Source of the DNA: Enterocloster clostridioformis
Lineage (GTDB): Bacteria; Bacillota; Clostridia; Lachnospirales; Lachnospiraceae
Direction of reading: 5' to 3'
Assembly: GCF_020297485.1 (NCBI RefSeq)
Contig: NZ_JAIWZC010000001.1
Coordinates: 1,426,001-1,490,000 of the forward strand
DNA length: 64,000 nucleotides
Below are positions 1 to 64,000 of this stretch, in pieces. The stretch's first letter is position 1. The number at the start of each line of letters is the position of its first letter. The position numbers were made by a program, and so were the translations under genes. Under the pieces are notes generated by a model. It made no database searches, was not told the origin of the DNA, and saw nothing but the letters and a program-made list of their open reading frames with translations.

Positions 1-368
1 AAATCCTGAAACAAATCAGGATAAGTGGTAACATACTTTTGATATGCAAAGTCCTGCATCAACAAGATATCCGGAAGAGAACTATAATCACCAGAGCCTA
101 CTATGGTTGCCAGCTTAGTCTGCATATCATCCCATCCAACCTCAGAAATATCGATGCTGAAGTCCGGATGTTCCTTTTGGTAAATTTTTTCAGCCTCTTT
201 CATCGCATATATATTAAAACTCTGGTCCCACGCCCACACAGTCAGCTTATTGGAATCGTCCTCGGATGATGTTCCGGATGTCCCAGAAGTAGAACTGTTG
301 CCTCCACATGCTGTCATCACAACTATGGCAGCCGAAAGAACCACGGCTAAAACTTTATTAACTTTCAT
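1..368 (-). CDS. ABC sugar-transporter substrate-binding lipoprotein (N-terminal part, cut by window edge)
   Basis: The protein starts at 368 after a good ribosome site (AGGAG, then ATTATC) and runs off the left edge, so only about 122 residues are visible. It opens with a lipoprotein signal peptide: Lys near the N-terminus, a hydrophobic run, then VMTAC with the lipid-modified Cys at residue 21, followed by a Gly/Ser/Thr-rich linker. The mature part begins LTVWAWDQSFN, typical of family 1 extracellular sugar-binding proteins. By family it would sit on the outer face of the membrane and pass sugars to an ABC permease. It lies 19 bp downstream of the GH2 beta-galactosidase on the same strand, so the two are probably co-transcribed and the ligand may be a galactoside (inference). 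Permease genes would be expected beyond the left edge. Confidence 0.88.
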   Translation of the reverse strand, partial: MKVNKVLAVVLSAAIVVMTACGGNSSTSGTSGTSSEDDSNKLTVWAWDQSFNIYAMKEAEKIYQKEHPDFSIDISEVGWDDMQTKLATIVGSGDYSSLPDILLMQDFAYQKYVTTYPDLFQD

Positions 369-387
369 GATAATCTCCTTTCCCCTA

Positions 388-3300
388 TCACGCTCTCGTA
401 CAACCTTTAAAAGAAAATGTAAAGGAACGTTCTTTTGTTTCATCCAGCCAATATTCCGGATGAGGAACGCTTCCCCATGTGTCGTCTCCTCCTATCCCCA
501 TCTGTGCCAGGGCCGGACGCAGAACAGTGTAATGTATCGGCGGCAATTCATACGGATGCTGTGCACAATCAATCTCATGCGGTGTCCACGGCAGCGCCGA
601 GAAATTCATGCCGTCGCCGGTGAACATCAAACCACGACCCAGATAATCCGTGACCTTTACCCAACGCACTCCCATCATCTCGCCAGATTCTTGCGGACGA
701 AGATGATTTGCCATGCGGTTTTTCACCTCATCCTTCCAAATGCCCAGCCGTGTTCCCTGCGTACGGTCAGCATAGGACTCGCCGGGTCCCATACCATACC
801 ACTCAAGTCGGTCATAATCTGCATCAATTTTGAAAATCATACCAAACTCGGGCATAGGTGCAAGCCCCTTTACCGGATTATAGTCCATCCGGCAGTCAAC
901 TGTTCCATCCCCATGGACAGTATATACAACCTTGCAGGAAGATACCGGCACTGTCGGCATGTGGTAGGTATAAGCAACCTTGACCGTATCATCCTTTTCC
1001 TCAACCGTTGGAATGCAGCCCTTCGTATTGTAGTTATCTCCAACCTGACGCGGGGATACAAACTGTGAGCCAACTTTCCACTGCGCACAGCGAAGCTGAA
1101 TCAAGCCCCCGAAATCATTTTCTACCATAGGACGCCAGAAATTAGGCATAGGTATCGTCTTAATCATCTCTCTGCCGCCGTACCGATAGGATGTAAGACC
1201 TCCGTCAAGATTAGAAAACAAGACGCTAAAACCATCACCTGTCACACCAGTATTGTACCATCCATGCACTACATGCGGCTTACACCCGGCAACGGCTTTC
1301 TTTCTACCTTCCTTACGGTAAACATACTGGCCAAATGCAACCTCGTAACCTGCCCGCGCCCATTCCGTATCCGCTTTCAGAACCAGGGATACTGTAACTG
1401 CATACTCACCTGCAATCGTCTCCTCTGGAATTGGAAGGTCAAAGCTTTTCTCCGTTAGAGGTTCTACAGCCAAAGATAGAACTGTTTTGTGTATTGCATG
1501 TCCGTTTCTTTCAACAGTTACAACCGTATCATATACCTGCGTATTCGTAAACAAGTGACGGTTGCGCAGGGTGACCTGGTTCTCGCTGACGAAAATCCCA
1601 ACCGGCTGGTAATTGTATTTCACAGCCGGCATCTTAATGCTCTCTTTTCCATCAGAGGTACAGATTCCATTGCCGGAAAAAGCGTAATCTGTCGGTCGGT
1701 CGCCCAAATCGCCTCCATAATAATAGCAGGTATTGCCATAACGGTCTTTTCCCCTGATTGCTTGGTCGATAAAGTCCCAGATAAATCCACCCTGATATAA
1801 AGGCTCTGCCTCCGTTAATTCAGTATAAAGCTGCATGCCCCCGCAGGAATTGCCCATCGCATGAGCATATTCGCAACAGATAAACGGTTTTTCTCTATGT
1901 TCAGACAAAAATTTCTTAATATCCGCTACTGTAGTATACATCTGGCTTTCCATATCTGATGTTGTGTTACTATAGCGCCTATCGTGAAAAACCCCCTCAT
2001 AATGAATCAAACGGGAAGAATCAAGTTTCCGGAACTCGTCAGCCATATGTGCGATTACGCTGCCGCCATAACTCTCATTGCCCAAAGACCAGATTAGGAT
2101 TGACGGATGATTCTTACAGGTATGATAGAGTGTATCAACACGGTCAATCATCATCGGCTCCCATTCCATACAGTCTCCAGGAAGCACATTTTCAGCCGGT
2201 TTATCACCAGATTCAACCACCATCCACGTTCCGTGGGTCTCCATATTGTTCTCGGCAATCATATAGATTCCCAATTCATCACACAGTTCATAAAGAAGTC
2301 CATGATTTGGATAATGGCTGGTACGTAGTGCATTAATATTGTTGCGCTTCATGGTAACCAAATCCCGTCGTATCATTTCCGTTGTCACGGCACGTCCTGT
2401 GTCTGCCGAGAAATCATGGCGGTTTACGCCATTAAACACAATCCGGCTGCCGTTAATGCACATAATACCGTTAATTAATTCAAAGCGCCTAATGCCAAGC
2501 TTCTGGTCGATAATTTCCAGCTTTCTGTCTTCCATATCATACAGCTTTATCATTAGTGTATAAAGACAGGGATTCTCCGCGCTCCAGAGTTTTGGGTTTT
2601 CAATTTCAATCTCCGTTTCCAGCAGTTCTCCAGTACCCATTATAATCCGGGCAGTCGAACCATCCAGCATAACTTCTGCCTTCCAGCCCGCAGTCTCGTC
2701 AGCCTTCACCATACTTCCTTGAATATGTATTTTTGCAATTCTGTAATCATCTGAGAGTTCCGATTCCACCTTCAAATCCCGGACATGCACTTCCGGAAGC
2801 GCATAAATGAACACGTCCCGGTAAATTCCGGAAAAGCGATAAAAATCCTGGTCTTCCATCCAGCTGCCGGAGCACCATTTGTATACACGGCAGGCCAGTT
2901 TGTTCTCCCCTGGTTTCAAAGCTGCGGTCAAATCAAATTCGCATGGCGAAAAGGAATTAGAAGAGAAACCAATATAAACTCCATTCAGCCACACTGCAAC
3001 GCAGCTTTCCACTCCCTGGAAGGAGAGTATTGTTTTCCTCCCCTGCATCTCAGCCGGCAGCGAGAAATACTTAGTATAGCATGCTACCGGGTTAATCTTC
3101 TCCGGAATTTCCCCGATAGCAACTTCCTCCATGCCATCCCATGGATACTGGACATTCGCATATTGCGGAACCCCATAGCCTTCCATTTGAATATGAGCCG
3201 GTACAGTGATTTCCCCCCAGCAATGGCAGTCATAGTCTTCCGCTTCACATCCCACCGGTACCATACTGTTATTTTCCGCATAAGCAAATTTCCAGATTCC

Positions 3301-3438
3301 ATTCAGTGACAGCTTAAGTGAATTAGTTCCCAAGGCTTTATCCTGCTCTGATGGAAACCATCTGTGATCTGAATGCGCGCTGCAGCGGTTCTCGGCAAAA
3401 TATGACGGAGATTTCAATTTTTCAAATGAAAATGCCAC
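388..3438 (-). CDS. lacZ: Beta-galactosidase, glycoside hydrolase family 2 (LacZ type)
   Basis: This 1016-aa protein has the length and layout of LacZ-type GH2 enzymes: N-terminal sugar-binding and beta-sandwich domains, a TIM barrel in the middle and a C-terminal Bgal_small_N-like domain. Visible signatures are NGVNRHDFSADTG, the acid/base region ILIWSLGNESYGG with the catalytic Glu, and the nucleophile region FICCEYAHAMGNS. It should hydrolyse terminal beta-galactosides such as lactose in the cytoplasm; no signal peptide is seen. The start is GTG at 3438, with AAAAGGAG about 12 nt upstream. It is followed after 19 bp by a sugar-binding lipoprotein gene, suggesting an uptake-plus-hydrolysis operon. 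The frame is intact. Confidence 0.93.
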   Translation of the reverse strand: MAFSFEKLKSPSYFAENRCSAHSDHRWFPSEQDKALGTNSLKLSLNGIWKFAYAENNSMVPVGCEAEDYDCHCWGEITVPAHIQMEGYGVPQYANVQYPWDGMEEVAIGEIPEKINPVACYTKYFSLPAEMQGRKTILSFQGVESCVAVWLNGVYIGFSSNSFSPCEFDLTAALKPGENKLACRVYKWCSGSWMEDQDFYRFSGIYRDVFIYALPEVHVRDLKVESELSDDYRIAKIHIQGSMVKADETAGWKAEVMLDGSTARIIMGTGELLETEIEIENPKLWSAENPCLYTLMIKLYDMEDRKLEIIDQKLGIRRFELINGIMCINGSRIVFNGVNRHDFSADTGRAVTTEMIRRDLVTMKRNNINALRTSHYPNHGLLYELCDELGIYMIAENNMETHGTWMVVESGDKPAENVLPGDCMEWEPMMIDRVDTLYHTCKNHPSILIWSLGNESYGGSVIAHMADEFRKLDSSRLIHYEGVFHDRRYSNTTSDMESQMYTTVADIKKFLSEHREKPFICCEYAHAMGNSCGGMQLYTELTEAEPLYQGGFIWDFIDQAIRGKDRYGNTCYYYGGDLGDRPTDYAFSGNGICTSDGKESIKMPAVKYNYQPVGIFVSENQVTLRNRHLFTNTQVYDTVVTVERNGHAIHKTVLSLAVEPLTEKSFDLPIPEETIAGEYAVTVSLVLKADTEWARAGYEVAFGQYVYRKEGRKKAVAGCKPHVVHGWYNTGVTGDGFSVLFSNLDGGLTSYRYGGREMIKTIPMPNFWRPMVENDFGGLIQLRCAQWKVGSQFVSPRQVGDNYNTKGCIPTVEEKDDTVKVAYTYHMPTVPVSSCKVVYTVHGDGTVDCRMDYNPVKGLAPMPEFGMIFKIDADYDRLEWYGMGPGESYADRTQGTRLGIWKDEVKNRMANHLRPQESGEMMGVRWVKVTDYLGRGLMFTGDGMNFSALPWTPHEIDCAQHPYELPPIHYTVLRPALAQMGIGGDDTWGSVPHPEYWLDETKERSFTFSFKGCTRA

Positions 3439-3551
3439 GTTTTATCACTTCTCCTTTTCCTAACCTCATGTTAATCGAGGCTATTTTTATTCATACTTTA
3501 ACTTATATCGGAGGGCTATGATATTCATAAACCTTTCCATCAATTAAATAA

Positions 3552-3719
3552 TTATGTAGTCTCTTCATGTAACGTTCTTTCTTTTACAGAAGGAGAGGAA
3601 TTGGGCTGTGATTGAGCAAATATCAATGCTTGTTGCACAGCCATTATGTACTTCTGGTTGCTGTCGTTCAACTGATTGAATTTAAGAATGAAGTCATCTA
3701 CTGCTTCATCCCCACTCAT
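3552..3719 (-). CDS. Small hypothetical protein (55 aa) resembling the tail of an XRE regulator
   Basis: A 55-codon ORF starts with ATG at 3719 directly behind a strong ribosome site (AGGAGGGATAAAT), which is the main reason to accept it. The protein is acidic at the N-terminus, with a predicted amphipathic helix (FILKFNQLNDSNQKYIMAVQ) and a polar tail. The helix resembles the C-terminal segment of the nearby XRE regulator (5700..6038), where a similar LKPEYQEYVLNQMDQLL pattern occurs. It could be a regulator remnant lacking its HTH, or a small partner protein. It lies between lacZ and the IS110 element. Function is unknown. Confidence 0.5.
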   Translation of the reverse strand: MSGDEAVDDFILKFNQLNDSNQKYIMAVQQALIFAQSQPNSSPSVKERTLHEETT

Positions 3720-3823
3720 ATTTATCCCTCCTAGTATAATAATGGTGTAGTCAAGAACGACTACTGGTTAATAGTTACAAAGTCCAATCTAATAAATCTA
3801 TATAGATATAACGGAAGGAGGAG

Positions 3824-4100
3824 TTCCCCCTCCATCAGAAGTTATAGGACATATTTACCGTGTCTGAGGTTTCCTTAATGCACCAGACAAAATATAGAGG
3901 TATAATCACTGAAGGCAGGATCATTGACGTTTCCTCCTTGGGAGCCGGCCTTCTGGCTGGCGATACCTCTTAGAAAGTCTGTCAATCCATTCGGTGGTGA
4001 TTTATGTTTTGGCTGGTTGGGAAGCCTCAGGCTATACCTGTATAAGCCGCTAGGTTGTGTATCCACCCTTTGGAATTGGATGCCTGCCGGAAAGGATATT
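3824..4100 (+). ncRNA. Candidate bridge (seek) RNA region of the IS110 element
   Basis: About 280 bases separate the flanking DNA from the transposase start. They are open in the transposase frame (a possible extension to 3924), but that translation looks unlike any IS110 N-terminus and has no ribosome site. In IS110-group elements this position encodes the bridge RNA that pairs with target and donor DNA. The region has local dyads, such as GGAGG followed by CCTCC at about 3816 to 3833. Position and lack of coding character are the only evidence; the fold and guide loops were not computed. Confidence 0.4.
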
Positions 4101-4103
4101 ACT

Positions 4104-5438
4104 ATGCACTATCAAAAAGTACTCAAGATGCCTGAAAGCATCCCCTATCTCTCTGTCGGGTTTGATGTCGGCGCAGACTTCACCTGGATGTCTATCATGC
4201 TCCCCAATGGCATCCTCATCAGTAAGCCTTTTAAGATCATTCATTCTGATCCGCAGTCCCGTGAGCTTGCCATCTCAAAAATAAAGGAAGCCCAGGAGAT
4301 GTATTCTCTTGAAAGCCGCTGCTTCCTTGAATCCACCGGGATCTACCACATCCCACTCCTGTGCTTCCTTCGTGATAAGGGTTTTGACTGCGCCGTCATT
4401 AATCCTATCATTACTAAGAATAGCACAAATATGAACGTCAGGAAACTGCATAATGATAAATTTGATTCAAAAAAAGCTGCTAAAGTCGGCCTGGATGCCT
4501 CCCTTAAGGCTTCCATTGTCCCGGATGACGCAATCATTGACCTGCGCAATCTCGTGCGTGACTACTATTATTTCAAGGACCTGCAATCCGCCATCGTATT
4601 GAAGCTTCATGCGGAACTCAAAGTGTCCTTCCCCGCATACCTGAATGTGTTCAGCAAGGTCACAACGCAGACTTCCTTAAAGCTTCTGGAAGCTTACCCC
4701 CTTGCAGCGGACATGCTTGCCGCCCCAAAAGACGAGCTTGTGGAAACCATCCGCAGCACGGCGCGCTTTGGGGAAACGTATGCCCTCGCCAGGTATGATG
4801 CCATATGCACCGCTGCAAAGGATGCCGCTGTTTTCGGACGTGCCCTTCCAAGCAACGCTCTGCGGATCAGGCTGTACATAAAAATGTACAGGGAATACCA
4901 GGCTCATCTGGACAGCATACTGGAAGAACTGCATCAGGCTGTCGGCAAACTGGAAGGAACGCCAGACTATGACCGCATCTCCTTTATCCAGACCCTGCAC
5001 GGTGTCGGCTTTTTAAGTGCCGTCGTCCTGATCGCGGAAATGGGATCCTTTGACCTGTTCTCCTCGCCTAAGAAGCTCTATGCTTACTTTGGGCTGGATC
5101 CCGGTGTAAACGATTCCGGCAAGTTCCATGGAGACAGGGTCCACATGTCCAAGCGGGGTTCCAGCCTTGCCAGGCGTATCCTGCATATGGTCGCCATCAA
5201 CAACCTGAAAGTGGATAAAGCAACAAAAACGCCCGTGAACCCGGTCATTTACGATTATTACACCCGTAAATGTGCCAGCAAAAAAAAGAGCGTTGCTGTC
5301 GGGGCCGTCATGCACAAAATCTGCAACATCATTTTCGCTATGCTCCGGGATAATAAGCCTTTTGAGCTCATTACGCCGGAAGAACACCGTGAACGTTATG
5401 CAGCAGAGCACCCGGAATCTGTGAACACCGCTGCCTGA
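4104..5438 (+). CDS. IS110-family transposase (DEDD recombinase)
   Basis: The likely start is ATG at 4104 (GGAAAGGATATTACT before it), giving 444 residues. The N-terminal RuvC-like DEDD domain shows GFDVGADFTW (first Asp), CFLESTGIYH (Glu) and NDKFDSKKAAK (the two Asp). The C-terminal Tnp_20 domain shows LHGVGFLSAVVL, then GLDPGVNDSGKFHG with the serine thought to act as nucleophile, then KRGSSLARRIL. The protein catalyses excision and integration of its own element guided by the bridge RNA. It appears full length and uninterrupted, so the element may be active. Confidence 0.93.
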   Translation: MHYQKVLKMPESIPYLSVGFDVGADFTWMSIMLPNGILISKPFKIIHSDPQSRELAISKIKEAQEMYSLESRCFLESTGIYHIPLLCFLRDKGFDCAVINPIITKNSTNMNVRKLHNDKFDSKKAAKVGLDASLKASIVPDDAIIDLRNLVRDYYYFKDLQSAIVLKLHAELKVSFPAYLNVFSKVTTQTSLKLLEAYPLAADMLAAPKDELVETIRSTARFGETYALARYDAICTAAKDAAVFGRALPSNALRIRLYIKMYREYQAHLDSILEELHQAVGKLEGTPDYDRISFIQTLHGVGFLSAVVLIAEMGSFDLFSSPKKLYAYFGLDPGVNDSGKFHGDRVHMSKRGSSLARRILHMVAINNLKVDKATKTPVNPVIYDYYTRKCASKKKSVAVGAVMHKICNIIFAMLRDNKPFELITPEEHRERYAAEHPESVNTAA

Positions 5439-5699
5439 TGGAGATTTGAATTAAATTTTAAAATCCCATGGCAATAGGTTTATTAAGGTTACCCTTTTTT
5501 ACATCAGCTGCTTGAAAAAAACTTTTTAAACATTTTTCATTTTACCTATTGACATTTCTTAGCTGGACTTTCGCTTTCTATGTAAGCATTATATCATAGC
5601 TATGTGAGCGAGTCAATGTTATATTTCGTATTCTTCGCTTGCATTGTGAGTAAGATTATGCTATTGTATGTAATAGATACGAATGAGGGAGGTGAATAG

Positions 5700-6038
5700 A
5701 TGTCCACTAATCAACGCATAAAACAGGTGCGTCAAGCTTTAAATCTATCGCAAGCCAAATTTGCGAAGGCTATCTCCATTTCTAATGGATACATAGCCGG
5801 TATTGAGCTGGAAAACCGCAAGGTTAATGACCGTATCATTAAATTGATATGTGCCACTTTCAATGTAAGCGAAAACTGGTTAAAAAATGGCGAAGGCGAT
5901 ATGTTTGAGCAATCGTCTAATCGGTTGGCTGAAATAGCCTTAAACACATTCAAAGAGCTGAAACCAGAGTACCAAGAATATGTCCTGAACCAGATGGACC
6001 AGCTATTAAAGCTGCAGGATAAAGAAAATGGCTCCTAA
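5700..6038 (+). CDS. XRE-family transcriptional regulator
   Basis: A 112-aa protein starts after GAGGGAGGTGAATAG. Residues 6 to 60 form a Cro/C1-type helix-turn-helix (LNLSQAKFAKAISISNGYIA), followed by the WLKNGEGDMF motif common in Clostridial XRE proteins and a C-terminal helix. It would bind operator DNA as a dimer. The upstream region carries a 7-bp inverted repeat (TTCGTAT at 5625 and ATACGAA at 5677) that could be an operator. Targets are unknown. Confidence 0.85.
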   Translation: MSTNQRIKQVRQALNLSQAKFAKAISISNGYIAGIELENRKVNDRIIKLICATFNVSENWLKNGEGDMFEQSSNRLAEIALNTFKELKPEYQEYVLNQMDQLLKLQDKENGS

Positions 6039-6127
6039 TGCATTCTTATCGACATCCGGCCCGTAGGGAGTTGTCCGCAATTCCCCTTATCGGTCTGCTT
6101 ACAATGCGTAATGCAGCTTTTTCAAGG

Positions 6128-8167
6128 CTAGGTGCTCTCTGTTAAATATTCTTTTAAAACAATCGTTTCGAAACTACTAATTGTTCCATCGTAACTACCC
6201 GCCAGAAGTTTCATTCTTTCGATGGGCAGCTCAATCTCAACAGAAAACTGATTAAAATTTTGAATAAAGATGTACCTGCATCCTTCTCCATATCTAGATG
6301 TTACCTCCACTCCATTGGGAATACTGGGAAGAACACGTTTCAATCCAGCGTTTTGAGTGATTTTACTATATACTTCATCGTAAAAACCCTGTTCAAAATC
6401 TGCACAGATATAATAAGCTGTCCCTTTTCCATAGATATTCCTCGTAAATGCCGGCCAATTCTCATAGAAATCCTGCCCATAGGTCATTAATACTTCTGCT
6501 GTGGACACTTGTACCAAATCACATAATTTATCGCAGCACCAGGCCTTCTCCATCTGCAGTTTATTACCGGAAACCGGTATCCCCACATTCTGTTCTCCAT
6601 CATATAATGCGTCAATTTCAGTACTCCTGAGCCCCATCACATCCATCAGAGCATGCGGTGTTCCCCCAAGAAAACACAAATCATTTTCGTCTACAATTCC
6701 TGACCAGTATGTAAGAATCAAATGCCCTCCCAAAGCCACGAAGTTATGAATCTTTTCCGCATATTCATTCCGAAACATATACAACATAGGAGCCGCTACA
6801 ACAGCATATGGTTCCAATTCCTGCTCCATATCTATCACATCCACATCGAATCCTAACTTTCTAAATGCATAATATGACTTTTCTACAGTCTCTTTGTAGT
6901 ATAATCCGGAATTTCTCGGTCCCTGTGCATCTTCCAGCGCCCATCGGTTCTCCCAGTCGAATATAACAGCTACTTTTGCCTTTGTTACAGACCCGGTAAT
7001 TTCTGACAGTTGTTCCAAACTACTTCCCACCGCTGTCACTTCGCGGTACACTCTTGTATCATCTTTGCCATAGTGGTCGATAACTGCACCATGAAACTTT
7101 TCCGATGACCCTCGGCTCTGGCGGAGCTGAAAATATAAGACACTGTCAGAACCATGCGCAATTGCCTGCATGGAAGATGCTTGCAGTATACCAGGCTTTT
7201 TTAATTTACTTATTGGCTGCCAGTTTGTCGCCGAAGGGCAGCTTTCCATTAATAAAAAAGGCCTTTTTTGGATACTTCTCATAATATCATGCTGCATTCC
7301 ATTATCCATGGCTGTTAGAAATTCCTCTTTTTTATGCCATAGAGGATAACTGTCCCATGACACAATATCTATGATATCTGCAAATTTGTGATAGTTCAGT
7401 CCTTTAAAATCGTACATCATATTTATGGTTGTTGGCTTGTCCGAACCTCCATCCCGTATTGCCTTAATCTCATGTTTTGCAAAATCAACCGTTCGGTCTG
7501 TCACAAATCGTTTCCAGTCCAAATTCAAACCATGCAGGAATGGCTCTCCGCGCCAGGAAGGGCTCTCTATCTGTGAAAAATCATTGTATGTATGGCTCCA
7601 GAAAGTAGTGGCCCATGCCTGATTTAATGCATCAATGGTTTTGTATTTCTGTTTTACCCAACGGCGAAACTCCTGCTGACAAAGCTCACAGTGGCACTCT
7701 CCTCCATATTCGTTGGATATATGCCAGGCAATCACTCCCGGATGGTTTCCAAATCGTTTAGCCAGTTCCATATTAATCTTTCGTGTCTTTTCTCTATAAA
7801 CAGGAGAGGTGTAGCAATGATTATGTCTCATGCCATACAAATTTCTATGTCTACTCTCATCAACTCTTAACACTTCTGGGTATTTATCTGCCATCCATTT
7901 AGGTTTTGCCCCGGAGGGTGTAGCCAAAATCACGGAGATTCCATGCTGATAAAACTTTTCAATAATATTCTCTAACCATCCAAACTGAAATATCCCTTCC
8001 TCTGGTTCCAGCATTGACCAGGAAAATATACCTACGCTTACTTCATTGATATGTGCCTTCTCAAAATACGTAATATCCTGTTCTAATATTTCCGGACTCG
8101 ACAGCCATTGTTCGGGATTATAATCTCCTCCATGCAACAAATTTCTGATATTTAAAATAGTATTCAT
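6128..8167 (-). CDS. Beta-galactosidase, glycoside hydrolase family 42
   Basis: A 679-aa protein matches GH42 along its length. It begins LLHGGDYNPEQW, shows the acid/base Glu in WHISNEYGG and the nucleophile Glu in LLMESCPSATNW. It also has the Cys cluster ECHCELCQQEF that binds zinc in many GH42 enzymes. The remainder is the trimerisation and C-terminal beta domains. No signal peptide is present, so it acts in the cytoplasm on short beta-galactosides such as galacto-oligosaccharides or plant-derived galactosides (family knowledge). It is monocistronic in view, with its own sigma-A-type promoter. Together with the GH2 enzyme it gives the locus two unrelated beta-galactosidases. Confidence 0.93.
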   Translation of the reverse strand: MNTILNIRNLLHGGDYNPEQWLSSPEILEQDITYFEKAHINEVSVGIFSWSMLEPEEGIFQFGWLENIIEKFYQHGISVILATPSGAKPKWMADKYPEVLRVDESRHRNLYGMRHNHCYTSPVYREKTRKINMELAKRFGNHPGVIAWHISNEYGGECHCELCQQEFRRWVKQKYKTIDALNQAWATTFWSHTYNDFSQIESPSWRGEPFLHGLNLDWKRFVTDRTVDFAKHEIKAIRDGGSDKPTTINMMYDFKGLNYHKFADIIDIVSWDSYPLWHKKEEFLTAMDNGMQHDIMRSIQKRPFLLMESCPSATNWQPISKLKKPGILQASSMQAIAHGSDSVLYFQLRQSRGSSEKFHGAVIDHYGKDDTRVYREVTAVGSSLEQLSEITGSVTKAKVAVIFDWENRWALEDAQGPRNSGLYYKETVEKSYYAFRKLGFDVDVIDMEQELEPYAVVAAPMLYMFRNEYAEKIHNFVALGGHLILTYWSGIVDENDLCFLGGTPHALMDVMGLRSTEIDALYDGEQNVGIPVSGNKLQMEKAWCCDKLCDLVQVSTAEVLMTYGQDFYENWPAFTRNIYGKGTAYYICADFEQGFYDEVYSKITQNAGLKRVLPSIPNGVEVTSRYGEGCRYIFIQNFNQFSVEIELPIERMKLLAGSYDGTISSFETIVLKEYLTEST

Positions 8168-8201
8168 AGACCATTCTCGCTTTCATTCTTCCTTCATGCC
8201 A

Positions 8202-8229
8202 ATTATACACTGTAGAATTAGTTTTTCAA
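8202..8229 (-). promoter_or_regulatory. Sigma-A-type promoter of the GH42 gene
   Basis: On the minus strand TTGAAA (8229 to 8224) and a perfect TATAAT (8207 to 8202) are separated by 16 bp and lie about 35 bp before the GH42 start codon. No cre-like or other operator was clear nearby. Confidence 0.65.
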
Positions 8230-8599
8230 TGGCTTATTCTACATTCAAATGTTTTGTAATCATAAATGATTATGCTTATTTAGCGACACCAGTATGGAAC
8301 GTACAGTTCTGCATTCCTATATCTAATCATATGGTTTACATGGACAATTATGCTTTATTTGTTATTCTTCGAAAATATACCACGACTTTACAACTTTTTA
8401 AATAAAAAAATACACTAAAAAATTGATTATCCGCTAAAACGCTGTATCTATCGGCATTATCAAGGAGCTAAACACATCAAAATACTACTAATTTACTACG
8501 ATTGAATGAGCCTTGATACGTCCTATTTCCCAGATATGCAAAGATACGGTACCGCACATCAGTATTGAAACAAGAAGAATTGAATACTTCATAGACTAC

Positions 8600-8622
8600 G
8601 GAACGCACAATATCAGCGTTCC
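8600..8622 (+). terminator. Hairpin, possible terminator or leader structure
   Basis: GGAACGC and GCGTTCC form a perfect 7-bp stem with a 9-nt loop, followed by a pyrimidine-rich stretch (CTTTCTATTTCC). It is the only distinct structure in the 8230 to 8690 gap, which otherwise holds no credible gene. Confidence 0.4.
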
Positions 8623-8690
8623 CTTTCTATTTCCAGCCGTTCCTAGTGGACGGCTATTTTACTACCAAAATGAGAGGAGCATTTAGAATT

Positions 8691-8837
8691 ATGAAAGAGA
8701 TATTAAAACGATTGTGTACGGGCTTCCTTACCTTTGCGACTGTCGTTACCGCTTTACCGAGTACGGCGGTTCATGCGTTAGGTACGCAGTATTGGACGGA
8801 AAGTGATGAGCGTGTCGGTATCGTTGAAAAAGTGTAA
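8691..8837 (+). pseudogene. Truncated cell-surface protein, signal peptide only
   Basis: An ATG at 8691 follows AGAGGAGC. The 48-residue product is a classic signal peptide (KRLCTGFLTFATVVTALPS, then an AVHA cleavage site) followed by the first residues of a mature protein (YWTESDERVGIVEKV) before a stop. I recognise this start as that of large VaFE/Cna-B-repeat surface proteins carried by Lachnospiraceae conjugative elements (memory, not a search). Normal proteins of that type run to many hundreds of residues, so this is a relic. The DNA after the stop up to 9100 holds no continuation that I could find. Confidence 0.55.
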
Positions 8838-9101
8838 GCGCTTAATTTAAGGGTGGCTTCCAATCCACTCTCCAGTATGCAATAATGGTTACAGTGCAAG
8901 TATTTTACTGTTCAAATTGGCTTGCAAATATTGAAAACAGCGGCGATCTTCCCATTATTCCGGTACTTTATAAGCTGGCGAGCAAATAACTCCAGAGGAG
9001 CGGCCACAAATTAAAGCTACGTCCCGAACCGTATTTGCCGATTATCGAGGGAGCCATTGACAGGTAAATCAGAATCAAGGAAGCGGGGGACGACTCAACT
9101 A

Positions 9102-9220
9102 CCACCGGCTAAAGCCGGTGGCTTGATGCGGCCTAAAGGCCGCTGTTAAGCGACTGAAAGTCGCAGTGGGGGCTAAAGCCCCTGCTTTTGCGACTGAACT
9201 CACAGCAGGGCTGAAGCCCT
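9102..9220 (+). repeat. Array of five tiny tandem hairpins
   Basis: Five near-perfect stem-loops follow each other: 9102..9121 (9-bp stem), 9128..9143 (7 bp), 9150..9164 (6 bp), 9169..9182 (6 bp) and 9207..9220 (6 bp). Each has a loop of only AA, GA or GAA. All stems end in CT/AG at the loop (CTAAAG or CTGAAG-type centres), although stem sequences differ. No gene overlaps the array, which ends just before the left end of the IS256-family element. It may be a structured RNA or the relic of a mobile-element end (IS200/IS605-like or omega-RNA-like); this is undecided. Confidence 0.6.
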
Positions 9221-9402
9221 TTGAGAGTATGAAAAAAAGTCTGTAAATTGAGATCTTCTATGATAAGTTAATGAGAAAGGTAGGTGGATGTCGTGACCAC
9301 CTACCTTTACTATACGGATGCTTTTGGATTCTGTCAAGATGTATTGGGAAATCCCATCAAATTATGGTACACTTCTTACAGGAAAACATCAGGAGGTGTG
9401 CC

Positions 9403-9678
9403 ATGAAGCTAAAAACAGACGATCCCTTTGTACCTGAAGATATCAGGGCAAAGATCAATGGACTGCAGTCCCTGCTGGATCATGCAGCCGACTTATACAG
9501 TGATATCTATAGCTGGTATGACAGTGAACTGAAATCCTATGACCCGAAAGCCACCGCAGACGATGAACTGTTTGACCCTGGCACAGGGACTGTTGTGGAG
9601 GGGATCGATTACCTGTCTATCATGGAATCCCTGTCAGAGCTGCAGACAGCCAACGAATGTAAAATGCAGAGGGATTAA
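9403..9678 (+). CDS. Hypothetical protein, IS256-element passenger (91 aa)
   Basis: The ATG at 9403 follows AGGAGGTGTGCC, a strong ribosome site, so the longer reading from 9271 is not used. The 91-residue product is acidic, with a helical start (VPEDIRAKINGLQSLLDHAA) and a Tyr/Asp-rich middle (DLYSDIYSWYDSELKSYD). I do not recognise the family. It lies inside the IS256 inverted repeats and overlaps the end of the convergent gene by 4 bp. Confidence 0.6.
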   Translation: MKLKTDDPFVPEDIRAKINGLQSLLDHAADLYSDIYSWYDSELKSYDPKATADDELFDPGTGTVVEGIDYLSIMESLSELQTANECKMQRD

Positions 9679-9887
9679 CCTTGTGTCCCATCGGCCTGGC
9701 CTCTGGCGATGTCTTCCCGTATCAGGGCCTTGATGGCCCCTTGGACGGAAGTGTCCCTGCCATATTTGTGCTGTCTGACCCAGGCCAGGATATCTGCATC
9801 TGTCTTCATATTCAGTTTTAACTTCACCTGTACAGTATTATAGCTGTCGTACCTGTCCTGAGCATCGTATTTTGAAAATCCATACAT
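9675..9887 (-). CDS. Small ribbon-helix-helix-like protein (70 aa), IS256-element passenger
   Basis: The 70-residue product has a beta-strand-like NTVQVKLKLNMKTDADILAW followed by helices (VQGAIKALIREDIARG). This layout suggests a ribbon-helix-helix DNA-binding protein or antitoxin-like factor. AAAGGAGCTTTCC lies just before the start codon. It is on the same strand as the transposase remnant but convergent with 9403..9678. Fold assignment is by eye only. Confidence 0.6.
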   Translation of the reverse strand: MYGFSKYDAQDRYDSYNTVQVKLKLNMKTDADILAWVRQHKYGRDTSVQGAIKALIREDIARGQADGTQG

Positions 9888-9932
9888 GGAAAGCTCCTTT
9901 CCGGATAGGTGTATACCTATGCCTGTGCGCTC

Positions 9933-10137
9933 TTATTCCGGCAGTCTGCCTTCGTACATAATGGACAGTTCCCCATAGACCTGCCCCCAGTTGCGGATGG
10001 GCATGGTCCACTTCTTCGTCGCCTCGAACGTGGCCAGGTACAGAGCCTTTAAGAGCGCCGTGCTGCCCGGGAACACGCTCCGCTGGCGGTTGAGCTTCCG
10101 GTAGGTAGAGTTGAGGCTCTCGATCGCGTTGGTAGTA
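9933..10137 (-). pseudogene. IS256-family transposase, C-terminal fragment
   Basis: Read on the minus strand this segment gives TTNAIESLNSTYRKLNRQ through YEGRLPE and stop, the conserved end of IS256/mutator transposases, including the Glu of the DDE triad region. It is the direct continuation of the N-terminal fragment at 13677..14722. Removing 10138..13676 and one GTAGTA repeat (13677..13682) gives an exact 1245-bp, 414-residue gene. Confidence 0.88.
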
Positions 10138-10163
10138 CTATCACTAAATCGGTATAGTACTAC
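10132..10163. other. Tyrosine-recombinase core-like dyad at RIT left junction
   Basis: Ten-base inverted arms GTAGTACTAT and ATAGTACTAC flank a 12-bp spacer (CACTAAATCGGT). This arm-spacer-arm design matches core sites of tyrosine recombinases. The left arm contains GTAGTA, the 6-bp sequence repeated at the other junction (13677..13682). Confidence 0.5.
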
Positions 10164-10245
10164 TTATACCGCCAAAAAAACTATACCGACATTTTGGGGA
10201 AAGCCAGCAGTTCCAGGCATTTCCTGAAAAAATGTCGGTATAGTT
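10158..10245 (+). repeat. RIT left 88-bp inverted repeat
   Basis: It is identical over 88 bases to the reverse complement of 13595..13682. The repeat is itself palindromic inside: AACTATACCGACATTTT and its complement bracket a 28-base centre, so each end can fold into a 17-bp stem. Confidence 0.85.
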
Positions 10246-10364
10246 CTCGCCATTCCTTTCTAAGACACAAACAAGTTGTGAAAGTTTTGTCAAATTCTTT
10301 TACTCTTTTTGACCTTTTCTTAAATATCCTTCATGATGGTACAAAAAGAAGGAGGCTTTCAGTC

Positions 10365-11606
10365 ATGAAGGAAAACCAAAAGGAACTTGAACAATTGATT
10401 CGGAAAGTAATGGATCAGATGGATGAAAGAAAGTATGGAAAAAAGATACTTACACATTACCATTCCAGTTACCAGCTTCTTATATCCGTATCACATGATA
10501 TAGGAGACGGCGAACTTTCAGAAAAACTTATTAAAACTTTTCTGGACATGCCTGTCATTTGCAGTGAAACATGGGTTAAAAAAGAACTGACCCATCGGAA
10601 ACGCTGCATCAGACTGCTCCTGTCCCTTGCACAGACAGGAACCATCGACTGGAGACGCCAGGACACTGGCGGCATATCCGGGAAACTTATGAATCAGGCA
10701 TTCCGGCAGGAACTGGAACACTTTGTCAGATATCTGGAACAAGAGGGGTTCAGCCCTAATACGATGTCCGGGTATAAAAGGATCGTTACTTATTTTTTGC
10801 TGTTTTGTGAGAAAAAAGGGTATGGGGAGTTATTCGATATCCGAACAAATGATGTGAGTACATTTATCCTGTCTCTTTACAAAGACGGACGGTACCGGCC
10901 ATCTACAATCGGAAGCTGTCTGGCAGGGCTGCGCAGATTCCTTTCCTCCAATAACCACACGGCACAGTTTCTCCTGGAAATACCCGTCCATCTGCCACAA
11001 GAAGTAAAGATCATGGAAATCTATAATGAAAAGGAACTTGCGGCTCTCAGATCCACACTTTCGTCAGGAATGCTGACTAAGAGGGATACCGCTATCTGCA
11101 GGCTTCTTCTGGAAACGGGGCTCCGGGGAATTGATGTCTGTTCTTTGAAGCTGAAAAACATCGACTGGGAAAGGGACTGCATCTCCATCATTCAGAATAA
11201 GACAAAGAAGGCGCTTATCCTTCCTTTAAGGGCTTCTTACGGAAATGATATCGCAGATTATATCCTGAATGAACGCCCCTTGAGCGGGTCAGACCATGTC
11301 TTTTTAAAGACTTTTGCGCCGTTTGGACATCTGGGTACGGCAAGCATTTATGAAATCCTGAAAAAACTGGAGGAACTTGCCGGGATTAAAAAAGAAGACC
11401 GACCAGTGGGGAGCCGGATGACAAGGCACCATGCCGCGTCTTCCATGCTCCGGGCAGGTATCCCCATGTCGGATATCTCGGCAGCTCTCGGTCACAGGGA
11501 CCCAAACGTTGTATCCGTATATCTTTCAACGGATGCCATAAATCTGGCAGCGTGTACGCTTCCGCTCCCTCCCGTTGTGGAAGGAGGTGTTTCAGATGCA
11601 CAGTGA
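10365..11606 (+). CDS. Tyrosine recombinase RitA-like
   Basis: The start is ATG at 10365 behind AAGGAGG; the product has 413 residues. After an N-terminal helical region, residues 110 to 200 form a SAM-like core-binding domain (LEQEGFSPNTMSGYKRIVTY). The catalytic domain shows LLETGLRGIDV (first Arg), MTRHHAASSML (second Arg), LGHRDPNVVSVYL with His and the nucleophile Tyr. The usual first His of the HxxR box appears changed. It overlaps the next gene by 11 bp, indicating translational coupling of the trio. Confidence 0.88.
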   Translation: MKENQKELEQLIRKVMDQMDERKYGKKILTHYHSSYQLLISVSHDIGDGELSEKLIKTFLDMPVICSETWVKKELTHRKRCIRLLLSLAQTGTIDWRRQDTGGISGKLMNQAFRQELEHFVRYLEQEGFSPNTMSGYKRIVTYFLLFCEKKGYGELFDIRTNDVSTFILSLYKDGRYRPSTIGSCLAGLRRFLSSNNHTAQFLLEIPVHLPQEVKIMEIYNEKELAALRSTLSSGMLTKRDTAICRLLLETGLRGIDVCSLKLKNIDWERDCISIIQNKTKKALILPLRASYGNDIADYILNERPLSGSDHVFLKTFAPFGHLGTASIYEILKKLEELAGIKKEDRPVGSRMTRHHAASSMLRAGIPMSDISAALGHRDPNVVSVYLSTDAINLAACTLPLPPVVEGGVSDAQ

Positions 11607-12557
11607 GTCCCTGCCGGAACTGATCAACCGGTTTGTTTCCTATAAAAGAGCGAATGGTTATCAATACCAGACCGGAGCTTATTATCTAAAGAAATATGCC
11701 GGGTTTGTCATGGAAACAGCTCCTGAAACCACGGTACCGGATAAAGCGACCGTTGAGAGATTTCTTGAAACGTTCCAGGATACCCCGGGAAGCCTTTATA
11801 ACGAGCTGCATTTCTGCGTGAGTTTAGCAGGTATCTTTCTGCCCGCGGCATCAGGGCGTATCTTATCCCTTCTGGAAGGCTTCATCTTCCCACGCCGGTT
11901 CAGCCGTATTTTTTTACGGAACAAGAAATCCTTGCGTTCTTCAGGGAATGCGACAGGACCGTGGAGGCTCCCCGTTTGAAAGGAAGAAATCTGGTTCTCC
12001 CGGCAATCTTCCGGCTCATCTACTGCTGTGGGCTCCGCTGCAAAGAAGCACGTATGCTTGCCAGGGAAAATGCACATCTGGACGAAGGCTTTCTTGATAT
12101 CCTCCAGTCCAAGGGACCAAAAGGCCGGAGGATTCATATCTCAGGAGAGCTTGTAGAATATATGGTCACCTATGACCGCCGGATCAGCCGTCTGTTTCCG
12201 GAACGTGTAACTTTCTTTCCGAACAGGGAGGACCATCCATACAGTGCCAGCTGGCTGGAAGAAAACTTTCTGCGCTTCTGGTATGCCGCCTTCCCGGAGA
12301 AAAAGGGATCCGGCATCAGCATCCGCCCATATGATTTCCGCCATCACTTTGTATATGCCAACATGAACCGCTGGCTGAGGGAAGGGAAAGACGTGAACGC
12401 CATGCTTCCTTACCTTATGCGGTATATGGGGCATTCCGATGTTAAAAATACCCTGTACTACCTCCATCTTGTGCCGGATATCTATGGAGGGATATTGGAC
12501 AGATCCAGGTACTCGGAAAAACTGATACCGGAGGTGGACGATGACAGGGAGGAATGA
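11596..12557 (+). pseudogene. Tyrosine recombinase RitB-like, one-base frameshift
   Basis: The start at 11596 lies inside the end of the first recombinase. The reading frame is correct to NELH at about 11811 and then shifts by minus one: one T appears lost from the TTT run at 11811..11813. In the shifted frame the sequence continues naturally (LREFSRYLSARGIRAY) to the stop at 12557. With one base restored, the gene has 321 codons. Catalytic residues are visible: CCGLRCKEAR, RPYDFRHHF and MGHSDVKNTLYYL (Tyr). No strong slippery heptamer is present, so a mutation or assembly error is more likely than programmed frameshifting. Confidence 0.8.
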
Positions 12558-13593
12558 TAACAGCAAGGGAAAAAAATTTGACAGCGTTTTTTTCTGGGAT
12601 ACAGCCAGACGTTTTCTGGACCACGAACTTCCCAGGATCAGGAAAAAAAGCCGGCATACCATTTCCTCCTACCGCACCTCGCTTAACATCTGCATTGGTT
12701 TTCTGGAGGAAGTGAAAGGGATCCGCCGTGAACGTGTCTGTTTTCATGACCTGGACAGGGAAAACCTGAAAGATTATCTTGTGTGGATGGCGGATGTAAA
12801 AGCATGGAGCCCGAAGACCTGTAACCTGCGTCTGACCGCAGTAAAGGCCCTGTTGTCCTATGCATCGGAAGAATGTATGGACATCACCCCTGTCTTTGTT
12901 TCGAGCCGGACGGTACATGGCCTGGATATCCCCGGCAGTGAAATCAGGTATTTTGAAGACTGCCAGATGAAAGCGCTTCTTAATGCCCCCGGTAAGGAGA
13001 AACGGTCCGAGCGCCGCAACAAGATGATGCTTATCCTTGGGTATGATGCTGCCATGCGGGTTGGGGAACTGACGGGGCTGAAAGTCTGTGACCTGCATCT
13101 TGATGCAGAGATACCTTATATCCGGATACTTGGGAAAGGCGGGAAGTATCGGAGTGTCCCGATAATGAAAAGGACGGTAAGACACCTGAGAGGATATCTC
13201 AGAGAGTTTCATGGGAATATCCCTGATCCGGTATCCCCTCTTTTTTATGCAGTTACCCATGGCATGAGGCATGGGTTATCCGATGACTGCATCCAGAAAG
13301 TCCTGAAAAAGTATGCGGAGAAATGCCGAAAAGAAGGAGTTCCAATGCCGGAAGATATCCATTTCCACATGCTGAGAAAGACTAGGGCAATGAGTTTATA
13401 CCAGGAGGGGTGTCCTTTATCCTATATCCAACAGATGCTTGGGCATGAAAATATCTCGACCACCTCTGGGTTTTACGCTTTTGTAACTCTGGATACGTTA
13501 GCGAAAGCTCTGGAGCGGACAAATCCAGAAGGAGGAAATGCGGAAAAGAACTGGAAGGATAAAAAAATATCGGAAGCCTTATATCGTCTGTAA
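12541..13593 (+). CDS. Tyrosine recombinase RitC-like
   Basis: A 350-residue protein starts 17 bp before the end of the second recombinase. It has a SAM-like N-terminal domain (ISSYRTSLNICIGFLEEVK) and a catalytic domain with DAAMRVGELTGLK (Arg), LGKGGKYRSVPI (Lys loop), HFHMLRKTRAMSLY (His-x-x-Arg) and LGHENISTTSGFYAFV (His and Tyr). All expected catalytic residues are present. It ends 2 bp before the right 88-bp repeat. Confidence 0.9.
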   Translation: MTGRNDNSKGKKFDSVFFWDTARRFLDHELPRIRKKSRHTISSYRTSLNICIGFLEEVKGIRRERVCFHDLDRENLKDYLVWMADVKAWSPKTCNLRLTAVKALLSYASEECMDITPVFVSSRTVHGLDIPGSEIRYFEDCQMKALLNAPGKEKRSERRNKMMLILGYDAAMRVGELTGLKVCDLHLDAEIPYIRILGKGGKYRSVPIMKRTVRHLRGYLREFHGNIPDPVSPLFYAVTHGMRHGLSDDCIQKVLKKYAEKCRKEGVPMPEDIHFHMLRKTRAMSLYQEGCPLSYIQQMLGHENISTTSGFYAFVTLDTLAKALERTNPEGGNAEKNWKDKKISEALYRL

Positions 13594-13594
13594 A

Positions 13595-13682
13595 AACTAT
13601 ACCGACATTTTTTCAGGAAATGCCTGGAACTGCTGGCTTTCCCCAAAATGTCGGTATAGTTTTTTTGGCGGTATAAGTAGTA
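13595..13682 (-). repeat. RIT right 88-bp inverted repeat
   Basis: Perfect reverse-complement copy of 10158..10245. Its outermost six bases (13677..13682, TACTAC on the minus strand) are shared with the interrupted transposase sequence, so they represent the target-site repeat. Confidence 0.85.
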
Positions 13683-14722
13683 TAGATCACCTTCCTGACC
13701 TCCATGGAAAACTTGAAGATGGGGGATACCACATCCCAGTTGTCATGCCAGCGTTTCATTGAGTTGGGGTACTTTGGCGTCCACTTTTCCGTCACCTTCT
13801 CCAGCGCCTCCAGCGCCTTTTCCTCGTTTGCGGCATGGTAGATGGTTTTCAGGTCCGTGGCAAATGCTTTCCGGTCCTTGTCGGAGACGTATTTCAGCGT
13901 GTTCCGTACCATATGTACGATGCAGCGCTGCTGCTCCGTCTTCGGGAATGCCGCCGTTATGGCTTCCTTAATGCCCGTGAGCCCGTCCGAGCAGAGAATG
14001 AGGATATCCTTCACACCGCGGTTCTTCAACTCGTTCAGAACGCAGAGCCAGTACTTGGAGCTTTCATTCTCCCCGATCTGTATGCTCAGGACTTCCTTTT
14101 TACCTTCCAGCGTAAGGCCGAGGATGACATAGGCGGCAAGCTTGCGGATTACCCCGTCCTCCCGCACGGAATAATGGATTGCGTCGATGTAGACCACGGG
14201 ATAGACTTCCTCCAGCGGGCGGTTCTGCCAGTCTTCAATCTGCGGCAGTATCTTGTCCGTCACGTCCGAGATGAACCCTTCCGAAGCCTCAAAACCATAA
14301 ATGTCCATCAAGGTATCCGAGATTTGGCGGGTTGTCATGCCTTTTGCATACATGGATATGATCTTCTGGTCAATGCCGGAAATGTCCTTCTGGCGCTTTC
14401 TTACCACCTGGGGTTCAAACGTGGACTTCCTGTCCTGGGGCACCTGGATGTCCATGCTCCCGAAGCTGCTGTTGATCCGCTTGGGCTTGTAGCCATTGCG
14501 GTAATCATCCGAATCCGACCGTTCTGACCTCCCATAGCCGAGATGCTCATCCATCTCCGCTTCCATCATCTCCTTCAGGGTGCTCCCCAGCAGGTCTTTG
14601 AGGGCTTCCTGGATATCCTCCGCAGTCTGGATGTCATACTCTTCCAGGAGCTGATGGACGATGTTCCTTTTCCCCTCCGTCATGACTACTTTGTGTACGG
14701 GCTGTTTTTCTCTTCTTGCCAT
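13677..14722 (-). pseudogene. IS256-family transposase, N-terminal fragment
   Basis: The start is ATG at 14722 behind AAGGAGGCC. The segment encodes the N-terminal 347 residues or so of a mutator-type transposase: MMEAEMDEHLGYGRSERS, then DVTDKILPQIEDWQNRPL, VYIDAIHYSVREDG (first Asp of DDE) and LILCSDGLTGIKEAI (second Asp). It breaks off after MEVRKVIYTT, where the RIT element enters. The last part with the catalytic Glu is at 9933..10137. Confidence 0.9.
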
Positions 14723-14808
14723 AATAATAGGCCTCCTTATGATAATAGATTTTATCATAGAAGACCTAATGCTTAATAGCTATTTACAGAAAAACTTTCA
14801 TACTCTCA

Positions 14809-15215
14809 TACAAGATAACTCTTTCAGGTGGTTTGTATCTTTCGTGAGTTTAGCAACTTAAAGATACCATAAATTTACATGAAAGAGTTATTTTTTTGTT
14901 AGAACTTTTTACTGTCCAGTAAAATTAGAAAGTACAATCGACAATAAAAAAGTCACAAAATCGACAACAAAATTTTACATATCTATCTCTTATCAGAGGA
15001 ACTAATCTCCCATAGACACAGAATTTTTTACGCCCTCAAGGATTCAATAGATTCCTTCCCTGATTTTCTTTTTGTGCCAAGACACTCATTTTTCTCCTCT
15101 TAACCTTCCAGCACCGGGCAGTCGTCAGGCATATACCTCACCTTTCGCTTTTGCATAGACCTGTTTTTACTAAACAATTGCCTGAACCTACACATTCCTC
15201 TTTGATTTATTTTTC
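14809..15215. other. Gap without recognisable gene
   Basis: No ORF with a credible ribosome site was found. The segment is AT-rich (AAAATCGACAACAAAATTT) near 14940 to 14980. It lies between the IS256 element and the recombinase end of the ICE, so the ICE attachment site is expected hereabouts, but no repeat could be paired because the other end is outside the window. Confidence 0.4.
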
Positions 15216-15532
15216 CTATCTAATCAAAGTATTTGCAGATGCCAGTTTTTCCTCCCTTAACATAAGTTCTTCCCATACATCTACAAAGCCTTCCAAATCG
15301 TCTTTCGACAGCTTCTTCACCATCTGACTGATATAGTCCAGATATTCTACATGCATACAGCTTTTATTAATGCGGATCAATGTGACTGGATATCCCCAGG
15401 CCAGTAATTCATGTAGCTTTTTATAACATTCCTGTACTACTTCTAAGTCACAGTTTTCATCAACATCAGAAAAAAAAACCGATAACCATGAGAAATATGC
15501 TCATAAATTATCGGTTCTACGTTTTCAGGTGT
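15216..15532 (-). pseudogene. Degenerate ORF with a homopolymer frameshift, unknown family
   Basis: The minus strand reads VEPIIYEHISHGYRFFF, then shifts frame at a run of nine A (15470 to 15478 on the plus strand), then continues SDVDENCDLEVVQECYKKL through VKKLSKDDLEGFVDVWEEL to a stop at 15216. The composition is protein-like and the shift is consistent with slippage. No start codon is visible. I do not recognise the family; it may be an ICE-end gene or the interrupted chromosomal neighbour. Confidence 0.4.
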
Positions 15533-15546
15533 TTATTCAGTAATAT

Positions 15547-16134
15547 TTAGTCCACAAATACAGTTTCATTCACCCGTTTATTCAATGCAACAAATTGCTC
15601 CTTTGATATTATTGGCTCATAATTGCCTATATATCTCAACTCTTCTGAAGATGATTTTGTTCTCGCCGTAACAACCCCTGCATAGTATACGGAGGCAGGC
15701 ATTTTTCTCAATCTCTTTGCCCATATGCCTGCACTTCTCATTAGATTCCCATGATTACTCCAATGTGATTCCACTTCTGTAAATGGCAGCTCCATCACAT
15801 TCTGTAAAGCAAGCAATGATATATTCTCCCGCCTGAAAGTATTGTTCCCGAAGTTCTATTTCTTTTCCCACCTACCGGCAAATCCATTTGCCGCCTCCTC
15901 GTAATTCAAGACAAGATGCTGTGTATCTTTTTTATAATCTATGAACTCCAATACCATGTATTCCGGCGGATTGTTCAGATAATCCATAACATACTTTAAA
16001 GCAGACCTCACGCGAAAAGCTTCCATTTCCTCTACAACTAACTGCCTGTCCTTAATACGATAACCATAGGGTGCCTTTTCGAACTCGGCCCTCTTTTTCA
16101 TACGACTTTTCATACAATCCTTAATATTCTTCAT
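15547..16134 (-). pseudogene. Recombinase-domain-only protein with an in-frame amber stop
   Basis: Two ORFs in the same frame are separated only by TAG at 15858..15856. The first half has KAPYGYRIKDRQLVVEEMEA, typical of the Recombinase domain after the catalytic part of large serine recombinases. The second has VYYAGVVTARTK and YIGNYEPIISKEQFVALN, typical of the end of that domain. No catalytic Ser domain is present. With the stop read through the protein would be 195 residues. It sits directly behind the three serine recombinases and may have been an accessory DNA-binding partner. Confidence 0.55.
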
Positions 16135-16167
16135 ACAGATTGTCCACTCCTTTTAATTTGAAAGTAA

Positions 16168-17757
16168 TTAACCTGCTTTTCTCATACACAGCATATTAAT
16201 TTCGTCCTGAAATTTAAAAACAACTTCAATATTATGATTCTTGTCTACCAACACTTTTTCAATAAAGGCATTAGCCAACTCCGGAGACAACGCCTCCTCA
16301 TTTCTGAACTCATCGACCAATCGGGCAAAATCTGAATAGAATATGATATTTGCCTCATCATATTTTCGGATTCCTTCTTCCACCTTTTGAATTCCTACCT
16401 CCAATGGAACAAGCTGTTCTGACAATTTCTGTTTTTTTATCAGATATTCTTCTCTGCTTACATGCCCTGCTCTGTAATCTTCATACAAGTTCATTTTCTT
16501 CTGCTCTATTTCTTCTGCCCTCTCCTGAAATCTTTCCATGATTGCATGGGAATCTGCCATATTATGATTCAAAGCCTTTGAGATTTTCTTTTTGCTGTCG
16601 GTAAATAATCTTAAATTGAATTGTATAACCGAAAACACTGCTTTTTCTAATACCGCTGTTTCAATAGGCGGAAAAGTACAATCCGACAATGGATTTTCAC
16701 GCTTAGCCAAACAATAGTAAAAGTCATTATCTTCATGATATCTGCGCCTGCTTAATGCTGAACCGCAATGTACACAATACACATTTTTATATAATGCTGA
16801 TACTCTGCGCCTCGGTCCACTTTTGCAACCACTTTTAGCAGCCCTCTCATCCAGCCACTCATTCACCCTGTTAAACTGCTCTTCTCTGATAATTTTCGGC
16901 TGTCTGTTTGGAACAAGAATTTGGTCCGCCTTATTCACTGCCCGTGTTCCTTTTGTCCCCAATACACAAGCCTCTTCTTTGTGACGTACTGAATATCCCA
17001 AATAAGCTTTGTTCCTTGCAATCTTTTTCAGTGTTGTTTTATTCCAGGCAGAGCTGGTCTTACATAATTTGGCATTGTATTTTTTAGCCAAATAAACGCT
17101 CGGCGGATCAATTCCTTTTTCAGCCAGGAACTTAATTATAAACTTATAACTTTTTTTCTGGTCTAATAGATCCATAATTATTTGCAGTACAGATGCTGCC
17201 TCCCAATCCACCTCATATTCACGGTCAACTGTATACCGATATCCATAAAGAGGTACTGGGCCGTTATGCTTTCCTTGAAGAGCCTCCTCCATCTTAATTC
17301 TCTTCTGGATGGTAGACGCCTGAATTGGAACTAACCCATTAATCAAATTCTTGAATTTGGCTTCAAAATCTATACCGTATTGATAATCTTTACTGTCATA
17401 ATCATCATTAATCGCAATATAGCGTACTTCCAAAAAAGGAAATATCTTTTCTAAATAATTGACGGTATCTATGGTGTCCCTGCCAAGTCTGGAGAAATCC
17501 TTCGTTGCTATTACTATCATATTTCCATATAAAGAACGGACTCTGCTCATCATATTCTGAAAATTAGGCCGGTTAAAATTACTGCCAGTGTAGCCATCAT
17601 CAATAAATTCTTCTACTTGATAATCATGAAATTCACTGTGTTCCTCCTTGAATCGGTTAAGCAATCTTCTTTGGTTTGTAATGCTGCAGCTTTCATCGTC
17701 TCCATCTTCCCTAGAAAGACGTTCATAAAAAAACAGAAATTTTTTCTTCATCCTCAC
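16168..17757 (-). CDS. Large serine recombinase (third of a triplet)
   Basis: The 529-aa protein has an N-terminal resolvase catalytic domain (YERLSREDGDDESCSITNQR with the catalytic Ser, then IDDGYTGSNFNRPNF and ATKDFSRLGRD). It continues with a Recombinase domain (GPVPLYGYRYTV), a zinc ribbon (CVHCGSAL and the later Cys in DCTFPP) and a C-terminal coiled coil. Its start overlaps the previous gene by 4 bp (GTGA). The three serine recombinases form one operon and presumably excise and integrate the ICE. Confidence 0.9.
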   Translation of the reverse strand: MRMKKKFLFFYERLSREDGDDESCSITNQRRLLNRFKEEHSEFHDYQVEEFIDDGYTGSNFNRPNFQNMMSRVRSLYGNMIVIATKDFSRLGRDTIDTVNYLEKIFPFLEVRYIAINDDYDSKDYQYGIDFEAKFKNLINGLVPIQASTIQKRIKMEEALQGKHNGPVPLYGYRYTVDREYEVDWEAASVLQIIMDLLDQKKSYKFIIKFLAEKGIDPPSVYLAKKYNAKLCKTSSAWNKTTLKKIARNKAYLGYSVRHKEEACVLGTKGTRAVNKADQILVPNRQPKIIREEQFNRVNEWLDERAAKSGCKSGPRRRVSALYKNVYCVHCGSALSRRRYHEDNDFYYCLAKRENPLSDCTFPPIETAVLEKAVFSVIQFNLRLFTDSKKKISKALNHNMADSHAIMERFQERAEEIEQKKMNLYEDYRAGHVSREEYLIKKQKLSEQLVPLEVGIQKVEEGIRKYDEANIIFYSDFARLVDEFRNEEALSPELANAFIEKVLVDKNHNIEVVFKFQDEINMLCMRKAG

Positions 17758-19561
17758 ACCGCCTTTGCAATCAAATCCATGCTGAATATATCTTCAGATT
17801 TGAAGATAACTTCCATGGAGGTTTTGTCTATAATTTTGATTTCCGAAATCAATTCATCAATAATTTCCGCTGTCACGCAGAGATTTCCCTGCTTGTCCAT
17901 CAATGCAGAAAGCCATTTGTTCTTTAAAGAATATCTCCTGACCATATCATTTGACTCTATAATCAAACTCCCTTTTAGTGCCCTCAGTTCATCAACCTTC
18001 TCCATATTCTGCCTTTTAAATTCTATGTACTCTCTTTTATCCAGAATCTGATCTACATAATCTTCGTATAATTGTTGCTGCCTCACTAAAAGGCTCTGGA
18101 TTTCCCGGTCAATGTCAGCAATCTGATTCTGGTATTCCCGTTTCAATTTGGTTATAAAAGAGTCCTTTTTATATGCTTTTTTCTCCTTCATTGCTATACT
18201 GACCCACTTATCTAAGAGGACCGTAACAGCTTTTAATACTGCTTTTTCATTGATAAATTTGTTCTTGCAATGATTAGGTGCTACATCATGTCCAGGGCAA
18301 TGATATTCAATACCGATCCCCTGCTTTGTATGATACCTGCTTTGTGACATATGCCTTCCGCAAACTCCACATACGAGCTTCCCTGCGAATAATCCATATC
18401 TCTTATCAATTTCTCTGGTAAAGCTATTCACCCAGATTTTCTGTGCGTTCTTTTGGGCCCTGTCATAAATTGCCTGCTTTATGATACGGGGTAGAGCATC
18501 CTCTTCAATATTCCATTCCTGCCGCGGCACCCTTTTTAATTTTTTTCCTTTATAATAGCTTTGTTCTGTTTTATGGGTAACCAAACAGCCAATATAAACG
18601 GGGTTCTGAATGATACTAGTATAACTCGATTTAAATAAGCTTACAATTTAAGCATTGGTAGTAATCTGATTTCTTGGCTTACGTGTCCGTGCTTTGGGCG
18701 CACGTTTCCCTTGGTTTTCAGGATAATAATGTAAACTTATTAAAATTGAGTTATACTAGAAATGAAATTGCCCAGCCACAGATACTTTTCCGGGTTCTTT
18801 TCTACCTTTTCTGCTTTTCCATGTTTTATCAAGTGATAGGATTTCGGCGAGGGAATATTCTCCCTATTCAATATTTGGGCAATCTTATAGTATGAATATC
18901 CTTCCAGCACAAACATGTTAAATATACGGACAACAACAGAGGCAGCTTCCGGGTCAATCACGAGTATTTTACTATTGGCTTTTGAACGCTCAAATCCATA
19001 TGGCGGCCTCGCTCCCCAGAACTCCCCATTGCCTCTGGCCAGTTCATGGGCCTGGGTAAGTTTTTTGGAAGAGATACGGGCGTAATATTCATTTGCCAGA
19101 TGTTTAATCACATAAACCATTCGTTCTTTGCTGCATTGTGGATCTGCACTGTCATATCCATCGTCTATGCTGATGAAACGAACATCTAATTCCGGGAATA
19201 CTACATCTAACAGCTCCAGCGCTTCCAAATAGTTTCTTCCAAATCTGCTAAAATCCTTAACGATTACTGCATTGATTTTTCCAGACTTAATATCTTTGAG
19301 CAGTTCAGAAAAGCCCGGACGATTAAATGTAGTGCCCGAAACACCATTATCGCAGTATTCACCGGTCAGAATACTTCCTGACAGATTCCTGCTTATAAAT
19401 TCCCTGTTTCTCTGCAACTGATGACTGATGGAATCATCGTTTTTAATTTTATTGCTTCTAACCGATAAGCGTGCATAAGATCCAAATCTGTATTCTCTAA
19501 GTGAGAAAATAACTTGTTCTTCAACCAGATTCCTTCTGCTTTTTCTAGCCACACATGACAC
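17754..19561 (-). pseudogene. Large serine recombinase (second of the triplet), split by a MITE
   Basis: The N-terminal part (19561 to 18759) has YARLSVRSNKIKNDDSISHQ with the catalytic Ser, VSGTTFNRPGF and VKDFSRFGRNYLE, and stops soon after WLGNFISS. The C-terminal part (18618 to 17754) resumes IIQNPVYIGCLVTHK and carries the zinc-ribbon Cys pairs CGVCGRHMS and a coiled coil. Removing the 138-bp insertion and one TA gives 1668 bp, exactly 556 codons. As it stands the protein is broken. The gene overlaps its neighbours by 17 and 4 bp. Confidence 0.88.
18619..18756. mobile_element. 138-bp MITE (IS630/mariner-like, TA duplication)
   Basis: The segment has 20-bp inverted ends matching at all but two positions (TATAACTC, A or G, ATTT, T or A, AATAAG, preceded by G) and no ORF of its own. 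TA is present on both sides (18617..18618 and 18757..18758) within a CTAG context, the target preference known for IS630-type elements. It interrupts the serine recombinase gene, and removing it with one TA restores the frame exactly. Confidence 0.8.
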
Positions 19562-21230
19562 CGCCTTCCCCTATGCTTTCCAGGAATGTTTTCATTTTCT
19601 GGTTAGGCAATTCTGTACAAATCTGTCTGATTTTTGCTATGACCTTTCTAAATTCATCTTCAAACCAGAACGTAATTTCCAGATTTCCCTTTTCGGAGAC
19701 TTGAATACTCTTTATACAACTAACTACCAGCCTCCGGTCAAGTTCCTTTACCTGACCGAATTGCAAAAAATGATCAATCCATGCATTCTTGCCACAGATA
19801 TTCCGAAATATATTATCATTTTCTACCTTTTGCTGCTCAATCAGCTTTTCCAGTTCAGTACAACGGCTTGAATACTGTTTTTTCAGCTGAAGGTATTCCT
19901 CTCTTGTCAGCAGCTCGTCCTGATAGTCACCGTATAATGAAGCAGCTAATTTCATATTCCTCTGGTAATCCTTTTTTAACATTTCCATCCGAGAGCTTTC
20001 CTTCTGTACCCTGCGGTCCGAAAATGGTATTGTATCAACATATGACAAGATTGATTTTAAATCAGTAAGAACAGAAATATGGTATTGTATCAGCAGAAGA
20101 ATGTTTTTTTTCAACTTTGATTCTGAAACCCTGTGAGGCGAACATGTCCTGCTATTCTCTCTGTTGGTAGAGCACACATAATATCCATATTCCTTTCCAC
20201 CTGCTTTCGTGGATTTGCGTACAAGTGATTGATGGCAGTCTATACATTCCAGTAGCCCAGAAAAAAGATATACGGTTTCCTGACCAGGCGCTGTCCGCGT
20301 ATCATGCTCTAACAAGTGATTGACAATCATAAAATCAATCCAGCTCACAAGGGGAGGCATTGCCCCCTCTACGACAGCCCACTCCTCTTCGCTTTTGTAG
20401 ATTATTTTCTTTACTTTAAAGTTCGGAGTAGTGGTTTTTCCTTGTATCAGTATTCCCAGGTAAGCGGTATTATTAAGAATTCTTCCTACAGCTACGGCAG
20501 TCCAATGGCTACGTTCATATTTTTTAAATGTTGTCCTGTACCGGACCCCCTGTGATACTTTATAGTCTGCCGGCGGCAAAATACCAAGGCTGTCAAGCCG
20601 TGTTGCGATGGCATCCTGACTTAAACCACAGAGTTTCCAGCGAAAGATATCCCGCACCACCTCCGATGCGATAGGGTCAAGAATCAACCTGTGATGATCC
20701 TTTGGATCTTTTTGATAGCCATAATACGCGTATGCGCCGACAAAAAGTCCCTGCTCACGCATAGCCTTTAATGTGTTTCGGATACTGATACTTGTATTTG
20801 CCGGATAGCTTTCATTTAACAGACTTTTAATGGGTAATGTTAGAAAATCCTCTTTGCAGGATTCGGCTTCACTGTCATAGTTATCATCAATCGCAATAAA
20901 ACGGACGCCCCACTCCGGGAATCTACGCTGTACATACCGCAATACTTCCGTAAAATCTCTGCCCAAACGACTCAGATCTTTTACGATAATACAGTCAATC
21001 TCCCCACTTTTAATCAGATTCAGGATTTTCTTGAAACCGGGGCGATTGAAGTTTGTACCAGTATACCCATCATCGACTGCTTCACCGATGATTTGGATTT
21101 CATGTTGTCCGCCACAATAACTCTGTACTATGACTCTTTGATTTTTAATGCTGTCGCTTTCAATCTGATCGCCATCCTCCACGGATAAGCGCAGATAAGC
21201 ATAAGCACGATAGATATGATTTTTACGCAT
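19545..21230 (-). CDS. Large serine recombinase (first of the triplet)
   Basis: The start is placed at ATG 21230, behind AGGAGCTGTTTTT, giving 561 residues. The catalytic domain shows YLRLSVEDGDQIESDSIKNQ (Ser), VDDGYTGTNFNRPGF and VKDLSRLGRDF. The Recombinase domain has GAYAYYGYQKDP, followed by a Cys-rich zinc ribbon (LECIDCHQSL, then YVCSTN) and a long coiled coil. The gene is intact and leads the recombinase operon. It likely acts together with the two downstream paralogs, of which only the third is intact. Confidence 0.92.
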   Translation of the reverse strand: MRKNHIYRAYAYLRLSVEDGDQIESDSIKNQRVIVQSYCGGQHEIQIIGEAVDDGYTGTNFNRPGFKKILNLIKSGEIDCIIVKDLSRLGRDFTEVLRYVQRRFPEWGVRFIAIDDNYDSEAESCKEDFLTLPIKSLLNESYPANTSISIRNTLKAMREQGLFVGAYAYYGYQKDPKDHHRLILDPIASEVVRDIFRWKLCGLSQDAIATRLDSLGILPPADYKVSQGVRYRTTFKKYERSHWTAVAVGRILNNTAYLGILIQGKTTTPNFKVKKIIYKSEEEWAVVEGAMPPLVSWIDFMIVNHLLEHDTRTAPGQETVYLFSGLLECIDCHQSLVRKSTKAGGKEYGYYVCSTNRENSRTCSPHRVSESKLKKNILLLIQYHISVLTDLKSILSYVDTIPFSDRRVQKESSRMEMLKKDYQRNMKLAASLYGDYQDELLTREEYLQLKKQYSSRCTELEKLIEQQKVENDNIFRNICGKNAWIDHFLQFGQVKELDRRLVVSCIKSIQVSEKGNLEITFWFEDEFRKVIAKIRQICTELPNQKMKTFLESIGEGGVMCG

Positions 21231-21412
21231 AAAAACAGCTCCTAACAACTTATTAGTTAGCGCATGAACCCTGGGTCATACATCAAATAAGTAGCAGGAA
21301 CCTGCTTAAATGTTTAGTTCTATTCCGCTTTTATTTTACCATGATTCATTCCAGTTGTCCACACCTATCTAACCATTTATCACCTTCTTTTTTTCTCTTT
21401 TGCGAATCTCAG

Positions 21413-21670
21413 TCAACACTCTGCTTTTTCTATCAAATTTTCAATTATGTCGGATAAGGTCCTGCCCGTACTTGAATAAGATACCTTTATCTTCATGTCC
21501 CCCACGCGGAACAGGTAGGGATTTACTCCTTCGTCCAGCATTTTTCTCATTCTCTTCTCACATGGTAAAGAGGTATCTATTTTTACACTATTCAAATCCA
21601 CCAGCGTATCAATATCAACCTCATCCAACTTTATCTGTTGGAAAGCATCCAGCTCTTCAATCGTAAGCAT
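21413..21670 (-). CDS. DUF6870-like small protein (85 aa)
   Basis: The ATG at 21670 follows GGGAGGTATAGAGAA. The protein has the pattern LVDLNSVKIDTSLPCEKRM, then NPYLFRVGDMKIKVSYSSTG, which I associate with small DUF6870 proteins found beside recombinase genes in Lachnospiraceae elements (memory, unverified). It precedes the recombinase operon on the same strand. Its role is unknown; a small accessory factor for excision is possible but not shown. Confidence 0.7.
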   Translation of the reverse strand: MLTIEELDAFQQIKLDEVDIDTLVDLNSVKIDTSLPCEKRMRKMLDEGVNPYLFRVGDMKIKVSYSSTGRTLSDIIENLIEKAEC

Positions 21671-21778
21671 TTCTCTATACCTCCCGGGACAATGATTTTC
21701 TTTACATCTTCTTAACGATACTTCACAAACGCCAAAAGTGTCATACTCAATACAGACATTATGAAATGGTTGTATCTA

Positions 21779-22141
21779 TCATCTCCCGGTTCCATCACGA
21801 AGGGTAAATCCGGCTTTATTCATGTTTTCTTTAATACAAGCAGCAATCTCCAGTAAAAAACTCGCTTCTCTCCCTGAACAGCCTTTTATGATATTTATAA
21901 AGGCCAATATGTACTGTTCCTTCGTGTCACCGATATCTGAAGATTCTATCAATACAGGGTATACGTTCAATGCCTCCAATACATTCAAGTAGGATTCCAT
22001 ACTTAAATTTCTCAAACCGTTTTCAACTTTACTCATATGATTTGCAGACACCCCTGCCCGTTCTGCAAGCTTCTCTATTGTATATCCTCTTTCTTCTCTT
22101 AAAGTACGAATGTTTTGAGCAATATTAAAATTGTTAACCAT
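21779..22141 (-). CDS. XRE-family regulator (120 aa)
   Basis: Residues 6 to 62 are a helix-turn-helix (REERGYTIEKLAERAGVSAN, then HMSKVENGLRNLSM). The C-terminal half is helical and may dimerise or bind a ligand. AAAGGAGTATGG precedes the start. It resembles the next gene (22354..22725) in both length and layout, so the two are probably duplicates. As it lies ahead of the recombinases it may control ICE excision (inference). Confidence 0.85.
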   Translation of the reverse strand: MVNNFNIAQNIRTLREERGYTIEKLAERAGVSANHMSKVENGLRNLSMESYLNVLEALNVYPVLIESSDIGDTKEQYILAFINIIKGCSGREASFLLEIAACIKENMNKAGFTLRDGTGR

Positions 22142-22353
22142 CTTCGTACCATACTCCTTTTTAAGTTTAAATGTATTTTACATGATGATTTCCTGTTTGA
22201 GAACGGACTGTAAAGACCAATATCATCCAATTCTAGCGTATAATTTGCCATTTCAGATTTTCCGACATAAATCCAGAAAAAAAAGAACTGCTTGTAGATG
22301 GCAGCTCTCTTACAATACATATTCTATTTTCAACTAATGCCGTAAATTTATAC

Positions 22354-22725
22354 TCACGCAACTTTATCATCATTGTCATTATTTGAAAAGGCTATTTTGC
22401 TTAAACTGCCTTTCATCGACTCAATTGTGTCTAAGTAAAACTGAAGTTCCAACTCCGGACATTCCTTTAAGATACATAAGAAACGTGACAATAGTTCTAT
22501 GCTCTTTTCCGTCCCATCTGCTTCAGATACCAAAACAGGAACAACCTCTAAGGCTTCCAGTATTTTTATATATGTTTTCATGCCGATTGTCCTGGAGCCA
22601 GATTCTACCTTACTCAGATGGCTATGTGATATTCCGGCCAATTCGGCCAGGGCTTCCTGGGTCAGACCTCTTTCTTCGCGTGCCCTTCTAATGTTCTCTG
22701 TTATTGAACATGTATGATCCTTCAT
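22354..22725 (-). CDS. XRE-family regulator (123 aa)
   Basis: The start follows CAGGAGACAAACAT. The HTH reads REERGLTQEALAELAGISHS, then HLSKVESGSRTIGM. The C-terminal half (YIKILEALEVVPVLVSEADG) matches the spacing of the neighbouring 21779..22141 regulator. Same strand and close distance suggest shared regulation. Confidence 0.87.
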   Translation of the reverse strand: MKDHTCSITENIRRAREERGLTQEALAELAGISHSHLSKVESGSRTIGMKTYIKILEALEVVPVLVSEADGTEKSIELLSRFLCILKECPELELQFYLDTIESMKGSLSKIAFSNNDNDDKVA

Positions 22726-23161
22726 ATGTTTGTCTCCTGTTTACCGTTTATCGAGTGTCCCCGTACTACGATTTTTCATCGCAATACACGTTTAAATTAT
22801 TACCTATCATTTTTTCACTTTCATCATTGATAATGGCAAAATATCATCAGATTAAACTTTGCAGCTTCCACCCTCTCTTTCCAACCTTTAAGATTATATT
22901 ATCAATACAACAGCTTCTTAAATAGCAAAAAGGCTCCTGCCACTGCGAACAGAAGTCAGAGTTACCCTCGCAAGCCCATTCACATTGATTTAAAATGCTG
23001 CCATCACACCACCGGTAGCTCTCTATAATCAGCGCGACTCCTCCACTCAACGGTTTACCATAAAAATATGTGCTATTATAGAGCATGCCTTTTTCTATGT
23101 CAACATTTTTTGATTTAATAGACATTTTTTCTCGTTTACTCGAACCATATCCCATCGAAAA
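22726..23161. other. Gap with only a doubtful ORF
   Basis: An ORF at 22847..23155 (minus) is open for 102 codons but has no clear ribosome site and a Cys/Trp-rich, family-less translation. I regard it as uncertain. Otherwise the segment shows no gene; promoters for the regulators on both sides may lie here. Confidence 0.35.
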
Positions 23162-23197
23162 ACAAGAGACATCTCAAAGATCAGAGATGCCTCTTGT
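23162..23197 (-). terminator. Rho-independent terminator of the 23204 regulator
   Basis: On the minus strand ACAAGAGGCATCTC pairs with GAGATGTCTCTTGT (one G-U pair, 8-nt loop) and is followed directly by TTTTTC. It lies 7 bp after the stop codon of the XRE gene. Confidence 0.8.
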
Positions 23198-23203
23198 CCA
23201 ACT

Positions 23204-23530
23204 TTAACTTTCTGTTTCCATCTTTTCTAAGCTTAAATAAGCGTCCAAGATACAAAGCATCACCCGCTTTTGCTCTGGCGTTAATTGATATATACGTTCT
23301 AGCAATTCCTTATCAGCATTATCCTCCGTATATCCAAACAGATAATTGGGGGATGTACCTAAAACATCACATATAATGAATAAAAGCGAAACGCTGGGAA
23401 GCTTATTGCCAGCTTCCAACTGCCTGATATATCCATGGTTTACATGACACCTTTCAGCCAATTCCTGGTATGACAATTTGCATTCTTTTCTTTTACCTCT
23501 CAACTTAGCACCGAATTCTTTTGGGTCCAC
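23204..23530 (-). CDS. XRE-family regulator (108 aa, GTG start)
   Basis: I place the start at GTG 23530, which gives the same N-terminus as its paralog at 25857..26189 and has GTGAGGTG upstream; an ATG five codons earlier is less likely. The HTH reads CKLSYQELAERCHVNHGYIR. The C-terminal tail (YQLTPEQKRVMLCILDAYLS) is shared with the paralog. It is divergent from a membrane-protein gene at 23781, so it may repress it (inference). Confidence 0.85.
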   Translation of the reverse strand: MDPKEFGAKLRGKRKECKLSYQELAERCHVNHGYIRQLEAGNKLPSVSLLFIICDVLGTSPNYLFGYTEDNADKELLERIYQLTPEQKRVMLCILDAYLSLEKMETES

Positions 23531-23667
23531 ATCACACCTCACCATCTATATGCATATTACCATTAGCTACTTTTGTTATCTTCTAGTATAATTCCATTTT
23601 TCCCTCTGCAACAGTCCACCAAAATATGACATACGTTATATCTCAGTTTCATTTGTATATAAAAAGA

Positions 23668-23696
23668 TTGTCTATTTCAGGGAACATTTGTAGATT
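23668..23696 (+). promoter_or_regulatory. Possible promoter of the 23781 membrane-protein gene
   Basis: TTGTCT and TAGATT are separated by 17 bp and lie about 85 bp before the ATG at 23781. The match to sigma-A consensus is moderate. The region is shared with the divergent XRE gene. Confidence 0.4.
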
Positions 23697-23780
23697 AGTT
23701 TTACTAGACATCCATATGAATAAATGTTATCTTATAGATACAAAAACAAACTTTTAGATAACATTTTGGAGGAAAATACT

Positions 23781-24593
23781 ATGAGGCTGGCTTCAAAATT
23801 TTTAACAGCACTAGAAGGTAATTTCGATTCTTCCCAGGTCGAGAAGGCGTTCTTTGAAACAAATCAACTTTTTCTATCGCAAAGTGATGTAAGTGATGAA
23901 GATATCTCTGATTTACTGGATGTTTGTAAAGAATTCTTTCCTTTACCCTATCTTACTGAAGACAAACAGTATGAGCAACTTTGGGCCCGGCTTGAACCTG
24001 CATACTATCGGCATATAAAAGAATGGGAACAATTCACTCAGGCTATAGCGCGCTGCCGAAAAAAGCGCAAACTAAAACGGCTCTGTATTGCTTCTCTTGT
24101 TAGTATTCTTTTTATTATTACTTTTGTATTGCTTATTGTACACCGTCCAGTATCCAAATCCGAATGCTGGATTTGTTCGGGTAAACTCCAATCGTATATC
24201 TCGTATGAGTCTGCATTTGGTGTAATAAACTTAAACTCACGATCCGTTAGTACTATTCCAAAAGGAAGTTGGGAGGGAGATCATAGTGTCACAATCACCT
24301 CTTCCGAGAACGGAACTATGATTATAACCTCACCCATTACCTCCGAGAGCTTTCGTGCAGATATATATATGCAGGCTGACTCCCAGCCAGACGAATCTCT
24401 TATATCAAAATATCTATGTACGGATTGTGTAAAGATATGCAGTGAGAACAAATACGATGTACTTCTCATGGACGCATCAGGTACACCTTTTCCTATATCT
24501 GATAGTATGGAACTTGCTTTGCCACCATATACAGTCACTGCGTCTTCCAAAAGTACAGAAGGCATCCGCATTACCTTTGAGAAAACGAAATAA
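23781..24593 (+). CDS. Membrane-anchored protein with two Cys-x-x-Cys motifs, unknown family
   Basis: The ATG at 23781 follows TTGGAGGAAAATACT; a longer reading from 23724 lacks such a site. The 270-residue protein has an acidic, helical cytoplasmic part, a Lys/Arg-rich stretch (CRKKRKLKR) at about residue 95, one transmembrane helix (LVSILFIITFVLLIV) and an extracytoplasmic C-terminal domain. That domain carries ECWICSG and LCTDCVKIC, perhaps a metal site or disulphides. It is the only plus-strand non-IS gene in the ICE part and faces the XRE gene 23204 across a shared promoter region. Function unknown; a sensor or envelope role is possible. Confidence 0.7.
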   Translation: MRLASKFLTALEGNFDSSQVEKAFFETNQLFLSQSDVSDEDISDLLDVCKEFFPLPYLTEDKQYEQLWARLEPAYYRHIKEWEQFTQAIARCRKKRKLKRLCIASLVSILFIITFVLLIVHRPVSKSECWICSGKLQSYISYESAFGVINLNSRSVSTIPKGSWEGDHSVTITSSENGTMIITSPITSESFRADIYMQADSQPDESLISKYLCTDCVKICSENKYDVLLMDASGTPFPISDSMELALPPYTVTASSKSTEGIRITFEKTK

Positions 24594-24630
24594 AATACGA
24601 GCTTTTTACGTAAGATACATACACAAAAGA

Positions 24631-24670
24631 AAACGCCACATGAACATGGTGAAGTGTTCATGCGGCGTTT
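24631..24670 (-). terminator. Bidirectional terminator hairpin between convergent genes
   Basis: AAACGCC, A, CATGAAC pairs with GTTCATG, C, GGCGTTT around a 10-nt loop. On the minus strand the stem is followed by TTCTTTTG, so it best serves the 24758 gene, and it can also stop transcription from 23781. Confidence 0.7.
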
Positions 24671-24757
24671 GCCAAAGTAACAATTTACATCATTTTGTCC
24701 GGACACCCACCCTAATATTTATTTTAATTTATTGCATTAAAAGATTGTTGTATTTTT

Positions 24758-25675
24758 TCACATCATATCCGTTTCCGATTCGATAAATGGAGGGATTTCT
24801 GATTTAAGAAAACCGTCCCAAAAATCACGATTTAACTTTAAGTGTTTCATAACCTTTGCTTTTATCAAAGAATTGTTCATAAAATATGAATAAATGTCTT
24901 CTTTAGTAACTTCGTTTATTACAGTTAATTTATTTGTGACCCACCAATCACCGCTATATTGAGCACAATGTCCCTCTGCTTTCACTTGAAAAAGTCTTAT
25001 TGCAGATAATGATCCTCTTTTATAGTTTTTTATGGATTCTAAATAATCCGTTCTGCCTGGACACAATGCTACGCCCTCTATTGTTGTACAAAAATGTAAA
25101 TAGCAATCCTGAAAATCTGTAACATATGGATTTCTTACTTTTACTATACATGGTATATTGAGTCGATATTCACAGCCTTTTGTTTTCAAACGCCCATTTA
25201 TTTCAGGTATAGCCTTATATCCATACATTGGTTTTGATAATTCCAGATTTCCAACATCAACATCATCACACTCATGAATCACTTTTATTATTTTAATATC
25301 ACATAATCGTATCTTAATTTCTTTATCCACCACAGAATGAAAACCATCTGGTTCTTGCTGTTCACGCCTTAAAATAAGTTCATGTTTTGTTATTTCCACT
25401 GGAAAGGCTATTATATCCATATTATTCTTTAAATATATTTTAAAAACATAAAGTCTTACATTATTATATATTTTTATTTCATTTATATAAATTCTATTCA
25501 TTTTACAATAATCGTGGATTAAACACAGGAAGTCGCTTTCATATGGTAACATTGTCATGTTATTCTGTATATTTCTTGTCTGGAGAATCATGTGCTTCTC
25601 CCTGTTTCTTTCCCATATTTCAAATTCGACTATCATCAATATTTCCTTAACATATTTTTTTATCTCATCTATCAA
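24758..25675 (-). CDS. Hypothetical protein (305 aa), AT-rich, unknown family
   Basis: The start is TTG at 25675, chosen because GGAGGG lies 6 nt before it; the codon at 25690 has none. The protein is rich in Ile, Tyr, Asn and Lys, and the gene is clearly more AT-rich than its neighbours, a sign of separate acquisition. No known motif was recognised. Visible pieces include LPYESDFLCLIHDYCKMNR near the N-terminus, HECDDVDVGNLELSKPMYGY and a C-terminal FWDGFLKSEIPPF. No membrane segment is evident. It sits alone between XRE genes, where ICEs often carry cargo; a defence or regulatory role is speculation. Confidence 0.6.
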   Translation of the reverse strand: MIDEIKKYVKEILMIVEFEIWERNREKHMILQTRNIQNNMTMLPYESDFLCLIHDYCKMNRIYINEIKIYNNVRLYVFKIYLKNNMDIIAFPVEITKHELILRREQQEPDGFHSVVDKEIKIRLCDIKIIKVIHECDDVDVGNLELSKPMYGYKAIPEINGRLKTKGCEYRLNIPCIVKVRNPYVTDFQDCYLHFCTTIEGVALCPGRTDYLESIKNYKRGSLSAIRLFQVKAEGHCAQYSGDWWVTNKLTVINEVTKEDIYSYFMNNSLIKAKVMKHLKLNRDFWDGFLKSEIPPFIESETDMM

Positions 25676-25775
25676 ATTAACCCTCCACAAAAAAGCTATT
25701 ATTTAGACTTTTATGTTACTTGTTATTTCGTAATTTGTCAAACTTTGGCTCGTGCCATTAACAAAACAAAATGCA

Positions 25776-25804
25776 AAAGGGAGCCGTAATAACGCGCTCC
25801 CTTT
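25776..25804 (-). terminator. Rho-independent terminator of the 25857 regulator
   Basis: AAAGGGAGC and GCTCCCTTT form a 9-bp stem with an 11-nt loop; on the minus strand it is followed by TTGCATTTTG. It lies about 50 bp after the XRE stop codon. Confidence 0.65.
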
Positions 25805-25856
25805 AATAATCATCAACCAATTACTTGAGAATATTCTAAATATACAGAGACACAGA

Positions 25857-26189
25857 TTATGCCTCCTCACCCTTTTTCTTTTCTTCATAAGTTATATAAG
25901 CGTCCAGCATACATATCATTGTGTTTTTTTGTTCTGGACTAAGCTTATACAGGCGATTTAATAGTTGCTTATCATCGCCTGCTTCTGCATATTCCAAGAG
26001 GTAATTGGGGGACGTTTCCAACTCATCACACAGGCTCAATAACAATGGCATACTGGGAACCTTTTTCCCGCTTTCCAATTGTCGGATATAGCCGTCATGT
26101 ACATGACATAGATCAGCCAATTGCTGGCTTGTCAATCCACACTGTTTACGTTTTTCCCTGATTTTCCTACCTAATCTCTTGGTATTCAT
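25857..26189 (-). CDS. XRE-family regulator (110 aa)
   Basis: The HTH reads KQCGLTSQQLADLCHVHDGY, then IRQLESGKKVPSMPLL. The tail YKLSPEQKNTMICMLDAYIT is nearly the same as in the 23204..23530 paralog. The paralogs flank the membrane protein and the AT-rich orphan, so the block 23.2 to 26.2 kb is bracketed by two related repressors. The start has a GTGGG site. Confidence 0.87.
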   Translation of the reverse strand: MNTKRLGRKIREKRKQCGLTSQQLADLCHVHDGYIRQLESGKKVPSMPLLLSLCDELETSPNYLLEYAEAGDDKQLLNRLYKLSPEQKNTMICMLDAYITYEEKKKGEEA

Positions 26190-26361
26190 TTAATCCCACC
26201 ATTCACTAATAGTTACATTTGTTATAATTTAGTATACAATCCGATTCTTCAAATATACAGACCACCATTTTATTACATGTATTAACTTTTAGTTACAAAC
26301 AGCAGTAAAAGAACAATCTGAAAGCACAAACTATCAGCCCTGTTTTCAGCGAATTTTATTG

Positions 26362-26653
26362 TTACATTCCGCTGCCTGCCCAAAATTCCACATATCTGTA
26401 TGCATTACTGTCTATTATGGTTCCATAATCTCCCAGTGTATAACCATAGAGACGCAGGGCACATGTCCTTCTGGTGTCTATCAGGTCATAATTGTAACTA
26501 TTTGCATAAAAAGGGGGTTTTGAATTAACGCCTGCAAGATAGCTGGTATATACTTGATTAATTCCGCTATACGCCCAATATCCCTTCTGGGAATCCCTCC
26601 TGTTTCAGTGCCTCATATCTGGTTTGATTGATTACTTTTTTGTTATCCACCAC
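26362..26653 (-). pseudogene. Frameshifted small gene of unknown family
   Basis: A GTG start near 26653 follows GGAGGAATAA and reads NKKVINQTRYEALKQEGFPE before a stop. In another frame from about 26600 the sequence continues YWAYSGINQVYTSYLAGV through YRYVEFWAGSGM to a stop at 26362. The two parts join naturally with a one-base shift. The family is not recognised. The 26190..26361 stretch next to it holds nothing visible. Confidence 0.4.
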
Positions 26654-26717
26654 TTATTCCTCCATATTCCATCTGCTTATTCTAAATCATTTCTGCGCAT
26701 TATCGGATTTTCTTTTC

Positions 26718-27434
26718 TCATGGCCGGATAATATCTGGTATCTGTAGTTTCAACCGCTCCGCAAACTCGATTGCACTAACAAACTCCGTCTTTTCATAGT
26801 CTACAAGTTTTTCTGGCAGATTATAAATTTCTGTATCAGCATAATAATATAATCCCCGCAAGGTTCCAGTATCATATCCGAAATCCTCCGGCTTATATTC
26901 CGCCATACTTTGCAGACAATTCAATGGCCAGCATTCAACCTTTTCATCCTCATCATCTGCAAAAATATAGTCTTTGCCGTCCTGATCAAGCCGCAGAAAA
27001 TAGATTATATCCTCTGATAAGGCAGAGATAATAAGAGAGTGGCAGCCATCATCCTCAAAACCATAAATTTCTCCTGATCCCATCTTATTTATCGAGATAT
27101 CCTCTATCAATTCCATTTGTTGGACAATATTCTGGATAGTCTTTAGCATCTCGTAATCTTCAGATATAGATCTTGAAAATATCTCACCCAATTCCGCACT
27201 ACCAAGGTCGTTTCCAATTATTTTTCCATTGTAATCAATGTTGCCTGCGTTTGGTTCTTCAATTGCACCGCCAGATTTGCGGTAAGGCAGAGTATAAAAC
27301 CAGCGCCCTTCTTTTATGGTTTCTCCATATATGACTGCACCGGCAAATTCGTGTTCAAATGAAACTGCCACTTCCCGGCATCTTCCTTTCAATGTCCAGC
27401 CTACATGTTCCATGTTTATTTCTATGCTCTCCAC
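26718..27434 (-). CDS. Hypothetical ICE accessory protein (238 aa)
   Basis: The protein is acidic and without recognised motif; it contains FADDEDEKVECWPLNCLQSM and a Tyr-rich YYYADTEIYN. The start is uncertain: GTG at 27434 is very close to the AGGAG site, and ATG at 27413 is an alternative. It follows 27438..27839 by 3 bp, so the two and the SpoVG-like gene form one operon downstream of the large helicase gene. Function unknown. Confidence 0.6.
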   Translation of the reverse strand: MESIEINMEHVGWTLKGRCREVAVSFEHEFAGAVIYGETIKEGRWFYTLPYRKSGGAIEEPNAGNIDYNGKIIGNDLGSAELGEIFSRSISEDYEMLKTIQNIVQQMELIEDISINKMGSGEIYGFEDDGCHSLIISALSEDIIYFLRLDQDGKDYIFADDEDEKVECWPLNCLQSMAEYKPEDFGYDTGTLRGLYYYADTEIYNLPEKLVDYEKTEFVSAIEFAERLKLQIPDIIRP

Positions 27435-27437
27435 CTC

Positions 27438-27839
27438 CTATTGATAGATTAATGTCTGTTCTTCGACTTGAATATCACGATCTGTCTGGATAACCTCACA
27501 CGCCCGTCCTTCAATCTCTTCCCAGCTCAACCCGGTAAAATTATGGATGCAGGTAATTAGGGAACTTCCCTGTTCCATGTACAGATACTCCTTTGTACCG
27601 GCATCAAAAAACATATAAAAATCAAAATCCGGTTCAAAGCTGTCCTCCTCATCATCTTCATATTTTTCATACCAGACGCCGCTATGTATCTGCAAGCCAA
27701 GTTCCTGGATAACCAAGTGTTTTTTGTCCAGCCAGACCTGATGTTCCTCATCCGTTTCAAAAAGGAAGTTCTCGCCATCCCATTCTTCCTCTTCCAATTC
27801 CTCCAGATGACCTATTGTAGTATTGATTTTCTTCTCCAT
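27438..27839 (-). CDS. Hypothetical ICE accessory protein (133 aa), very acidic
   Basis: GAGGTAGCTT precedes the ATG. The protein is strongly acidic (EELEEEEWDGENFLFETDEE and YEDDEEDSFEPDFDFYMFF). High negative charge recalls DNA-mimic antirestriction proteins, but no family match is claimed. It is 3 bp from each neighbour in the operon. Confidence 0.6.
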   Translation of the reverse strand: MEKKINTTIGHLEELEEEEWDGENFLFETDEEHQVWLDKKHLVIQELGLQIHSGVWYEKYEDDEEDSFEPDFDFYMFFDAGTKEYLYMEQGSSLITCIHNFTGLSWEEIEGRACEVIQTDRDIQVEEQTLIYQ

Positions 27840-27842
27840 AAG

Positions 27843-28460
27843 CTACCTCGCTTTTTCCTTTGCAGAGCGCAGTTTTTCCCTATTCTGCTCAAACTGGCTC
27901 ATAATATCTCCCTGCAGCCTGTCATGAAAATCCTTTGTCACTGGATAGCATATATCCTGATATTCCGCCTTTCCTTCAACCATGCGTCGCTGGGAAGGCA
28001 TGGCTACAAAGTTATTTCCTGCAAAAGATCGTTTGACAGAAATCTGATTGACTACAAATACATCACCAATCACCAGTCTGGCATATGCCTTAGTGGTATT
28101 GGACAAATCTCTGTTGTTTACTACTTGAACATAGTAGTCAAAATCTTCCTCCCCATAGGTGAGGTCAACTTCGTTTTTCCCTTCCACACGTTCCTGGTAC
28201 GCCTCCAGAATTTCTCCCCTTAATGCGGTACTGAAATCCGTAGTTTTTGGAAAAAACACATCACTGTATATCGGCTTATTCTGTTCATCTTTTTCCCCCG
28301 TTGGATACTGCGGCATACTCACATAAAGATTCCCTAATCTTCCCTCCCTGATAGTGATACCGGTTACTTTAAAACTGTCACCGAACGTTACCGCAGCAAA
28401 TGCTCTCAGTTTTTTATCTTTCTCTGTTGATACCTCATAAATATTTACTGTATATTTCAT
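27843..28460 (-). CDS. Tandem SpoVG-domain protein (205 aa)
   Basis: AAAGGAGACTAAGTT precedes the ATG. Two copies of the SpoVG fold are visible: LRAFAAVTFGDSFKVTGITI, GNLYVSMPQYP and YSDVFFPKTTDF; then KAYARLVIGDVFVVNQISVK, NNFVAMPSQRR and YQDICYPVTKDF. SpoVG is a single-domain nucleic-acid-binding regulator of about 95 residues. This duplicate could act as a built-in dimer that binds RNA or DNA of the element. It starts the small operon after the helicase gene. Confidence 0.82.
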   Translation of the reverse strand: MKYTVNIYEVSTEKDKKLRAFAAVTFGDSFKVTGITIREGRLGNLYVSMPQYPTGEKDEQNKPIYSDVFFPKTTDFSTALRGEILEAYQERVEGKNEVDLTYGEEDFDYYVQVVNNRDLSNTTKAYARLVIGDVFVVNQISVKRSFAGNNFVAMPSQRRMVEGKAEYQDICYPVTKDFHDRLQGDIMSQFEQNREKLRSAKEKAR

Positions 28461-28486
28461 AACTTAGTCTCCTTTTTTAATGAATT

Positions 28487-31400
28487 CTATCTGGACAAAG
28501 CTGGTTCCGGGAGTTCTTCTGTTACTACCAGTTCTTCTCCCTCATCTTTTATCTCCAGCTCGTTATTGATTTCCTGCTGGCGGATTAGTTTTTGTTTCAA
28601 CTCCGATTCATAGGGGAATTCTTTATTAAACTCCCTTTTAGATTCCTCCATATTTCTTTTGTACTCTTCCAGTTTTTCTTTATGTGCAGCAACTCTCTTT
28701 TCCAAACTCCCCAACAGGTTCTCCATACGGACCATATTTCCGGAAGCACTGCTGCTCATATCTGCCGAATAAGTCAGCTCTCCACTCAGCTTTATGGAAC
28801 AGTCAGAATACTTTTTTTCTACCACTACATCAAACCCCTTATAGTTGCCCACTGTCCTGCTTTCCATACTTTCAAGGGAATGGGCCATCTCTAAGATAAC
28901 GCTGCCCGCCGCCTCACGTTCATCATATCTAAGGCCGTTCAGCGTAACGAAAAAGTCCGGCTCCATACAGAGTGCCTGGTCACGTTTCCTGATATCTTTT
29001 TCCATAGCGTACAATCGGTTCTCAGTCTTCTTAATCAATTCTGGATATTTGAAAAGGAAATTATCCTGATGGACATAGCGCTGGCTCTCATAGCTTGCCT
29101 TTAAGACCTGCAGACGCGAAACTTCCGTGTCCACCTCGGTTTTTTCCATAATCATAGGATTCCCAGACGCAATTGCCTTGATTTCCGCAAAAGATAAAAT
29201 GGTTTCGTCTACGTCCTGGCATTCCCTTTCAACCGTTTTGTCTGTCATTATCTGGCTGATAAACCTCTGCTTATTTTCTACAATTCCCCAAAGGTAACTG
29301 TCAAATGTCTTTTTCGTGATATAGCGATATATATTGACTTCTTCATTATCATTTCCCTGGCGTATGATACGACCCTCCCTCTGCTCAATATCCGAGGGTT
29401 TCCACGGGCAATCAATGTGATGAGCCGCGACAAGGCGTTTTTGGATATTGGTTCCTGTTCCCATCATGGACGTGCTTCCCAGGAGGATTCGTTTCCTGCC
29501 GCTCCTCATGTCTGCAAATAATTCCTCTTTCTGCTTATCACTATGGGCATCATGAATAAATGCAATTTCATCTTCTGATATTCCTTTCCTGATCAGCTCC
29601 TGTTTCAGAAAGTCATATACATTAAATTTCTTGTTTCCTGTGGGCGTGCCAATATCGCAAAAGACAGCTTGTGTCCCCTTAAACTCCTGGGAACCAATGT
29701 ATTCCTGATAAATATTCGCTGCCGCCTGAAAGAGTTTGCCGTCACCATCTACTTCCGCATCTGGGTCAATCAGCCGGGGATCTGTGCCGAGCAACCTTGC
29801 TTCGTTGGTAATCTTGAGCATGTTATCGACCGTTGGATCTACATTCCCTGCTCGTATTGCTTCCGCGCGTCCAGCCAGTTCTTGCATCATGTACTCAACA
29901 CTCTCGGACGCCACGCTCTCCACAATTTTGTATTTCCCACCTTTTAACTTAGGTACATTCAGGTTTAGCATGGAAGGCAGTTGGATATCAGCCACCTCCC
30001 GGAACATATTCATAAGTTCTGGGAGATTACAAAATTTATTAAATCGGCTCCGCATCCGGTATCCACCCTCCGGTGACATTTCCAGCGAAGTGGTAACTTC
30101 GCCAAAATTGGCCGCCCAACTGTCAAAATGGTCAATCCCCTTCTCATGTAGTTTCTGTGACTGCAGATACAACTGCATGACATACATTTCACACATGGTA
30201 TTGGAGATAGGCGTCCCGGTTGCAAGGATAACATTTCTTCCTCCGGTCAGTTCCTGGATATACTGAATCTTTTGGAACATATCCATAGCCCGCTGGGAAC
30301 CATTGGTGGAAATACCTGCCACATTACGGATTTTTGAAAAGATAGACAGGTTTTTAAACACATGCGCCTCATCTACAAACAATGCATCTATCCCTAACTG
30401 CTCAAAATCCAGCACATCATCCTTTTTTGCATCATTTCTCAGACTTAAAATTTGGGATTCCAGATTTTTCCGTTGACGCTCCATATCTTTTATCCCCCAT
30501 TTAGCCCCCTGCTGCTCCTTCATCTCCGCAATAGCCCCTGAAATTCGTTCCACCTGATTTTCAAGAATTTCCGCACGCCTTTCCGCAGACAGGGGAATTC
30601 TCTCAAATTGAGAGTGTCCCAAAATCACGGCATCATAATTATTTGCAGCAATCCTACACGTCAGTTTTCTTCTATTTTCACTTTTAAAATCTTCTTTCGA
30701 TGTCACAAGTAGATTGGCACTGGGATATAAGTGCAGGAATTCTGCCGCCATCTGCCCCACAAGATGATTCGGTACGACAATCATTGCTTTATGCATCAGC
30801 TTCAGCCGTTTCAACTCCATACAGATAGCCGCAATTTCATAGGTTTTTCCAGCCCCAACCGCATGGGCCAGCAAAGTGCTTCCATGCAGTGCCCGGTCTA
30901 CAACATTCCGTTGATGGTCCCGCATATTTATTTCCGGATTCATACCGGGGAACGATAAATAAGAACCGTCATAAACCCGCATACGGTTATCATTGAAGTT
31001 CTGATTGTAAAAATCCACATATTTTTTTCTACGCTGCGGATCTTTCCATATCCACTCCTTAAAAGCATCTTTTATGATGGTTGCCTTTTCCCTCGCCAGG
31101 GTTGTTTCTTTCTGATTTACTACATACCGTTCACTGTCCCCGACTTCAATCTTATCTTTCACGGTAATTATATTCTGGTTCAATAACGCCTCAATAATGG
31201 AATATGCATCAATCCTTTTCGTTCCATATGTCTGGCTCGCGGCAACAGAAGAATAGTCACTGGACTTATTCGTGATCTTATATGACATGGTATACCGGTT
31301 TAACTGCACCTTGATTGCATAAGTCCCGTCTCGATACAGCCCCGGCGTATTCAACGTTTCATAGATAAATGCTTCGTAATCCTCCTGGGCAATCCAAGAG

Positions 31401-34400
31401 GTTCCCAACTTCACGGTGATCTCCGTTGCCGTCAGATCCTCTGGCTGTACCGCTTTCAAGGCTTCTACATTTACCAAATAGATGGGATTAGCTTTTGCAT
31501 ACACTTCTGCAGCTTTTAGTTTTTTCCGTACTGGACCACTCAGATACTCACTTGCAGTCTCCCATCCCTGATTAGGGTTTCCATCAGCCGCTTTGACTGG
31601 GTTCAAAAATATCTGCCCTTTTAATTCCTGCAGGAGCCGTTCCCGTTCTACCGGATAGACACTCAGAATATAGGGGATATGTACCTTCCCATATTCCGCC
31701 AGGCTGACTTGCAGCGCGTCCATGGCTGTATCCACCTTCTCAACTATGGAAACTGGCGCAATAGTCTGTTTATAAAAGATATCCGCCTTCTTTATATTCT
31801 TGTTTTCATCTTCTGTCTCCAGACTGCATAACAGATAGTAGTCATTGTCCTCCCGGAATGCTAATTTGTTGGCACGGCTGGACAGATATCCGTACTTCTT
31901 TACATAAGGATCATAAATCTTATTCAGCTTTTCCTGTGCCTCAACAAGTTGAACCGTACTGCACCCATGTGTCTGAATATCAATCAGGTATCTGACCGAC
32001 TGCCGGATAGCATGCATTCCCAGGATACGATTCCGCTGCGTCTCGTTTCCCAACCATCTGACCATGATATCATTATCCCGATAATAAATTTCTCCCTCTA
32101 TGACTGTATATGTGTTATTTGCTACATCTAAGAGGGCCGGCATAGTATTGGGAAGTTCTTCCTTGCTGTTTACATCAGGGAACACCGATTTTTCCTCTGC
32201 CGGAAGATAATTGGCTGACAGAAAAGAAATAGCATGATTCAATTGTTCTTCAAAATCAAAATGTTCTTCATCTTCTACAATTAGTTCTGTATAATTGGAG
32301 TTTGGCCCATGAGTATGTCTGTCAAAAGCCATTTTTCCCAGCATCATTTCCGGATGGTGCATAAAATACTCATTCACCGGCACCCCATCATCAGTATAGG
32401 TGATATTCATCCAATCCTCAGATGTATTTGGGGACAATACCCGTCCCTTCTTTTGAAGGAAGATAATGTCGGACGTAATTTCGGCACCCGCATCCTTTTT
32501 AAAGGCAATTCCAGGTAGACGTACCGCGCCGATAAAGTTTGCACGCTCCGCCAAGTATTTTCGTATCGTGGAATTAGCTTTATCCATGGTGAATTTTGCC
32601 GTGACAACCGCGATGATTCCGCCAGGGCGAAGCAGGTCTAAGGATTTTGCCAAAAAATAGTCGTGAATGCGGAAACCATATTTTTTATATTCGGGATCAA
32701 AAATTTTGTACGCGCCGAAAGGAACATTTCCCACGATAACATCAAAGCTGTCCTTTTCAAACTTCGTCTTTTCAAATCCCTTGACTTCAATCGCAGCATG
32801 AGGGTGAAGCTGTTTTGCGATCCTTCCGCTGATACTGTCCAGTTCAACGCCATAAAGACGGGAATCCCGCATATTTTCTGGCAGGACACTATAAAAGTTC
32901 CCGACGCCCATACTGGGTTCCAAGATGGAACCATTTGTGAACCCAAACTGTTCCAATGCTTTATAAATTGACTTAGCGACAACGGGCGGCGTGTAAAATG
33001 CGGAATTAATACTTTCCCTGGCCTGCTCATATTCTTCCTCTGTCAACAGCGTCTGCAGTTCCTGATACTCGTTTGTCCAGTTTGGACTTTTAGGATTGAA
33101 TACATTAGCAAGACCTCCCCAGCCTATGTATTTGGCCAGGATATCCTGCTCCTCTGGTGTAGCCGGACGGGAGGACTGTTCCAGTTCCTTTAACAAACGG
33201 ATTGCCGCGACATTACTCTTATACTTTGTCTTATCACCGGAAGGAAATTCCCATCTTTCAGGGTAAAAAAAATCCGAAACCTGAATGACGTTTTGGTTTC
33301 GGTTACTCATTTCCTTGTATAATAGGAAGGTTTCCTCCGGGCATAAGGCAAATTCTTCTTTGCGTGCCGCTTCATATTCCCCCGGTGGGAGGTACTCTCC
33401 CACATTAATGGCCGCCTGGATTGCACGCGATACTTCCTGCATGGTAAAAGCCCCATGTCCTTCATTTTCTCCATTCACAAGGCGGAATTCAACGGCTCCA
33501 CTTTCACCATACGTGTAATGGATCAATCCCCAGCTTGTATTCAGCGCAGACTTTCCATAGTCCCGCTTAGACTGAACTTTCAAAATTTTCGAAAGAAATT
33601 CCTGCTTTTCCTTTTCCCCTGCCTGTTCAAAGAACCTTTGAATCAATGGTTTGGAGGGAATCAATGCCATGGAATGAAGGGCATATGTATTTGCAGCCTC
33701 TTCAAATACTGCCTTTAACCGTTCACTTCTTCCATCAGCCTGTGTCTCCTGTATTTCTTCTCCTGTATCCTCTGTTCCTTTGTCATCTTTCTCAATTACG
33801 GTATCGGCACTTAAATATGGTATTGTTACTGCCGGTGTCTCGCCAGCCTGTTCTAATAACCCCTGGTATTGGGACGCCAGATTTGGAAACCAGGGAATTC
33901 TTTTAATTTCCTCTACAGAGAAATCCTGGCTGGATTCAGGATATTGATCTAATTCGATTATCCGGGCCAGAATGTCCCGGATCACACGCCACGGATAGGT
34001 CTGCACCTCGTTACCATCAAAAGAACAAGTAACCTCACCATCATGGAAGGTCAGTGTTGAGGTAAATATCCAATCCATATCTGAACCAAGCAGGGAAAGA
34101 AAACTCTGCCGTATAAATTCGGTTTCCTGCTGGGGCAGTAAGTTTATGGTCATTACATCATAAATCATGTCAAATACTATCCTGCCATCTGCCGTTTTCA
34201 GGAAATTTTCTACTGTTTCGGCCAATGATTCCGGTATTTCCGCATCCTTTTTTATTGGCTGATAGTATTCCCCGCTTTCGATTAATAATAGGATTTCTTC
34301 TGCCACTATCTTAAATGGAAGATACCCACTTAGATACTGCCCCTGCTCATGCCAGTATAACTGGATTCCCGTATCATCTGTTTCATATTCAAATTCAAGT

Positions 34401-35752
34401 CCCTCACCAGTTATAATGGTGTCCCCACCTTCGTAAATCTGATAAAGAAATTCGACACGCTCCCCTATCCCTTCATTAAACTCAAAGAAATCATAGATTT
34501 TTTTCTTTAGGATAGGTTCCAGCGCACCTGCTAAAACCACTTCTCTGCATAATTCATCTGTCACTTCTACAGGCACAGACACTGGTTCAACAGAAAAAGA
34601 AGGAACCGCAACAGCAGTTCCTTCCTCTATATCAGTTTCTATTACCTCGGCTTGCAGATTACTTCCTGCATCACGGTTTCCTGGGTTATCATAGCCGCTT
34701 CGTTCCGAAGTCTGGTCATCTCCATCGTATCCGCCGATTTGATGTTCCTCTCCGCCGCTTTCATCCTCACGTAGCCCTCCACGATCTGGTCGTGCAGCTC
34801 CCACGCTTCCGCCTCTATCTGTTTCAGCAGCTCCAGCAATTTGCCCGTCCGCAACAACAGGCTGTGCCGGCTTTCGTCCTTCTCCAGCAGGTATTCCTGT
34901 GCCAGCTTCGCGTATCTGCCCAGCGTCTCCAGCCCTTCCGCCTGTTGGCTCCCTGTCTCCAGCATCGGGTATAGCAGCCCGTCCTTTTCTTTCCTGTAAT
35001 TCAGTTCTACCATCTTGATTTCTCCTTTCATCTTCCCGGATCTCTTTCGCAATCTCTGCAAATCTCCGCAACGTCCTCTCTGCAATATCCGATATGAGGA
35101 TACCTATTTGGGATAGTATCACTTCTTCCCGGTAGTTTGTTATTGCAGACAGTCCTGTATCAAAAGTATCAATCCCGCATCGCCTTAATACCAGGTATGC
35201 GGTGCTCTGCAGGATGAATTCTTCAACTGGTGACATTTGATTGTCATCCAATTCATCCTTGCCGGTAAGAACTGCTATTTCATGAATCCTGTCGTTTTCC
35301 TCTTCCATTATAGCACGCACATATGTTCTAGTAAAGTTTTTTATTGCTATCCTGAAATTATTTTCTTCCTGATATTGTTCTGGAAACAGTTTCTTTGCGA
35401 AAGCAGGAGCATTTTCTTCATTAATTTCCCATATCCAGGGCATAACCCTGCCGCCAGTGCTTTTGATATCATAGACATACTGCGCACCTCCCAGCATTTC
35501 AATAGGAAATGTTGCGATTCCAATCTCACCGCCCCTGACATAACGCTTTGCTTTCTTCCAGTCTGAAAATCCCAAGAGGATTTCTGCCTCCGGGTATTGT
35601 TCGTAAATAATGCATGTATTCAAAAAGTCAAAGCGATATAAGTTCCCCCTGGCAGAAAACTCCAGATATTTTCTCCACTGTTCACCGTCACGCGAGATAT
35701 CAAAAATTGCAATATCATACAAATCCGATACCTTCATGGTGTGCTGATCCAT
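28487..35752 (-). CDS. Giant ArdC / DNA methyltransferase / SNF2-type helicase fusion (2421 aa)
   Basis: An N-terminal ArdC-like single-strand-binding domain (LLGFSDWKKAKRYVRGGEIG) covers about residues 1 to 170. A low-complexity Gly/Arg/Asp-rich linker lies at about 240 to 375. An N6-adenine methyltransferase region follows, with ILEPSMGVGNFYSVLPENM (motif I, about 940) and DVIVGNVPFGAYK (motif IV, normally NPPF, about 1005). A superfamily 2 helicase follows: HAVGAGKTYEIAA (Walker A, about 1630), LFVDEAHVFKNL (DEAH, about 1790), ATGTPISNT and QREGRIIRQGN (motif VI, about 2125). Such proteins are carried by many Firmicutes conjugative elements, perhaps for antirestriction or entry. The linker DNA also encodes a TnpV-like protein in another frame. 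Confidence 0.9.
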   Translation of the reverse strand: MDQHTMKVSDLYDIAIFDISRDGEQWRKYLEFSARGNLYRFDFLNTCIIYEQYPEAEILLGFSDWKKAKRYVRGGEIGIATFPIEMLGGAQYVYDIKSTGGRVMPWIWEINEENAPAFAKKLFPEQYQEENNFRIAIKNFTRTYVRAIMEEENDRIHEIAVLTGKDELDDNQMSPVEEFILQSTAYLVLRRCGIDTFDTGLSAITNYREEVILSQIGILISDIAERTLRRFAEIAKEIREDERRNQDGRTELQERKGRAAIPDAGDREPTGGRAGDAGQIREAGTGIPAGEGRKPAQPVVADGQIAGAAETDRGGSVGAARPDRGGLREDESGGEEHQIGGYDGDDQTSERSGYDNPGNRDAGSNLQAEVIETDIEEGTAVAVPSFSVEPVSVPVEVTDELCREVVLAGALEPILKKKIYDFFEFNEGIGERVEFLYQIYEGGDTIITGEGLEFEYETDDTGIQLYWHEQGQYLSGYLPFKIVAEEILLLIESGEYYQPIKKDAEIPESLAETVENFLKTADGRIVFDMIYDVMTINLLPQQETEFIRQSFLSLLGSDMDWIFTSTLTFHDGEVTCSFDGNEVQTYPWRVIRDILARIIELDQYPESSQDFSVEEIKRIPWFPNLASQYQGLLEQAGETPAVTIPYLSADTVIEKDDKGTEDTGEEIQETQADGRSERLKAVFEEAANTYALHSMALIPSKPLIQRFFEQAGEKEKQEFLSKILKVQSKRDYGKSALNTSWGLIHYTYGESGAVEFRLVNGENEGHGAFTMQEVSRAIQAAINVGEYLPPGEYEAARKEEFALCPEETFLLYKEMSNRNQNVIQVSDFFYPERWEFPSGDKTKYKSNVAAIRLLKELEQSSRPATPEEQDILAKYIGWGGLANVFNPKSPNWTNEYQELQTLLTEEEYEQARESINSAFYTPPVVAKSIYKALEQFGFTNGSILEPSMGVGNFYSVLPENMRDSRLYGVELDSISGRIAKQLHPHAAIEVKGFEKTKFEKDSFDVIVGNVPFGAYKIFDPEYKKYGFRIHDYFLAKSLDLLRPGGIIAVVTAKFTMDKANSTIRKYLAERANFIGAVRLPGIAFKKDAGAEITSDIIFLQKKGRVLSPNTSEDWMNITYTDDGVPVNEYFMHHPEMMLGKMAFDRHTHGPNSNYTELIVEDEEHFDFEEQLNHAISFLSANYLPAEEKSVFPDVNSKEELPNTMPALLDVANNTYTVIEGEIYYRDNDIMVRWLGNETQRNRILGMHAIRQSVRYLIDIQTHGCSTVQLVEAQEKLNKIYDPYVKKYGYLSSRANKLAFREDNDYYLLCSLETEDENKNIKKADIFYKQTIAPVSIVEKVDTAMDALQVSLAEYGKVHIPYILSVYPVERERLLQELKGQIFLNPVKAADGNPNQGWETASEYLSGPVRKKLKAAEVYAKANPIYLVNVEALKAVQPEDLTATEITVKLGTSWIAQEDYEAFIYETLNTPGLYRDGTYAIKVQLNRYTMSYKITNKSSDYSSVAASQTYGTKRIDAYSIIEALLNQNIITVKDKIEVGDSERYVVNQKETTLAREKATIIKDAFKEWIWKDPQRRKKYVDFYNQNFNDNRMRVYDGSYLSFPGMNPEINMRDHQRNVVDRALHGSTLLAHAVGAGKTYEIAAICMELKRLKLMHKAMIVVPNHLVGQMAAEFLHLYPSANLLVTSKEDFKSENRRKLTCRIAANNYDAVILGHSQFERIPLSAERRAEILENQVERISGAIAEMKEQQGAKWGIKDMERQRKNLESQILSLRNDAKKDDVLDFEQLGIDALFVDEAHVFKNLSIFSKIRNVAGISTNGSQRAMDMFQKIQYIQELTGGRNVILATGTPISNTMCEMYVMQLYLQSQKLHEKGIDHFDSWAANFGEVTTSLEMSPEGGYRMRSRFNKFCNLPELMNMFREVADIQLPSMLNLNVPKLKGGKYKIVESVASESVEYMMQELAGRAEAIRAGNVDPTVDNMLKITNEARLLGTDPRLIDPDAEVDGDGKLFQAAANIYQEYIGSQEFKGTQAVFCDIGTPTGNKKFNVYDFLKQELIRKGISEDEIAFIHDAHSDKQKEELFADMRSGRKRILLGSTSMMGTGTNIQKRLVAAHHIDCPWKPSDIEQREGRIIRQGNDNEEVNIYRYITKKTFDSYLWGIVENKQRFISQIMTDKTVERECQDVDETILSFAEIKAIASGNPMIMEKTEVDTEVSRLQVLKASYESQRYVHQDNFLFKYPELIKKTENRLYAMEKDIRKRDQALCMEPDFFVTLNGLRYDEREAAGSVILEMAHSLESMESRTVGNYKGFDVVVEKKYSDCSIKLSGELTYSADMSSSASGNMVRMENLLGSLEKRVAAHKEKLEEYKRNMEESKREFNKEFPYESELKQKLIRQQEINNELEIKDEGEELVVTEELPEPALSR
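34642..35013 (-). CDS. tnpV: TnpV-like protein encoded inside the helicase linker in another frame
   Basis: The ATG at 35013 is preceded by AAAGGAG with 8 nt spacing, a full ribosome site inside the larger gene. The 123-residue product matches the TnpV pattern: LYPMLETG, LGRYAKLAQEYLLE, LLLRTGKLLELLKQIEAEA and a helical end NIKSADTMEMTRLRNEAAMI. Transposon protein TnpV is known from Tn4451-type elements, role unclear. The overlapped stretch of the large protein is its low-complexity linker, which fits overprinting of the linker by a real gene. Confidence 0.7.
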   Translation of the reverse strand: MVELNYRKEKDGLLYPMLETGSQQAEGLETLGRYAKLAQEYLLEKDESRHSLLLRTGKLLELLKQIEAEAWELHDQIVEGYVRMKAAERNIKSADTMEMTRLRNEAAMITQETVMQEVICKPR

Positions 35753-35756
35753 AGGT

Positions 35757-36290
35757 TCACCTTCTTTCCCGATCCGTCATAGTAAATAAACTCATCTGTT
35801 CCATTTTGGGTTCTATTTTCTCGGGGCTGCTTTCAATAATCTGCCTGTAATTTTTAAAATCAGGTATCTCACGGTGCCTTCTCATAATGACAAAATCCTG
35901 GTTCTTGATTGCATCTTCCAATTCTCTTACATTCCTTAATGCATTTCTGATTTCAAGCCCATTTTCCATTTTAGGACTTAGTTCCAGTCCGCATAAATAC
36001 TGATAGTCCACATCGTCTCTACACTGACGGAAGATACCAACGGCTGTCCAATAAATCTTTTCCGCCTGTACCATAAAATGTTCCGGCAACTCCTCCGGTG
36101 TCTTTCGGTGGTAAATTTCTGGAAATTCCCCTGCCTCCTTCATATCATACTTCGCACTAATGATATGGTTTCTTAACAGGTTCATATTTTGCCCGTCAGT
36201 ATAATAAGGATCACTGCCTCCACTTAATAGTTCCTTGTCCCAGCGGCAAAAAGAGTCTTCCAGTCTTTCTTTTAATGTTTCCTTACTCAT
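35757..36290 (-). CDS. Hypothetical ICE protein (177 aa)
   Basis: The protein is charged and helical with no recognised motif (LEDSFCRWDKELLSGGSDPY at the N-terminus, IEPKMEQMSLFTMTDRERR at the end). It overlaps the stop of 36287..36844 by 4 bp and ends 4 bp before the giant helicase gene, so translation is likely coupled. Such a small partner before the helicase recurs in similar elements, but its role is unknown. Confidence 0.7.
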   Translation of the reverse strand: MSKETLKERLEDSFCRWDKELLSGGSDPYYTDGQNMNLLRNHIISAKYDMKEAGEFPEIYHRKTPEELPEHFMVQAEKIYWTAVGIFRQCRDDVDYQYLCGLELSPKMENGLEIRNALRNVRELEDAIKNQDFVIMRRHREIPDFKNYRQIIESSPEKIEPKMEQMSLFTMTDRERR

Positions 36291-36844
36291 CTCCCACCTA
36301 CATTTCGCGGTCTTTCTCGGTGGATACCCGCCACGGACAAAGTTACCCCCCGCAGGTCACTGTAATCCAATACATAACCGCTTTTTGCATCCGAATAATT
36401 GTCATGTGCCTCTGATAAGGCTAATTCCATGCTCGGTGCTTTGACTGTGATTATTTTACTTAACGTTTCAGTTATGCGGATATCATAATTCTGATTTTCG
36501 GCATCACTCATATAAACAGCCTGTCTTTCCCCACATTCTTCTATCCCAAATCGCCCGCTTAATTCTTTCAGTAATGTATCTGCAAGCTTTCCCAGTTTAT
36601 CTCTGGATTTTATTTCTGGTATATAGAATTTACCATCATCGCACTGGAAAAATGGGATTTTCTCTCCATCTTTTTCTACTCCCAAGACCAGTTGCCTGTT
36701 TATAATACCTTCCTGCAGACCATCCAGAAATGCCTCCCGTGCCTCCCACAGCCCCATCCAGGCTTTATACAGTATTACATGGTATTCCCCTTTCATCCTG
36801 ACCTTTTCAAGATAATAAAAATTGTCCTCCATATAGTCAGACAT
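36287..36844 (-). CDS. DpnD/PcfM-domain protein (185 aa)
   Basis: The start is ATG 36844 because GGAAAGGAG lies 7 nt upstream; a longer reading to 36901 has no site. The C-terminal 60 residues (ITETLSKIITVKAPSMELAL, then YVLDYSDLRGVTL) have the DpnD/PcfM pattern found in conjugative plasmid proteins. The N-terminal part (VRMKGEYHVILYKAWMGLWE) is of unknown fold. Just upstream (minus strand) GGAGGGATAAAC is followed by ATG CTG TAA, a two-codon ORF. Confidence 0.7.
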   Translation of the reverse strand: MSDYMEDNFYYLEKVRMKGEYHVILYKAWMGLWEAREAFLDGLQEGIINRQLVLGVEKDGEKIPFFQCDDGKFYIPEIKSRDKLGKLADTLLKELSGRFGIEECGERQAVYMSDAENQNYDIRITETLSKIITVKAPSMELALSEAHDNYSDAKSGYVLDYSDLRGVTLSVAGIHRERPRNVGGR

Positions 36845-37009
36845 TGGCATTCTCCTTTCCAAAAGGCAGCCTTGCCGACTGCCCTCAATTTTTTTCTTCA
36901 TTTCTTATTGATTTCTTCTTTTCATTTACAGCATGTTTATCCCTCCTCAGTATCATTACCTTTGAACTACATTACGGTTAAAACTTCAAAGCAAATTTGT
37001 ATGCTGATG

Positions 37010-39043
37010 CTACCGACATGGCCTTCCGTACAAACCGATGTTAGACGGAACCAATGGCCGGTAAACCACGCCATATGCTGTCCCTCGTGCGTCCACCTGC
37101 ATCCCATTTCCTACATAAATCGCCACATGCCCAATAGACATAAATTCCCCCGCATTTGTATCACGGGAATGGAAGATTAAATCTCCTGGCCGTAGTTCAT
37201 TTTCACTGACCTGTAGGCCATTGTCTACAATATACTGGCCCTGTGTTGAAGCAACGGATGGTAGGTTTATACCAAACTCTGCATATAATCTCTGTACCAG
37301 AGAACTGCAGTCATAATACCCTTCCTCATACCGCAAATCCTGGCTATATTGGCAGCCAACCTTATCTAACGCCGCAAGCGCCACCTGCTCGCCAATGCCG
37401 CTTGCAGGCATACTGTGCAGGAATTCGTCACTCATGACCTCACGCAGCAACTTCTCCTGACTGGGTGTCAGTTTGCCAAGTTCAATATAATCTTCATAGG
37501 TAAGGTTGTACACGTATAATGAGGTGTGTGTTACTTCCACAGTATTGCTGCCATTGGAATCAGCCAAAAATACCTCCATATCCTGATGTCCAAAATTCTG
37601 GGCTGTCCCATGATCCCCAAAATACATATCAAAGTCTACACCATAACGGTCAAAATCTCCGGTATCCTCCACCACATATTCCTTTCCGCCTGCTATGATA
37701 TGTGTCCCCATAGGAAGCGTGGGATTATAAGCATCAACGGCCAGGGTGTGGTCTGCTTTCGGCATGACGCCGCTTGCCGTAGGACCTCCCGACCATTGGC
37801 CACAGCAGATGGAACAGTTGCAATAACCGCTGAATGTCATGATTCCAAGGCTTTCACCGGCCCGGATAGTATCTGTCACTGTCTCAGAAGCAAAATGGTT
37901 CATTTCATCAAAAATCTCCTTTAAGTGCTTTTTATTCTTATCACTCATGACGGTTGAGAAATTTCCCTGCCCGGTTCCATAACGCACCATATATACCATC
38001 ATCACATCGGTAAAATTGCTACGAGCCACGCCATTCTGCATATTTTTGTAGGTTACATCCTCATCACTGTCCTCTTTCGCCGCCCTTACTTCCTCGTTAA
38101 ATTCCCGGTAATACTCCGCTAATACGCTTTGTACCGTATCCCCTTCCTGCAATGGTGGTAGAAAGAGAGCCAAAGGGGTGTTATACAGGATTACAATAAT
38201 CAGGACAAATGGCAAAGCAATCGTAACCAGCCCTCCCAATAACGGCCCCAACAGCCCCAAAAGATACAAGACAAGCTGATTGACAACCAATCCAGCCCTC
38301 ATGACGGCGATATCTTTTGCGGCTTTTGCAAAACTGTCCTTTTGTTCCTCACCACTTAGCTTGTTCACCATAAAAGCATACATACGCCTCCGGATAGCTT
38401 TTTTCATCCGGGTATTTTCCTGTTCCTTTTTTACCCTTCCTCGCCTTACTTCATTCTTTGAGGATATCTTCTCATCTTTTTTTCTGGTCTTTAATGTATC
38501 CCGGTCCTCTCCCGGCATTTGTTGACTCTGAAATCTGTCCTCCGACTTCTGGTCCACTGCTTCAGACCCCCGCTCCGTTCGTGTGAGGGTCACGGTATCT
38601 TTAAATCCAAAATCATAATCTTTCCGTTTAATATCCGGCCCGGAAACATTGTCTAAGTGAAACTTAGGATCTTTGCTGGCTTTTTGCTTCTGCTTTTCCC
38701 GAACAAAGTTCTCTTTTGGTTTCTCCTTCCTCTTCCGCCCTCCATCATCTTCAAAATCTGCGTTCTTCTCACTTCCAGCCGAATATCTGGGATACGTTTC
38801 TTTCCTTGATTCCTGGCGTGATTCCTGACCTGATTTCATTTTCTCTTGTCTGGTTTGCCTGTCTGAATTTTTATAATCCAGGGAACTCTCTTTCTTTCCT
38901 GGCTGCTTTCTAAACCCTGATACAGAATTCGCTGCAAGCACCGCACTTTTCTTATCTTCTTGTTCCTTCGGCTCTGATACAGGATGAATCTCCGTGGACT
39001 TCATGTGGATCTTTTTATCCGATAATGAGGCTTTTTCATCCAT
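37010..39043 (-). CDS. Conjugation cell-wall hydrolase, 3D + NlpC/P60 domains (CD1108/TcpG-like)
   Basis: From ATG 39043 the protein has 677 residues. It has a long charged, disordered cytoplasmic N-terminus, then transmembrane helices (LVLYLLGLLGPLLGGL and LPFVLIIVILYNTPLALFL). An extracytoplasmic 3D domain follows (GYCNCSICCGQWSGG, VVEDTGDFDRYGVDFDMYFG). It ends in an NlpC/P60 peptidase with the catalytic Cys in YDCSSLVQRLY and His in SIGHVAIYVG. It should open peptidoglycan for the mating channel. The frame stays open upstream for 48 more codons to an ATT at 39187 behind GGGAGG, so the true start may be this rare codon. Confidence 0.88.
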   Translation of the reverse strand: MDEKASLSDKKIHMKSTEIHPVSEPKEQEDKKSAVLAANSVSGFRKQPGKKESSLDYKNSDRQTRQEKMKSGQESRQESRKETYPRYSAGSEKNADFEDDGGRKRKEKPKENFVREKQKQKASKDPKFHLDNVSGPDIKRKDYDFGFKDTVTLTRTERGSEAVDQKSEDRFQSQQMPGEDRDTLKTRKKDEKISSKNEVRRGRVKKEQENTRMKKAIRRRMYAFMVNKLSGEEQKDSFAKAAKDIAVMRAGLVVNQLVLYLLGLLGPLLGGLVTIALPFVLIIVILYNTPLALFLPPLQEGDTVQSVLAEYYREFNEEVRAAKEDSDEDVTYKNMQNGVARSNFTDVMMVYMVRYGTGQGNFSTVMSDKNKKHLKEIFDEMNHFASETVTDTIRAGESLGIMTFSGYCNCSICCGQWSGGPTASGVMPKADHTLAVDAYNPTLPMGTHIIAGGKEYVVEDTGDFDRYGVDFDMYFGDHGTAQNFGHQDMEVFLADSNGSNTVEVTHTSLYVYNLTYEDYIELGKLTPSQEKLLREVMSDEFLHSMPASGIGEQVALAALDKVGCQYSQDLRYEEGYYDCSSLVQRLYAEFGINLPSVASTQGQYIVDNGLQVSENELRPGDLIFHSRDTNAGEFMSIGHVAIYVGNGMQVDARGTAYGVVYRPLVPSNIGLYGRPCR

Positions 39044-39215
39044 ACCCCCGGAAACAATCTTTTTTCCGAGAAGTCCAGATGCAGAACTTTTTTCAGTTCC
39101 CAGGTAATTATGCGTTTGTAATTTTACTTCCGCGTCTGCCTTCAGCTTTATCTGTGCTTCTTTTTTACTTTTAAATCGGTTGTCAATGATTCGTATTCCT
39201 CCCTTCAGCTATTAC

Positions 39216-39714
39216 TCATATCTTTTTCACCTGATAATAGAGGCTTTCAAAGTGGAATCCTTTTACACCCTTTAGTGCAGGACAGCAGAAACCAAAAGGA
39301 AGCTGATAATGTGGAGCATACTTTTCTTTCAACATTTTGTATGCTTCCCTCTGCCGACACATCCAGTTCCATGTATTCCGTTCCGTCAGGCGTATACTTA
39401 TCACTGAAAAGGACTTCTTCTAAAGTTCCTTTTTCAATCAGTTCACTAACCTCCTCCGGAGCAAGTAAAGCTCCACACTTCTCATATACTTCATCCTTGA
39501 GTTTCCGAAAATGGTATAACTCCCTGTCTTCCAGCATCATATAATCCCGTTCAAACAGGACGGCAATCTGATTTGGAAACACAATAGCCTCCACATTCAT
39601 TTCCCTGCAGGCTGTCCGCGCTTCCCTTTCGGAACGGAATCGGTATTCTCTCGGTATTTCGATTTCAACCTCCCACTCATTCAGTTGAAATCCAAAACTG
39701 AATCCAAATCTCAT
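39216..39714 (-). pseudogene. ICE protein of unknown function with a late frameshift
   Basis: From ATG 39714 (AAAGGTGG upstream) the protein reads MRFGFSFGFQLNEWEVEIEI and continues to TEYMELDVSAEG. The frame then appears to shift near 39344 to 39351, where one G of a GGG run seems missing. The other frame gives a more natural end, KMLKEKYAPHYQLPFGFCCP through FESLYYQVKKI, with a stop at 39216. Unshifted translation ends at 39247 with a poor-looking tail. The function is unknown; it follows the TA locus terminator and precedes the NlpC/P60 gene. Confidence 0.5.
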
Positions 39715-39740
39715 ATTCTCAACCCACCTTTCTGCAAAAA

Positions 39741-39806
39741 ACGGCTGCAAATTTTCGCAGCCGTATTTCCAATAAAAAAAGTGGCCACTAGAAGCAACCA
39801 CTTTTT
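39741..39806 (-). terminator. Double hairpin terminator after the HEPN/MNT pair
   Basis: On the minus strand AAAAAGTGG pairs with CCACTTTTT (13-nt loop) and runs into a T tract, followed by a second stem ACGGCTGC/GCAGCCGT. Both lie between the HEPN gene and the next ICE gene, so the toxin-antitoxin pair is a separate transcription unit. Confidence 0.7.
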
Positions 39807-39891
39807 CTTGTAACACATTCTTCAATTTTTATTTATCCACAGACCGTTTTCCAGACAACCACAACGTACTGGCGTGCCTGTATTTTATCTC

Positions 39892-40290
39892 CTATAGAAC
39901 ATTTTTATCCTTTAAATATCTTTCAATCTCACCGATAAACTCCTTTGCCTTTTCAATCTGTTCCTCTGCATCCTGCTTTGAGGCGATGAAAAAATCAGAG
40001 TAATCCGATTGTTCACGCATGATAGAGGCATTTTTGATTATTTTAGAAGTCTCCTTCGCAAAAATCCCAGTTTTCACAAAATTCTGGTTAAAATACGCAA
40101 TCACGCCGCTATGTTTACTGGAATCAAATCCTTCCAGTGCTGTAATGGCACGCATGGCATGAAAAATAGAATAGTAGGAACGGTTCAGCGATGGTTTATA
40201 CATACCGCCTGACAACATTTCTTTTGCCGCAGCTAAATCCTCCAACGCACGCTGGTAACGGTACTTTGCTAATGTCTCTAAGCTGCCCAC
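39892..40290 (-). CDS. HEPN-domain toxin (HepT-like)
   Basis: A 132-residue helical protein starts with GTG at 40290 (GAAGGGG upstream). It has LEDLAAAKEMLSGGMY and the HEPN catalytic pattern RSYYSIFHAMRA, an Arg and His separated by six residues. HEPN proteins are RNases; in HepT/MntA systems the partner MNT enzyme adds AMP to a Tyr of the HEPN protein to silence it. The gene overlaps the MNT gene by 13 bp, as usual for these pairs. Likely role: element maintenance or phage defence. Confidence 0.85.
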   Translation of the reverse strand: MGSLETLAKYRYQRALEDLAAAKEMLSGGMYKPSLNRSYYSIFHAMRAITALEGFDSSKHSGVIAYFNQNFVKTGIFAKETSKIIKNASIMREQSDYSDFFIASKQDAEEQIEKAKEFIGEIERYLKDKNVL

Positions 40291-40607
40291 AGTACCACCC
40301 CTTCTTCCTTCACATTCTTATAGAATGGTAAAGTATCCTCCCACTCCAAAAAGTTTTTATAGTCAATATACAGAATGGAAAAGACCTGATCATATTCCAA
40401 ATCCATATCCACCGCCAGGTCCACCATACGGTCATGCATTTCTTTTGTTTCTTTTCCGTTCAATAAAACTGCTATATCAATATCCGATTCCTTTGTATTG
40501 GTTTTACGGGCAAATGAACCATATAGTAAAATACTTACCAATTTATCACCGTAAATATCACGCAGGCCCTTTACCAGCCTGTCAAACATTTCCTTATTCT
40601 TATCCAC
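40278..40607 (-). CDS. MNT-type nucleotidyltransferase antitoxin (MntA-like)
   Basis: A 109-residue protein starts with GTG at 40607 (GGAGGGAATCGGC upstream). The nucleotidyltransferase motif LLYGSFARKTNTKESDIDIA contains the GS and D-x-D residues. A third Asp may lie in LEYDQVF. By family it transfers AMP groups to its HEPN partner and so neutralises it. It is the first gene of the two-gene unit. Confidence 0.85.
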   Translation of the reverse strand: MDKNKEMFDRLVKGLRDIYGDKLVSILLYGSFARKTNTKESDIDIAVLLNGKETKEMHDRMVDLAVDMDLEYDQVFSILYIDYKNFLEWEDTLPFYKNVKEEGVVLWAA

Positions 40608-41313
40608 GCCGATTCCCTCCTGTCTTATCTTTTATATGGATATTGTACCGTATTTTTTGCTTTTATTCAATGCATATATGAAAGCCTGTTATCTGGCCTG
40701 CTTTCGTTCCTTTGGATTTTGTACCCCGTGCTGTACCGGTTCAAGAATCTTCACTTCTGGCATCAGTCGTTTGATATCCTCAATTGCTTTCTGTACCAAT
40801 GGGCTGTCACGATAATATGGGATAGAGTTGATAATATCCACATCCAGCCGGTTTGCTGACACCAGATCAAAATCACCGGTATAGATAGAATCATCGTCCT
40901 TGATTGTGAATCCAATCCCATTCCCCATGCACGCCAATTCTTCCGGCAGATTCCTGTATCGCTTCACAGCTTGTTCCAAGCTCCTGCACTGATACACTTT
41001 CCCTAACGAGGGAAACTCCATACATTCCGCCACGTAAAATGATATTGTGGGTATCGACTTCTTTCCATACTCGGCTCTGTTTTCTGCAGCTATTTCATTA
41101 TATATTTTCTTCCCATCGGGCATCATATTCGCCTCCTTCATACTTAAATAGGTCCCCCTTCCTAATATAATGTGATCCAACACAGTGATACCAATCAGTT
41201 CTCCACAAGCCACAAGCCTTTCAGTCACTAAAACATCCTGTTTGGAAGGTGTACAGTCCCCTGATGGATGATTATGCATTAATACAACACTGGCTGCATT
41301 GGAAAGGATACTA

Positions 41314-42682
41314 GTACAGCATTGCCAAAATAATAATGAATAGACGTTGCTTTTTTATTGTAGTCGGTGCATAATAATTCTATCACTAAAGAATGGATGG
41401 GTTATTATGCGAAGGAAAACAATTGATACTATCCCGGTTTTATCTGATGCCATGAAAAACATATTATCTGCTTTTTCAAAAAGCCGCTCCCTTCCGTCAG
41501 GACTGGTCAAAAGAGCCAGCATTGTCCTGCTTGCGTCACAGGGGGAACTCAACCAGAATATTGCACCACAGGTCGGGCTTCATTATAATAATGTTGCCAC
41601 CTGGCGCAGTCGGTTCCTCGCGGCGCTCCCAGCCTTGCGGAGGATTGAAATGGACGACCCGGAAAAGCTTGAAGATGAGATACGGGCAGTCCTCTCCGAT
41701 AAAAAACGCCCCGGTGCCCCGTCTGTTTTTACGCCGGACCAGATCAGGCGGATCATCGGCCTTGCCTGCAGCAGCCCAAATGATTTTGGGTACGAAGTAA
41801 GCCAGTGGAGCCTCCCGCTGTTAGTGGCAGAAATTAAAAAGCAGGGGATCGCTGAACAGATTTCTGAGAAATCTGTCAGCCGTTTTTTAAAAATGAGGTA
41901 GATTTACATCCCCACAGAATCCGTTACTGGCTTCATTCTTCGGAAAAGACGGAAGCCCCGGAATCTTTTGCGCGGAAAGTAAACGAAATCTGCGGCCTGT
42001 ACCAGAGTGCCCAGGAACAAAGCCGGGAAGGTGCACACATTGTTTCCACGGATGAAATGACCGGGGTACAGGCGCTGGAACATAAATATCCTGACAAGCT
42101 CCCATTACCCGGCCAGTGCGCCAAAATGGAGTTTGAGTATATCCGCCATGGCACGACCAGCCTCATCGGGTTCTTTGATGTTGCAACGGGCCGTATGGAA
42201 ATGCCGTATTTAAACTCCACACGCACAGAAGAGGATTTTGTGGAAGCCGTGAAAGCATTGGTAAGGACAGACCCGCAAGCCCCATGGACATTTATATGCG
42301 ATGGCCTAAACACCCATAAGTCGGAAACCCTTGTCCGCTATGTGGCAGAAGCCTGTGCCCTTGGCGTGGAACTGGGCAAAAAAGGGAAAACAGGGATCCT
42401 TAAAAGTATGGAAAGCCGGGCGGATTTCCTGCATGACCCTTCCCACCGGATCCGCTTTGTCTATACTCCGAAACACAGTTCCTGGATGAACCAGATTGAG
42501 ATATGGTTTGGCATCATTAACCGGAAGCTGCTGAAGCGGAAAAGCTGCCTATCAATAGAAGAACTGGAAGCAAGCATCCTGCGCTTTATTGAACAATACA
42601 ATCTTACAGCACACCCATTTAAGTGGACATATGCCGGGATACCATTAGTAATTTAATCACTGATATTTAAGCAACACTGTAC
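41314..42682 (+). mobile_element. IS630-family insertion sequence, complete (1369 bp)
   Basis: The ends GTACAGCATTGCC and the complement of GGTAAC-type right end (GTACAGTGTTGCT read inward) form imperfect inverted repeats. TA is duplicated at 41312..41313 and 42683..42684, both inside CTAG, the known IS630 target. The element interrupts the RadC-like gene, and its removal restores that frame. A second, slightly diverged copy starts at 63117 in the same direction. Confidence 0.9.
41407..42656 (+). CDS. IS630-family transposase, two frames joined by a minus-one shift
   Basis: The first frame runs from ATG 41407 to 41901 (164 aa) with an N-terminal helix-turn-helix (SRSLPSGLVKRASIVLLASQ). The second frame continues VDLHPHRIRYWLHSSEK to 42656 with the DDE residues in IVSTDEMTGVQ (Asp), FICDGLNTHKSE (Asp) and SSWMNQIEIWFG (Glu). 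A slippery heptamer T TTA AAA lies in the first frame at 41886..41892, just before its stop, so the full transposase is probably made by programmed minus-one frameshifting. Confidence 0.87.
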
Positions 42683-42885
42683 TAGCTTTAAAGATTTCCC
42701 TCGGGGAGAGTATGCAGTTATTTAAAGTCCCCATACTGGCAATATTTACATTGATCACCTGCCCATTGGTCTGCAAGTTAAGGACGAAAAATAATTCCCT
42801 GTCAACAGAATCAAATTCCTTTAATAAAAGTTGGACTGCATCTTTCGGATTTTGAACCTTTTCCTCACTATAGATGGGCGGATCA

Positions 42886-43041
42886 TCAACCAACCGGATA
42901 CTTACCATTTTCAGCCCATTTGTCTTCATCCGCTCCCCTCCAATCTATCACCAGTAACTCACCATCCTCGATACAGTTTACACGCACAGCGAGTTCACCC
43001 CGTGTCAGTATTTCCACTTCATTGTTGCCCTGACTATCCAT
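42886..43041 (-). CDS. Small hypothetical protein (51 aa)
   Basis: The ATG at 43041 follows AAGGAGGTAAAAAGATAG and begins immediately after the stop of 43042..43731. The product (NNEVEILTRGELAVRVNCIE, then DGELLVIDWRGADED) overlaps the start of the RadC-like gene in another frame. It is acidic and of unknown function. The strong ribosome site and exact gene junction support it. Confidence 0.6.
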   Translation of the reverse strand: MDSQGNNEVEILTRGELAVRVNCIEDGELLVIDWRGADEDKWAENGKYPVG

Positions 43042-43731
43042 CTATCTTTTTACCTCCTTATGTGTTTGTATCTGTGTGCTTCCGTATATACTGTCCAGAT
43101 AATTTTCTGCCGCATCATCTATGGCAGACGAAATATAGTGAGACACAATATCATACAAACTTAAACCACCCTCAAAGGAAGGTCTCCAATCGCGTTCCTC
43201 ACGGACGGCTGCCAATATCAGGTCTGCGTTGCTGGGGGATACATCCGGATCAGAGTAAAGCTTATCCTCCAAATAGCCTATTTGGTTATCACTCACAAAT
43301 TTCTCCATAGCATCAAACTTTTGTTCCCACGCCCGTAAAGTTTCTATATTGAGAAGCTGCTTAGAGAAAAGTGGAATACTGCCACGCTGTCTTACTGCCA
43401 TGTACAGCCAGTCCATCTTTTCATTTTCTATGCGTATCACTTCAAATTCATCCCTTCCAGCCTCATTCTTCAGTATTTTTCGTTTCCTGCCATAAACCTG
43501 GCTTACGAAGGGATAGTCGTGCGAATTAAGGCCGCGGTAACACAATCTGACAAAATCCCGATCTGTAAGTTCAACCGTTGCAACAACACTCGCTTTGACT
43601 TCCTCAAAACGATCATGTTTCATATCATCCAGATTAACCGATATCCATCTGCTTCTGTTTCCTGTCTTCAAAACCCTACACTCTATTGGAGGGATTAACT
43701 TTTGTACCCCGTTTACTTTCATTTCAGGCAT
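43042..43731 (-). CDS. Hypothetical ICE protein (229 aa)
   Basis: The protein has VYGRKRKILKNEAGRDEFEV and a Ser/Tyr-rich C-terminus (LYDIVSHYISSAIDDAAENY) but no recognised domain. AAGGAAG precedes the start at some distance. It is the sixth-to-last gene in a tight operon from VirB4 to RadC. Position suggests an ICE-specific accessory role; no function is assigned. Confidence 0.65.
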   Translation of the reverse strand: MPEMKVNGVQKLIPPIECRVLKTGNRSRWISVNLDDMKHDRFEEVKASVVATVELTDRDFVRLCYRGLNSHDYPFVSQVYGRKRKILKNEAGRDEFEVIRIENEKMDWLYMAVRQRGSIPLFSKQLLNIETLRAWEQKFDAMEKFVSDNQIGYLEDKLYSDPDVSPSNADLILAAVREERDWRPSFEGGLSLYDIVSHYISSAIDDAAENYLDSIYGSTQIQTHKEVKR

Positions 43732-43736
43732 GATGT

Positions 43737-44504
43737 TTATCTTCCTTTCCCATGTCCAGCCAATTTTATCTTTTCTTCCATACTGTCAGGAACTTTACTA
43801 TCCCGTCCGGCTCTGTTATCCAAAGCCCTCTGCGTAAAACCGTCCAATGATTTCTGCATATTTTCTGTGTGCCCTGCCATACTTTTCACGATTTTCCCAC
43901 AAAATTCTATGGCTTGCCTGATTTTTGCCACAATACCCTTATCGTAGTCATACTCAAAAACATCCGCTGCATCTTTCCCCATAAGAAGATTTTTAGCATT
44001 TTTCCGGTGTCCCTTCGCTGCGCTAAGTTCCATCCCAATATCCCCCATGGTCCGTGCTCCATCTTCCAGGTTCTTGGCAGAATGTTCCAGGTGCTCATGA
44101 ATTACCGACAGCGCCCTGCCTGCTTTTGATTTATCAATAAACGTGTATAGTGCCTGATCTCCATAATACTTTACATGCCCCACTGCCTGTTTAATACCTT
44201 CCGATACCTCATTTCTTAAAGCTCCCAGCCATACTTTCGCTGCGTGCACTCTATCTCCGGACGCCTTCACAAAATTGTCTATTTTAGCTTTCAGGGTTTT
44301 ATCATTTAATTCGTCTAACTGCCCGCGCAGATACAGCAGTTCGTCCTGCATATCCTCAAAATACTTTTCCATCTGGTTAAAATACTGTAAAAAATCCTCC
44401 AGGTTCTGCGCCTGCGCGTCCATGCGGTTTTCCTCCATCATGGCAAACATTTCTTTTAAATGCGCCTGTTCCCCCAACGGAACATTCAACGATACCTCCA
44501 TCAT
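43737..44504 (-). CDS. Hypothetical helical protein (255 aa, DUF6674-like)
   Basis: AGGAGGCAGCT precedes ATG 44504. The protein is almost all helical: NLEDFLQYFNQMEKYFEDMQ, then ELLYLRGQLDELNDKTLKAK, then KSKAGRALSVIHEHLEHSAK. I associate the pattern with DUF6674 proteins of Lachnospiraceae elements (memory, unverified). It may be a structural or scaffold protein in transfer. It is in tight operon arrangement with its neighbours. Confidence 0.65.
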   Translation of the reverse strand: MMEVSLNVPLGEQAHLKEMFAMMEENRMDAQAQNLEDFLQYFNQMEKYFEDMQDELLYLRGQLDELNDKTLKAKIDNFVKASGDRVHAAKVWLGALRNEVSEGIKQAVGHVKYYGDQALYTFIDKSKAGRALSVIHEHLEHSAKNLEDGARTMGDIGMELSAAKGHRKNAKNLLMGKDAADVFEYDYDKGIVAKIRQAIEFCGKIVKSMAGHTENMQKSLDGFTQRALDNRAGRDSKVPDSMEEKIKLAGHGKGR

Positions 44505-44516
44505 AGCTGCCTCCTG

Positions 44517-45299
44517 TTATCTCTTTTTTTCTGATTTTCCTGAAATACTGCTTACCTTTTCCTTTTTATCCCGATTCTCTGCTTCAATCATACGTTCATT
44601 TATTTTTGCATCGTTAAAACACTCAAAGATTGCATCCAGGTCAATATCTTCCGGTTCAAGGACCTGGTAAGAGTTTACGAGGAAAAAAGCATGTTCGGAT
44701 ATCAAATCATAATCGGATTTTGGAATTGATGTTATCTCAAATTCATACTGTAACAGCTCCAAACAGGCGTTGAAAAGCTGTTCTACCAGGGAATCCCCAC
44801 GCTTATACAAAAGAGGGATTTCCGGATTATCCTGCCAGGTCCGCACACTCCGCAGGATACAGTCCAATGTTTCTGTATTGCAGGACCATGTATCCGCTTC
44901 TTCTATCTTTCCCTTCTCGCAATGTTCTGGCACAACGGGTTCTGGAGCTTCCAATGTTCCTTCGACAATCATCTGCAAAATATCCTTTCCTGTCCCTCCA
45001 GCCTTAAGGACCCGTGCCGCTGCCCGCATCTCATACGGATACAAGCACAATTTCTCTTGTGATAAATTCATGACCTTAATGGCCGTTTCCTTGCCGAACT
45101 CATACTGAATAGCAGAAAAAACATGATAATAGGAATCCAGCCACTTCTCTACCGCTTTATTTTGCGGCAGCTCCCTAAAACCAGCATACTGTCCCATTGC
45201 CACACAGTCCTCCGCCCATTTCACCCAGGTCCTAAGTTCCCCCTCTGTTGGCAGTTCCAGCAGATGTTTTACTACTAACACAAAGATATCTCTATTCAA
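44517..45299 (-). CDS. Hypothetical ICE protein (260 aa, TTG start)
   Basis: TTG at 45299 follows GGAGGAACATCG. The protein is helical and acidic without a known motif (LVVKHLLELPTEGELRTWVK; LEPEDIDLDAIFECFNDAKI). The last 25 residues are Lys/Glu/Ser-rich. It lies between a DUF4313-like gene and the helical 255-aa protein in one operon. Confidence 0.65.
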   Translation of the reverse strand: MNRDIFVLVVKHLLELPTEGELRTWVKWAEDCVAMGQYAGFRELPQNKAVEKWLDSYYHVFSAIQYEFGKETAIKVMNLSQEKLCLYPYEMRAAARVLKAGGTGKDILQMIVEGTLEAPEPVVPEHCEKGKIEEADTWSCNTETLDCILRSVRTWQDNPEIPLLYKRGDSLVEQLFNACLELLQYEFEITSIPKSDYDLISEHAFFLVNSYQVLEPEDIDLDAIFECFNDAKINERMIEAENRDKKEKVSSISGKSEKKR

Positions 45300-45318
45300 C
45301 GATGTTCCTCCAATCTTT

Positions 45319-45744
45319 CTACCTCGTCTTTGGTGGTTTTTTATTTGCCTTTGTCTGCTCTGGTTTTGCTATCTCATTGATGGCACAGTATCTCTCTACT
45401 CCTGCCTTGTCAAATTCCTCCAGGCGTTTAAGGTCAAACGCCACCTTATAATAACTTTCCATGCCCGAATAACCCATTTCCGGAAGCACCTTTCCAAGTT
45501 TGTGCTTTTTAATAAAGTCCAGTTTGCTTTTACTGGCAAAGGCGTCAATGTATGCCTCATTTCTTTCGACAGGCATATGAGCCAGATTGATGGTCAGATC
45601 AGCAAAAGATTCCTCATACCCCTCCTCCATATGGGTAAGACCGATATACAGTCTGTTATCATAACGATAGGCATCAACTTCAAGCATCAACTCCTCATGC
45701 CCAAATTCCCAATCATAACCCAGTGTTTTTTTCTCTTCTTCCAT
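45319..45744 (-). CDS. DUF4313-like protein (141 aa)
   Basis: I place the start at ATG 45744, behind AGAGGTAAGGAA. The pattern YRYDNRLYIGLTHMEEGYEE, then DLTINLAHMPVERNEAYIDA, ending MGYSGMESYYKVAFDLKRL, is that of DUF4313 proteins found on conjugative elements of gut bacteria. The role is unknown. It directly follows VirB4. Confidence 0.7.
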   Translation of the reverse strand: MEEEKKTLGYDWEFGHEELMLEVDAYRYDNRLYIGLTHMEEGYEESFADLTINLAHMPVERNEAYIDAFASKSKLDFIKKHKLGKVLPEMGYSGMESYYKVAFDLKRLEEFDKAGVERYCAINEIAKPEQTKANKKPPKTR

Positions 45745-45761
45745 TTCCTTACCTCTCATAA

Positions 45762-48158
45762 TTATGAATACTGGTCATCCGTCTTTATTCCCTGTTTGTT
45801 TTTTTCATGAAGATTTGTATTGAACAAATCATATATGATGTTATTCTTCTTTACCCTGGCATCAAAAGGAATAATGACTTCACCGTGTTTCAGGATTCCC
45901 ATACCGGAATTACAGCCGTTCACGTATTTCAACTGTGCTTCCGGAATCCCAGCTACCCGTGAAAGTTCCTGGCTGTCCACATTTGCCTGTTTTAACAAAG
46001 CAATAAATTCAGAGTTCGCCAGCATGGTTACGGCTGTATAGTTCTGTAACATATCAGAAATATTCTGGGTGATGGCGGTGCACAAGCCGCCTTGTTTCCT
46101 TACTTTCTTCCACAGGGAATAGAGAAATTTCCCCGAATATTCACTGCGTCCAGAATGTTCCCCGGTTCCCAGCAACACATGGCACTCATCTATGTATAGC
46201 CATGTAGCTCTTCCTTTTTCTGCATTTCTGGCAATCCGTGCCCGGACATTTTCCAGCATGACCAGCATCGCAATCGCACTCAGCTCTTTTCCAAGGTCAC
46301 GGATTCCGTAAACAATGAACCGGTTGTCTACGTCTAAATTGGTTTGATGGTTGAAAATATTCAAGGAACCGCTTACAAACAGCTCAAGCCCCAGGGCAAT
46401 ATCCCTGGCTTCCTCCTCTGGCTGCTTCATCAGCAGGTCATAAAAATCCGACATGACCGGCACATATTTTTCCTTGCTCATGGCAATATCCAGATACAGC
46501 TTACGGATACAACGGTCAATGATGGATTTATGCCGGCTGTTTAGCATTTCCGACATCGCCTGCTCACACAGGCCAAGCATAAATTCTCCTTTATCTCGGA
46601 TCAGCCCTTTGCTGTCGGCAAGATCCAACTCGTCCACATCAAGCCAGAGTGGATTGATATAGTTCTGCGTGTAATTTGACAGGTTGATGCATACGCCCCC
46701 TAAGTTCTGGGCGATGTCAAAATACTCCAATGTCGGGTCGATGACGATAATATCATCACCCGTCTGTAAATATACCCCCAGCATCTCTGACTTACAGAAA
46801 AAGGACTTGCCACTGCCAGGTACGCCAAACACCATGGCGTTTCCATTGGTCAGTCTTTTTCGGTCCGCCACACACAGGTTTTTAGAGATCCGGTTCGTCC
46901 CATAGCATAAACCAGTCGGCTCATAAATTTCTTGTACGTTAAAAGGCATTAAAGCCGCGATATCCCGTGTAAGCATAGTGCGCATGGTTTCGACTTGTCG
47001 CACCCCTACGGGCAGAGCAGTATTTAATGCCTCTCGCTGTTGGAGATGATGTACCTCCATATTACAGAGATATTTGTTTCCTATCGTCTGGATTGTCTCT
47101 GTGATACTGTTAAGTTCTTCCCTGGTATCCGCAATCAGTACCATATTTACACCTGCAAAGAACAGGTTCTGGTCATTCTCCCGTACATCGTCCATCAGCG
47201 CTTCCAGGGTTTTCTTTTCCACTTTCTTTCCATAACTGATGTCACTTGCAAAGTCATTGTTTTTATTACGGACACGCTGCTGGCGTAAAATATCCGACTC
47301 CACACCCAGATATTTTTTCTGCAATGTTCTTGTTGTCAGATCCTTTGGCACAGGCACAATATCTATAGAGGTAATACTGTGTACAGGAACATTGGTAAGT
47401 TCATTGATAAAGGTGTCCGGCAGGCTTGTCGGATATCTTCTGATGAATACAGCCCTGCAGATTTTCCGTTCTGTTTCAAAATCATTCGGGGAATACTTAA
47501 TCATGGAACCGCAGATATCATTTTTGTAATCTGTTTTACTTTGTACATACGCATCAAAATCAAAAGAAAATGTTTCTTCGTCACCAATGCGGTAAAAATT
47601 ATACAGAACCCGGAGCCGTTCTGCCGCGTCAAGCGGCTCCAACTTTGAGCCTATCGCATGGAATTCCTGCTGCATCCCTCCTTCAAAAGTGTTATAAAAT
47701 GCTTTTGCCTGTTCATAATCTTTCCGTTCCACAGTAACCGTAAGAAAGCGTTCCTGTTCAATCCCCTGTTTTCCCGCTACAATCCGTTCCTCTACGATAT
47801 CATTGTAAACGTCCCGAAGATGGTCATAGCCATCATCTTTATCTGGTATCAGGACATTCTCCCTAAACTGGCTCATGTTCCTGTTTTTGTTGTATATTGT
47901 AATCTTAAAAGCAACATCAATCGCATTAACCAGCTTGCAATACTGCTTTAAGATTTCATACTTGTCTCCCTCCGACACCGTGACATAATTTATGTCAGCA
48001 AAACGGTATACCCTGCTGTACCGGTTCTTTGTATTCTCAAAAATACCATCCTTTGCAATCCTCAGAATCTCAATCTGCTGCTGAACACTCTTCGGGACTG
48101 CAAACAATGGTTTGTCCGCTTTTTTTAACTGTATGAAACGATCTGTAAAAATTCCCAC
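45762..48158 (-). CDS. virB4: VirB4-family conjugation ATPase
   Basis: A 798-aa protein starts with GTG at 48158 (AAAGGAGG upstream). The N-terminal half is the VirB4/TraC domain; the C-terminal ATPase has Walker A VFGVPGSGKSFFCKSEM at about residue 445 and Walker B TWLYIDECHVLLG at about 653. VirB4 powers assembly and substrate transfer of type IV secretion systems at the inner face of the membrane. It follows PrgI after a 111-bp gap that contains unusual competing hairpins. Confidence 0.95.
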   Translation of the reverse strand: MGIFTDRFIQLKKADKPLFAVPKSVQQQIEILRIAKDGIFENTKNRYSRVYRFADINYVTVSEGDKYEILKQYCKLVNAIDVAFKITIYNKNRNMSQFRENVLIPDKDDGYDHLRDVYNDIVEERIVAGKQGIEQERFLTVTVERKDYEQAKAFYNTFEGGMQQEFHAIGSKLEPLDAAERLRVLYNFYRIGDEETFSFDFDAYVQSKTDYKNDICGSMIKYSPNDFETERKICRAVFIRRYPTSLPDTFINELTNVPVHSITSIDIVPVPKDLTTRTLQKKYLGVESDILRQQRVRNKNNDFASDISYGKKVEKKTLEALMDDVRENDQNLFFAGVNMVLIADTREELNSITETIQTIGNKYLCNMEVHHLQQREALNTALPVGVRQVETMRTMLTRDIAALMPFNVQEIYEPTGLCYGTNRISKNLCVADRKRLTNGNAMVFGVPGSGKSFFCKSEMLGVYLQTGDDIIVIDPTLEYFDIAQNLGGVCINLSNYTQNYINPLWLDVDELDLADSKGLIRDKGEFMLGLCEQAMSEMLNSRHKSIIDRCIRKLYLDIAMSKEKYVPVMSDFYDLLMKQPEEEARDIALGLELFVSGSLNIFNHQTNLDVDNRFIVYGIRDLGKELSAIAMLVMLENVRARIARNAEKGRATWLYIDECHVLLGTGEHSGRSEYSGKFLYSLWKKVRKQGGLCTAITQNISDMLQNYTAVTMLANSEFIALLKQANVDSQELSRVAGIPEAQLKYVNGCNSGMGILKHGEVIIPFDARVKKNNIIYDLFNTNLHEKNKQGIKTDDQYS

Positions 48159-48183
48159 TTCCGTAAACCTCCTTTAATCCAAG

Positions 48184-48254
48184 GCAGGCTACGGGAAGTA
48201 GTTTAGCGAATCCCGTAACCTGCTGGTCGCTAAACTACTTCCCACATATGTGGG
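48184..48254 (-). promoter_or_regulatory. Three overlapping, mutually exclusive stems between prgI and virB4
   Basis: A 17-bp perfect stem pairs 48193..48209 with 48227..48243. A second 13-bp stem (one G-U) pairs 48184..48196 with 48211..48223. A 14-bp palindrome CCCACATATGTGGG covers 48241..48254. Neighbouring stems share 3 to 4 bases, so they cannot all form fully. No T tract follows, so it is not a plain terminator. It could control virB4 translation, set an RNA processing site or be a small repeat element. Confidence 0.7.
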
Positions 48255-48269
48255 ATTATTTCATATCTT

Positions 48270-48764
48270 TTATTTCATGAACCTAAAGGCAAGTATCCCT
48301 GCCACGGCCACAACTAAAGCCCCCACTGTCAGTAGGATCATGCGCTTTGCTTTTTTCTTTACCATATTAAAATCCTCCTGTCCGTCAGACAGTCCTTTTT
48401 TTTCTTTTTTCTGCTGCTGTGTAGCAATTTTCTGCTCTTCTCCATAAGCGTCCTTTATCCAATCCACATTTTCCGTGGACTGGTATAAACAGGGCTTATT
48501 GAAAAAAGACATCTGGACCATTCTCCTCACCGTCTGCCAGAAACTAAGCCCATTGTGATTATAAAATCCCGTGAGTGCAATCGGCACCGCAACTGGCGTT
48601 GCCAGATAGCACGCTAATGTCATGCCGATTTTATCGTACAGACCGAGTACAATTCCCGCTCCCGCCCCCAGGGACAGTACACTGAATGTAAATTGCTTCA
48701 CGGTCAGTCCCATCAGGAAGCTCTCCTTATAGTGCTGTAAATCCCTGCTGATTTCGATATCCAT
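48270..48764 (-). CDS. prgI: PrgI-family (VirB3-like) membrane protein
   Basis: A 164-aa protein with the PrgI pattern: IEISRDLQHYKESFLMGLTV, then two helices (LSLGAGAGIVLGLY; LACYLATPVAVPIALTGFY) and a third near the C-terminus (MILLTVGALVVAVAGILAF). It should be an inner-membrane part of the transfer channel, working with VirB4. It overlaps the methyltransferase stop region by adjacency (1 bp gap). Confidence 0.9.
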   Translation of the reverse strand: MDIEISRDLQHYKESFLMGLTVKQFTFSVLSLGAGAGIVLGLYDKIGMTLACYLATPVAVPIALTGFYNHNGLSFWQTVRRMVQMSFFNKPCLYQSTENVDWIKDAYGEEQKIATQQQKKEKKGLSDGQEDFNMVKKKAKRMILLTVGALVVAVAGILAFRFMK

Positions 48765-49733
48765 TTATCTCACCTTACCTTTCTTTACATTTTCAATCCT
48801 CTTTTTCCCCTCTTCAAAATAATCCTGACTGATCTCAATTGAGATGGAATCCCGTTCTGATTCAAGGGCAGCTTCCGCAAGGGCAAAGGAACCAGCATAT
48901 TGGTCCAATACCAGTTCTTTTTTATCTGAAACAAATTCCAGTATCTGTTTTAGCAGTTCCACCGGCTTCTCCGATTGATGAACCCTATCAGCTTTTGAGA
49001 TTGGCTGAATGTCAAAAGCCGTAGGAAGCATCCCTTTCGCTCCGGACATATAGTGTTTCATCTCCGGTTCTGCCTTGTCCTTCTTTGCGTCCGGCCGCAT
49101 ATCACGCGCACGTCCTTTTGAAAAGAACAGGATATCCTCTGTATTTTTTGCCTTCCGCCCCGTATTGGCAACGAATGTCCCCTTCCGCCAAGCCACCTTC
49201 GCGTAATATTCAAAGCCGCTTTCCTTCGCCATGGCCTTCACCTGGTAAAGATATTCGTAATTATCACCGTTTTCCTCCGGCAGAAACTCCACGAGGAAGT
49301 GCCCCTTCTTTAGAACACGGAATTTTTCGTCCAAATCCTGCTGTGTGTACTGGAACAAATCATAGGAGGCAAAGTCCCGGTTTCCCCCTTTTAAACTTTT
49401 TTTCAGCAGATATGGGTGGTCAGTGATAATTGCGTCAATGCTGTTATCCTCAAGGAAACTCAGATCACGTCCATTTCCCTGTATGAGCATACAGGTAATA
49501 TCCTCATTCTCTGCATTTTTCTTCGTAACCGTATAGACGCCTTTGGCAACCCGTTTAAAAAGGCCCTTATTAATCCCTTCATAGATCCGCGCCCGGATGC
49601 TGGGTTCCTTCACCTCTTTTTCCGCATACTGGTATACACATTCCTTTGCATCTTTCAGAGAAAATTGGTCCACATCTGCGAAATACTCAAATAGCGTCAT
49701 TTGTATGATTTTATCCTGCACCGCTGTTTCCAA
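48765..49733 (-). CDS. ICE DNA methyltransferase (322 aa)
   Basis: The start is the second TTG at 49733, since GGAGG lies 8 nt upstream. The N-terminal half has a helical wHTH-like part (YEGINKGLFKRVAKGVYTVT). Motif IV appears as ITDHPYLL (DHPY in place of DPPY), and motifs X and I as HQSEKPVELLKQILEFV and LVLDQYAGSFALAEAAL. It is a beta-class (N4/N6) enzyme by motif order. It sits between VirB6 and PrgI in the transfer operon, suggesting it modifies the element's DNA before or during transfer. Confidence 0.85.
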   Translation of the reverse strand: METAVQDKIIQMTLFEYFADVDQFSLKDAKECVYQYAEKEVKEPSIRARIYEGINKGLFKRVAKGVYTVTKKNAENEDITCMLIQGNGRDLSFLEDNSIDAIITDHPYLLKKSLKGGNRDFASYDLFQYTQQDLDEKFRVLKKGHFLVEFLPEENGDNYEYLYQVKAMAKESGFEYYAKVAWRKGTFVANTGRKAKNTEDILFFSKGRARDMRPDAKKDKAEPEMKHYMSGAKGMLPTAFDIQPISKADRVHQSEKPVELLKQILEFVSDKKELVLDQYAGSFALAEAALESERDSISIEISQDYFEEGKKRIENVKKGKVR

Positions 49734-49751
49734 ACCCAAAGCCTCCTTTGC

Positions 49752-50594
49752 TTACAGCCCCAGGGCCTTGCTCGTCAGGCTCTGGGCGCCCTTTACACTT
49801 CCCACGGTCAGGGCAACCGTGAATGTCATTTCTCCTAAATATATCAAAGTCTTTGTCCAATCTGCATAGTCTCCTGCAAATTGTGGTAATCCTGAACTGA
49901 TAAACGTATTACAAAGAATAATCGCCAAAGCCATAGTCACCGCCTCAAAAACTACGCTTATGAAATACTTCGTAAACTGTACGCTTGTGGCACTCACTCC
50001 CCGATTTCCTGCAACCGTTGCATAAGCGATACTGCCAAACGGTACGATTACAAGTATTTTTAAAAATCGGAAATAAACATTATAAATAAGGAAAAATCCG
50101 CAGATCAAAATAATCAGGCTTAAAAATACCGCCAGGATTAAAAATACAAGGCTTTCCACAAATCCCAGATTCTTGATAATATCTGCCTGCGCCGGGTCTA
50201 TCGTAACCTGTGTGGCCTCACTCCCTCCAATCAGTCCGACAAGATTTCCAACACTTGTAAATATGGCTTTCATAATATCGACGTTGTATACCACCAGCCA
50301 CTGCGCGATTCCAATCCTGATCAACATACGGAGAATCACTTCAAACCGCATCTCTTCCCGCACATCTACACTTTCCGAACAAAAACCAATCACAAAAAAT
50401 AAAACAACCAGGCTTGAACCAACAGCAACGAAAATCGGTTCAATCCCGGTTATAACTCCCCATGGGCCGCCTCCTTTGAAAGAAGTCGGGGACTGTCCCA
50501 GCAGTTCAAACACCATGTTCACCTGCCCGTTCCAAAAGCCGAACACGACCTCAAGAAGCGAAAGGATTGCCTCGCCCAAATTAAAAATATCCAT
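49752..50594 (-). CDS. VirB6/TrbL-like polytopic membrane protein
   Basis: A 280-aa protein has several transmembrane segments (IFVAVGSSLVVLFFVIGF; LVFLILAVFLSLIILICGFF; VFEAVTMALAIILCNTFI) and a short conserved SATSVQFTKYFISVVFEA. Position after Maff2 and before the methyltransferase and PrgI matches VirB6-like proteins of Firmicutes conjugation systems. GAGGTGATGGTAA precedes the ATG. Confidence 0.88.
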   Translation of the reverse strand: MDIFNLGEAILSLLEVVFGFWNGQVNMVFELLGQSPTSFKGGGPWGVITGIEPIFVAVGSSLVVLFFVIGFCSESVDVREEMRFEVILRMLIRIGIAQWLVVYNVDIMKAIFTSVGNLVGLIGGSEATQVTIDPAQADIIKNLGFVESLVFLILAVFLSLIILICGFFLIYNVYFRFLKILVIVPFGSIAYATVAGNRGVSATSVQFTKYFISVVFEAVTMALAIILCNTFISSGLPQFAGDYADWTKTLIYLGEMTFTVALTVGSVKGAQSLTSKALGL

Positions 50595-50695
50595 TTACCA
50601 TCACCTCATTTCCGTATTTGGATATTATGATTACTAGAGTATCATTTAAAATAATTCTTTTAAAAGAACAAAAGCCTTGAAATTTGTTTGCATCA

Positions 50696-51364
50696 CTACC
50701 TCCTTAGATGCGGCAGCTTATATTTACCCGTCTCCGTGTAAAACTCCGGAAGTGCATACCCCGGTGCGAGCAGTGAATTGTCCGATTTAATTAATCCTTT
50801 ATCCAACATATCATTGATAACTTCAGCCGTTTTCAAATGAAAAAAACTAATGGCATCATAACCAACACAGATAAGAATATCCTCCTTAAATTCAGCCATA
50901 GGATTGTAAAACCATGTTTTTTCACACTTTTCGTGATTTAATTTCATGGCTTCGATTACCTTTTCCTCGTATGCTTCCAGGTTTTTCTCATAATAATCTT
51001 TCGCTTCAAGTTCAGTAAGAATATAGGCTGCTTGCAAATCAATGGCCCCTTTATAGTGAAAGGTTTTACCGTTCCGCAATTTTTTCGCTATATCAGCCAG
51101 TGAGTCAGGATATATATTACCCGATATCTCCAAATCCCTTATCCGCAAATGTTCCTCTCCCTTTGCAACATAAAACTCGTTTGCATGATATCCTAATTGA
51201 GTATAGAAATTTGGGGTTTTATCTCTGTAATCGGTATCCACCTGGAATCCCAGGCTTATGAATAAATTTTTACACTCTTCTCTACATTCCTGACTGGCTT
51301 TTGCCATTTCAAGTAAATTGTCTCCTATATCAACAAAAAAAACTACGCGCCTTAACTCCAGCAT
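50696..51364 (-). CDS. Hypothetical protein (222 aa) in the transfer operon
   Basis: GGAGGGAACACT precedes ATG 51364. The protein is soluble and mixed alpha/beta (RRVVFFVDIGDNLLEMAKAS; TELEAKDYYEKNLEAYEEKV) without recognised motif. It is inserted between Maff2 and VirB6, where most related elements have no gene, so it is probably cargo. Function unknown. Confidence 0.6.
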   Translation of the reverse strand: MLELRRVVFFVDIGDNLLEMAKASQECREECKNLFISLGFQVDTDYRDKTPNFYTQLGYHANEFYVAKGEEHLRIRDLEISGNIYPDSLADIAKKLRNGKTFHYKGAIDLQAAYILTELEAKDYYEKNLEAYEEKVIEAMKLNHEKCEKTWFYNPMAEFKEDILICVGYDAISFFHLKTAEVINDMLDKGLIKSDNSLLAPGYALPEFYTETGKYKLPHLRR

Positions 51365-51399
51365 AGTGTTCCCTCCACGTTTTCATTAAAACAGCACAA

Positions 51400-51738
51400 T
51401 CAACTGATGCCCAGGAACGTGAGGACTGTACTAATCCCCGCCATAATCAAGCCGGCAACGATGCCCTTTATCGCAGAATTCATGGAACTCGAATCCTGCT
51501 GCTGGTAAGACTGGGCAAACTCCATTACGTTTTTTGCAAGGATAATCACGCCAACGGCACCTATGATGGCAATTACGAGATTCTTCAGATTATTCAAAGG
51601 TGCCGTCACCACTTCCGCGCCTGACGCATATACATTTGTTGTATATAACATGGTTGCCATGGCTGCCCCAGCGGTTATACTGCTGATTCTGTTAATCATT
51701 TTTTTTGCTTTTTGCTTTTTTTCAGTCAAATTCTTCAC
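51400..51738 (-). CDS. Maff2/VirB2-like pilin candidate
   Basis: GTG 51738 follows GGAGATTTTAA. The 112-aa protein has a signal-like N-terminus (ITAGAAMATMLYTTNVYASG) and two helices (LVIAIIGAVGVIILAKNV; GIVAGLIMAGISTVLTFLG). Maff2 proteins occupy the VirB2 position in Firmicutes ICEs. It follows VirD4 on the same strand. Confidence 0.87.
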   Translation of the reverse strand: MKNLTEKKQKAKKMINRISSITAGAAMATMLYTTNVYASGAEVVTAPLNNLKNLVIAIIGAVGVIILAKNVMEFAQSYQQQDSSSMNSAIKGIVAGLIMAGISTVLTFLGIS

Positions 51739-51869
51739 TTAAAATCTCCTTTTCTTTAAAAAAGGGCGCAAAAATAGCAGGTATAAAAGAACCTGCTGCG
51801 TGCGCCCTCTATTTTTTGCAACAGATTCCCATATATCTGCCATCTTAGGCATAAGAAATATAGGGAAAA

Positions 51870-54777
51870 TTAAGATTCTTGATGGCCGGTCAGTTGTTCG
51901 CGTATTTCACGCATTTGTCCGGCACTTTTATCTGATTTAAAGTAAGTCAATATATCCTGGTAGGAAAGACCTCCTACCAATCCAAGACGTATTTCTTCTA
52001 ACTGCTCTAATGTATAATCATTATTTATTAGCATTTCATTAAACTGCTCTTCTGTAATCTGTCCCAAATCCTGCTTTTCTATATTCTCGATTTCAGTTAT
52101 TTTGCGGTTCTTTTTCAGTTCATCTTCTGAAAATATCTTTGCCGGCATATCAGGTTCCTGCAATGACAGCAATTCGTCCAGTGTTATTTCATCTATCTGA
52201 ACATTCAGCCCCTGGTCCCTCTGGCGTTCATAATATTCAAAAGACTGCCGGTTCAGTAATTCGCAGGTTGGCACTGTACTTTTCTCACGGATTGGTGTAT
52301 GATGATATGGTGGTGCGCCTCCATCAAACGTCTCCTTGAAAAGAGGATGCGCCGGGGTATTGTATTTTGAATCTACAATCGGGTCAAATCCCCGGATAAA
52401 GATCAGGCACTTTTTATTATCCAGCTTTCTGGCCTCATCCGGTGTCAGTAGTTCCCTTCCCAGCACATCAAAGTTTCGGCTGCTGCTGCCATTTTTTCCT
52501 CTTGTTTCACCAGAACTCCGCTTATCTACCGTAGCCTTCCCGAGAATCTTAGAAATATAATCGTGTGTACTCTGTTCATTCCCGCCAAGGTAGACCAAAG
52601 TGTCACAGTTCCCTGGGATGACCTCCCATGTCTTTTCAAACAATGCTTTAATCTGCGCAAGGTTCTGTATAATAATGATCGATGAAATTTCTCGTGACCT
52701 CATGGTACTAAGTAAACCGCAATAATCATCCGGTAATGCAAATGGCAATAGGTAAACCTCTGGCACTGCCGCCTCGGGTTTTTCCCCTGCCCCGCACCGT
52801 GCATGATAGTTTCCCATCACACGGCGCTCCCCCGACTAAGAACATAATCTCTTAGTATCGGCTTGAGGCTATCCCTCCACCGCTTATTATCACGGTTTCC
52901 CTGGTACTGTGCCTCTACTCTCACAACCACTAATGCACTTATTATAGAAGTTTTTCTCCCCCTTCCTTTTCGCTGCAACTACGGTACTTTGTCGCTGATA
53001 CAGTCAGCTCCCGTATTGGCTGCTTTCCACGTTCCACATAACTTAGGATTGCTACCACTTAGGCCGCTCCTTTAGCCCTGCAAGCATTATCTTCAAGGTA
53101 AATCCTCAAGATACCTATACCCTATAAGCACAGAAGGCATTTCATACTAACAAATTTTACTTTGCCCCGCCTGCGTACCCCTGGTACACCTGCATTTCTA
53201 CAGGCTATTTGTTTAGAGCCGTACATTCGGAACTTTGTCAGACCTCCTTTGGGTCATTCTAGCCATATGGCAGCCCCACCCGCACTGTCACACACAACTC
53301 ATACCTCTATGAATCTTTCCTCGCCTTTCAGCGTTAGGGTGTGCTTCGCACGACTTCCCCGCGCTTATAACCCCAACCATCTGTATCTGGCTGACGCTAC
53401 GTGGAGTATCAGTGAATCCCCTTCCGGGCGTTACCCCATCATTTGAGATTTCAGTTATGCAGTTCTCCAAAGCCATTCATGGCTTTAGGCTGCGGTTTTG
53501 TCGGTTATTTCCACCGTTTTGGACGCAGAACGTGTCACACCATTAGCAAACTCATCAAGCATAAAGGTCACATGGATTGGTAATCTTCCTTCGTAAATAA
53601 AGTCAGCCTGGAAGTACAGTTCCTGGAATATCTGGCTGTAAAGCAGCCCTACAATGCTGTTGAACGATTTATCGGAATCCGGAATCACACAAAAAAGAGC
53701 TGTTTTTGTCTTTCCGTCACCATTTCTTCCCACCCCTATCTCCGGGATATTGATATCATCATGGTCCAGGATACGGAGGATTTGTGGATTTTCCAAAAAA
53801 GCCAGTCTGGAATTTGCACTGATAACAATACTCCGGACCGTATCAGCCGCTCCTCTGATTACTTTATAATACTGTTTGACTGCTGGATGATTGCTGCCCT
53901 TTTTACGCTCCAGGCGCTTAATCCTGCGGTCTAAGTCCGATGGCGAGCCATCATCACGTACCTCTGCTTCTCCCAGTAATTTCAGTACCGTGGAAAAGTT
54001 CTGTTCACTTTTGGGGCATTCCAGCCAAACATAGTAGAACAGCGCCTGCAGGTATAGCGACTCTGCTTTCTCCCAGAAGGGATCGCTGCTCTGGGAGTTT
54101 TTCGGGGTTGTATTGGCGATCAGGTTTGTAATTAATTTTACGACATCTGATTCCTTCCGGATATACATAAATGGATTATAGCAGTCAGACTCTTCCATGT
54201 TCAGCAGATTCAGGACTTTGACAACATAACCGTGTTTCTGTAAGAATCCCCCGCAGGCTTTTAAAATTTCCCCTTTCGGGTCAGTGATTATATAAGAAGA
54301 ACGGTTAAGCTGTAACAAATTAGGCTTACAAAAGAAGAAACTCTTTCCCGCTCCACTTCCCCCGATGACCAAAGTATTCAAGTTCAGCTTCGTTTTACGC
54401 GAATCCATCCTCATACGGACATTTTGGCTTAGTATGCGGTTCTCTGTCTCGTCCTTCTCGGCTAACACCTGATTCACCTGTTTGATATCTGCAAATTTGG
54501 CTGTACCATATTCTTTTCCCGGCATATAGTTTTTTCTGCTGGTCAGATACATGGCAATCGCAATCATATATACGAATTCTGCTAGTAATATCCCCTTAAA
54601 AGTTGTATCATTGAAGTAATTTCCAAATGGGCGGGCCATAACCATGTTAAGACGCTCCATAAAGGTATTGATATCAATCCCCTGTTCCCAGATGCCATTA
54701 AGAAGATACCCGCCATATGCCGCCAGCACACCACCAAGTACAATCAGCCAGACAGAAGTTTTTTTCTTATTTTCCAT
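51870..54777 (-). CDS. virD4: VirD4/TraG type IV coupling protein, split by a group II intron
   Basis: Exon 1 (54777 to 53541) has two N-terminal helices, Walker A LVIGGSGAGKSFFFCKPN and Walker B at the end, VTFMLDEFAN. Exon 2 (52741 to 51870) resumes ALPDDYCGLLSTMRSREISS and STHDYISKILGKATVD. Splicing at the intron ends predicted here gives 2109 bp, 703 codons, and joins DEFAN-V-ALP without gap. Function: ATPase that brings the relaxase-DNA complex to the channel. The C-terminal 60 residues contain an EEIRLGLVGGLSYQDI motif shared with the 56430..57401 protein. Confidence 0.92.
52742..53540 (-). mobile_element. ORF-less group II intron (799 nt) in virD4
   Basis: The minus strand begins GTGTGACACG (consensus GUGYG) at 53540 and ends in CCAT (AY) at 52742. 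Domain V is visible at 52829..52794: a stem GCGCCGTG/CACGGTGC with an internal bulge, an upper stem and a GAAA loop (GATGGGAAACTATC). A domain VI-like hairpin follows (GGGGAAAAACCC, CAGAGGTTTACC). No ORF long enough for an intron-encoded reverse transcriptase exists in 799 nt, so splicing would need an enzyme from elsewhere. Confidence 0.88.
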
Positions 54778-55982
54778 TACCTTCCTCCCCGCTTTTTTAG
54801 TTGGCCTGCCATCTGCAGTTTCCGGTTTTCTTCTTTTTTCTTGTGCAGCATGTCTCTGGTTTCTTTCAAGACTGGATCATAGCTCTGGTTGTATAACTCT
54901 TCCCCGGTACGTTTTCCAATTACCTGCCCCTCATTATTCACCACGCTGTATTCTTTATCCTTTCGAAGATTAGTAAATATTGTTCTCTTCTCCTCACTGA
55001 TATGGGATATGGAATTTTTATCTATCCACAGGTACTCATTCTTTTTGAACGGAATCCGTGTGAGAATTCTCTTTTCAGTCTCTTCCACCGCAAGGCTCCT
55101 GGCAATAAAAATCTGATGGATATTTGGATCGTCTCTGACAGCTTCCTTTGCATGCTGCAGTACCTTCCTCTGGCGGCTATTCATCTCAGACATCTGCTTC
55201 TGTGCAGCCTCTGCCTTATGCGGCTGCTCCATCCCCCGCACAATAGGCTCCATGTCCTCCGCATGCTGCCATTTCCCCTGTTTCTCATACGCATCAAACT
55301 CCTGTTTGTCCATTTTAAAGGCCATGCTGCCATCGTCATTGATCTCCAGGATTCCCAGGCTTTCCATATGTTTCAGTACAGGCTCTACTTCCGCCCATGG
55401 CATATCTATGGCATTACTGATTTCCCCAACACCCGCCCCTGGTGTCTGTGCCAGATATGTCCCAACTGCCTTAAATCCCCATGGAGAGATGGACTGTTCT
55501 TTAGGGGCGCTCTGCTTGTTTGGGTCCGACATATCCTTCTTGTCTATCCCGTAAGTCTCTTTCAGTTCCTTCTCCTCCCCGTTATCCAGATAATCCTGGA
55601 TTGATTCAATCTTGCTCCCCTCGATGTCCCCCATGATTTGATTCACTCTGGGTGTAGCATCAGAATGAAAAAGGATTTCACTTTTGCAATCCGCTTTATT
55701 GATATCTGGGAGGAGTGCATAGCGGATTTTATATTTATCAGCCAGCTTTTTCACCTTATTAATATCAGTCGTATCAAAACGGAAAACCTGCAAATCGCCT
55801 CCTGTTTTAAGAAGGTCTTTTACGGTTGTCCTTCCGGATAAACGTTCCATCTCCACCAACCTGCCAACGAATTTTCCAATATCCTTAGCCGTATGAAGCC
55901 CGCCTCCGACAATTTTCATGAATATCTCAATTCCCTCAAATGATACCCGCAGGATTTGGGTAGCTTCCTGTATTTCTCCCAT
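54777..55982 (-). CDS. PcfB/DUF3801-family conjugation protein (401 aa)
   Basis: ATG 55982 follows AGGAGGTGAGTTCT. The N-terminal 140 residues have the PcfB pattern (EATQILRVSFEGIEIFMKIV; KKLADKYKIRYALLPDINKA). The middle includes a winged-helix-like part (VGTYLAQTPGAGVGEISNAI) and the C-terminus a charged helix. PcfB-type proteins are relaxosome or adaptor factors in Gram-positive conjugation. The gene overlaps the start of VirD4 by 1 bp, consistent with a partner of the coupling protein. Confidence 0.82.
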   Translation of the reverse strand: MGEIQEATQILRVSFEGIEIFMKIVGGGLHTAKDIGKFVGRLVEMERLSGRTTVKDLLKTGGDLQVFRFDTTDINKVKKLADKYKIRYALLPDINKADCKSEILFHSDATPRVNQIMGDIEGSKIESIQDYLDNGEEKELKETYGIDKKDMSDPNKQSAPKEQSISPWGFKAVGTYLAQTPGAGVGEISNAIDMPWAEVEPVLKHMESLGILEINDDGSMAFKMDKQEFDAYEKQGKWQHAEDMEPIVRGMEQPHKAEAAQKQMSEMNSRQRKVLQHAKEAVRDDPNIHQIFIARSLAVEETEKRILTRIPFKKNEYLWIDKNSISHISEEKRTIFTNLRKDKEYSVVNNEGQVIGKRTGEELYNQSYDPVLKETRDMLHKKKEENRKLQMAGQLKKRGGR

Positions 55983-55987
55983 AGAAC

Positions 55988-56437
55988 TCACCTCCTGACT
56001 GCTTCATTCTCTTTTTTCTTTTCATCTTCGCGTTTCCGCAGCTCCTCCAGCATCCGGTCCAATTCATAGTCCACATTCTTATCCTGCAGGATTTTCACAA
56101 GTAACCGATTTGCTATTTCCTGATTGATATTTGCCACCTCTAACTGTATGATATACTCTTTGATTCTCTCCTGCAGTTCGCTTCCGCCCCGGATGGCATA
56201 CTGCTCTATAATCCCAGCCTCCAGGTTCCCCTGGGATTTTTCCTTTTCCCTGACCGCAGCGATGTGAATGACCGCATCATGCACACAGTCTAAGTCCTGC
56301 TGATGGAACGCATAACTTAAAAGTATCCTTTTATCCTCCTGGGTAAATACAAAGTCCTGCTTTTCCATTAAATCTATCATTTGATAGCACTCGCGAACCA
56401 TTCTGATATTTAATGACACAACACCAGCCTCACGCAT
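55988..56437 (-). CDS. Hypothetical helical protein (149 aa)
   Basis: ATG 56437 follows GAAAGGAGGCATACAG; an earlier reading lacks a site. The protein is helical (QMIDLMEKQDFVFTQEDKRI; QLEVANINQEIANRLLVKIL) with a Glu/Lys-rich tail. It overlaps the preceding gene by 8 bp and is followed by PcfB after 5 bp, so it is in the relaxosome/coupling operon. Family not recognised. Confidence 0.65.
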   Translation of the reverse strand: MREAGVVSLNIRMVRECYQMIDLMEKQDFVFTQEDKRILLSYAFHQQDLDCVHDAVIHIAAVREKEKSQGNLEAGIIEQYAIRGGSELQERIKEYIIQLEVANINQEIANRLLVKILQDKNVDYELDRMLEELRKREDEKKKENEAVRR

Positions 56438-57401
56438 CTGTATGCCTCCTTTCCCGTACCAGCAGCATAATCTCACGCATTTTCCGCATTTTATCAGCAG
56501 TCAATTCCTTTTTGATAATCCGCTTTACTTCATCATCGGCCAGTCCTGAATCAAAGGCAGACCTGACTTCTTCAAGCTGTTCTGACGATAATCCTTCCGC
56601 AGCGATTTTATCCAATATATCCGATGTCTTCTGCGGGAACAGCTTCTCAAGAATAGTTTTTTTTGTCTGCGGCGGCTGCGGTCTCCAATAAGATGGAGGA
56701 ACGGTAGATGCAGTTACCTTCTCTGTCTTTCCCTCAACCACTTCGGCATTTGATCGTGTTCTTGCCGCTGTAAGTTCCTCCTCCAGCTTCTTTATCTGTG
56801 TTTCCCGCGCCGCAGCTTCTTCCTGCAGTTTTTTGATCAAACCGTCTTTATCTTTTAGGTTCTCATATAAGTCCTTAATCTCCTGGTTTTTCTCGTCCAG
56901 GACGTGTTCTTTCACCAGTGTTGAGAGCACCTCAAACTTCTCGTTATTCTCTTTAAACTGCTGCAGGGACGTCTCCATCATTTTTATCAGATTTTCTGTA
57001 TACTCCTTAAACGCCGCGCCTTCTGCTGAATCACCTGCATTTTTTTTGGCCTCAATCAATTGCGTTCTCATTTTTTTCATCCGGCTCGCCGGCAGATCCG
57101 GTGTCGCATAGGACATGATTTCTTCCTTCGTAAGCCCAGAGACGGAACCGGAAACAATTTCCGGTATCTGGTACTGGTCAAATGTGCCCTGACAGCACAA
57201 ATCAACCAGTTCCCCGTCTACATCTTCAAGCATTGCAAAAACGGTCTGACGCATCTGCTCCGCATTAAGCTTTGGGATTGCAACCCGCCGCACGTCTTTA
57301 ATGCCCAGCCCGTATTGGAAAGCCATCTGTATTACTTCAATCTGGTCCGCCCCCAGCTTTTTACGGCACTCTTCTAAATATTTCTGCTCTTCTATTGTCA
57401 T
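56430..57401 (-). CDS. Coiled-coil protein with repeated EQ-MR-type helical motifs (323 aa)
   Basis: ATG 57401 follows AGGAGGCAGAT. The N-terminus (LGADQIEVIQMAFQYGLGIK, then LNAEQMRQTVFAML), a middle copy (GLTKEEIMSYATPDLPASRM) and the C-terminus (LSSEQLEEVRSAFDSGLADD, then LTADKMRKMREIML) all follow the same plan. A Glu/Lys coiled coil lies between (about residues 150 to 245). The same motif ends VirD4 (TLEQLEEIRLGLVGGLSYQD). This suggests a dedicated interaction module linking VirD4 to this protein. Function otherwise unknown. Confidence 0.65.
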   Translation of the reverse strand: MTIEEQKYLEECRKKLGADQIEVIQMAFQYGLGIKDVRRVAIPKLNAEQMRQTVFAMLEDVDGELVDLCCQGTFDQYQIPEIVSGSVSGLTKEEIMSYATPDLPASRMKKMRTQLIEAKKNAGDSAEGAAFKEYTENLIKMMETSLQQFKENNEKFEVLSTLVKEHVLDEKNQEIKDLYENLKDKDGLIKKLQEEAAARETQIKKLEEELTAARTRSNAEVVEGKTEKVTASTVPPSYWRPQPPQTKKTILEKLFPQKTSDILDKIAAEGLSSEQLEEVRSAFDSGLADDEVKRIIKKELTADKMRKMREIMLLVRERRHTDA

Positions 57402-57457
57402 ATCTGCCTCCTGCAATAAAAAAAGACAAACCAATCGGCTGCCTCTCGATTCATTTC

Positions 57458-57865
57458 TTATCTTACTTTTGGGGAATTTGCTTTATTTTTCTGTTTTTCC
57501 GCCTTACCTTCCTGCTGAACCTGGGATACTGGTTCAAACTCGCTTTTTCCATGTTCCTCAAGCCATCCCATAATATCGTCAATCGGTGTTACAATAATTT
57601 TTTTCATGAAATCATTCGCAGCTATGGCCTGATATCCTGCACCCTGGTTCAAGATAATCATTTTTTCTGCATATTCCGAAATCTTACTATACTGGGTGTG
57701 GCTTTCCAGCAATTTGATTTTTTCCCGAAAAGACGCAATGAATAGCTCATATGGCATGGATAGGCATGTAATGCCTCGCTCCTCTGCAAATTTTAGTGCG
57801 TCTGTATAACTTTTTTGTTCTGATTCAGTCACTTTCCCATCATTGTCGAAAAACTGATACTTCAA
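57458..57865 (-). CDS. Hypothetical protein (135 aa, TTG start)
   Basis: TTG 57865 is preceded by AGGAGGAATAAT, whereas the ATA-type upstream codons encode that site. The protein has EQKSYTDALKFAEERGITCL and a C-terminal EEHGKSEFEPVSQVQQEGKA. The pattern of LPE20/DUF-type small ICE proteins is suggested but not assigned. It lies between the coiled-coil gene and 57895..58461. Confidence 0.6.
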   Translation of the reverse strand: MKYQFFDNDGKVTESEQKSYTDALKFAEERGITCLSMPYELFIASFREKIKLLESHTQYSKISEYAEKMIILNQGAGYQAIAANDFMKKIIVTPIDDIMGWLEEHGKSEFEPVSQVQQEGKAEKQKNKANSPKVR

Positions 57866-57894
57866 ATTATTCCTCCTATATATCAAGCAATCCC

Positions 57895-58461
57895 CTACCG
57901 TACCTTTCCTGATCGGGCCGGAACCTTATCCGTTATATTCTCTAAAGAAGAAATAAGAGCCATAATCTTTTCACTGTGACCTTTTTCCAAAACAGTCTCT
58001 AAATAGTCTATGATGTCCTGGCGCTTTTCCCGGTCTCCAATATCCCTGTAGAGGCGTCTTACCGGATCGGACTGGTTGTCCCCGGCTCTCATGTATCCCG
58101 CATCAAGATACTGGATAAAGTCTGTTTCCTTCATCACATCGTTCAGTTCCCATGCCACTTCCGCCATTTCTTCCTTCTTATCTGCTTTCCTGACAGCTCC
58201 GACCTCATCTAATTTATCTGCCAGGTTCACTCCCTGCTTCCTGTCCCGGTCAGGTAAGAGCGAAGAACGGTACATCAAAAAGCAGGTTAGATGGTCCCTC
58301 AATCTATGATTGTCTAAGACCGCTCTAATCCCAGGTATTTTTTCCCCTGCTGGTACTAAATCACGGAAACTCTCAATATATGCGTCTCCCAGCTTACATT
58401 CCAAAAGATATTTTTTTATTTCAGAAGCCAGTTTTTCCAGTTTATCCTGCTCATAGATCAC
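57895..58461 (-). CDS. Hypothetical protein (188 aa) next to the relaxase
   Basis: GTG 58461 follows GAGGAGAAAGTC and lies within the end of the relaxase gene (11-bp overlap). The protein is helical (ILLECKL-type N-terminus, LIYDR...; GDREKRQDIIDYLETVLEKG). No domain is recognised. Translational coupling to the relaxase suggests a role in DNA processing or transfer. Confidence 0.65.
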   Translation of the reverse strand: MIYEQDKLEKLASEIKKYLLECKLGDAYIESFRDLVPAGEKIPGIRAVLDNHRLRDHLTCFLMYRSSLLPDRDRKQGVNLADKLDEVGAVRKADKKEEMAEVAWELNDVMKETDFIQYLDAGYMRAGDNQSDPVRRLYRDIGDREKRQDIIDYLETVLEKGHSEKIMALISSLENITDKVPARSGKVR

Positions 58462-59905
58462 GACTTTCTCCTCCTCTTTCCCTGCTTTTCTGCTTGTCTC
58501 TGCTCTGCATTCTCTCCTTTTGCTCCTGCATAATTTTCTTCCCTATCCTCTGCTGTCGCCTTACCTCCGCAAGAACCTCATTGAGCCGGCGATTTTTCTC
58601 CTGGAAATTCAGGTACAACTGCTCTGCTGAATCAAATGTGTACCCCATATCCAACAACTGCGTTTTTAGCTGCTCTGCCTGCAGGTATTCTTCCTTAAAT
58701 TCCTCATATCCCTCCTCATATAAAGAAACCTCAACCTTCAGTTCCTGGAGTTTTTCCCAAAGTTCAAATATCTCTGTATTGGCTTCACGGTTCTCTTTTT
58801 GGTTCTTTTTCTCCTGCCTAAGCGATTTTGCCTGTTCAGCCAATGCTTTCCTGATATTTTCCAAGTCCTTGTCTGTATGTATCTGATAAGCCGAAATGAA
58901 ATTATATTTCTCCTGTATCTCATGAAGTTTCCGGATATCTTCTTTATATTTCCATGCATCGGAATAAGGCTGTTTTTTTAGGACGCCCAGCCGGTATAAC
59001 TTTGTAAAATACATCTTCTGGTATCCAGTCAATAGGGACTTTCTTCTGGGAATATAACCAGTCACTTTTTTGACTCTGGGCGGCAGTTCCAATACTGGCT
59101 CCGGCAGTTCCTTTTCCCTTGCAGATATGGGGATACTTAGCCGTTCCCGTATTTTTTCTTCTGTGTAATCGCCACCAAGGGTATCCAGCCTGCGCCCCTT
59201 ATCCATACCTGGCGGCTTTAACAGAATATGCGCTCCCTGTTTTATCTCATATCCCCGTTCTTCTACTCCAATAAGGAACTCATCCCAGTTTTCCGCCTCG
59301 GCCGCCACCTGGTCGATGTCACGGCGGATCATATCATTCCAACTAAATTTACCATCTTTACCCTGATCCCAGATGCGTTCCTTTTTTTTCTTTCTGTTCT
59401 GGCGTACTTTATCCATATCCAGTGTTGCCATATGGTACTCTTCACAGATTTTGTTGACAAGCGGCTGTATGATTTTGTCCCAATCACCATTTCGGTAATC
59501 ATATTTCTTCCCTTCTCCAATACAGCGGACACTATTAAATGCAATATGGCCGTGGATATGATCGGTATCATCATGAAGCGCATAGACTGCCTCAAACTCT
59601 TTTCCAAGGTACTCCTCTACAAATTTCCCTATAATCTTCATGGCAACATCTTTATCAACGGTATCTGCTGCCTCTTCAAATGAGATAATGATATGGTATC
59701 CCTGGCGTCCCCCCATCTTATCGTACCTTCGCTTAGTGTTCAGCATTTGTTTCAGTGCAGTCTCCGGCAGACAGTTATGGCCTGATACATACAGCCCATT
59801 TTCAGTTTTGCTGTCCTTCGTAATATAATTAATCGTATTTGCGAGATGCTTTGCCTGAAATCCCGATTTTGCACATCCCATATGCAATATTTTACTGATA
59901 GCCAT
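58451..59905 (-). CDS. MOB-P-type relaxase (VirD2-like mobilisation nuclease)
   Basis: A 484-aa protein begins MAISKILHMGCAKSGFQAKH, LANTINYITKD and has GGRQGYHIIISFEEAADTVD, then the metal-binding YALHDDTDHIHGHIAFNSV (His triad). These match PF03432-type relaxases. The catalytic Tyr is probably in NYITK. The enzyme nicks oriT and leads the strand through VirD4. The C-terminal half is a coiled coil. It overlaps the next gene and follows MobC by 2 bp. Confidence 0.92.
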   Translation of the reverse strand: MAISKILHMGCAKSGFQAKHLANTINYITKDSKTENGLYVSGHNCLPETALKQMLNTKRRYDKMGGRQGYHIIISFEEAADTVDKDVAMKIIGKFVEEYLGKEFEAVYALHDDTDHIHGHIAFNSVRCIGEGKKYDYRNGDWDKIIQPLVNKICEEYHMATLDMDKVRQNRKKKKERIWDQGKDGKFSWNDMIRRDIDQVAAEAENWDEFLIGVEERGYEIKQGAHILLKPPGMDKGRRLDTLGGDYTEEKIRERLSIPISAREKELPEPVLELPPRVKKVTGYIPRRKSLLTGYQKMYFTKLYRLGVLKKQPYSDAWKYKEDIRKLHEIQEKYNFISAYQIHTDKDLENIRKALAEQAKSLRQEKKNQKENREANTEIFELWEKLQELKVEVSLYEEGYEEFKEEYLQAEQLKTQLLDMGYTFDSAEQLYLNFQEKNRRLNEVLAEVRRQQRIGKKIMQEQKERMQSRDKQKSRERGGESRDL

Positions 59906-59907
59906 AC

Positions 59908-60231
59908 TTAATTACCCGCTATGTCCAAATGGCTGACTACCTGCATGACTGCCTCCTTGATCTGCTTCATATAAACATACAGACGTTTTTTATCGGATTC
60001 ATGGTATAAGCCGCTGTTGTTGTTTTTGACAATCTGGTTGATGTTTATCCCAATATGGTTTATCTCATTCGTGAGATTCTGCAATGCTTCAAGAAGTTCC
60101 GGATAATCTCTGGGGCGGTTGGTTATCAGCATCCTCAAATACTGCGAATCGGATAGCCCTCTCTCTTTTGCCTTTCTGTTCAGCTCCTCCAATTCTTCGC
60201 ATGACAGCCGAATTTCCTTCCGGCAGTTCAT
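59908..60231 (-). CDS. mobC: MobC-family relaxosome accessory protein
   Basis: A 107-aa protein with a ribbon-helix-helix-like N-terminus (KEIRLSCEELEELNRKAKER, then GLSDSQYLRML) and the MobC signature LTNEINHIGININQIVKNNN. It helps the relaxase bind and melt oriT. It precedes the relaxase directly; oriT is expected upstream, at about 60232 to 60343, although no nick site was recognised. Confidence 0.9.
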   Translation of the reverse strand: MNCRKEIRLSCEELEELNRKAKERGLSDSQYLRMLITNRPRDYPELLEALQNLTNEINHIGININQIVKNNNSGLYHESDKKRLYVYMKQIKEAVMQVVSHLDIAGN

Positions 60232-60291
60232 CTTTTTTACGCTTCTCAGTCTCTACTCACATCCTTTCATCGAATAAACAGCAAAAGAAAA

Positions 60292-60325
60292 GGAAGGAAC
60301 CACAGCAATCAGCTATATTCCTTCC
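60292..60325 (-). terminator. Terminator-like hairpin ahead of mobC
   Basis: GGAAGGAA and TTCCTTCC form an 8-bp stem with an 18-nt loop; on the minus strand it is followed by TTTTCTTTTG. It sits between the 60344 gene and mobC and may end the right-hand operon. The surrounding 112-bp gap is also the likely place for oriT, so the dyad might instead belong to it. Confidence 0.55.
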
Positions 60326-60343
60326 CTCTTGATACTTTACTTA

Positions 60344-60784
60344 TCATCTTACTAATCTCCGCCCAGCCGTGATATCCACGGGAGGCCGGATTTCCTGTAT
60401 CTTTCCACGCAGCTCCTTTTGATAATAGGTCCTCTGGAAAGCGGCATTTAGTATTTTCTCGTCCGCTTTCAATCCTTCCAGGGTTTTATGAAGAACTTGC
60501 CATTCAGAGTGTCTGCTTAACTTAAAATAGTCCCTGGTATCAGATATCATCTTGTAGTTCTGCTCACACGCAGCATCAATCACCTGGTCAATATCAGTCT
60601 CCAGAGAATCACCAGTTTCCATGTCCACCTTATACAATTGCCCGTGGCCGTCTGTTTCCAATGTATAGCCACTTTTAGTTGTATACCCCACTACCTGTTC
60701 AGCCTCCGCGCGGGTAAGAGGAAAAAGTATATCAAACTCATCAAGATATTCCATTAATTTTCCAGATGTTTCAATTCGTCCCAA
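60344..60784 (-). CDS. Hypothetical protein (146 aa, TTG start), paralog of 60816
   Basis: TTG 60784 is chosen because AAGGGG lies 6 nt before it and because the N-terminus then lines up with its neighbour (KLMEYLDEFDILFPLTRAEA versus ELLAYLDDFSIPFSLNEEHA). Both continue with a Gly-Tyr strand, then GQLYKVDMETG or GQLYWVDLEGD, so they are clear paralogs. No function is known. It may control the transfer genes or be cargo. Confidence 0.62.
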   Translation of the reverse strand: MGRIETSGKLMEYLDEFDILFPLTRAEAEQVVGYTTKSGYTLETDGHGQLYKVDMETGDSLETDIDQVIDAACEQNYKMISDTRDYFKLSRHSEWQVLHKTLEGLKADEKILNAAFQRTYYQKELRGKIQEIRPPVDITAGRRLVR

Positions 60785-60815
60785 AATCATCCCCTTCTTT
60801 CCATAATTCATACTA

Positions 60816-61232
60816 TCAACGGGAATTTTTCTTCGCCGGTGTCGCTTTTTGATTTACCTGTTTCCATAAGGAGGTCTGTTCAAATATCTCGTCTAACAGC
60901 CTCTCATCTTTTTTCAGCTGCTTTATCCTGTCTATGATTTCCCTCGCTTCACTGGTTCCAGCTTTCTCTTCCAGTCTCTGTCTGGAATCTAAGATGAATT
61001 CATTGTTCCATTCACAGGCAAGGAATGTAACCTCGTCCATGGTGATTTCTTCTATTTGATCTCCCTCTAAATCCACCCAATAGAGCTGCCCTTTTTCATC
61101 TGCATACAGCCCGTAGGCACTTCCTTCCATGTAACCCAACAGAACCTGGGCATGTTCCTCATTCAGTGAAAATGGTATAGAAAAGTCATCGAGATAGGCC
61201 AGCAGTTCCGTGGCCGTATTCAATTGTTTCAA
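60816..61232 (-). CDS. Hypothetical protein (138 aa, TTG start), paralog of 60344
   Basis: TTG 61232 follows AAGGAGGCATTAT. The protein shares with the next gene the pattern LLAYLDDFSIPFSL, GQLYWVDLEGDQIEEITMDE and a Glu/Lys-rich helical C-terminus (RIKQLKKDERLLDEIFEQTS). The two genes are 31 bp apart and likely arose by duplication. Function unknown. Confidence 0.62.
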   Translation of the reverse strand: MKQLNTATELLAYLDDFSIPFSLNEEHAQVLLGYMEGSAYGLYADEKGQLYWVDLEGDQIEEITMDEVTFLACEWNNEFILDSRQRLEEKAGTSEAREIIDRIKQLKKDERLLDEIFEQTSLWKQVNQKATPAKKNSR

Positions 61233-61255
61233 ATAATGCCTCCTTGCCCGGTATC

Positions 61256-62170
61256 CTACCGGCTATGTCCTGATGGCGGCTTCTTATCCTTGTTTTCATA
61301 CTTTTTTAATACCGCCAGAATCTCACTTATTTTTTTACGGGCCGTCTCCGGAAGTTCCCCCATCTCAGCATTTCGCAGAAACTGCGTTTCGGTCTTCCTT
61401 CCATATAATGTTGCCAGCCCGCCGTATGTCTCTTTTGCTAGGTCAGCTTCGGTATTTCCAGACTGCAGCTTTTCCGCCCAAACCTCTGGCATATAATCCC
61501 GGACTAAAATACAGATATCGCAGGCAGCCTGTTGTAGATCCGTGCGCTTTAAAATAGGTTCCTTTTGATCAATAGACCATATACTATTCAGCATGTCCTG
61601 CGCCAATCTCAAATCACGCTCATCTGTTCCATTTAGGATTGTATCTACAACCTTCTGTAGCTGCTGGTACTCCTCATCCATTCCCTGTAAAGGAATACTC
61701 TTATTTTTATCCAGTCTCTCCATAATGTCGCACACCTCCAAGCCAACAGCTTTTTGTATGGATTCCTTTGTAATGTTATTTTCCCTGCAATATTCCAGAT
61801 AGGTTTCCAGTCCCCCTAAATATGTAATTTCCTCCAATGGGGTGTCAGCCAGTTCCTCCCATGTTTCATAATGGCCTTCCATTGTCATGGCTGCTATCGT
61901 GCAATCATCAAATTCCAAGTCATAGAACAGGTCATCATCTGTACTGCACATTCCAATCCGGTAAATATCAGGCTGGTCTTCCTTAGCGTACACATTGAAA
62001 AATAACCTGGCTTCATCGGTGCTCGCAACTGCTGCATATTGATATGGGCTGCCCTTCACCCTGTCCTTGTTCAAGATATACAGCAGGGTGTATTCTCCAA
62101 AGTGGTTTCGTTTCAGATACTCCTTACTGTCATAGATCAATCTCTCAATTTCTGTCTGTTTTGCTTCCAT
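61256..62170 (-). CDS. Hypothetical protein (304 aa), paralog of 62194
   Basis: ATG 62170 follows GAGGTGGAAT. Middle part: CTIAAMTMEGHYETWEELAD, then LETYLEYCRENNITKESIQK and GLEVCDIMERLDK. These match the neighbour's IAAMTINGHLDAWEELSRWG and ADYLEYCKENNISAAAIKAA, GWEVLDLFK. The family is common in gut ICEs (DUF3849-like by memory, unverified). It follows the paralog by 23 bp. Function unknown. Confidence 0.62.
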   Translation of the reverse strand: MEAKQTEIERLIYDSKEYLKRNHFGEYTLLYILNKDRVKGSPYQYAAVASTDEARLFFNVYAKEDQPDIYRIGMCSTDDDLFYDLEFDDCTIAAMTMEGHYETWEELADTPLEEITYLGGLETYLEYCRENNITKESIQKAVGLEVCDIMERLDKNKSIPLQGMDEEYQQLQKVVDTILNGTDERDLRLAQDMLNSIWSIDQKEPILKRTDLQQAACDICILVRDYMPEVWAEKLQSGNTEADLAKETYGGLATLYGRKTETQFLRNAEMGELPETARKKISEILAVLKKYENKDKKPPSGHSR

Positions 62171-62193
62171 ATTCCACCTCACCTATTTCTTTA

Positions 62194-63018
62194 TCAACGG
62201 CTGTTGTGTCTGCTCTCCAGGTGCGGCTTATAGGCAGAATCCTGTTTTTCCAGTTCTGCCATCTTAAATAAATCTAATACCTCCCACCCAGTAGCAGCCT
62301 TAATAGCCGCTGCTGAAATGTTGTTCTCTTTACAGTATTCCAGGTAATCCGCTACCCCCTTCTTATGGGGAATTGCTCCAATGCCCCACCTGCTCAGTTC
62401 CTCCCAGGCGTCTAAATGTCCATTTATTGTCATTGCAGCAATTTCATACCCCTCCTCCAGCATCCCAAACAGATATTTATCTGTATATGCGTACCCAATA
62501 TTAAACTCAACAGTCTTATGCGCAGATGGAAAAAAACTAACTGCCCTGTCAGGTCCATATTCTGCCAATCCCTGATAAGTGTCCTTTCCGTGCGCCTCCA
62601 TTTTTAAAATATGATAGATAATGGCTCCCTGGTACTTTTGCGAATCCAAAAACTCTTTGTTTTCACAAAGCACTTTGAGTTCATCCATCTGGGGGTTTTG
62701 TATCTTTGGGGGCAGACTATTTAATTCCGTCAGGACTCTTGCAATCTGTATTTCCAGCCCATATTCTGGCTGCTTGCGTTTCAGATAGTCAAGCCAGAAC
62801 TGCATAAATTCCTGTTTCTTCTCTGGATTATTTATTTCCCTGCACATTCTTTCCACCGCATGTGCTTCTGATTCTCCTGGTAAGCGCGCTACATTCCATT
62901 CCCCACCCCCAACAGCGTTCAGCATATTACAGATATCCCTGGATAAATCCTTCTCCATTCCCAGTTCTCTCTCCACACGTTCCCCTGATGATTCAAACTT
63001 TTCCGGTTCATATTTCAA
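62194..63018 (-). CDS. Hypothetical protein (274 aa, TTG start), paralog of 61256
   Basis: TTG 63018 follows GAGGAGACAAGATA. The C-terminal half shares the motif IAAMT-x-x-GH-x-x-x-WEEL and YLEYC-x-ENNI with the next gene; the N-terminal half (FESSGERVERELGMEKDLSR) differs. It is the rightmost host gene before the second IS630 copy, whose insertion at 63115 lies about 100 bp upstream of the start and may cut it from its promoter. Confidence 0.62.
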   Translation of the reverse strand: MKYEPEKFESSGERVERELGMEKDLSRDICNMLNAVGGGEWNVARLPGESEAHAVERMCREINNPEKKQEFMQFWLDYLKRKQPEYGLEIQIARVLTELNSLPPKIQNPQMDELKVLCENKEFLDSQKYQGAIIYHILKMEAHGKDTYQGLAEYGPDRAVSFFPSAHKTVEFNIGYAYTDKYLFGMLEEGYEIAAMTINGHLDAWEELSRWGIGAIPHKKGVADYLEYCKENNISAAAIKAATGWEVLDLFKMAELEKQDSAYKPHLESRHNSR

Positions 63019-63116
63019 TATCTTGTCTCCTCTTTTCTAAAAACCGTTATGGTGAGTTTCCTTACCCTGCTCTTTAAATGGCGGTTTATCTGCCATTCCA
63101 GTTTTTTCACTATCTA

Positions 63117-64000
63117 GTACAGCATTGCCAAAATAATAATGAATAGACGTTGCTTTTTTATTGTAGTCGGTGCATAATAATTCTATCACTAAAGAATGGA
63201 TGTGTTATTATGCGAAGGAAAACAATTGATACTATCCCGGTTTTATCTGATGCCATGAAAAACATATTATCTGCTTTTTCAAAAAGCCGCTCCCTTCCGT
63301 CAGGACTGGTCAAAAGAGCCAGCATTGTCCTGCTTGCGTCACAGGGGGAACTCAACCAGAATATTGCACCACAGGTCGGGCTTCATTATAATAATGTTGC
63401 CACCTGGCGCAGTCGGTTCCTCGCGGCGCTCCCAGCCTTGCGGAGGATTGAAATGGACGACCCGAAAAAGCTTGAAGATGAGATACGGGCAGTCCTGTCC
63501 GATAAAAAACGCCCCGGTGCCCCGTCTGTTTTTACGCCGGACCAGATCATGCGGATCATCGACCTTGCCTGCAGCAACCCAAATGATTTTGGGTACGAAG
63601 TAAGCCAGTGGAGTCTCCCGCTGTTAGTGGCAGAAATTAAAAAGCAGGGGATCGCTGAACAGATTTCTGAGAAATCTGTCAGCCGTTTTTTAAAAATGAG
63701 GTAGATTTACATCCCCACAAAATCCGTTACTGGCTTCATTCTTCGGAAAAGACGGAAGCCCCGGAATCTTTTGCGCGGAAAGTAAACGAAATCTGCGGCC
63801 TGTACCAGAGTGCCCAGGAACAAAGCCGGGAAGGTGCACACATTGTTTCCACGGATGAAATGACCGGGGTACAAGCGCTGGAACATAAATATCCTGACAA
63901 GCTCCCATTACCCGGCCAGTGCGCCAAAATGGAGTTTGAGTATATCCGCCATGGCACGACCAGCCTCATCGGGTTCTTTGATGTTGCAACGGGCCGTATG
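63117..64000 (+). mobile_element. Second IS630-family copy, truncated by the window edge
   Basis: The left end GTACAGCATTGCCAAAATAA is identical to that of the 41314..42682 element and the insertion is again at CTAG (TA 63115..63116). About 880 bp are visible and differ from the first copy at roughly nine to ten bases. The right part lies outside the window. Confidence 0.9.
63210..64000 (+). CDS. IS630-family transposase, partial (window edge)
   Basis: The first frame runs from ATG 63210 to 63704, with the same slippery T TTA AAA at 63689..63695; the second frame continues at least to the window edge with IVSTDEMTGVQ. Differences from the first copy include Glu to Lys in DDPKKLEDE and Arg to Met in DQIMRII. 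The visible frame is intact, but the C-terminal Asp and Glu of the DDE triad lie outside the window. Confidence 0.85.

Follow-up and report, generated by a model that had tools for sequence, protein, structure and literature searches.

In Bacillus subtilis, the small regulatory gene comS lies inside srfAB, out of frame and on the same strand as its giant host gene. Among mobile elements, a gene product of Tn6104 has been described as 48% identical to TnpV of Tn4451, for which a role in excision was postulated from similarity to lambda Xis (PMC3158075). According to a review, no directionality factor is needed for the recombinase of Tn4451 to work (PMC5704250). In integrative conjugative elements of Streptococcus suis, mobilizable elements carrying tnpV have been found inserted in snf2, and tnpV is described there as their cargo (PMC9815147). 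The ArdC-N domain, in turn, has been proposed as the N-terminal header of polyvalent proteins, protecting the incoming DNA of conjugative elements (PMC5512222); the main text of that study mentions neither TnpV nor overlap. No description of an overlap between tnpV and a helicase gene was found in the literature searched. Here we describe such an overlap. Sequence comparisons make it very probable that tnpV is a genuine coding gene, lying on the same strand but in a different frame within the gene of an ArdC-like/methylase/SNF2 polyvalent protein of a conjugative element.

The window (i.e., the whole stretch of 64,000 nucleotides from Enterocloster clostridioformis that was analyzed) encodes on its minus strand a protein of 2421 residues (28487..35752) that matches the PHROG family of DarB-like antirestriction proteins at 1552 bits and provides the host frame of tnpV. 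Several enzyme domains were identified on this one polypeptide with Pfam models (Eco57I, SNF2-rel_dom, ResIII, and Helicase_C), all over their cut-offs. These are, all on the minus strand, an adenine methylase domain of the Eco57I type (residues 991-1073, 32534..32782; PF07669 at 35 bits, cut-off 25.3), an SNF2/ResIII helicase domain (residues 1608-1803, 30344..30931; PF04851 at 32.1 bits and PF00176 at 35.9 bits), and a helicase C-terminal domain (residues 2055-2133, 29354..29590; PF00271 at 36.7 bits, cut-off 23.5). The first 245 residues (35016..35752, minus strand) form an N-terminal domain, represented by our profile A4, which we call ArdC-like. The Pfam ArdcN model scores 15 bits against it, below the cut-off of 22.6, and matches five of the 21 members of the profile at E-values up to 0.1; many related plasmid proteins carry the RefSeq name "ArdC-like ssDNA-binding".

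Ten proteins of the window were searched, and conjugation genes were found to surround the helicase gene, with matches to a relaxase, parts of a type IV secretion system coupling protein, a TraG P-loop domain, and NlpC/P60; a serine recombinase was also among them. The coupling protein is represented by two open reading frames (51870-52820 and 53485-54777) corresponding to the C- and N-terminal parts of one Pfam family, as if it had been interrupted. A RadC-like frame (40689-41279) matches only positions 70-120 of a 121-position profile and is followed by frames judged by eye to be transposase-like (41347-42656). The gene after the helicase (27843-28460) encodes a protein of 205 residues with two SpoVG-like stretches.

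The earlier note on this DNA, made from the letters alone, had reported an open reading frame of 123 codons with a TnpV-like pattern in another frame of the larger gene, preceded by a ribosome site. Its coordinates, length, ATG, and ribosome site all proved correct, and the strand, which it had left unnamed, is the minus strand for both genes. Specifically, the frame runs from an ATG at 35013 down to 34642 (34642..35013), and the ribosome site GAAAGGAG (35022..35029, minus strand) stands 8 nt before the ATG. The search of Pfam that had been proposed as a check confirmed the product as TnpV. The PF14198 alignment takes in residues 8-119 and positions 3-111 of the model, almost its full length, and scores 67.5 bits (E-value 1.2e-18), well above the curated cut-off of 27. 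The ATG lies at offset 739 of the helicase gene (1 modulo 3), so that tnpV spans helicase residues 247 to 371, approximately. This stretch (34642..35013, minus strand) is the linker of the helicase, which shares its DNA with tnpV.

The arrangement recurs widely among relatives. From all loci fetched we collected 194 distinct TnpV sequences covering at least 95 model positions and free of masked bases, and called nested those contained in full within a second open frame that is on the same strand and exceeds 200 codons. By this definition 129 were nested and the remaining 65 standalone, a proportion that is not a frequency since most of the loci were collected through TnpV searches. All 129 nested copies lie in frame +2 and none in frame +1. 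In 127 of them the same open reading frame also contains the ArdC-like domain; the two exceptions are a copy cut by a contig end (L122) and one in which a serine recombinase frame runs through TnpV (L140). Profile A4 and TnpV were each searched over 398 genomes of the window's phylum, which we took as one set (their handles agree). Above 100 bits the profile yielded 24 matches, including two from the genome of the window itself. By arithmetic on the coordinates, all 24 are followed at a distance of up to about 210 nt by the start of a TnpV match, always in the same relative frame, although the profile was built solely from nested helicases and such proportions are not frequencies. Twenty-three of these TnpV matches exceed the Pfam cut-off, and the other (G086) scores 25.5 bits. 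Two weaker profile matches sit in proteins of more than 2300 residues. One (G089) has a TnpV at 30.6 bits; in the other (G205, locus L200), whose N-terminal match covers half the domain at 51.6-55.5 bits, no TnpV was detectable. The other weaker matches, mostly to the first 80-110 residues and in shorter frames, had no adjoining TnpV match in the 398-genome search.

Loci with a nested copy also come from Paenibacillus, Thermotalea, and Desulfosporosinus, and distant plasmids extend this distribution. TnpV exceeds the Pfam cut-off in Listeria (L210, 29.0 bits), Enterococcus (L211, 33.3 bits; its host gene is cut short), Virgibacillus (L173, 76.3 bits), and Selenomonas (L214, 67.0 bits); it falls below in Anaerococcus (L208, 24.9 bits), and a Streptococcus agalactiae plasmid copy (L209, 15.9 bits, also below) is too diverged to call. 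Of the 14 plasmid records examined, ten contain the nested pair and come with a gene table, and none of these ten tables, which are incomplete and omit pseudogenes, lists both genes in full. Only the host gene is listed in four (L173, L208, L210, and the shortened L211), TnpV without a full-length helicase in another four (L172, L175, L213, and L214), and neither gene in two (L209 and L215). The host frame is broken in L213 and L215.

The signals for internal initiation are conserved among nested copies. The motif GAAAGGA stands exactly at -16 from the TnpV start in 95 of 127 copies, a count subject to a mild bias since the scripts that chose the start were partly weighted by the ribosome site; in a smaller, earlier set it occurred at this position in 70 of 96 nested versus 2 of 57 standalone copies. 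Identity is 83-92% across columns -16 to -10, whereas in the neighboring columns it is mostly 30-60%. In the helicase frame the motif reads Glu-Arg, and the Arg codon is AGG in 102 of 106 cases, whereas farther upstream in these genes AGG accounts for 316 of 2368 Arg codons. This preference for a codon that is much less used upstream indicates that nucleotides are conserved and not residues alone. The internal ribosome site is thus conserved even against the codon preference of the helicase. Internal sequences resembling ribosome sites can also stimulate ribosomal frameshifting, as in dnaX and prfB. Thus GAAAGGAG could in principle be a stimulator by which ribosomes slip from the helicase frame and produce an ArdC-like/TnpV fusion, and the TnpV frame is indeed often open before the ATG (median 54 nt). 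However, in 39 of 127 nested copies the last 30 nt before the ATG contain a stop in the TnpV frame. Only 15 of 127 have an in-phase slippery heptamer or a run of A6/T6 in the shared stretch, in varying places, and the start codon is ATG in 125 of 127. We therefore consider frameshifting very unlikely and independent initiation at the internal site the better reading.

The linker itself has an unusual composition, which the earlier note had described as low-complexity and rich in Gly, Arg, and Asp, as would be expected if another frame dictated it. Our count agrees, with 21% Gly, 13% Ala, 10% Arg, and 10% Asp in the window, and Met, Phe, Trp, and Cys absent from its linker. The further idea that the overlap explains why the linkers of homologues look odd is borne out by the 127 nested copies that share one frame with the same N-terminal domain. 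When the linker protein of the window was held fixed and its synonymous codons were shuffled 5000 times, the TnpV frame was open in 0.5% of the shuffles, so that its openness exceeds what chance would give. In the reverse and weaker test, with TnpV fixed, the helicase frame was open in 15% of 5000 shuffles, so its openness in the window alone is not striking. Comparison among loci is the stronger argument against chance.

Comparison of the two frames among homologues revealed where selection acts. In 37 pairs, with each sequence used once, amino acid identity was higher in TnpV than in the linker in every pair, and the pooled single-frame dN/dS was 0.24 for TnpV versus 1.59 for the linker, against 0.19 for the upstream part of the helicase where it could be aligned; single-pair linker ratios fell below 1 in five of the 37 (0.64-0.98). 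We also applied our own simplified version of a two-frame method modeled on OLGenie (PMC7531306) to 42 pairs. The ratio for TnpV (dNN/dSN) was 0.22 (0.19-0.25) and that for the helicase frame (dNN/dNS) 1.06 (0.94-1.21), a type of ratio which, according to the source of the method, overestimates dN/dS in same-strand overlaps, while dSN/dSS was 0.83 (0.52-1.37) from few sites. The window and a 76%-identical relative in genome G482 (L217) follow the same pattern as the 42 pairs. The 65 sites that are silent only in TnpV hold 32 differences, versus 23.5 for the 172 sites that change both frames and 11 for the 86 that are silent only in the helicase. Neither the single-frame nor the two-frame comparison, over 37 and 42 pairs, respectively, detected purifying selection on linker residues. 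Some constraint on the linker may nevertheless exist, given the overestimation noted for such ratios (PMC7531306), the five single-pair linker ratios below 1, the dSN/dSS of 0.83, and the lower silent divergence of TnpV (0.32) than of the upstream helicase part (0.45). The note's comparison of the two frames thus came out in favor of TnpV, and its proposal that TnpV dictates the linker stands with a refinement. Since the helicase linker is the frame in which no amino acid constraint is detectable, the helicase would be the gene that reads through tnpV. The detection of purifying selection on TnpV only, together with the conserved internal site, argues that tnpV is a real nested gene, of which the linker is a nearly neutral shadow cast in the other frame.

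If the linker residues matter so little, the giant protein might not be made through the overlap at all, with tnpV the only real gene there and the ArdC-like and enzyme parts made as separate products. The lack of detectable purifying selection on the linker speaks for this reading, and two loci point the same way: in Lutispora thermophila (L084; 7166-8041, 8001-8339, and 8045-14629) one stop in the helicase frame falls within the overlap with tnpV intact, and the RefSeq helicase of the Selenomonas plasmid (L214) begins after TnpV. The nested copies as a group, however, avoid codon choices that would make stops. The equivalent frame of 57 standalone tnpV copies contains 6.1 stops on average, with one copy at zero, versus none in the 129 nested copies, where this follows from the definition. 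Likewise, where a TnpV codon with a pyrimidine in third position precedes AA, AG, or GA, that pyrimidine is T in 0 of 1439 nested versus 416 of 903 standalone cases; the zero is again a consequence of how "nested" was defined, and the informative part is the contrast with the standalone copies, i.e., the number of sites avoided. A frame that was never read would not be kept open in this way, which makes separate products highly improbable. The helicase frame is instead, by the pattern of these codon choices, kept open across the overlap, with residues under no detectable purifying selection. In our preferred reading, ribosomes would initiate at the internal site to give a separate, small, mostly helical TnpV protein, and ribosomes in the long frame would make of the same DNA a flexible tether joining the ArdC-like header to the enzyme domains.

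The history of the two genes was approached through their distances. Those of TnpV and of the N-terminal domain are strongly correlated over 121 loci (Mantel 0.88, with 0 of 999 permutations as high), which indicates that the two travel together. In a tree, unrooted and based on few columns, the standalone groups fall among the nested ones with 16 changes. A second, standalone tnpV was observed to interrupt or abut the 3' part of the same helicase gene in five loci (L037 at 11094-11465, L003, L164, L153, and L168), four of which (L037, L153, L164, and L168) have both a nested and a standalone copy; the standalone copies of L153 and L168 are accompanied by a serine recombinase. Elements carrying tnpV do insert in snf2 genes, as four of these loci (L003, L164, L168, and L153) and the S. 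suis elements (PMC9815147) attest, and the nested frame might be the relic of one such insertion in the helicase gene, left open by chance or composition. The 15% of shuffles in which the helicase frame stays open with TnpV given would be compatible with this. However, the inserted or abutting tnpV of those four loci lies in the 3' part of the helicase and not in the linker, and the nested TnpV is under strong purifying selection, occurs in one frame only, and is co-inherited with its host gene. The relic reading is thus already contradicted, and we regard it as the least credible of the alternatives.

As to origin, we consider it plausible, if somewhat short of probable, that the overlap goes back to the loss of the stop of an upstream ardC-like gene, which then came to be read through tnpV into a downstream helicase gene. 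In L140 (6074-8467), tnpV is traversed by the serine recombinase frame with the same relative offset that the helicase frame has at other loci, and in near relatives (L132, L147, L150, and L152) the recombinase ends 26 nt before tnpV; this is possibly a picture of how read-through overlaps arise. The stop in Lutispora suggests that the nested parts can also separate again.

What TnpV does is a guess, since the AlphaFold model (two short, low-confidence strands and five helices) had no convincing match when compared with solved and viral structures. Because ArdC-N proteins are thought to protect incoming DNA, we tentatively propose, with low confidence, that TnpV has an accessory part in transferring, recombining, or establishing the element's DNA and is made alongside the antirestriction protein from the same message. 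A bolder version, which we regard as rather unlikely, would make tnpV the obligate hidden partner of the ArdC-like/methylase/SNF2 protein across mobile elements of Firmicutes. One mRNA would then yield a giant antirestriction protein with a neutral tether as its linker and a TnpV that regulates or completes it, and mobilizable elements inserting in snf2 would bring a tnpV of their own that replaces this function or takes it over.

These results give a Pfam family named after a transposon a different setting, with 129 of 194 distinct collected copies concealed within a second open frame, which in all but two cases can be shown to begin with an ArdC-like domain. They also provide a clear example from bacteria of an inner gene that would dictate a domain linker in the other frame, the outer frame being mainly constrained to stay open. 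The nested tnpV would account for the Gly/Arg/Asp-rich linkers of these antirestriction proteins, and TnpV becomes a concrete candidate partner for a class of DNA-protection proteins.

Nested genes are of a known kind, and what seems unusual here is the wide spread, the folded family, and the apparently near-complete freedom of the outer-frame residues. On the one hand, comS inside srfAB is a gene for a short peptide with a narrow distribution; nested tnpV, in contrast, belongs to a folded family and occurs in many genera. On the other hand, each described mobile system shares a part of the arrangement. TnpV of Tn4451 belongs to the same family (PF14198) as the nested TnpV, but that tnpV belongs to a serine-recombinase element, with its excision role only postulated (PMC3158075), whereas the copy described here sits within a helicase gene. 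The snf2 elements of S. suis likewise bring tnpV and snf2 together in one locus, where tnpV is described as cargo and is not nested in snf2 itself (PMC9815147). Finally, the polyvalent proteins described with ArdC-N and SNF2 domains (PMC5512222) resemble the host protein of tnpV in architecture, and it too is encoded among conjugation genes.
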